A stretch of DNA of 32,208 nt, from contig JASGMW010000009.1 in assembly GCA_030156225.1 (NCBI GenBank), forward strand, positions 1 through 32,208. The letters are read 5' to 3'. How positions within the stretch are numbered: the stretch's first letter is position 1; each line of letters begins with the position of its first letter. A program made the position numbers and the translations under genes. The notes under the pieces were generated by a model. It did not search any database. It was not told the origin of the DNA and saw nothing but the letters and a program-made list of their open reading frames with translations. Origin of the DNA: Methanofollis sp. (GTDB taxonomy: Archaea; Halobacteriota; Methanomicrobia; Methanomicrobiales; Methanofollaceae). Below, in pieces: positions 1 to 32,208 of this stretch.

Positions 1-98
1 CAACCTGGAGATGCAGGGGTGCAGTCAGCCACCCGGACGAGAACTATCGACATGATACAGTCTCAAGCCCCGTCCACACAGGCGCGGGGTCGTTGACA
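1..98 (+). repeat. Terminal copy A of a dispersed repeat; possible right end of an IS200/IS605 (TnpB-type) element
   Basis: Positions 1-98 match the reverse complement of 32111-32208 with one mismatch (position 58). Contains CCCCG-N12-CGGGG hairpin arms near the inner end. Frame 2 reads NLEMQGCSQPPGRELST*, which could be the tail of a transposase. Confidence 0.8.
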
Positions 99-333
99 CG
101 CCGGCGATCTCTGGCCGGCATGAGATGGAGCATGGTTGAGGGGGACGGCCCGGGATCACAGGGTTCAGGCATCATCCCGGCCGCAACCGTTGTGCGAATG
201 GTCCTGCTCTTCTCCTCGTATCGCGAGCCTGAACGTTGCGTTCCCTGATCCCTTCCGCCCGCAAAAAAATCCTGCGGACCGGGGCAGAGTATTTCAGGGA
301 GCGGACCAGACATAGGGAACAGGGCACTCCCGG

Positions 334-1374
334 GTGTTTCTCATGATACCGGACATCGCGGCGATCACGATCCTGCTGGCATTCGCCTTCACCTTTACCA
401 ACGGATTTCAGGACGCAAGCTCCATCGCCGCCACCCTGATCGCCTCCAGGTCTGCGACGCCCAGAAAAGGGATCATTCTTGTCGCAGTCATGGCGTTTCT
501 CGGCGCGGTCCTGGGAGGAAACGCGGTCGCGTTCACCCTTTCCGGGCTGATCACCCTGGAATCGGGCAGCCAGACGATCGTCGTGCTGCTGGCCGCCGTC
601 CTGAGCGCAACCGCGTGGAACCTTGCGACCTGGAGTTACGGCCTGCCCTCGTCGTCGACGCATGCCCTGATCGGCGGCCTGATCGGCGCCGGCATCGCGG
701 CGGCCGGGACCGGGAGCGTGTACTGGGGGGTGGCCGACCTGCTGGCGCCCTCGCACGAGATGGTCGGTCTGGTGAAGATCCTCTTCTTCTTCGTCGCCTC
801 GATATTCATCGGGTTTGCCGGCAGTTACCTGATGCGCAGAACGACCGGCCTTCTGCTCCGCAACGCAAAAAAAACGGTCAACAGAACGATCGTGCGCCTG
901 AACAGGATTGCCGCTGCAGCGATGGCGTTCTTCAACGGGGCAAACGACTCCCAGAAACAACTCGGCATCATCGCGCTCGCGCTCTTTGCGGCCGACCGTT
1001 CGGCAACTCTCGACGTCCCTCTCTGGGCCAGATTTGCGTGCGCTGTGCTGCTCGGCGTCGGGACCCTCGGCGGCGGATGGCGGATCATGAACACCCTGGG
1101 ACGAAGGATCTTCGAAATCGAGCCCATTCATTCGTTCGACTCCCAGGTCTCTTCGGGAGCCGCGATCGCCCTCTCCACCCTTGCCGGGGCGCCGATATCG
1201 TCGACGCATATCATCACCACCTCGGTGATCGGACTGGGAGCGGCAGAAAACCCGCGGAGGGTGCACTGGCAGGTCGGAAAGGAGATCGTCGCCGCCATGG
1301 TGGTGACGATTCCGGGGACGGCGCTGGTCGGCGCGCTGGTCTACCTGATCGTCTCATTGCTCACAGGAGCGTGA
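334..1374 (+). CDS. Inorganic phosphate transporter, PiT family
   Basis: 346 aa, multi-TM; PiT signatures FTNGFQDASSIAATLIASR and FFNGANDSQKQLG; GTG start. Confidence 0.93.
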   Translation: MFLMIPDIAAITILLAFAFTFTNGFQDASSIAATLIASRSATPRKGIILVAVMAFLGAVLGGNAVAFTLSGLITLESGSQTIVVLLAAVLSATAWNLATWSYGLPSSSTHALIGGLIGAGIAAAGTGSVYWGVADLLAPSHEMVGLVKILFFFVASIFIGFAGSYLMRRTTGLLLRNAKKTVNRTIVRLNRIAAAAMAFFNGANDSQKQLGIIALALFAADRSATLDVPLWARFACAVLLGVGTLGGGWRIMNTLGRRIFEIEPIHSFDSQVSSGAAIALSTLAGAPISSTHIITTSVIGLGAAENPRRVHWQVGKEIVAAMVVTIPGTALVGALVYLIVSLLTGA

Positions 1375-1381
1375 TTGCGTC

Positions 1382-2035
1382 ATGAAAAATCCATCGAACA
1401 ACCAGGAGAAAAAAAGGCGGCTGGACCTATTCGGCTCCATCTTCCCGAGAGAGTACGACTTCGAGGAAATGCTTGCGGACCAGGCGAGCCACATATTGAC
1501 GGGCGTGCAGACGTTTGCGAACTGGCTCCGGACAAGCCCTCTCGAAGACCCGGCAAAACTGGAGGAACTGGAGAGCGAGACAGACAGGATGCGCCACGAT
1601 CTCGAAGAAAAACTGATCACCTCCTTTTCCACGCCCTTCGACCGGCAGGACATCTACAGCATCTCGCGTCAGATAGACTACATCCTGAACTATGCAGGCG
1701 AGACGGCCAGGGAGATGTACGCCTTCGGAGTGGACCCGGACGGCGCGATCATCGGGATGGCCGATGCCCTGCTCGACGGAACGGCGTGCGTCGCCGACGG
1801 CGTGAAGGTCATGAACAGGAACAACGCCGAACTTGAGGAGCAGATCAGGCTGGCACGGGTGGCGATACACCGGATCGAGACGATCTATATCATGAGCATG
1901 GCCGACCTGCTGCATACCGGCGATGCGATGGCCGCCCTGAGAAAACGCGAGATCTATCACCACCTGCGCGACGCCGGCCGGGCGCTGCGGAACACGGCGG
2001 ACATCATGCACAGGACCGCGGTGGGACTGGCGTGA
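1382..2035 (+). CDS. DUF47/PhoU-like Pit accessory protein
   Basis: 217 aa helical protein immediately downstream of PiT; DUF47-like sequence FPREYDFEEMLADQA...DRMRHDLEEKLITSFSTPFDRQDI. Confidence 0.88.
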   Translation: MKNPSNNQEKKRRLDLFGSIFPREYDFEEMLADQASHILTGVQTFANWLRTSPLEDPAKLEELESETDRMRHDLEEKLITSFSTPFDRQDIYSISRQIDYILNYAGETAREMYAFGVDPDGAIIGMADALLDGTACVADGVKVMNRNNAELEEQIRLARVAIHRIETIYIMSMADLLHTGDAMAALRKREIYHHLRDAGRALRNTADIMHRTAVGLA

Positions 2036-2053
2036 CGCGCGAAAAAAAGGTGC

Positions 2054-2749
2054 TCATGCCCGATCGGCCTGGTCGAAGAAATTCCCGATGATCCGATGGG
2101 ACAGGCGCTCCAGCTCCTCGCTCCACGCCCCGGCATAACCGGTCACCGCCTCGGGGGGCAGACCGACCTTCTGGAGATCGCTCCCGTATACGGAAACCCA
2201 CTCTTCGAGCATCCCGATGGTGACCTCCGGGTGGAACTGGAGCCCCCAGGCATTTTTGAACCTGAACGCCTGGTTCTTGCAGTAACGCGAGGTTGCGAGA
2301 AGATCGGCGCCCTGCGGGACCGCAAAGGTATCGAAATGCCACTCGATCGTCGGGAAGGTCCGCGGCACACCGGCAAGCAGGGGATCTTTCGTCCCCTCCC
2401 GCGTCTGGGTCAGGGGAAAGAGCCCGATCTCAGGAACGGCATTTCGCGTGACAAGTCCGCCGAGCGCCTTCGCCAGGAGCTGCCCGCCCAGGCAGAAGCC
2501 GAGGTACCGGCCGCCGTCCATGACGAAAGAGCGGATCGCCGGGTCGAGGTCTGCGAGGTATGGGTGGCGTTCTTCTTCATAGACGTTCATCGGCCCGCCA
2601 AGAACGATCATGACGTCCGCGTCCTGCGGAACCGGGTCGCCGAGGTCCATTCGGGCGACCGCATAGTCGATCCCCCGCTCTTCGAGGATACCCTCGAGAA
2701 GAGGGCCCGGCCCCTCGCAGGCGATGTGCTGGATCAGTGCTGCGTGCAT
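2054..2749 (-). CDS. Class I glutamine amidotransferase domain protein (GMP synthase GATase-like)
   Basis: 231 aa; nucleophile motif GFCLGGQLLA and downstream FHPE. Confidence 0.9.
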   Translation of the reverse strand: MHAALIQHIACEGPGPLLEGILEERGIDYAVARMDLGDPVPQDADVMIVLGGPMNVYEEERHPYLADLDPAIRSFVMDGGRYLGFCLGGQLLAKALGGLVTRNAVPEIGLFPLTQTREGTKDPLLAGVPRTFPTIEWHFDTFAVPQGADLLATSRYCKNQAFRFKNAWGLQFHPEVTIGMLEEWVSVYGSDLQKVGLPPEAVTGYAGAWSEELERLSHRIIGNFFDQADRA

Positions 2750-2864
2750 ATTTCACCTTATTCTCACGTAGGTCTTGAAGAAAGAATGTCTCCTGAAGGC
2801 AAAAAAAGAACCCCCGGGATGAGAAAGACGCACAGGTTTCCGGGGGGCGATGGACGTGCGAGGT

Positions 2865-3308
2865 TCACCACTTTCTGTACGGCAGGAACTTGCCGTTCAA
2901 TTCGACGACCACACGGTCGCCCTTCGGGTCCTCCTTCTTTTTGATGTCGATCTCGAAGTCTATGGCGCTCATGATACCGTCGCCGAATTTCTCATGGATG
3001 ATCGCCTTCATCGGCATCCCGTAGACGGCCATGATCTCGTAGAAGCGATAGATCAGCGGGTCGGTCGGGACGATTGTCTCAAAAGAACCCTTGTACGGGC
3101 ACTCCTGCAGGACGGCGGCGACAGCCGGGTCCAGGCCGAGTTTTTCAACGACGATCTGCGCCTCTTCGGCCGACATGCTTGCCTGGCCGAGGAGAGCGGA
3201 CGCCGTCCATACTTCGTGCCTGCCGACGGCCTTTGCCATCTCTGCAAAGGTGATCTGCTGTTCCCGCATCGCGTCGGTAATTGCAACCGTTACATCCTTT
3301 CGGTCCAT
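2865..3308 (-). CDS. cynS: Cyanate hydratase (cyanase)
   Basis: 147 aa from ATG at 3308 (MDRKDVTVAITDAMREQQITFAEMAKAVGRHEVW...); C-terminal catalytic domain PLIYRFYEIMAVYGMPMKAIIHEKFGDGIMSAIDF with the conserved Arg, Glu and Ser. Confidence 0.93.
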   Translation of the reverse strand: MDRKDVTVAITDAMREQQITFAEMAKAVGRHEVWTASALLGQASMSAEEAQIVVEKLGLDPAVAAVLQECPYKGSFETIVPTDPLIYRFYEIMAVYGMPMKAIIHEKFGDGIMSAIDFEIDIKKKEDPKGDRVVVELNGKFLPYRKW

Positions 3309-3366
3309 GTGACTGCTCCTGGTAGATCTGTTCTGTTGCGTTTCTGAAATATGGGTGAAAGAAGGT

Positions 3367-3705
<339 letters not shown>

Positions 3706-5064
3706 TTACTCAGCCTCCATTGCAGGCTCGGTGGCCACGAAGTACGGGTATGCCGACATACCATGCTCGCCGAGATCGAGGCCCTGCTGCTCTTCGGCTG
3801 CAGAGACCCTGATGCCGAGCGTCTTTTTCAGGATGCCGAAGACGAGCAGACCCATGCCGAATGCCCATACGAAGTTGACTACAGTGGATATCACCTGTGC
3901 CGTAAAGAAGTCTGCCCCGCCGAAGAACAGGCCCGCGACACCGCCGTACGTGCCGTCCGCAAACAGACCGAGTGCGATCAGGCCCCATGCACCGTTGATG
4001 CCGTGGACCGAGATTGCACCGACCGGGTCGTCGACCTTCAGTTTCCAGTCGAGGAACCAGACGCCGACGACCACGAGGATACCGGCAATGAGCCCGATCA
4101 GCACCGCAGACGGGGGGTTCACCCACGCACAGCCCGCCGTGATGGCGACAAGGCCGGCGATCGCGGCGTTGCCGGTCATCGAGACGTCGGGCTTGCCGTG
4201 CCACAACCAGGTACAGATCATCGCCGAGAGCATCGCCGCCGCCGCCGCAAGGGTGGTGTTGGTCGCGATGACCGAGACCCGCAGGTCGTTGCCCACCAGC
4301 GTCGAGCCGCAGTTGAAGCCGTACCATCCGAACCAGAGGATGAAGACACCCAGGATACCCATGGTGACCGAGTGGCCGGGGATCGCACGGGGCGTACCGT
4401 CTTTTGCATATTTCCCGATGCGTGGACCGAGCAGCAGCGCACCCGCAAGGGCGACCCAGCCGCCGAGCCCGTGGACGACGCCGGAACCCGCGAAGTCGAG
4501 AGCGCCGAGGCTTGAGAGCCAGCCGCCGCCCCAGACCCAGTGGCCGTAGAACGGGTAGATGATCGCCGTGATCGCCACGCTTGCAATGATGTAAGTCGAG
4601 AACTTACACCGCTCGGCAACCGCACCCGAGACGATCGTCGCAGCCGTTGCAGCGAAGACCATCTGGAAGAACCATGACTCGATGGTGGTCACGTCGTAGG
4701 CATCACCCATCAGGAAGAAGCCGGACCACCCCATGAGCCAGTCCATGCCCTGCATCGTGCCGTACATGATGGCAAAACCGATCGCCCAGTATGTGAGCGC
4801 ACCGATGGAGAAGTCCATCATGTTCTTCATCATGATGTTGGCAGCGTTCTTCGCCCTCGTAAAGCCGGTTTCGACCATCGAGAAGCCTGCCTGCATAAAC
4901 ATCACGAGGAACCCACACATCAGTACCCAGATAAAGTCAATGGCCGCGTCCGGGTTCTCTGCGATCGTCTCTTCCCCTGAAGGGTCTGCCGCTGCCGCCG
5001 GAGCGACAATAAGAAGAATGATACAGAGCGCCGCAAGCGCCCACATAATGTGCTGTCTTTTCAT
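3706..5064 (-). CDS. amt: Ammonium transporter Amt (Amt1, with N-terminal signal-like segment)
   Basis: 452 aa; Amt motifs AGFSMVETGFTRAKN, SGVVHGLGGW (first His), SVHGINGAWG (second His). Confidence 0.96.
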   Translation of the reverse strand: MKRQHIMWALAALCIILLIVAPAAAADPSGEETIAENPDAAIDFIWVLMCGFLVMFMQAGFSMVETGFTRAKNAANIMMKNMMDFSIGALTYWAIGFAIMYGTMQGMDWLMGWSGFFLMGDAYDVTTIESWFFQMVFAATAATIVSGAVAERCKFSTYIIASVAITAIIYPFYGHWVWGGGWLSSLGALDFAGSGVVHGLGGWVALAGALLLGPRIGKYAKDGTPRAIPGHSVTMGILGVFILWFGWYGFNCGSTLVGNDLRVSVIATNTTLAAAAAMLSAMICTWLWHGKPDVSMTGNAAIAGLVAITAGCAWVNPPSAVLIGLIAGILVVVGVWFLDWKLKVDDPVGAISVHGINGAWGLIALGLFADGTYGGVAGLFFGGADFFTAQVISTVVNFVWAFGMGLLVFGILKKTLGIRVSAAEEQQGLDLGEHGMSAYPYFVATEPAMEAE

Positions 5065-5096
5065 CGATCTTCACCTGCTCCTGTCCAGAAGGAGTC

Positions 5097-5110
5097 GGAA
5101 AGATGTTTCC
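5097..5110 (-). promoter_or_regulatory. Predicted NrpR operator upstream of amt1-glnK1-cynS
   Basis: Exact GGAA-AGATGT-TTCC, 33 bp upstream of the amt1 start and just downstream of a TATA-like box on the minus strand (atttatatgt, about 5118-5127). Confidence 0.75.
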
Positions 5111-5340
5111 TTCCCGTACATATAAATGTACCGATTTCTCCCTGCTGACGGACAACAGGGGGAGCGAAGGCATACTATATATAAGGATCCCACGGACAGA
5201 GAGCAGAACGAGATCATCGATTGAAATCGGTCGGTCGGGATAACGTGCCCTACGGGATATTCTGCCGGCCGGGAAAAATATAAGAGCCATGGGGTGATCC
5301 GGATAACGCAAGAAGAGACGGGATCGTCAGGGAAGTACAC

Positions 5341-5519
5341 GACGAAGGGCCGTTCTGCCGGAGTTGCGGCATGCCGCTGAAGAACCCTGCCGATCGTCCG
5401 GGGACTGCTGCACCTATTGCTGCCGACAGGAAGCGTTCGTCGACCCGGAGATCACGATGGAAGAAATGGCTGCATTCTTACGCAAAAAATATGGCCGGGG
5501 CGGGCATCACGACGCCTGA
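5341..5519 (+). pseudogene. Frameshifted zinc-ribbon domain protein (PF12674-like)
   Basis: Frame 1: DEGPFCRSCGMPLKNPADRPG; after a frameshift near the GGGG at about 5399-5402: DCCTYCCRQEAFVDPEITMEEMAAFLRKKYGRGGHHDA*. No obvious in-frame start. Confidence 0.55.
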
Positions 5520-5573
5520 AGAAGAAGACGCCCCCTGCTCAAACGGTGGAAGATCTGAAAGGCCGAAACCGGC

Positions 5574-5819
5574 CTATCGGGAGGTCTGCTCCAGGGCAGC
5601 CTCGATCCGTTCCAGGGACGACGCGATCCGGTCCAGGTACGTCTTCAGCCATGCGAGAACGAGCGCGATCAGCACCAGCCCGGCAACGCACCAGAACAGC
5701 AGGGGAACCGCCGTGACGTCGGCGCTGAGAAGAACGCCGATCAGCAGCGCCATGCCGTACGCCACGCAGAAGAGCAGCGCCGTTCCGACGACCATTTTTA
5801 CAGCCATCTGAGAATCCAT
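5574..5819 (-). CDS. Small membrane protein of unknown function
   Basis: 81 aa, two hydrophobic segments plus a charged amphipathic tail (YLDRIASSLERIEAALEQTSR). Confidence 0.6.
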   Translation of the reverse strand: MDSQMAVKMVVGTALLFCVAYGMALLIGVLLSADVTAVPLLFWCVAGLVLIALVLAWLKTYLDRIASSLERIEAALEQTSR

Positions 5820-5947
5820 GGGTCCACCCGATCACCCGCCGGGTGTTCCCGGAGAATAAATCATCAGAATATATCCGCACGCGGCATAAAACGTTTCGCA
5901 CGGACGCGAACCCCCGCGGCGGCAAAAAAAGAGAGAGCGGCGATTTT

Positions 5948-6970
5948 TCAGTCCTGCCGGCTCCGCGCCAGTTTCTTTTCTGCGAGGACCTCGACCTTCG
6001 CGAGGTCGACCTCGCCGCCCACTTCGAGCAGGCCGGCCGCACGCGCCCCCTCGACAAAGCCCAGACCGACCGGGGTGCGGACGAGCAGCGTCGTATACCC
6101 CTGCGGACTCCCGACCGCCCCGGCCGAGATGTCGGCGGCGACCGCCGCGAAGTCGGTGCAGCGGCGGCAGCCGGCAGGGATGCAGGTCTCAAGTTCTTTG
6201 AGCGGGATCGCGACGATCCGTCCGTCCGTCGTCGTCACTTCAAGTTTTCCCTTCACGTCGAGACGGGCGATCTCCCAGGGATCGATACCCAGCTCGCCCC
6301 GGATCTTTCCCTCCATCAGTCTGCCGTAGTCGAAACTCTCCGTACAGAACAGACCGACGAGGAGCCGGACCGCCTTCCTGTACGGGGCGAGCAGATCGAA
6401 ATCGCTCTCCCGCATGCGGGCGACCGCCTCCGCGGCGCAGGGCACGGCAACGACGGCGACCCGGCGATACTTCCGCACGACGACCGCCTCTTTCAGGGCG
6501 GTGAGCATCGGCACCCACCAGTTGTACCGGCTCCCGGCCTGGGCGACGAGCGCCTCCCGGCGGGTGATCACCGCCGAAGACGGTTTTTTCGTCCAGCGGT
6601 CCTCCGAGACCGTGACCACGGCGTCGATGAGCCCGGCGTCGAGGGCATGGGCGAGGATCGCCGTCACAGCGCCGCCGCTCTGTTTTCCGGGAACGGAAAA
6701 GATCGCCTTTGCGGCGATCGCTGACAGATATTCGCCCAGAAGCGGCGACGGCACCGCACCAGCCACGCGCGGGCAGACCCGATAACAGGCGCCGCACAGA
6801 ACGCCGTCGTTCTCCATCTTGCAGTAGCCCGAGGACGACGGGTGGTCCGGCGACCCCGGAGAAAACGAGAGGGCGTCGGCCGGACAGACCGCCACGCACG
6901 CCCCGCACCGGGCGCAGAGCCCCGCATCCCAGACCTCGGTTTTCAGATCCCTGTAACTTTTTTCTGCCAT
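5948..6970 (-). CDS. FrhB/FdhB-like coenzyme F420 oxidoreductase subunit with N-terminal ferredoxin-type cysteines; putative electron-input subunit of glutamate synthase
   Basis: 340 aa; CARCGACVAVCP and CGACYRVCPR clusters; FrhB-type body (KQSGGAVTAILAHALDAGLIDAVV..., GLFCTESFDY..., CRRCTDFAAVAADISAGAVGS). 7 bp from the glutamate synthase GXGXG gene on the same strand. Confidence 0.85.
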   Translation of the reverse strand: MAEKSYRDLKTEVWDAGLCARCGACVAVCPADALSFSPGSPDHPSSSGYCKMENDGVLCGACYRVCPRVAGAVPSPLLGEYLSAIAAKAIFSVPGKQSGGAVTAILAHALDAGLIDAVVTVSEDRWTKKPSSAVITRREALVAQAGSRYNWWVPMLTALKEAVVVRKYRRVAVVAVPCAAEAVARMRESDFDLLAPYRKAVRLLVGLFCTESFDYGRLMEGKIRGELGIDPWEIARLDVKGKLEVTTTDGRIVAIPLKELETCIPAGCRRCTDFAAVAADISAGAVGSPQGYTTLLVRTPVGLGFVEGARAAGLLEVGGEVDLAKVEVLAEKKLARSRQD

Positions 6971-6977
6971 TCTCCAC

Positions 6978-7721
6978 TCACTCCCAGGTATATTTCCCGG
7001 CGAACGGCCTGGCGCTCGCCGGACCGATCCGGGTATAGTCGGCTACGATCAGCGGGGCCGGATCGTTCCCGAAATACCGGCAGAACTCCTCGATCAGGGG
7101 CCGGATCCGCTCCCGGTGCGCCTCTTCGAAGGGCAGCACCTTCGCCCCGACGGCGAGGCAGCCGGGATCGACCTCGCCCCTGACATAGACCTCGCCGCCG
7201 TGGATGCCGCTTGCGATCCCGCGTTCGACGAACGGCCCGGTCTCGCCCAGACGGAGCAGGAGGACGATGCCGCCCGCCATATACTCGCCGAGATACGAGC
7301 GGGCGGTCCCGCCGACGACAAGGCAGGGATGTTTCTCCTCGTACTCCTTCATGTGGATGCCGCCGCGGTAGCCGACATCGTCCCTGACAAAGACCTTTCC
7401 GCCGCGCATCGAGTGGGCGGCGGCGTCTCCTGCACTGCCGTGGATGACGATCGTGCCGCCGTCCATCGTGTTGCCGGGCGCATGGTCGGCGTTGCCGTGG
7501 ACGACGAGCATCGGGCCGCGCATGAACATGCCGAGATCGCCGCCCGGCACCCCGTTGACCGTGATGACGACCTCGCCCACCAGACCGTCGGCGATGAACC
7601 GCTGGCCCAGAACGTTGTCGATGACGATCTCCTTTTCGCCGTCCCTGACCGCCGCCCTGACCATCCTGTTCAGCGGCGTATAGTGCAGTTCGGCCGCATC
7701 GATGCGTACGACCACGTTCAT
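6978..7721 (-). CDS. Glutamate synthase alpha-subunit C-terminal (GXGXG) domain protein
   Basis: 247 aa beta-helix repeats: GDLGMFMRGPMLVVHGNADHAPGNTMDGGTIVIHGSAGDAAAHSMRGGKVFVRDDVGYRGGIHM. Confidence 0.9.
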   Translation of the reverse strand: MNVVVRIDAAELHYTPLNRMVRAAVRDGEKEIVIDNVLGQRFIADGLVGEVVITVNGVPGGDLGMFMRGPMLVVHGNADHAPGNTMDGGTIVIHGSAGDAAAHSMRGGKVFVRDDVGYRGGIHMKEYEEKHPCLVVGGTARSYLGEYMAGGIVLLLRLGETGPFVERGIASGIHGGEVYVRGEVDPGCLAVGAKVLPFEEAHRERIRPLIEEFCRYFGNDPAPLIVADYTRIGPASARPFAGKYTWE

Positions 7722-9229
7722 GCCCCCGCCGGTTTGACGTCGAGCACCTTCAGCATCCCCTCGTCGAGCATATAGCCCCGGAGACGGTCGCGGTTGCCCC
7801 GCAGACTCTCGATCGCGTTGATCCCCGCGGCCCCCATCAACTCGGAGACTTCCATTGTCCAGGCATGGATGAGGTTCGCCACATGCTCACCCTCCAGATC
7901 GGGGTTGAGACGGCTGACCAGGTCGGGACGCTGGGTGGCGATCCCCCACGGGCAGAGATTGCGGTAACAGTTGCCGCAGACCCGGCAGCCCATGGCGACG
8001 AGCGCGGCCGTCCCGATATAGACGGCGTCGGCGCCGAGAGCGATCGCCTTCGTGACATCGGCGGCGTTCCTGAGACCGCCGCTCGCAATGACCGAAATCT
8101 CGTTCCTGACCCCCTGAGCCCGGAGTTTCTGGTCGACGGCCGAGACCGCCGCCTCGATCGGAATGCCCACATTGTCGCGGAAGATCTTCGGGGCGGCGCC
8201 GGTGCCGCCGCGGAACCCGTCGACGACGACGGCGTCGGCGCTCGAACGGGCGATGCCCGCAGCGATGGCGGCGACGTTATGGACGGCGGCGATCTTCACG
8301 AAGACCGGCTTTTTCCACTCGGTCGCCTCCTTGAGAGAGCGGACGAGCTGGGCGAGATCCTCGATCGAGTAAATGTCGTGATGCGGCGCCGGGCTGATCG
8401 CGTCGCTCCCGAGCGGGATCATCCGCGTGCAGGAGACGTCGGCGCAGACCTTCTCGCCGGGGAGGTGGCCGCCGATGCCGGGCTTCGCGCCCTGGCCGAT
8501 CTTGATCTCGATGGCGGCGCCCCGGTTCAGGTAGTCGACATCCACGCCGAAACGGCCCGAGGCGACCTGCACGATCATATTGTCCTGGTACGGGAAGATC
8601 GCCGGGTGCATGCCGCCTTCCCCGGTCCCGAGGAAGGTGCCGGACGCCTGAGCACCCTTTGCGAGGGCGAGCTGGGCGTTGAGGGAGATCGCGCCGTAAC
8701 TCATGTGCCCGATCATGATCGGGGTGTCGAGTTTGAGGTTCGGGGAGAGTTCGGTCTCAAGATCGACATCTCCGTCTTCCCTTCGCCGCAACGTCAATCT
8801 GGACGGTTTCTTTCCGATGTAGGTCCGCAGCTCCATCGGCTCGCGGAGGGGATCGATGGACGGGTTCGTGACCTGGCAGGCGTCGAGGAGGATCTGGTCG
8901 AAGATCGGCGGCAGGGACTGGGTACTGCCCATCCCGGCAAGGATGATCTTTCCTGTCCTGGCCTGGTTGTAGATCGACTCCCGTGCATCCCGCGTCCAGA
9001 TGGGATGGGAACGGTAGTCGCAGGGATGCTCGGTGAGGGTGATTGCGTCCCTCGGACACATCGCAATGCATCGGTGGCAGGCCGTGCAGTTGCGGGAGTC
9101 GATGACGATCCGGTCTCCTTCCCGCCTGAATGTTCCGTACGGGCAGTTCTCGACGCACCGGCCGCACTCCATGCACCGGTCGCGATCGATCGAGATCTGG
9201 TAGCGAAGAGGGATGCTCCCGATCGCCAT
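7718..9229 (-). CDS. gltB: Glutamate synthase central FMN-binding domain protein with N-terminal 2x[4Fe-4S] ferredoxin domain
   Basis: 503 aa; CMECGRCVENCP, CTACHRCIAMCP; GEGGMHPAI..., KIGQGAKPGIGGHLPGEKV, VVDGFRGGTGAAP. Confidence 0.95.
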   Translation of the reverse strand: MAIGSIPLRYQISIDRDRCMECGRCVENCPYGTFRREGDRIVIDSRNCTACHRCIAMCPRDAITLTEHPCDYRSHPIWTRDARESIYNQARTGKIILAGMGSTQSLPPIFDQILLDACQVTNPSIDPLREPMELRTYIGKKPSRLTLRRREDGDVDLETELSPNLKLDTPIMIGHMSYGAISLNAQLALAKGAQASGTFLGTGEGGMHPAIFPYQDNMIVQVASGRFGVDVDYLNRGAAIEIKIGQGAKPGIGGHLPGEKVCADVSCTRMIPLGSDAISPAPHHDIYSIEDLAQLVRSLKEATEWKKPVFVKIAAVHNVAAIAAGIARSSADAVVVDGFRGGTGAAPKIFRDNVGIPIEAAVSAVDQKLRAQGVRNEISVIASGGLRNAADVTKAIALGADAVYIGTAALVAMGCRVCGNCYRNLCPWGIATQRPDLVSRLNPDLEGEHVANLIHAWTMEVSELMGAAGINAIESLRGNRDRLRGYMLDEGMLKVLDVKPAGA

Positions 9230-9230
9230 T

Positions 9231-10280
9231 TCAGTACACTCTCCCGATGACCGGCTCGCCGGCGCGAGGCATCCAGACGCGGTCGAGATCAGGCTCCATG
9301 CGCCGGATCGCCGCCTCTTCCGAGGAGATGTAGAGACGGTCCCCTTTTTCGGCGGCGACCATGGGCCTGAGTTTGATCCGATCGGTGAAGCCGACGATCC
9401 CCTTGTGGGTGGCGACCACGATGGCGAACGGCCCGTTCATCATCGCCGAACCGTAGGCCAGACGGATCGCCCGGTTCAGGTTCTGCTCCTTCTCGGGCAT
9501 GGCGTCGATCTCGTCCCAGAACGGCGGCGCGAGCGCACGGACGGTCAGTTCTTCGTCGAGGCCGTGCCGGCGGGCGAGCAGGTCCACGAGATACGCGACG
9601 ACCTCGGTGTCGGTGAGCATCGTGCACCGGTAGCCGAAACTCTCGATATATCGCCGGTTCGTCCCGTAACTGGTGATCTCGCCGTTGTGGATCACGCTCC
9701 AGTCCAGAAGGTTGAAGGGATGGGCGCCGCCCCACCAGCCCCGCGTATTTGTCGGGTACCGGTTGTGCGCGAGCCAGATATAGCCCCTGTAATCCTGGAT
9801 GCGATAGAAATCGGCCACCTCCTCGGGCCACCCGGCCGCCTTGAAGACGCCGACGTTCTTGCCCGACGAGTAGATCAGCGCTCCCGGCACCGTGGTGTTC
9901 ACCTTCATCACCAGAGAGGTGACGATCTCCTCCTCGGAAGAGGAGGACCCGCTCATCAACGCAGCGTCGGGCTTGAAAAAGTAGCGCCACGGCGTGTGCA
10001 CTTTCTTCAGGTTCGGCTGGTCGCAGGTCGGGATCTCTTCGTCGTGCACGATCGTCCCCCACGCCCGGAGCAGCGCCTCGACCGCCGCCCTGGCCTCAAT
10101 GATATTGTCAAAAAATACGTGGAGAGCATAGCAGTCTGCGTGCTCGGGGTAGATGCCGTAGGCCGCGTAGCCGGCCCCCTCGCCGCTGCCGCGTTCGTCC
10201 ATCAAGGATAACGCCAGTTTGATCTTTGAACCGTCCATCAGGTTGCCTGCCCGATCGACGACGCTGATAATTCCGCACAT
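9231..10280 (-). CDS. Glutamate synthase class II glutamine amidotransferase domain protein
   Basis: 349 aa from ATG at 10280 giving [12 protein letters not shown] (Cys2 nucleophile); [34 protein letters not shown]. Confidence 0.93.
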
Positions 10281-10365
10281 AATATTTCCACCGCTACCTG
10301 ATCCCAGGAATAGGGTACGGTCTGTCCTGATAACGTATGACCAGTAATCATTTATACTATTGGGT

Positions 10366-10379
10366 GGAAACAAATTTCC
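10366..10379 (+). promoter_or_regulatory. Predicted NrpR operator in the glnA/glutamate synthase divergent promoter
   Basis: Exact GGAA-ACAAAT-TTCC located 3 bp before the glnA ATG and downstream of a TATA-like box (tttatacta, about 10351-10359) that also reads as tataaatg on the minus strand. Confidence 0.8.
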
Positions 10380-10382
10380 GTT

Positions 10383-11711
10383 ATGTCAGCCGACGCGGTT
10401 GCAGCAATGCTGGAAAGAATCAAGGCGGATAACGTAAAGTTCATTCGTCTGCAGTTTTCCGACCTGACGGGTCACCCGAAGAACGTCGCCATTCCGCACA
10501 TCCAGGCCGAGAAGGCCCTGACCGACGGAATCGGATTCGACGGCTCTTCCATTGAGGGATTCGCCAGGATCGAAGAGTCGGACATGGTCCTCAAACCTGA
10601 CATCTCCACTTATTCGCTCCTCCCCTGGAGAAAAGGAGACGCAAAGGTCGCCCGTTTCATCTGCGATGTGTACAAGCCGAGCGGCAAGCCCTTCGAGGGC
10701 GACCCCCGCTTCGTCCTCAAGAAGACCCTTGCAGAGGCCGCATCGATGGGCTACACCTTCAATACCGGCCCGGAACTCGAATTTTTCCTCTTCAGGATGT
10801 GCGACGGAAAGCCGAGCACCGAGTTCCAGGACCTCGGCGGCTACTTCGACCTCGCTCCGACCGATCTCGCCGAGGACGTCCGTCGGGACATCGTGCTCGC
10901 ACTGACCGAGATGGGCTTCGAGATCGAGGCCTCCCACCACGAGGTGGCCGAGAGCCAGCACGAGATCGATTTCAAATATTCAGACGCACTCCGCACGGCC
11001 GACAACGTCGTCACCTTCAAGTTCGCCACGAAGACGATCGCCCTGCTCAACGGGCTCCACGCGTCCTTCATGGCGAAGCCGGTCTTCGGGATCAACGGCA
11101 GCGGCATGCACACCAACTGCTCCCTCTTCAAGGACGGGAAAAACGCCTTTTACGATCCGGACGCACCCCTGCAGCTCTCGGAAACCGCCCTGTTCTTCAT
11201 CGGCGGCGTACTCAAGCACATCCGCGCCATCACCAGGATCGCAAACCCGACGATCAACTCGTACAAGCGGCTCGTCCCGGGTTATGAGGCTCCGGTCTAC
11301 ATGTCGTGGAGTGCTGCGAACAGGACGGCGCTCTGCCGCGTCCCGGCGCCCCGCGGCAACAGCACCCGCGTCGAGATCCGCAGCCCCGACCCGACCTGCA
11401 ACCCGTACCTCACCTTCGCCGCCATCCTGGCGGCAGGTCTGGACGGCGTGAAGAACAGGATCGCACCGCCCCCCAGCACCGACCGGAACATCTTCAAGCT
11501 CAACGAGGAGGAGCGGAAGGCGGCCGGCATCGACACCCTGCCGGGCAGCCTGTACGAAGCGAACGCCGCCCTCATGGAGGACGAGTTCATCTGCAACGCC
11601 CTTGGCTCCCACGTCATCGAGAACCTCAATACGATCGCCGGGATGGAGTGGGACGCCTTCAGGACGATGGTCCACCCCTGGGAACTCAAACAGTATCTCT
11701 CCAAATACTAA
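10383..11711 (+). CDS. glnA: Glutamine synthetase type I
   Basis: 442 aa; [59 protein letters not shown]. Confidence 0.97.
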
Positions 11712-11721
11712 TCTTTTTTTC
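11712..11721 (+). terminator. Poly-T terminator after glnA
   Basis: atcttttttt immediately after the glnA stop; T-tracts terminate archaeal transcription. Confidence 0.5.
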
Positions 11722-11745
11722 TTCACCGCGCCTTTTAAATATTGA

Positions 11746-11759
11746 GGAAGGGGGTTTCC
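11746..11759 (+). promoter_or_regulatory. Predicted NrpR operator upstream of amt2
   Basis: Exact GGAA-GGGGGT-TTCC just downstream of a TATA-like box (cttttaaatatt, about 11732-11743); 76 bp upstream of the amt2 start. Confidence 0.75.
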
Positions 11760-11835
11760 TTCCTCCTTTCGGGAAAGACGCACATGTACAGACTACTCGG
11801 GCCCGTAAACGGCCGGCCGCACGGAGGACGCGGAC

Positions 11836-13032
11836 ATGGCCATTGATACGGGTGACACGGCATTCGTACTCGTCAGCACCATCCTCGTAATGCTGATGAC
11901 CCCGGCCGTCGGACTTTTCTACGGCGGCCTTGTCAGGCGCAAGAATACCATATCGATGATCGCCCTCTCGTTCATCGCATTTTCCCTGGTTACGGTGCAG
12001 TGGATGTTCATCGGCTACACCCTCGTCTTCGGCACCGACATCGGCGGATTCATCGGCGGCCTCGACCACCTCGCCCTCGCGGGTGTCGGCATGGACGGCG
12101 ACGGCATACCGGACCTGCTCTTCATGGCGTTTCAACTCACCTTCGCCGCGGTGACCCTCGCCATCGTCACGTCGGGTGCGGCCGAACGGGTGAAGATCAG
12201 TTCCTTCATCGTCTTCGGGCTGCTCTGGACGACGCTGGTCTACGACCCCATCGCACACTGGGCATGGGGCGGCGGATGGGCCCGGACCATGGGGGTGCTC
12301 GACCTTGCCGGCGGGATGGCCGTGGAGATCTGCTCGGGATTCGCAGCACTCGCCCTCTGCCTTGTGATCGGCAAGAGGGCCGGTTACGGCATGTATTCGA
12401 TGGAACCGCACAACATCCCGATGACCCTCATCGGCGGCGCACTGCTCTGGTTCGGGTGGTTCGGCTTCAATGCGGGAAGCGTGCTTGCCGCCAACGGTGC
12501 GGCGGCAAACGCCCTCGTCACCACCAATGCCGCGGCCGCAGCCGGGGCGCTTGCCTGGCTCTTTGCCTCCTGGTACCGGGGCAGACCGAGTTCGCTCGGC
12601 ATGATCTCGGGCGCCATCGGCGGCCTTGTCGCCATCACGCCCGCCGCAAGTTTCGTCGACCCGATGGGGGCGCTCGTCATCGGGGCCGTTGCAGGCCTGT
12701 TCTGCTACGGGGCGATGCTCCTGCGCATCCGTCACAATCTCGACGAGAGCCTTGACGCATGGGCCATCCACGGCGTCGGGGGACTATGGGGCACCGTGGC
12801 CACCGGCATCTTTGCAGTGGCGGCGGTCGGCGGAACGGCAGGCCTCCTTTCCGGAAACCCCGGGCAACTCCTCATCCAGATCGTCGCCGCCGTCGCCGCG
12901 ATGGTATACGCGTTCGGCATGACCTACCTCCTCGCAACAGGAGTGGACCGGCTGATGGGGCTGCGGGTGAGTGAAGAGGAGGAGTATGTGGGGCTGGACA
13001 TTGCCCAGCACGGTGAATCGCTCCAGATGTAA
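11836..13032 (+). CDS. amt: Ammonium transporter Amt paralog (Amt2) with Glu at the first twin-His position
   Basis: 398 aa Amt; [35 protein letters not shown]; the segment aligned to Amt3 GTVVHISSG reads GMAVEICSG. Confidence 0.95.
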
Positions 13033-13081
13033 GTACGATATGATTAAATAAGGTAGAATATAACTTCCTTCCATAAATGGA

Positions 13082-13396
13082 ATGGTGACTGATATGCGCC
13101 CGGAAGAGTATGCGATGTACCTGGGAACAGGGAGCCTGTCGGCCGGAGATCCGGGCAGGTCCACCTATGGCCCACAGGACTATGATGCCAGACATGTCAG
13201 CCCCGTCACAATCGCCGTCGTCAAACGGTTCTGGGAAGAAACCAGCCGTGCAGCAGCGATTTCAGCAGGGATTGAAGCGATTGTGGGCAGCACCCCCGAG
13301 AGCCGCGCCCTGGCCGCCGCAGCCGAGATGTTCTGGGAGGGGTCGATGGTCGACGATGTCGTGACCAACCACGCCGTTTGCTGTCAGGTGATCTGA
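13082..13396 (+). CDS. Small hypothetical protein between two amt genes
   Basis: Up to 104 aa ORF (possible ATG at 13094) filling the amt2-amt3 gap; its stop is 1 bp before the amt3 GTG; AT-rich TATA-like sequence upstream (gattaaataagg). Confidence 0.5.
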
Positions 13397-13397
13397 A

Positions 13398-14594
13398 GTG
13401 CCGATAGATTCCGGCGACACTGCGTTCGTCCTCATCTGTACGGCGATGGTCATGCTGATGACACCGGGGGTCGGACTTTTCTACGGTGGCCTGGTGCGGC
13501 GGAAGAACATCATCGCAATGATCTCCCTCGCCTTCATCGCCTTCTCAGTGGTCTCTCTCCAGTGGATCCTCTGCGGCTACTCGTTCGCCTTTGGGACGGA
13601 TATCGGCGGATTCATCGGCGGCCTCGACTATCTCGGCCTTGCGGGCGTCGGCATGGACGGCGACGGCATACCCGACCTGCTGTTCATGGCGTTTCAACTC
13701 GTTTTTGCCGGCCTGACCCTTGCGATCGTCACCTCGGGCGCAGCCGAACGGATGAAGGTCAGTTCCTTCATCGTCTTCGGGCTGCTCTGGACGACGCTGG
13801 TCTACGACCCGCTCGCACACTGGGCGTGGGGCGGCGGGTGGGCGGCGTCCCTGGGCGCCCTCGACTTTGCGGGCGGCACAGTCGTCCACATCTCCTCGGG
13901 CTTCGGGGCGCTGGCGCTGGCACTGGTGATCGGCCGGCGGGTCGGCTTCGGCACCTATACGATGGAACCGAACAACATCCCGCTGACCCTCATCGGCGGT
14001 GCACTGCTCTGGTTCGGGTGGTTCGGCTTCAATGCAGGAAGCGCCCTTGCGGCGAACGGCCTCGCGGCGAACGCCTTCGTGGTCACCAACACATCGGCGG
14101 CCGCCGGTGCGATTGCGTGGCTTGTCGCCTCCTGGTACCGCGGCAAACCGAGTTCTCTCGGCATGATCTCGGGCGCCATTGCCGGTCTGGTCGCCATCAC
14201 GCCGGCGGCAGGGTTCGTCGATCCCCTCTCGGCGATCGCGATCGGCGCGATTGCAGGGCTGCTCTGCTACGGCGCCATGCTCTTCCGCCTGCGCCGCGGC
14301 CTCGACGAGAGTCTTGACGCCTGGGCCATCCACGGCATGGGCGGGCTCTGGGGAGCGATCGCAACCGGCATCTTTGCAGTGGCGGCGGTCGGCGGTGTCG
14401 ACGGCCTTCTCTACGGAAACGTCCATCAATTTCTCATACAGGTCGTCGATGCCTGTGCAGCGCTCGTCTACGCCTTCTGCGTGACCTACGCCCTTGCATG
14501 GATCGTCGACAGGACGCTCGGCCTCCGTGTCAGCGAAGAGGAAGAATATGTGGGCCTCGACATCTCCCAGCACGGGGAGTCGACCCGGGTGTGA
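13398..14594 (+). CDS. amt: Ammonium transporter Amt (Amt3), canonical twin-His
   Basis: 398 aa, collinear with and very similar to Amt2; [10 protein letters not shown] and [10 protein letters not shown]. Confidence 0.95.
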
Positions 14595-14600
14595 GGTGGC

Positions 14601-14936
14601 ATGATGATGAAGATGATCATCGCGGTGATACGCCCGGAAAAATTCGAACAGGTGGAAAAGGCCCTTACAGAAAAGGGTTTCCCGGCAATGACCGTCTCCG
14701 AGGTGCGGGGACGGGGGGAACAGAAGGGGATCGCTCTCCGATCCCGCGGCGGTCCGGTGACCGTCGACCTGATCCCGAAGATCAGGATCGAGATGGCGGT
14801 CCCGGCGACCTTCGCCGAGACCGTCGTCCAGATCATCAGGGAAGCGGCCCGGACCGGCAAAATAGGCGACGGCAAGGTCTTCGTCCTGCCGCTTGATATG
14901 GCGGCAAAGGTCCGGACCGAGGAGGTGAGCATCTAA
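14601..14936 (+). CDS. glnK: PII-family protein (GlnK2) lacking the T-loop tyrosine
   Basis: 111 aa; EVRGRGEQKGIALRSRGGPVTVDLIPK, ARTGKIGDGKVFVLPLD; directly follows amt3. Confidence 0.93.
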   Translation: MMMKMIIAVIRPEKFEQVEKALTEKGFPAMTVSEVRGRGEQKGIALRSRGGPVTVDLIPKIRIEMAVPATFAETVVQIIREAARTGKIGDGKVFVLPLDMAAKVRTEEVSI

Positions 14937-14998
14937 CAAAGAGACAGGCATACACCCCGGTGTACGATCGTGCAAGCCGATCCTGACGCCCGGCCTGC

Positions 14999-15010
14999 AT
15001 CTTTTTTTTG
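14999..15010 (+). terminator. Poly-T terminator downstream of glnK2
   Basis: catcttttttttg T-tract after a TACACC-CC-GGTGTA inverted repeat (about 14951-14964). Confidence 0.45.
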
Positions 15011-15396
15011 TGCGTTGAACGGCGGCCGATCGCAAACGCCAGCATTTCAGTTCAGTCGAACTCTTTGTAATCCTCGCCGTTTCCACGATCTGAAAGAACG
15101 CTTTTTGTTCGTCTCCCGCCATTCGCCCGAAGCATCCGCAGACGTTTGTTGCATGCAACGAAATGGTTCGCCTGCGGATCGACGGATTCCACCCTCACAA
15201 AACCGCCGGCCCCGTCGTTGGGCGTTCGTATCGATCAGGGTGATGCCCCCATAGAGATGATCGAACGAGAGGCCGGAGGCCCGCACATCGCTGCAGTTCA
15301 CGCAGACCACCACACCGGCATCGGCGTGGACGTCCGCATCCGAAACGCTTTCAAGGCAGACGATCGGGTGGCCGTCGACGCCCGCAGCGCCGGCCT

Positions 15397-15573
15397 TCAG
15401 AACCGCCGCACCAGGTACTCGCCTGCGGTCCCGACAACGACGATCGCCGCGGCGGAGGCGAGAATCGAGAGAACGCTGCTCCCGTACAGGTCCCCGACAC
15501 GGTTTCCGGCGGCGAGGCCGGCCATGACGGCGACGAAGAGGACGAGAATTTCTTTCCTGGGAAGAATCGCCAT
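15397..15573 (-). CDS. Small membrane protein of unknown function
   Basis: 58 aa from ATG at 15573: MAILPRKEILVLFVAVMAGLAAGNRVGDLYGSSVLSILASAAAIVVVGTAGEYLVRRF. Confidence 0.5.
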   Translation of the reverse strand: MAILPRKEILVLFVAVMAGLAAGNRVGDLYGSSVLSILASAAAIVVVGTAGEYLVRRF

Positions 15574-15629
15574 GCTGATCGATCTGCGGCGTCCTGAGAA
15601 AAAAAGAGTGCACACCGGTGAAAGGGTTC

Positions 15630-16490
15630 CTACTCCGCCCACCGGTGCATGTACCCCCGCGCCGGCAGGGGCGCGCCGTCCACCGTGACGGCACGCTCCG
15701 CAACGACGCACCCGATCACCGTCGCCGCCACCCCGGCCACCGGGAAGCGATCCGGCGGGATCGTAAACAGGAGCTCGAAATCGCCGCCGCCGAAGAGTGC
15801 GAATGCGCGGCCCTCGTCCTGCGGGACGCCTGCCGGGAGAGGGAGGCGGGCCGTCTCCACCGCAAACCCGCACGCGTTCACCGCCAGCATATCGTGGAGC
15901 GTCAGGGCCAGACCGTCCGAGATGTCCATCATCGCCGTCGCCCCGGCGGCGTTGAGGGCGAGCCCCTCCGCGACCCGCGGCGACGGCGCGATCAGCCGCT
16001 GTCTGAACCGATCGCAGCCCGAAAGGGCCGCCTGCGCCCCGCCGAGATACCCGGTGACGCAGACCAGATCCCCGGGCCGGGCGCCGCTCCGCCTGACCAC
16101 CCGTTCGGCCGCGCCGAGACCGGTCGAGACGATCGTCAGCTCGATGTGGGCGTCGGTATCGCCCCCGGCGAGATCGCAGCCGTACGCACGGCAGCAGGCG
16201 AGCGCCCCCTCCGTGATCCCGGTCAGGCGTTCAGGACGGTCGAGACCCACCGCAAGGAGCAGGGCCATGGGCCGCGCCCCCATCGCCGCGATATCGGAGA
16301 TCGTCACCGCCGCCGCCATCCAGCCGATCTCCGGGTCGGTCATCCCGGCCGGAAAATCGGTTGTCTCATGGAGCATATCGGTGGAGAGGACGAGCCACTC
16401 CCCGCCGTGCCGGACGGCCGCGCAGTCGTCCGCCGTCGCCGCCGCATCGAGCATCCGGGACAGCGAACCGATCAACTCGCGCTCATCCAT
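15630..16490 (-). CDS. thiL: Thiamine-monophosphate kinase
   Basis: 286 aa; STDMLHETTDFP, AAAVTISDIAAMGARPMALLLAVGL, GGDTDAH, MDISDGLA. Confidence 0.92.
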   Translation of the reverse strand: MDERELIGSLSRMLDAAATADDCAAVRHGGEWLVLSTDMLHETTDFPAGMTDPEIGWMAAAVTISDIAAMGARPMALLLAVGLDRPERLTGITEGALACCRAYGCDLAGGDTDAHIELTIVSTGLGAAERVVRRSGARPGDLVCVTGYLGGAQAALSGCDRFRQRLIAPSPRVAEGLALNAAGATAMMDISDGLALTLHDMLAVNACGFAVETARLPLPAGVPQDEGRAFALFGGGDFELLFTIPPDRFPVAGVAATVIGCVVAERAVTVDGAPLPARGYMHRWAE

Positions 16491-18444
16491 GCCGCCGCAC
16501 CTCCTTCTCCCGCTCGCTCCTGTACTCCTTGAAGACCTGGTTCAGCATCGCCGCCCTCTTCTCCCGTTCGTGCTCGCCGCTCCGCTCCTCCCACGCGGCC
16601 AGGGCGGCGGCGAACTTCTCCTCGTCGACCGTCCCGATCTTTCCGGAAAGCCGCAGGCCCGCCGCACCGGCCGCCGCAAGGGGCAGGGCGAGGTCGAGCG
16701 CCGCGGCGATCAGGTGCTGGTCCAGCCCCTCCAGACTCTCGCCCGGCACGACCACCGCCGCCGCCTTCGCATCGGCGATCTCCCGCACCACGCTCCGCCC
16801 CCAGCCGCCGGTCGTCCCCACCGCGATCACGTCCCCCTCGGCCAGCCCGAGATCGGCAGCGAGGTTGCGGACGGCGTCGTGCGTGAGAGAGGGAAGCGCC
16901 TTCACCGGCACCTGCCCCTCGCCGATCTGCAGCTCCTCGACCCGCCGCATCCGGTCGATCCGTTTTTTGAGACTTTTGTTGCGTTTCTCCTCCCTGCGCA
17001 GGAGCTGCCTGAGGTTCGCGACGATTGCGTCCCGCTTCGCGAGCTCCGCGTCCCGCTGGAGATCCTTCCCGCGTTCGGATCGTTCGTACCTGATCTGCCG
17101 TTTCAGCCTTGCGATCTCGCGGTCCTTCGCGGCGAGCCCCTCCTCGAGTTCCTGCACGAACTCCCGCAGGCGGCGGACCTGCCGATCGAGCTGGAGGAGA
17201 CGGTCGTCGGCCGGCGCAGGCGGCCCGGCCCCTGGCGGCGACGTCGGTGCGGGAGGCTTCTGTCCGGGCGTGCCCGAGAGATCGGCCAGCACCGCCTCGA
17301 TCGACCTGCCCCGCATCACTCCGGCCCGCACCTCGTCGAGGTCGATGCCCGGCGGCACCCGTTTTGCGATGTTTCTGAACTTGTTTTTCAGGGAGCGATA
17401 GGCGTCGAGGGCCGCAGAAAGGGCGTCGCGTTCATGGGGGTTGGCGTACCCGGTCCCGGCTGTCAGTTCCAGTTTCCCCTCCACCGAACGGTCCTGCGGG
17501 GGCACGTAGGCGACGGCATTGAAGGCCCGCCGCACCTTTTCCACTGTGTCGGGCATCGGCTGCACGTCCGAAGCGACGATCAACGGCTTTCCGACCCGGG
17601 CGATATGCTCGATGATCTCGGCCGCCCCCACCTGCCTGGACGAATACAGGTCCACCACCTCGCCGTCGAGATCCACCGCACCGATCCCGGTCGTCGTCCC
17701 GGGATCGATGCCCACGATCAGGTACCTGGACTTTTTCGTCAGGGGCTCGTACCGGATCCGGTCGAGTTTCCGCCCCTCGATGCGCACCTGCACGTCCGCA
17801 CCGCCGCAGGCACGCACCGGCATCTCCCCGCGGGAGGCGAAGACCGTGAAGTGCACGCGGGAAAAACCGCCGAACGCGAGGCGCTCGCTCTTTTCGTAGC
17901 GGAGACCGGCGGCCACCAGCTGCCCCTCCACCTTGCGGGCCCGCTCCCGCACCGCTCCGTGCATCTTCCTGACATAACGGTTCTGGCTCCAGCCCCCCCT
18001 GCCTGGCGAGCGATGGCGCGAGACCGTGATCCCGGTCGTCTTCTCGAAGGCGATCACCGCCGCACCCCCTCCCAGAGAGGCGATCCTGGCCGCCGCACCG
18101 GCCTCGGCAAAGGGGTCGGTCCGCTCCACCCTGATATTGTATCGCCCGGCCACCTTCTGGAGCGTCTCTTTGCGCTCCCCGCCGGTCACCTGCACCAGCA
18201 TGGTCCCGGGCGGCAGGGTCTGCATGAACGAGACGAGGGCGTGCCGGTCAGGAGCGAGTTCCTGCACGGAGTCGGTGGCGAGAATGTCGGGCTCCTCCGC
18301 GGCGATCAGACGGGAGAGCGCAAACGCCGTCACCTGCGAGCTGGAGACGACCTGACCGTCCTCGACGACGACAAGCGCATAGACCGGGCGGCGGGTCCGC
18401 GACCGCACCGAGCCCCTGACGATATCGATCCCGAATACCTTCAA
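16483..18444 (-). CDS. DUF460 domain-containing protein (archaeal predicted RNase H-like nuclease with coiled coil)
   Basis: 653 aa; N-terminal MKVFGIDIVRGSVRSRTRRPVYALVVVEDG, IVGIDPGTTTGIGAVDLDGEVV, central coiled coil. Confidence 0.88.
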   Translation of the reverse strand: MKVFGIDIVRGSVRSRTRRPVYALVVVEDGQVVSSSQVTAFALSRLIAAEEPDILATDSVQELAPDRHALVSFMQTLPPGTMLVQVTGGERKETLQKVAGRYNIRVERTDPFAEAGAAARIASLGGGAAVIAFEKTTGITVSRHRSPGRGGWSQNRYVRKMHGAVRERARKVEGQLVAAGLRYEKSERLAFGGFSRVHFTVFASRGEMPVRACGGADVQVRIEGRKLDRIRYEPLTKKSRYLIVGIDPGTTTGIGAVDLDGEVVDLYSSRQVGAAEIIEHIARVGKPLIVASDVQPMPDTVEKVRRAFNAVAYVPPQDRSVEGKLELTAGTGYANPHERDALSAALDAYRSLKNKFRNIAKRVPPGIDLDEVRAGVMRGRSIEAVLADLSGTPGQKPPAPTSPPGAGPPAPADDRLLQLDRQVRRLREFVQELEEGLAAKDREIARLKRQIRYERSERGKDLQRDAELAKRDAIVANLRQLLRREEKRNKSLKKRIDRMRRVEELQIGEGQVPVKALPSLTHDAVRNLAADLGLAEGDVIAVGTTGGWGRSVVREIADAKAAAVVVPGESLEGLDQHLIAAALDLALPLAAAGAAGLRLSGKIGTVDEEKFAAALAAWEERSGEHEREKRAAMLNQVFKEYRSEREKEVRRHG

Positions 18445-19298
18445 CCGACCACCACACCCACCGCCTCCACGATGGGATAGTCTATCCGATATTTTCTCTT
18501 AAAATACCTGAGCACGTTCTCGAGATCCCGCCGCAGGATCGCGTCGGCGTTCGGGTGCGAGGTCCAGATCCACTGCGGCCAGTCGATGAGCCAGACGCCC
18601 TCCTCCCCGACCATGATATTGAACTCAGAGAGATCGCCGTGGATGACCTCCTTCTGATACGCCAGCCGCACGTTGTCGAGGATCTCATCGAGCGTCCCGG
18701 CCGGATCGTCGAGCACGCAGCGGTTGAGGTTCGCGCCCGGCACCTCGGACATCACGAGCACATGGCGGGACCGATCGATCGGCACCGGGACCGAGACGTC
18801 GGGAGAGAGGCGCTGCAGGGCCAGAAACTCCTGCTCGGCAGAGCGGGCCGAGGCGAAGATCCAGGGGCAGTGCCCGGCGTCCGGCATATACCCGCGGTCT
18901 TTTCTGGCCGCCTGGAACGACTGCTGCCCGATATGGTGGATCTTCAGCACCACGGGCCCGAGGCCGAGGCCGGCATAGACCTCGGACTCTTTCCCGACCC
19001 CGATCAGGCTCCCGATCGCGGATATCGTACCCCGATGAGCGAGGGTGCGGAGGGCGATCGCATCGTAGCCCGGAAAGATCAGGGCATAGCCCGGGTACGG
19101 CACGGCGTCGTACCTGACCAGGTCCCACTCGATCATCCGCTGCAGCCGGTAGTCAAGTTCGGCATCCGAGAGCCTCGTCGCCCCTTTCAGGACATCAAGC
19201 GGGACCCACGCGTAACGCTGCATCATCCGTTCAAGGACCTGAAGAACGCGGAGGTCGTATTTGTGAAGCAACCTGATATAGTCCGGCGAGAGTGGCAT
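18441..19298 (-). CDS. rio2: RIO2-type serine/threonine kinase
   Basis: 285 aa; N-terminal wHTH plus kinase motifs GVGKESEVYAGL, HGDLSEFNIMV, LIDWPQW. Confidence 0.94.
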   Translation of the reverse strand: MPLSPDYIRLLHKYDLRVLQVLERMMQRYAWVPLDVLKGATRLSDAELDYRLQRMIEWDLVRYDAVPYPGYALIFPGYDAIALRTLAHRGTISAIGSLIGVGKESEVYAGLGLGPVVLKIHHIGQQSFQAARKDRGYMPDAGHCPWIFASARSAEQEFLALQRLSPDVSVPVPIDRSRHVLVMSEVPGANLNRCVLDDPAGTLDEILDNVRLAYQKEVIHGDLSEFNIMVGEEGVWLIDWPQWIWTSHPNADAILRRDLENVLRYFKRKYRIDYPIVEAVGVVVG

Positions 19299-19331
19299 AA
19301 ATACTACAGATTATATCGGGCAAAAGCATAA

Positions 19332-20243
19332 ATGTTTGACTGGGTTGAAGCGATGCAGTGCTCGAAATGCAGACAGGACGCGATCATCTGGCAACGCTAT
19401 TCAGGGCTCCACCTCTGCCGCGAACATTTTGTCGCCGACCTTGAAGCGAAGGCGAAACGGGAGATCAGGCAGAAGCGGATGATCGCGTCCGGCGACGCGA
19501 TCGCGGTCGCCCTCTCGGGGGGCAAGGACTCTTCCGCCCTCCTTCACTTCCTCACGAAGACCTTCGGGAAGCGCCGGGACGTCTCGATCTTCGCACTCAC
19601 GGTGGATGAAGGGATCGCGGGCTACCGCAATACCGATGCGGCACGCCGGATCGCAGAGGAGTGCGGGGCACCCTGGCACTGCGTCTCCTTCAAGGAGATC
19701 GTCGGCACCACCACCGACCGGATCGTGCAGACGCGGGGCGACGCCCTCTCCTGCACCTACTGCGGGGTGATCCGCCGCCACTGCCTCAACGCGGCGGCAC
19801 GCAGCCTGGGCGCCACAAAACTCGCCATGGGCATGAACCTCGACGACGAGGCCCAGTCGGTGCTGATGAACGTGCTGCGGGGAGACGCAGAGCGTCTGGT
19901 CCGCACGACGGCGCCGGTGCCCGGGGTCGTGCCGCGGATCAAGCCGTTCGCCGCCGTTCCCGAGAGGGAGGTTGCGCTCTATGCCATCCTCCGCTTCGGC
20001 ATCTTCAGGGAAGGGGGATGTCCGTACGCCCACAACGCTCTCAGGGCCGACGTGCGGGGCCTTCTCAACGATTACGGGTACCGCCACCCGGCAACGAAAT
20101 ACGCCCTCAAAAATCTGGGCGAGTATCTGCCCGGTGTCTGCACCGGCAAAACGTCTGAACTGAGGGTCTGTCCGGAGTGCGGGGAACCCTGCGGCGACAC
20201 CTGCCGCTCCTGCCATCTGGTCAGGGAGGCGCGGGGCGGATGA
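19332..20243 (+). CDS. ncsA: tRNA 2-thiolation enzyme NcsA/Ctu1-type (TIGR00269-like)
   Basis: 303 aa; zinc fingers CSKCRQDA and CPECGEPCGDTCRSC; PP-loop SGGKDSSALL; CTYCGVIRR. Confidence 0.92.
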   Translation: MFDWVEAMQCSKCRQDAIIWQRYSGLHLCREHFVADLEAKAKREIRQKRMIASGDAIAVALSGGKDSSALLHFLTKTFGKRRDVSIFALTVDEGIAGYRNTDAARRIAEECGAPWHCVSFKEIVGTTTDRIVQTRGDALSCTYCGVIRRHCLNAAARSLGATKLAMGMNLDDEAQSVLMNVLRGDAERLVRTTAPVPGVVPRIKPFAAVPEREVALYAILRFGIFREGGCPYAHNALRADVRGLLNDYGYRHPATKYALKNLGEYLPGVCTGKTSELRVCPECGEPCGDTCRSCHLVREARGG

Positions 20244-21916
20244 ACCGGCCGTCTTCTCTCTTTAAACGGGTCGCCGGGTCTTACCGGGCACGCATCGTCC
20301 TCTTTCTCCTCCTCCTCGCGGCCTATCTCGTCGTGTTCACGGCAGTCTTCCACACCGGATACCCGCTCTGGGAGGGGGAGCCGATCACCTGGGAGGAGGC
20401 CGTGCTGTTCGTCATGGAGACGGTGACCACCGTCGGCTATGGTTACCTCCTCCCCTTCGAAAGTGAATACACGATCCTCCTCACCATCGTGATGATCGTC
20501 ACCGGCGTCTTTCTGATCTTCATCTTCATCCCCCTCCTGCTCGCCCCGGCACTCTCCGAATACCTGCAGGCGTCCCCGCCCCGCCGTCTCTCCTCGCCGA
20601 TGAAAGGGCATACCGTCGTCATCGGGTCTGGCGAGATGACGAAATCGCTCATCGAAAGCCTCGGTATCGCCGACCTCCCCATCGTCATCGTCGAAGAAGA
20701 CCGGGAGCATGCGCATCAGTTGCTCAGGCGATTCGGCGATCTGGCCTGGGTGATCTGGGGCTCATATGCCGTCGCCTCGACCTGGCGACAGGTCTTTATC
20801 GAGGACGCGGCGACGGTTGTCGTCTGCGAACGCGAAGGGGTCGCCGCGTCGATCATTCTCGGGATCAGGGAGATGACGAAGGCGAAGATCGTTGCCGTCG
20901 TCGATAACCCGGACTACGACCGCTACCTCAGGTATGCCGGGGCGGAGTACGTTCTCTCGCCGAAGACCTCGGCCGGCCGGACTCTGGGCAGGCATGCGAG
21001 GGCCGGCAGCCAGGGGGAAACGATCCATGGTTCGAGCGAGGAAGGGGGGGCGCTCGCCTTGCTCAGGATCGTCAGCATCCCGGTGATGGCGGGTTCCCGT
21101 CTCGTCGGAAAAACCTTCGCCGAGCTCGCTCTCCCTGAAAAATACGGGATCTCGGTCCTGTTCTTCTGGAGGAAAGGCAAATTCGTGAATTTCCCGAGAG
21201 GCAGCGACCGGATCGACGCCTCGACGATGCTTTTTCTTCTCGGAAAGGGGGAGGATGTCGATCGGGCCTTCGGCGAAATTTTCAGGGGAGACCGGGAGAA
21301 ACGAGACATCGCCGTGATCGCCGGCTACGGCGACGTCGGACGGGCCGCATACCGCGAACTTACCGCTGCCGGGATCGACTGCATCGTCGTCGACCGCAAA
21401 GATCGCGGAAACAACGTCGTCGGAGAGGCAGAAGACGAGGCCACGCTCAGGGCGGCGCATATCGAAGAGGCCACGACCTGTATCGTCGCCCTCAACAACG
21501 ACGACGTCAACATCTTCACGACCCTGATGGCCCGCAACCTCAATCCCGGGATCAGGATCCTGGCCCGTGCAAACGACCCATCCTCGGTCGACAAACTCTA
21601 TCTCGCAGGCGCCGACTATGTCTCTCTTCTGCCGACCATCGGGGGACAGGCCGTTGCCGGCATCGTGCTTGCAGGGACGGTGCGCGTGCTGCTCGATCTC
21701 CCGGACGGGAGCAAAGTAGTGGTGCGACGCTCCACGAGACGAAAAGGGGTGAGCGTCGACCGGATCGAACGCCGGTGCGGGGTGAGGGTCGCCGGTATCG
21801 AAGGGGAAGGGCGGGCGATCGTTGAACCCGACGGCGGCGAGACGATCGGACAGGGAGACGCCGTCATCGCCGTCGGCCACGCCGGTCCCCTCAGGAAGTT
21901 CATCAGGCACCTCTGA
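20240..21916 (+). CDS. Potassium channel with TrkA-N/TrkA-C (RCK) domains
   Basis: Selectivity filter TTVGYGYLLPF, two Rossmann-type TrkA-N regions, TrkA-C regions; ATG at 20240 overlaps the ncsA stop. Confidence 0.92.
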   Translation: MNRPSSLFKRVAGSYRARIVLFLLLLAAYLVVFTAVFHTGYPLWEGEPITWEEAVLFVMETVTTVGYGYLLPFESEYTILLTIVMIVTGVFLIFIFIPLLLAPALSEYLQASPPRRLSSPMKGHTVVIGSGEMTKSLIESLGIADLPIVIVEEDREHAHQLLRRFGDLAWVIWGSYAVASTWRQVFIEDAATVVVCEREGVAASIILGIREMTKAKIVAVVDNPDYDRYLRYAGAEYVLSPKTSAGRTLGRHARAGSQGETIHGSSEEGGALALLRIVSIPVMAGSRLVGKTFAELALPEKYGISVLFFWRKGKFVNFPRGSDRIDASTMLFLLGKGEDVDRAFGEIFRGDREKRDIAVIAGYGDVGRAAYRELTAAGIDCIVVDRKDRGNNVVGEAEDEATLRAAHIEEATTCIVALNNDDVNIFTTLMARNLNPGIRILARANDPSSVDKLYLAGADYVSLLPTIGGQAVAGIVLAGTVRVLLDLPDGSKVVVRRSTRRKGVSVDRIERRCGVRVAGIEGEGRAIVEPDGGETIGQGDAVIAVGHAGPLRKFIRHL

Positions 21917-21937
21917 CTGGTTCCGGGCGGGACAGAC

Positions 21938-22681
21938 CTACGACGACGTCACGTCTCGCTCAGCCGCGTCTCCCATACACCCGGCAAATGCCTCCGGATA
22001 CTCTTCAGGCCGGTTGAGAAAACGGAGGCACGATTCTTTTCCGACAAGACGGTAGATCGGCGTGCCGGCCGCCGTGCAGAACGCCGGCACCGGCCTGGGC
22101 ACCGCCGTCCGCACCTGCGCGGCGGTCTGATACCCGGGGTTCCGGACAAGACGTCCGTCGGCCATCTCGTAGTACGCAGCCCCGCCCATCGCTGCATACG
22201 GAGCGTAATCGCTTGAAAACGCGGTTGAGACCAGATTTGCAAGCACCAGATCGGCGTTGCCCGGGTTGATCGTCACATGACCGAACCCCGGCGGGATCAC
22301 CGCGACCTCGCCGGCCCCCGCCTTCACCAGCACGACATCCAGGGCGTCGCGCCTCTGAAGCAGAAAATGCGCCGTTCCCTCGACGACTTCATAGACCTCG
22401 GGGTACCCGATGCCGGCCTGATTCGCCGGGTGATAATGCCCTTTCGTCTTGACGAACTCCGGCCCGATGACGCCCGGCGGGATCACCGTCATGTCGTAGC
22501 GCAGTGAACGGGCAGAAAGCCATGAATGGTCCTCTTCGTTCAGTGCAAGATCCCGGTACATAAAATAGAGGGGACGGTCGGGGTCTTCGGCCCTGATCTC
22601 CGGTGCCGCCAGCACACCGTCCATATCGGCAAGGGTCCGGATATGGGGCTCTGGCAGCGGTCCTTCCCAGTGAACCATCAC
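21938..22681 (-). CDS. Archaeal cupin-type glucose-6-phosphate isomerase
   Basis: 247 aa; VIGPEFVKTKGHYHP...YPEVYEVVEGTAHFLLQ...PPGFGHVTINPG. Confidence 0.92.
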   Translation of the reverse strand: MMVHWEGPLPEPHIRTLADMDGVLAAPEIRAEDPDRPLYFMYRDLALNEEDHSWLSARSLRYDMTVIPPGVIGPEFVKTKGHYHPANQAGIGYPEVYEVVEGTAHFLLQRRDALDVVLVKAGAGEVAVIPPGFGHVTINPGNADLVLANLVSTAFSSDYAPYAAMGGAAYYEMADGRLVRNPGYQTAAQVRTAVPRPVPAFCTAAGTPIYRLVGKESCLRFLNRPEEYPEAFAGCMGDAAERDVTSS

Positions 22682-23964
22682 TGGGCTTTGCGCTTTCTGT
22701 AGATATAATACCCTGCTCCGATCAGAACGATGACGACGACGGCGAGCACTATGAGGCCCGTGATCGACTCGGCCTCCTCTATGTTGACGGTCAACTTCAT
22801 GGTATCGGAGATCTGGCTGTTGTCGAGGGCGTCGCGGTACCTGATCTCGGAGTCGAGACCGTACTGCTTGATCGTCGCCTCCGAGTCAATGGTCACGGTG
22901 TATCTGGCAACGGCAGTCTCGCCGGGGGCGAGATCGCCGAGGTATGCGGAGTCGTCGCTGGAGGTGAAGGGATCGACGGCGCTGATCCTCGACTGGGCAT
23001 TGTACGCCGTTGCCGCACCGATGTTCTTATAGGTTACTTCCAGGATGGCCTTTTCTCCGGGGTGGGCGACACAGGCCTCCGAGATGATGGCGAAGTCGAT
23101 CTTGCCGCCGACGGGCACGCCGACAGTCTCGGTGTCCGAATCGGCCGTTTCGCCGTTTGCCTTCTTGTACTCCACATAGACGCCGACAGGATAGGTCTGG
23201 ACCTCGGCATCGTCCGAGGCCGAGACCTTGAAGGTTACATTGGCAACGTCGCCGGGGTAGAAGTCACCGATATAGATCGTGCCGTCGGCCGGTATCAGAG
23301 GACTGGAACTGTCCTGTACGAGTTTTGCGACAGCGTTCGTTGCCTTCTCATGACCGGCGTTGCGGAGCGTGAGGTAGAGGTAGCCCTCGGTGCCGATGTT
23401 CAGGTGCTCAGAGGAGGCGGATTCGATCTCGAGGTTCACGTCCGAGGTCACCTTCACCGGGATGTGCATGGTCTCGGTCTTGGTGAGATAACCGGTCCTG
23501 ATCATGTTTTCCGAGACGTCTCTCTCGTTGCTGGTCCAGTCCGCGTACGTATAGGTGATGGTGAGAGGGAGGTCATAGGTGCCGGCCGGTGCATCCTTGT
23601 CGATCTTCACGATAAAATTCACTGTCGTGCTCGTCCCACCCGGGATGTCGCCGATCTGCTGGGATTCCGACTTGACCGTCACCGGAGCGCTGCCTGCAGA
23701 GAGTCCTGCCTCAACGAGTTTCGCCAGGCTCGGGTCGTCGGGAGGGGAAAGAGAAAACGGAGTAAGCTGGATGACCGTGTTCAGGCCGTTGTTCGAGATG
23801 ATCACCGGGAGCGTGAACTCGTCGCCCGGATCGAACTCGTTGGTGCCCGAGATCGCCGCAGATAACTCCGGTTTGCCGTAGAGAGACTCCGTCCCCGCCA
23901 GAGCAGGGACGGTAAGCACAGCCATCATAAACAGGCTGAGAAGGATTAATTTCCTGATATCCAT
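22678..23964 (-). CDS. COG1361-type secreted/S-layer-like protein with C-terminal TM anchor
   Basis: 428 aa; N-terminal signal peptide, repeated CARDB-like beta domains, C-terminal TM LIVLAVVVIVLIGAGYYIYRKRKAQ. Confidence 0.8.
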   Translation of the reverse strand: MDIRKLILLSLFMMAVLTVPALAGTESLYGKPELSAAISGTNEFDPGDEFTLPVIISNNGLNTVIQLTPFSLSPPDDPSLAKLVEAGLSAGSAPVTVKSESQQIGDIPGGTSTTVNFIVKIDKDAPAGTYDLPLTITYTYADWTSNERDVSENMIRTGYLTKTETMHIPVKVTSDVNLEIESASSEHLNIGTEGYLYLTLRNAGHEKATNAVAKLVQDSSSPLIPADGTIYIGDFYPGDVANVTFKVSASDDAEVQTYPVGVYVEYKKANGETADSDTETVGVPVGGKIDFAIISEACVAHPGEKAILEVTYKNIGAATAYNAQSRISAVDPFTSSDDSAYLGDLAPGETAVARYTVTIDSEATIKQYGLDSEIRYRDALDNSQISDTMKLTVNIEEAESITGLIVLAVVVIVLIGAGYYIYRKRKAQ

Positions 23965-23976
23965 GTACGATCACCG

Positions 23977-23998
23977 TGTTGTTATTGTTGTAACAACA
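23977..23998. promoter_or_regulatory. 22-bp palindrome TGTTGTTA-N6-TAACAACA, candidate operator between COG1361 gene and trmB-family gene
   Basis: Perfect 8-bp arms with a 6-bp spacer in the divergent intergenic region, 12 bp upstream of the COG1361 gene start. Confidence 0.6.
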
Positions 23999-24029
23999 TT
24001 TATCTGCAAATCCTATTAATAGTTATGTA

Positions 24030-24803
24030 ATGCATGCTTCCCTGGAAGATCCTGTCAGTATTACAGAAGCCCTCAAAACACTCGGACTTACAAAGTATGA
24101 GGCGCTTGTCTATGTCGCCCTCCTCAAGGTCACCAGGGCGACGGCAACCGAGATCCATGAACTCTCCGGGGTGCCGCGCGCATCGGTATATCCAGCTCTC
24201 GACCGACTCTTCCAGAGAAATATGGTGACGATCTCCCATGCCACCCCGAAACGCTTCTCCGCCATTCCGCCGGGCGAGGCGGTCGATTCTCTCATGCAGG
24301 GAATAGACGAAAAGGCGTCGTATGCAAAAGAAACGCTCCAGAAACTGTACGACCGGAGAGGGGCACCTGACGGGAGCGGACAGGAGCTGGTCTGGACCAT
24401 CACCGGCGATGCGAATATCACCGCGAGGCTCAAGAACCTCATCGCTCAGGCGACAGATCAGATCCAGTTAATAGGGAACTGGCAGCTCATTGAGGACCTC
24501 GGCGAAACTCTTGCCCTGGCGGCGGAGAGGGTCAGGATGGAGGTCATCACCGAACGGCAGGAGGGAGAGATCTACCCGGACATTCCGATCATTACCGTGA
24601 TTGCGCCGAGCGGGCACGCCGAGATGCAAAATCAGGAACGGGCGGGCATAATCCTTGTAGACAATTCAAAGGTGGTGGTGGTGGTGGGATCGCAGGGTGA
24701 GACCCCGACCGCCCTGTATTCTGAGTCGGATGGATTTTACCGATTTTTCTCCACATCCTGGGCTCTGGTACGCGGCTACGGCAGAGCGCTCGATCAGAAG
24801 TGA
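24030..24803 (+). CDS. TrmB-family transcriptional regulator
   Basis: 257 aa; EALKTLGLTKYEALVYVALLKVTRATATEIHELSGVPRASVYPALDRLFQRNMV plus C-terminal effector domain. Confidence 0.88.
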   Translation: MHASLEDPVSITEALKTLGLTKYEALVYVALLKVTRATATEIHELSGVPRASVYPALDRLFQRNMVTISHATPKRFSAIPPGEAVDSLMQGIDEKASYAKETLQKLYDRRGAPDGSGQELVWTITGDANITARLKNLIAQATDQIQLIGNWQLIEDLGETLALAAERVRMEVITERQEGEIYPDIPIITVIAPSGHAEMQNQERAGIILVDNSKVVVVVGSQGETPTALYSESDGFYRFFSTSWALVRGYGRALDQK

Positions 24804-25693
24804 TGGATCGGTTCAAGTCGGGATACGTCGATCAGGCCCTTGAGCGAGTTGATCTCGACCCGATACCCTGCTTCTTTTACTGCCGCCATCACATTGGTCC
24901 CACCGAGTATTGCGATGCCGAAATGCTGGGGAGAACAGGCGAAATCGAGGATAGGAGCGTTCGGCGGGCCGATCTCGAGCACGCCGGCGATCAGGCTCCG
25001 CTCCAGGTCCTCGATGACGGCCGCAACCGTGGCTTCGGCCTCCATATGACATTCCCGAAGGTTGGCGAGCACGCTGCCGCGGCCTGTCGCGACGACCCCT
25101 GAGACGTTGGTGATGTCCTGAGAGACGAGCAGTTCAAGCGGGTCGATGGTCGTGGCGTCATAAAGCACCATATCGGTAAAACGCCGCGGGGTGCCGCCCT
25201 CGATCTGCACCACGCCCCCACCGATCGGATGGAGGGGAACGCCCCGCCGGATCATCACGCCGTCAAGTGTGATCGAGCAGACGGTGCAGATCCCGACCAG
25301 TCCCTCAGGGACCGTGTACCCCCCGGCCTTCTCTCCCGTCTGAAAGATCTGGACCAGGCCGCTCGGGCTGATGCCCGCCCTGTAGGTCTCCTTTACGACG
25401 GCGAGAACGGCGTCCAGATCGTCGGCAGCCACAAGCGAGAGATTGTAGATGACCTTTCCCTCGTTCTCTGCAGGGTCGTAGGTCACCTGCATCGCCTCCT
25501 CTTCGATCAGGTGGTTGAGGAATTTCAGGGGGTGGTTCACATCATACACTCGCCACAGAGAGAGAAAAATCATTCCCTCCAGGCCGGCATGATGCGTAAC
25601 CGTCACCGGAAGGGCGTACGAGGATTCCGGCGGCTCCCATGCGCCTCCGCTGCCGGATGCCCTGGCACCCCCGGCCGGTGCGGATAGCAACAT
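24794..25693 (-). CDS. nrpR: Stand-alone NrpR regulatory (DUF128) domain protein, NrpRII-like (no HTH)
   Basis: About 299 aa from ATG at 25693; DUF128-type sequence VIYNLSLVAADDLDAVLAVVKETYRAGISPS...VGICTVCSITLDGVMIRRGVPLHPIGGGVVQIE...PNAPILDFACSPQHFGIAILGGTNVMAAVKEAG. Confidence 0.78.
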   Translation of the reverse strand: MLLSAPAGGARASGSGGAWEPPESSYALPVTVTHHAGLEGMIFLSLWRVYDVNHPLKFLNHLIEEEAMQVTYDPAENEGKVIYNLSLVAADDLDAVLAVVKETYRAGISPSGLVQIFQTGEKAGGYTVPEGLVGICTVCSITLDGVMIRRGVPLHPIGGGVVQIEGGTPRRFTDMVLYDATTIDPLELLVSQDITNVSGVVATGRGSVLANLRECHMEAEATVAAVIEDLERSLIAGVLEIGPPNAPILDFACSPQHFGIAILGGTNVMAAVKEAGYRVEINSLKGLIDVSRLEPIHHF

Positions 25694-25724
25694 TGTTCTA
25701 TATTCCAGATCGATATGAACAGAG

Positions 25725-26663
25725 ATGGAAGGGGATCTGAGGGAGCGGACGCAGGATCTCGTGAAGATGATCCTGGAAACCGCCGGATACGAGATCGAAT
25801 GCGCCGATGAGCCGTTTGATCTCTCGGGCGTCGGGGAGGATGACGGCATTGTAGTTCTCATATCGGACAACCCCGCCGAGATCGACCGTTTCAACAGGAG
25901 AACATTCCGCCTGAAACGCGAGGACGGCGTCCAGGAGTGCAGAAAGGTGCTGGTGACTTTCTCCGGGTCTGACGCACCGGACTGCACTGTCTGGGGCGAG
26001 GAGGAGATCGCCGGATATGCCGGCAAAGCGGCTGTTGCAGGCATCTTCGGGCGCAGGATCAGGCTTGGCGGCGGGCCAGAGGCGCAACCGGCCCGGGCAC
26101 CTCCCGGGCTGGAGGTCGAGTCAGAGATCTCCATCCTCCATCTGCCGGTGCGAATCAGTGAGAAGAACGCCTCGATCATCGCGGGAACGCGGGGGCCGGT
26201 GCGGTGCCGGTTTGTCCCGTACTGGTGTTGCCACTGTACCAGCACCGGGTCCCGGACCGTGGCGAACCACCGGGTCTCTTTCGAGGCCGACCGCTGGGGC
26301 GGCCTGAACGCCATCAACGGCACCACCATGGACATGAAGGTCTCCGATGCCGTCGATACCGGGATGTCTGAGAACTGCGAGGTGCTCGCGCCGAAGATCA
26401 GAAGGGAGGATGCAGAGGAGCAGGCGGTCGCTGCAACGATCGATTCCCTCACCCAGCGAGTGCGGATCAAGCATGAGGAAGGCGACACGATCTCGTACCA
26501 GGAAGAAACAATAAAGCCGGACAGAAAAGATATCACCGCCGAGACGATGTTGATATATGTCCCGGTCTGGGAGATCGAGGGCAGGGACCGGATCGTCGAA
26601 GTGAACGCCTATACCGGGGAGATCCTCGCCATGCCGATGGACGAAGGTGTGGAGGTCTTCTAG
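25725..26663 (+). CDS. Hypothetical archaeal protein
   Basis: 312 aa, acidic, FVPYWCCHCTSTGSRTV cysteine-rich segment and C-terminal YVPVWEIEGRDRIVEVNAYTGEILAMP; same strand and 6 bp from the next flavoprotein gene. Confidence 0.75.
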   Translation: MEGDLRERTQDLVKMILETAGYEIECADEPFDLSGVGEDDGIVVLISDNPAEIDRFNRRTFRLKREDGVQECRKVLVTFSGSDAPDCTVWGEEEIAGYAGKAAVAGIFGRRIRLGGGPEAQPARAPPGLEVESEISILHLPVRISEKNASIIAGTRGPVRCRFVPYWCCHCTSTGSRTVANHRVSFEADRWGGLNAINGTTMDMKVSDAVDTGMSENCEVLAPKIRREDAEEQAVAATIDSLTQRVRIKHEEGDTISYQEETIKPDRKDITAETMLIYVPVWEIEGRDRIVEVNAYTGEILAMPMDEGVEVF

Positions 26664-26669
26664 ATCCCG

Positions 26670-28001
26670 ATGATCGTCGTTGTCGGCGGGGGACCCGCAG
26701 GAAGGTTCGCGGCCGTCAGACTCGGCAATGCAGGACGGGAGGTCACGCTCGTCGAAAAAGGAGAGATCGGGGGCCAGTGCCTGAACTACGGGTGCATGGC
26801 GGTCTGCGCTCTCAACGACGCCGCCCGGCACGTGCAGCGGGGCCGGGAGTTCGCCGCCGCCGGCATCCTGACGGGCGCCTCTGAGATCTGTTTTTCCGCT
26901 CTTCTGGCAGGCATGGATAACGTCCAGGAGAAGATCAGGGGCGTGCTCGATCAGGAGACGAAAGATGCCGGCGTCGAGATCCGGTACGGAAGTGCGGCGC
27001 GACTCGACGGCCGGCAGGTCTTCATCGACGGAGAGGAGATTGAAGCCGACGCCGTTGTTGTTGCGACCGGTTCGGTGCCGGCCGTCCCGGCGGTGGCGGG
27101 CGTCTCTCTCCCGGGTGTCCATACCGCCCACACGCTCCCGCAGATGGAGGATCTGCCCGGCGATCTGGTCATCGTCGGCGGCGGGGTCCAGGCGGCCGAG
27201 TTCGCCTATATTTTTTCGATGTTCGGAAGCCGGGTGACCGTGCTCGCGCGCAGCGCGTTTCTGAAAGGGCTCGATCCGCGCCTCCGCCGACTGGCCCTGA
27301 AAGAGCTTGCGGACGTCGAGATCAGGGAGGGGGCCCCACTCGACCGCGTCGTCGGCAGCGAACGGGTCGAAGACGTCGGCTACGGCGGGAGCGAGCCTGG
27401 AACCTGCAGGGCCGACGCCGTCCTGCTTGCGGCAGGGCTCGTCCCGAACACCGCCATGATCGAAGGGGTCGAGAAGGGGCCGAATGGAGAGGTGCGGGTG
27501 AACGACCGGATGGAGACCTCGGTGAAGGGGGTCTATGCCGCCGGAGACGTCACCGGCGGCCCCTTCCTCACGCCGGTCGCCCGCCTCCAGGGCGTCGTCG
27601 CCGCCGAGAACATCCTGGGCATCGACCGCCGCTTCGATCTCGCGGCCGTCCCGCAGAGCATCAGCCTCGCCAACGATCTGGCCTTCTGCACCGCAGGAGG
27701 CGGCGGCGGGATCGATCTCTCCGTGCCCGCTCCCGCCGGGCCGGGCTCCTTCTGGTCGGTCCTGGCCGGCGACACCGGACTTGGAAAAATCCGCGTGGAC
27801 CGGGAGAGCGGGGAGATTCGCGGCGTCTGGGCCGCATCGCCCGGCGCCGGGATTATCGCCACCTATATGGCCGACGCCATCCGTCACCGCCGGACGGTCC
27901 ACGAACTCGACGGTCTGCTCGAAGTCCACCCGATCGCCGACGGGGTGCACGGGCTGATCGGCCACGCCGCCTCGCTGCTGCGGGACCGTCCGAAAGAGTA
28001 G
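26670..28001 (+). CDS. Dihydrolipoamide dehydrogenase-like FAD/NAD(P) oxidoreductase
   Basis: 443 aa; N-terminal GGGPAGRFAAVRLG, redox disulfide GGQCLNYGC, VGGGVQAAEFAYIFSMFGSRVTVL, VKGVYAAGDVTGGP. Confidence 0.88.
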   Translation: MIVVVGGGPAGRFAAVRLGNAGREVTLVEKGEIGGQCLNYGCMAVCALNDAARHVQRGREFAAAGILTGASEICFSALLAGMDNVQEKIRGVLDQETKDAGVEIRYGSAARLDGRQVFIDGEEIEADAVVVATGSVPAVPAVAGVSLPGVHTAHTLPQMEDLPGDLVIVGGGVQAAEFAYIFSMFGSRVTVLARSAFLKGLDPRLRRLALKELADVEIREGAPLDRVVGSERVEDVGYGGSEPGTCRADAVLLAAGLVPNTAMIEGVEKGPNGEVRVNDRMETSVKGVYAAGDVTGGPFLTPVARLQGVVAAENILGIDRRFDLAAVPQSISLANDLAFCTAGGGGGIDLSVPAPAGPGSFWSVLAGDTGLGKIRVDRESGEIRGVWAASPGAGIIATYMADAIRHRRTVHELDGLLEVHPIADGVHGLIGHAASLLRDRPKE

Positions 28002-28224
28002 GCCTGCATTTCGTCGGGACCGGAGAGGCAACGGCCCTGTCCTCTCCGACTCGCTGACCACCGGCACACGCCCACACGCGGGGCGACCCTGAAACCGGCA
28101 TTCCTGAGACTGACCTGATGGATGGGGGCAGGAGGGCGATGTGAAAGCATTGAGGCAGATCGGGTTAAATCCGGCGATAATCCGAAAAAACAAAATAATT
28201 TTAACGACGGGTGTCGCAATACGT

Positions 28225-28425
28225 ATGATGAACGAATCCGGGGGGTTTGAGCGGCTAAAAGAATATCTCGCTCAGAATCCCGACCTTGAAGAAGTCTGCA
28301 ACACCCTCGAGATCTCTGATCGCGACGTGCGGGGGGTGTTCAGGCGTCTCGAACATATCGACGAGGCCGAGGCCGCCGAGATACTCAAGCGTCTCAAACG
28401 CGCAGAACTCTCAAAAAAGGAGTGA
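28225..28425 (+). CDS. Small hypothetical protein
   Basis: 66 aa from ATG at 28225 (longest ORF 28141); charged helical protein MMNESGGFERLKEYLAQNPDLEEVC...; convergent with pgk. Confidence 0.5.
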   Translation: MMNESGGFERLKEYLAQNPDLEEVCNTLEISDRDVRGVFRRLEHIDEAEAAEILKRLKRAELSKKE

Positions 28426-28438
28426 CCAGCACTTTTTT

Positions 28439-29653
28439 TCATCCGAAAAGCTCTTTCGAGCGTTCCAGCGCGGCGACGGCCGGGAGTTTCTTGCCGGTCA
28501 AAAATTCGATACATGCACCGCCGCCGGTGGAGATATGGGTGAACGCCGATTCCAGCCCCATCTTTTCGATCACCGCCGCCGTATGTCCGCCTCCGATCAC
28601 CGAAAACGGCACCTTCGACGAGGCCCTGAGGATCTCGTGCGTCCCGACCGCGAAGGCCGGGTCCTCGAAGACGCCTGCCGGGCCGTTCACCACGACCGTG
28701 CCCGAGGACCTGATCACCTCGTTCACCGCCCCGAGCGCCCCGGTTCCGATGTCCATCACCGGAGCGTCTGCCGGGATCAGGTCCAGCGGGTACTCGACCC
28801 GGCCGCCGGCCTCGCGCACCGCCACCTGATCCGGCACGACGATCTTCTCTCCGAAACGGGAGAGAAGCGACCGCGCCTTTTCGATCTCACCCGTATATTT
28901 CAACTGGGCGACGAGATCGGTGGAGGGCTTTCCGATATTGCGGCCCGCCGCGATGAGAAAGACGTTCGCGACCACGCCGATGACGACCACCCGGTCGGCA
29001 ACGCCTTTTTCAAGGACGTTTCCCGCGACCTCCACCGAGTCGTCCACTTTCGTCCCGCCGAGGACGAACGTCACCGGCCGCGGCGCTCCGGTAAAGACCC
29101 GCGAGAGGGTGGAGACCTCATGCTCCATCAACAGGCCTGCGGCCGAACGCATCAGCATCGGAAGCCCGACGACCGTCGGCTGCGAGCGGTGAGCGGTCCC
29201 GAAGGCGTCGTTGACGAAGAGGTCGCCCATCGAGGAGAGCATCCGGCAGATATGTGTCCCTTTCGCCGCATCGGGTGAGAGCGTCAGGTTTTCCTCGGCA
29301 TTGAAACGCACGTTTTCGAGCATCAGCACCTCCCCGGCACGCATGGAGGAGACCGCGTCCCGTGCCGAGCGGCCGAAGATATCGTCGGTATAGGTGACCG
29401 GACGACCGAGGAGGCGTTCGAGTCTGGCGGCATGGCCCTGGAGGGTGGTGAAGTCCTTCTTGCCGGGCCGGCTCTGGTGCGCCAGGACGACGACCTTCGA
29501 CTCCTCAAGGGTGCGGACGGTCGGAAGATGCTCTCTGAACCGTTTGTCGTCCAGAATCTCCCCGGACGCAGGATCGATCGGAGAGTTGAAGTCGACACGT
29601 AGGAGAACGGTTTTTCCGGATATATCGAGATCAGTGAGTGTTCCAATCGTCAT
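28439..29653 (-). CDS. pgk: Phosphoglycerate kinase
   Basis: 404 aa from ATG at 29653; LLRVDFNSPID, LENVRFNAEE, NDAFGTAHRSQPTVVGLP, VIGGGHTAAVIEKMG. Confidence 0.95.
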   Translation of the reverse strand: MTIGTLTDLDISGKTVLLRVDFNSPIDPASGEILDDKRFREHLPTVRTLEESKVVVLAHQSRPGKKDFTTLQGHAARLERLLGRPVTYTDDIFGRSARDAVSSMRAGEVLMLENVRFNAEENLTLSPDAAKGTHICRMLSSMGDLFVNDAFGTAHRSQPTVVGLPMLMRSAAGLLMEHEVSTLSRVFTGAPRPVTFVLGGTKVDDSVEVAGNVLEKGVADRVVVIGVVANVFLIAAGRNIGKPSTDLVAQLKYTGEIEKARSLLSRFGEKIVVPDQVAVREAGGRVEYPLDLIPADAPVMDIGTGALGAVNEVIRSSGTVVVNGPAGVFEDPAFAVGTHEILRASSKVPFSVIGGGHTAAVIEKMGLESAFTHISTGGGACIEFLTGKKLPAVAALERSKELFG

Positions 29654-29783
29654 AGGATAACCTGCCGCCCGGGATGTTTTCTGTACACCGTTGGGGGGAT
29701 AAAATGATATTGCTTTTCCTCGGGACCGGAGGGGCGGGAGGGCATCGCAACGCATATCGCCCCCTCGTTTCCATTCTCAGGAC

Positions 29784-30269
29784 ATGGACGAACGCGCCGC
29801 CCTCTTCGAGATCAACGAGGGGCTGCCCAGGCAGGGGCCGGGCAGCGACGCCGCACGGCAAAGGCATTCTCACTGCTCGATGATCTTCCGGCCGATGCCG
29901 TGGTGTTCGATATCGGATGCGGCAGCGGAGCACATGCTCTTGCTCGCCTCTCTCCGGCTGCCGGATCACTGCCGTCGACGTGCGCCCGCCTTTTCTTGAC
30001 ACACTCATGCTCAGGAGTGAGCAGGATGCCTTCTGTGTCGTGATCCCCTCAGATACGCCATCCATGGAGAGTCTCCCCTTCCCTGACGGATCTTTCGATC
30101 TGGTCTGGTCAGAGGGAGCGGCCTATATCGGTTATGGGGTTCGCCGCCGCCCTCACCGCATGGCGGCGGCTCCTGAAAGGAGGAGGGTATTGCGCCGTCA
30201 CCGAGATCACACGGCTCACCCCCGGTACTGTTTCGGATATTCATGGAACACCATGAGATTCGGCACATA
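29784..30269 (+). pseudogene. Degraded class I SAM-dependent methyltransferase
   Basis: Motifs in different frames: DERAALFEINEGLPRQGPGSDA; ATRKAFSLLDDLPADAVVFDIGCGSG; GCRITAVDVRPPFLDTL...MESLPFPDGSFDLVWSEGAAYI; MGFAAALTAWRRLLKGGGYCAVTEITRLTPGT. Confidence 0.8.
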
Positions 30270-30375
30270 AGAGCCAGGGTTACGCTATCTTACGCTACCA
30301 AGTTCTTATTGAAAAACAAAAGAAATAATCGTCTTAGAACAATTATATATAGTAAACAAAGAAGGAAATACCCAT

Positions 30376-30987
30376 ATGAATACAAAAGATAGAATCATAG
30401 AAACAGCTTTTAAATTATTTCTAAAAAAAGGATTGGACAATGTTTCCTTGAGTGAAATTAAAAAAGAATCAAACATCACTACAGGAGGGTTTTATCATTA
30501 TTTTGATAGTAAAGAAACTCTATTTTTAGAAGTGATTGACAAATACATATTTAAGTATTTTGATAGGACCCTGGAAAAGCTTAAAAATTCTGAAGGCCTC
30601 CCTCAAGAAAGATTAAAAACTATGATATTGTCAGTTATAGGGTATGATTCAACTGCAAATGAGCTGACACAATTATCCGAGAGCGCTGAGATAATAGATT
30701 ATAGAAACTTGCATCTATTATATTTGGGAAGTCTTCAAAATTATGATATAATAAGCGAACGTTATACAGAATTCAACTTGAAATTGTTAGAATTTGTCGA
30801 GACATTAATTGATAAAAGTAAAGCACGGGGTGAAATAAGAAAAGAGTTAGACTCCCATGAACTTTCAATATTTATTCAATCTGTTATTGATGGAACATTC
30901 ATGTTATGGATAACAATTCCAGATATACCGCTAAGAAAAAGTATGGAAGTTAATATAGACAGAGCGTGGGCTTATATAACATCTTAA
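30376..30987 (+). CDS. TetR/AcrR-family transcriptional regulator (AT-rich, probably horizontally acquired)
   Basis: 203 aa; TetR HTH KDRIIETAFKLFLKKGLDNVSLSEIKKESNITTGGFYHYFDSKETLF; strikingly AT-rich compared with flanks; TATA-like ttatatatag upstream. Confidence 0.92.
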   Translation: MNTKDRIIETAFKLFLKKGLDNVSLSEIKKESNITTGGFYHYFDSKETLFLEVIDKYIFKYFDRTLEKLKNSEGLPQERLKTMILSVIGYDSTANELTQLSESAEIIDYRNLHLLYLGSLQNYDIISERYTEFNLKLLEFVETLIDKSKARGEIRKELDSHELSIFIQSVIDGTFMLWITIPDIPLRKSMEVNIDRAWAYITS

Positions 30988-31101
30988 GTGAAGTACCGCA
31001 CCATCCGCAGTAAGAACCTCCTCTCTCTGAATAAGCCAGAATCGCAAGATCTTTGTAATTTCAGCGAAAAACCCCTTTTATGCCCCTCGTCAACGGTTTC
31101 G

Positions 31102-31527
31102 ATGACCGCTCAAGATCGTTCAATCCTCTCGATCGGTCATCACGGCATTGTCGCCGGTGCCTACGACTCTCTTTGCATCGCCGATGTGATCGATACCGCT
31201 CTCCCAAAGACCCGTCACCATCATCTCAGCCATTCTCAGGTCATCAAGGCAATGGTGGTTCTCAACGGTCTCGGGTTCATCGAAGTCTCTCCCTATTTCC
31301 CGGACTTCTTTGACGATATCGCTGTTGAACGTCTCCTTGGTGAAGGCATCACGAGCGAGCACCTCAACGACGATGTGCTCGGCCGAACCCTGGACGCGGT
31401 CGCGGCCTACGGCCCGACCGAGTTATTCAACGAAGCCGTTGCACAACCCCCCGATCATCCTCAATTTCACCTGGTTATAACCCGCCAAAAACATACCTTT
31501 GTGCCTGGTTATAACCCCTCGAAGTAG
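31102..31527 (+). pseudogene. Truncated IS1634/DUF4277-like transposase N-terminus
   Basis: MTAQDRSILSIGHHGIVAGAYDSLCIADVIDTALP...VIKAMVVLNGLGFIEVSPYFPDFFDDIAVERLLGEGITSEHLNDDVLGRTLDAV; stops after about 140 codons, no DDE region. Confidence 0.8.
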
Positions 31528-31528
31528 C

Positions 31529-32110
31529 ATGGCCGATCTCCTCGCACTCCTGGTCGCCCTCAACCCCTGGTGGAGCGGCAGAGACTTCGACACCGGCGTC
31601 CGGCGTGACCGCTACCTCTCGACGATCAAAAAATATTGCGCCACCGGTGAGATCGTGGTGCTCAGCGGCGTCCGGCGCTCGGGCAAGACCACCCTGCTCT
31701 ACCAGGCGATCCGCAGCCTGATCCACGAACTGGGCGTCGACCCGCGATCGATCCTCTTCGTCAACTGCGACGAGCCCGCCCTCGCCCGTCTGGACCGGCC
31801 GCTGGAGGCGGTGCTCGACGCCTACCGGTCGAACGTCTGGAGCGGAGAGGGGGCCTGGCTCATCTTCGACGAGATTCAGACAATCGCCGGATGGGAGCGT
31901 TGGGTCAAGGCAACCTATGACCGCAAACAGTTCAGGCTGGTGATATCGGGGTCTTCTTCGTATCTTCTCGATGCCAAAGGTCTCGACCCTGATCAGCGGG
32001 AGATATCTGGCGGTCCAGGCTATCCCCTTGACTTCTCAGATGTATCTCCTCTTTCACGGGATAGAGGTCGGAGCCGACCCGATCGCCATCGCCGCCCGGA
32101 AGTATGATAT
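31529..32110 (+). pseudogene. AAA-type ATPase (AAA_14/DUF4143 type), frameshifted and truncated by the terminal repeat
   Basis: Walker A LSGVRRSGKTTLLYQ, Walker B WLIFDEIQTI, VISGSSSYLLDAK; the family continuation STLISGRYLAVQAIPL...YLLFHGIEVGADPIAIAARKYDI appears in another frame from about 31980 and runs into the repeat at 32111. Confidence 0.82.
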
Positions 32111-32208
32111 TGTCAACGACCCCGCGCCTGTGTGGACGGGGCTTGAGACTCTATCATGTCGATAGTTCTCGTCCGGGTGGCTGACTGCACCCCTGCATCT
32201 CCAGGTTG
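32111..32208 (-). repeat. Terminal copy B of the same repeat, inverted relative to copy A
   Basis: Reverse complement equals 1-98 except one base; begins TGTCAACGACCCCGCGCC immediately after the interrupted ATPase reading frame. Confidence 0.85.

What the first reader, a model, noticed from the sequence alone, without database searches (positions are those of the whole stretch)
1..98. Window bounded by inverted copies of one repeat; possible TnpB element right ends with readable guides
1-98 and 32111-32208 are inverted copies, 97/98 identical, marking contig breaks at a multicopy element. The unit ends CCCCG-N12-CGGGG-TCGTTGACA, resembling the hairpin right end of IS200/IS605-type elements. 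The reading frame into it could be a TnpB C-terminus. If so, both contig ends are right ends and the adjoining unique DNA gives the omegaRNA guides: 99-118 (CGCCGGCGATCTCTGGCCGG) and the reverse complement of 32091-32110 (ATATCATACTTCCGGGCGGC).
Basis: partly seen in the sequence, partly recalled or inferred. Interest (0 to 1): 0.6.

Follow-up and report, generated by a model that had tools for sequence, protein, structure and literature searches.

The report
Right ends of a TnpB-only transposon
Both ends of this archaeal contig stop inside copies of one small jumping gene that carries an RNA-guided DNA cutter (TnpB), and its relatives show exactly where it jumps in (after TTCAA) and hence which neighbouring DNA it should use as its address; this is a well-behaved new example of a known kind.

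Summary
Window 1-98 and 32111-32208 are inverted copies (97/98), and 16 contig ends of this Methanomicrobiales-type assembly stop in the same sequence. They are outward-facing right ends of one IS200/IS605-family element of the IS1341 (TnpB-only) type. Frame 2 of the 98-mer is the TnpB C-terminus (NLEMQGCSQPPGRELST*). Full copies in relatives are 1.30 kb and encode a ~390-aa TnpB that scores as guided_TnpB. There are no terminal inverted repeats, no target duplication and no DDE transposase. Empty sites in two relatives read TTCAA directly before the base that follows GTTGAC here, so TTCAA is the insertion target and predicted TAM. The flank is therefore the expected guide. The 5' edge of the 98-mer is only the assembler's overlap length. 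The window's right end interrupts an ATPase gene that is intact in a relative. The one odd point is a right-end hairpin (CCACACAGGCGCG) shared by two different TnpB families here and found in none of 99 other genomes of the order. Expression and cutting are untested.

The parts
1..97 (+). Right-end portion of the TnpB-only element (3' end of tnpB plus 3' untranslated right end), ending ...GTTGAC
   Evidence: 16 contig ends share it; complete copies in relatives end at the same base
2..55 (+). Last 17 codons and stop of tnpB (NLEMQGCSQPPGRELST*)
   Evidence: Same peptide follows the TnpB zinc-ribbon domain on contigs C73 and C47 and in full-length TnpBs of relatives
63..96 (+). Right-end foldback: TCAA (63-66) pairs with TTGA (93-96) around hairpin 68-89; predicted 3' stem-loop of the omegaRNA scaffold and TnpA right-end signal
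   Evidence: RNA fold; one pair in the foot (C-G to G-C) and two in the hairpin change on both sides among 16 right ends
98..117 (+). Predicted guide of the left-hand copy: ACGCCGGCGATCTCTGGCCG (flanking DNA, upstream of a PiT/PHO4 phosphate transporter gene)
   Evidence: First bases after GTTGAC; guide role inferred from the empty-site logic; no empty site found for this copy
32112..32208 (-). Second copy of the right end, same structure, facing the unique DNA
32154..32207 (-). Last 17 codons and stop of tnpB in the second copy
   Evidence: sequence, mapped from 2-55
32120..32141 (-). Right-end hairpin CCCCGTCCACACAGGCGCGGGG of the second copy
32092..32111 (-). Predicted guide of the right-hand copy: AATATCATACTTCCGGGCGG
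   Evidence: Empty sites in two closed relatives have TTCAA directly before the homologous base (L146, L147)
31499..32111 (+). N-terminal part of an AAA_14-type ATPase gene interrupted by the right-hand copy (also frameshifted)
   Evidence: Pfam AAA_14 E 1.8e-25; the relative's 445-aa gene runs intact across the site

Best explanation
The contig ends are right ends of a recently amplified, roughly 1.3-kb IS1341-type (tnpB-only) member of the IS200/IS605 family. It inserts without target duplication 3' of TTCAA, presumably mobilised in trans by a Y1 TnpA acting on single-stranded foldback ends. The transcript's 3' end (tnpB C-terminus plus right-end stem-loop) would be the omegaRNA scaffold, and the next ~16-20 nt of host DNA its guide. 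When an excised copy rejoins TTCAA to that flank, TnpB would cut there (TAM plus guide match) and repair from a sister copy would restore the element. Shown here: element type, boundaries, TTCAA target, flank position, in-frame TnpB C-terminus, paired right end. Inferred: trans-mobilisation, RNA production, guided cutting, retention.
For: TnpB C-terminus in frame and TnpB zinc ribbons upstream of the same right end on C73 and C47. Full 1.30-kb copies in relatives with ~390-aa TnpB; NF040570 guided_TnpB 202 bits, cut-off 100; PDB TnpB/Cas12f matches down to 1e-24, with D, E and D of RuvC at the expected GVD, LED and AD motifs. All 16 left ends examined are preceded by TCAA, 14 by TTCAA. Empty sites: gcaggTTCAA|AATGTCG in two relatives at the window's right-hand site; CTCAA at a second site; TTCAA at a third, seen from the left end. 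No TIRs. Right-end pairing covaries. Y1 TnpA intact on another contig, C79. TnpB reading a right-end RNA whose 3' ~16 nt come from the flank, with a TAM equal to the target, is established for ISDra2 (PMC8612924), and a 3' stem-loop next to the guide is the conserved feature of typical TnpBs (PMC10278001).
Against: No complete copy of the amplified variant is assembled in this genome, so its TnpB may carry unseen damage. The one complete older copy seen (C73) has a broken reading frame. Empty sites come from other species, so guide and site differ at several bases. No Rfam family matched. No RNA or cleavage data.
Confidence: 0.9

Rival explanations
1. The amplified copies are non-functional or tnpB-deleted derivatives (MITE-like) that keep only the ends; TnpB and guide are not in use.
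For: Interiors of amplified copies are not assembled; mini-elements with left end fused to right-end tail exist here (C98, C100) and in G004; C74 and C90 keep only the last codons and the right end.
Against: The tnpB C-terminal codons are open in the 16 near-identical right ends, and the better-assembled left-end contigs carry the leader and run into the start of tnpB.
Confidence: 0.2
2. A DDE transposon or MITE with terminal inverted repeats; the hairpin is part of a TIR.
For: A 34-bp terminal stretch recurs in other elements in the genome, which at first sight resembled a TIR.
Against: Those 34-bp matches are right ends of a second TnpB family. Left end (CTAACTCCGCAAGG) and right end (reverse complement GTCAACGACCCC) do not match; no target duplication at the empty site.
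Confidence: 0.01
3. Assembly or adapter artefact duplicated at contig ends.
For: The 97-98-base length is an assembler overlap.
Against: The sequence continues inside contigs and in other species' closed genomes as part of a gene-bearing element.
Confidence: 0.01

Closest known systems
IS1341-type TnpB-only elements of the IS200/IS605 family (copies in Methanoculleus and Methanogenium genomes)
   Same: Gene content, foldback ends, target-adjacent insertion; the Methanoculleus TnpBs are ~90% identical to the full-length TnpB of a relative (G004) that was used as query
   Different: The amplified variant here has a CACACA-type right-end hairpin and TCGTTGAC tail instead of the CTTCAGG loop and TAGTTGAC
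ISDra2 TnpB of Deinococcus radiodurans (PMC8612924)
   Same: RNA made from the 3' end of tnpB and right end, guide from flank, TAM equals insertion target
   Different: ISDra2 carries its own TnpA and uses TTGAT; this element has tnpB only and TTCAA
SisTnpB1 and solo TnpBs of Sulfolobus islandicus (PMC10640517)
   Same: Archaeal TnpBs, with and without TnpA; TAM read from left-end flank
   Different: TAM TTTAA or TTTAT there; TTCAA here
Second TnpB family of the same genome (right end ...GAAGCAGGAAGCCACGCC...GTAGTTCAC, contigs C79, C99, C64 and others)
   Same: IS200/IS605 type, same hairpin block in 12 copies
   Different: Different TnpB, right end TTCAC, one copy (C79) with intact TnpA

Membership tests
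IS200/IS605 family, IS1341 group (TnpB only) | Encodes TnpB (RuvC plus zinc ribbon) | tested here: met
   Full copies in relatives: NF040570 202.6 bits, PDB TnpB/Cas12f matches. In this genome shown for C- and N-terminal parts and older copies only
IS200/IS605 family, IS1341 group (TnpB only) | Subterminal hairpins at both ends, no terminal inverted repeats | tested here: met
   Left and right hairpins; terminal sequences not inverted copies
IS200/IS605 family, IS1341 group (TnpB only) | Insertion 3' of a fixed short target without target duplication | tested here: met
   TTCAA before left ends and in empty sites
IS200/IS605 family, IS1341 group (TnpB only) | No tnpA in the element; Y1 TnpA supplied in trans | tested here: inconclusive
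   No room for tnpA in the 1.30-kb copies; Y1 TnpA on C79; trans action not shown
OMEGA / RNA-guided TnpB system | omegaRNA ending in flank-derived guide is made | not testable with these tools
   Needs RNA-seq
OMEGA / RNA-guided TnpB system | RuvC catalytic D, E, D present | tested here: met
   GVD, LED and AD motifs align with solved TnpB/Cas12f, in a relative's copy; not in the amplified copies
DDE insertion sequence with TIRs | Terminal inverted repeats and target duplication | tested here: not met

The most novel reading that the evidence does not exclude
Two distinct TnpB families in one genome have come to share one right-end hairpin (CCACACAGGCGCG), either by exchange of right ends or because both were captured by the same trans-acting TnpA. 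The exchange would have altered the omegaRNA scaffold as well as the transposition signal and coincided with amplification.
Probability: 0.35. Interest if true: 0.5.

Novelty: new member of a known kind. Interest (0 to 1): 0.33.

Why it matters
It shows that element type, exact boundary, target/TAM and guide of an RNA-guided nuclease can be read from contig breaks plus relatives' empty sites. It gives at least 16 native guides and a predicted TTCAA TAM for a methanogen TnpB; a library search for TnpB with TTCAA found no paper (figures not searched). The shared hairpin offers a testable case of how tnpB-only elements attach themselves to a TnpA. Otherwise the biology is that of known TnpB elements.

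Tried and rejected
TIR hypothesis from the 34-bp terminal matches: rejected, these are right ends of a second TnpB family. Joining the window's right-hand right end to its left-end partner: the left flank of the relative's site was not found in the assembly. Rfam: no relevant family. No empty site found for the left-hand copy, whose first ~200 bases of flank had no match in the genus. Paper searches for the retention study and for Methanoculleus elements gave little; one query was malformed.

Full report
OBSERVATION. The window is contig C63 of a 1.79-Mb, 100-contig assembly. Its first 98 bases and the reverse complement of its last 98 differ at one base, position 58. The same sequence, 98-100% identical, is found at 16 contig ends; five diverged copies (82-91%) lie inside contigs. 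Aligning the 16 ends shows identity up to GTTGAC and then unrelated bases. The element therefore ends at base 97, and the shared A at 98 is coincidence. Contigs run only 95-100 bases into the right end (one, C10, runs 126), and several left-end contigs stop about 97 bases in. The inner edge of the 98-mer thus reflects assembler overlap, not biology.

ELEMENT. Frame 2 of the 98-mer reads NLEMQGCSQPPGRELST* with its stop at 53-55. On contigs C73 and C47 the same peptide, with small changes, follows a TnpB zinc-ribbon domain (PF07282), directly before the same right end. A search of 100 relatives found matches in 18 genomes (this tally counts the window's own genome). Complete copies span about 1.30 kb and hold one ORF of ~390 aa. 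It scores 202.6 bits against NF040570 guided_TnpB (cut-off 100). It matches solved TnpB and Cas12f chains at E down to 1e-24, with RuvC acidic residues in place. No tnpA lies in the element. Y1 TnpA genes occur elsewhere in the assembly: intact on C79, broken on C62, a fragment on C83. The element is thus of the IS1341 (TnpB-only) type. Named relatives of the TnpB are in Methanoculleus, Methanogenium and Methanofollis records.

ENDS AND TARGET. The left end reads TTCAA|CTAACTCCGCAAGGAGT followed by a hairpin. Among 16 left ends tabulated in this genome (including C36, a palindromic mini-element), all are preceded by TCAA and 14 by TTCAA. Because all copies share it, TCAA could have belonged to the element; empty sites decide. 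At the window's right-hand copy, two closed relatives (G004, G002) read gcaggTTCAA|AATGTCGTATTTTCTGGCGG where this genome has GTTGAC|AATATCATACTTCCGGGCGG. A second site (C39) gives CTCAA in both relatives, and a third, seen from the left end of C14, gives TTCAA in both. A weaker set (C41 flank) gives ATCA before the junction and is ambiguous by one base. Nothing is duplicated, and the two ends are not inverted repeats of each other. TTCAA is therefore the insertion target and, by the rule found for ISDra2 (PMC8612924) and used for Sulfolobus TnpBs (PMC10640517), the predicted TAM.

GUIDES. The predicted guides begin directly after GTTGAC: ACGCCGGCGATCTCTGGCCG (98-117) and AATATCATACTTCCGGGCGG (reverse complement of 32092-32111). 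The right-hand insertion interrupts an AAA_14 ATPase gene whose homologue in G004 is a 445-aa ORF running across the site. In this genome the gene remnant is also frameshifted. The left-hand copy lies upstream of a PHO4-family phosphate transporter.

RIGHT-END STRUCTURE. The end folds as TCAA(63-66):TTGA(93-96) around a hairpin at 68-89. On 16 distinct right ends of both TnpB families, 94.9% of cells pair, against 33-55% when partners are slid, and three pairs change on both sides. One of these is the C-G to G-C change in the foot that separates the TTGAC and TTCAC families. The number of pairs changing on both sides is not unusual against shuffles (264/500); the number of such cells and the covariation score are (0/500), and relatedness inflates these. 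In IS608, right and left cleavage sites pair with guide tetranucleotides 5' of the hairpin (PMC5934647); the foot pairing seen here has a similar placement. A 3' stem-loop within 10 nt of the guide is the conserved feature of typical TnpB omegaRNAs (PMC10278001).

ODD POINT. The hairpin block CCNCACAGGCGCGKGG followed by T[AC]GTT[CG]AC occurs 29 times in this genome: 17 times with the TTGAC tail and 12 with TTCAC, two different TnpB families. It occurs in none of the 99 other genomes of the order searched. Older copies of both families here, and those in relatives, mostly have CTTCAGG or CTTTAGG loops; a related AACAGG form occurs at ends in some relatives. Exchange of right ends or convergence on one trans-acting TnpA are both possible. 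The only intact TnpA-bearing copy assembled (C79) has the ordinary loop, so the likely helper is not identified.

MECHANISM AND LIMITS. The best reading is a trans-mobilised TnpB-only element whose TnpB, with its flank-derived guide, would cut the rejoined donor site TTCAA plus flank and so restore the element by repair. Boundaries, target and coding content are shown. RNA production, cutting and retention are inferred from characterised TnpBs. The interiors of the amplified copies are not assembled, so intact TnpB in them is not shown.

VERDICT. This is a new member of a known kind, with one unexplained hairpin-sharing pattern worth a follow-up.

Noticed in passing
G000 contigs C98:12409-12447 and C100:19442-19481; G004:C1:1031237-1031275: Mini-elements of about 45-50 bp: left-end leader fused to one hairpin and the right-end tail TAGTTGAC, preceded by TCAA (C98) or TTCAA (C100) in the two copies read. 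PATE/MITE-like derivatives.
   Followed up: partly
G000 contig C36 about 11979-12042 (L111): Palindromic element made of two opposed left ends around one hairpin, in a site whose relatives keep TCAA.
   Followed up: partly
29 places in G000, including window 74-97 and 32112-32135: Right-end hairpin block CCACACAGGCGCG shared by two TnpB families and absent from 99 other genomes of the order.
   Followed up: partly
L053 (contig C79) 417-2160: IS605-type element with intact-looking Y1 TnpA (HYH motif) and a TnpB whose reading frame is split, right end ...GTAGTTCAC.
   Followed up: partly
window 30988-31527 (+): ORF with a DUF4277 domain, which I recall as the N-terminal part of IS1634-type transposases, next to the interrupted ATPase gene; probably another transposon remnant.
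   Followed up: no
C74:4951-5047, C90:4165-4259: Solo right ends keeping only the last tnpB codons, hairpin and flank; could be relics or stand-alone guide sources.
   Followed up: no
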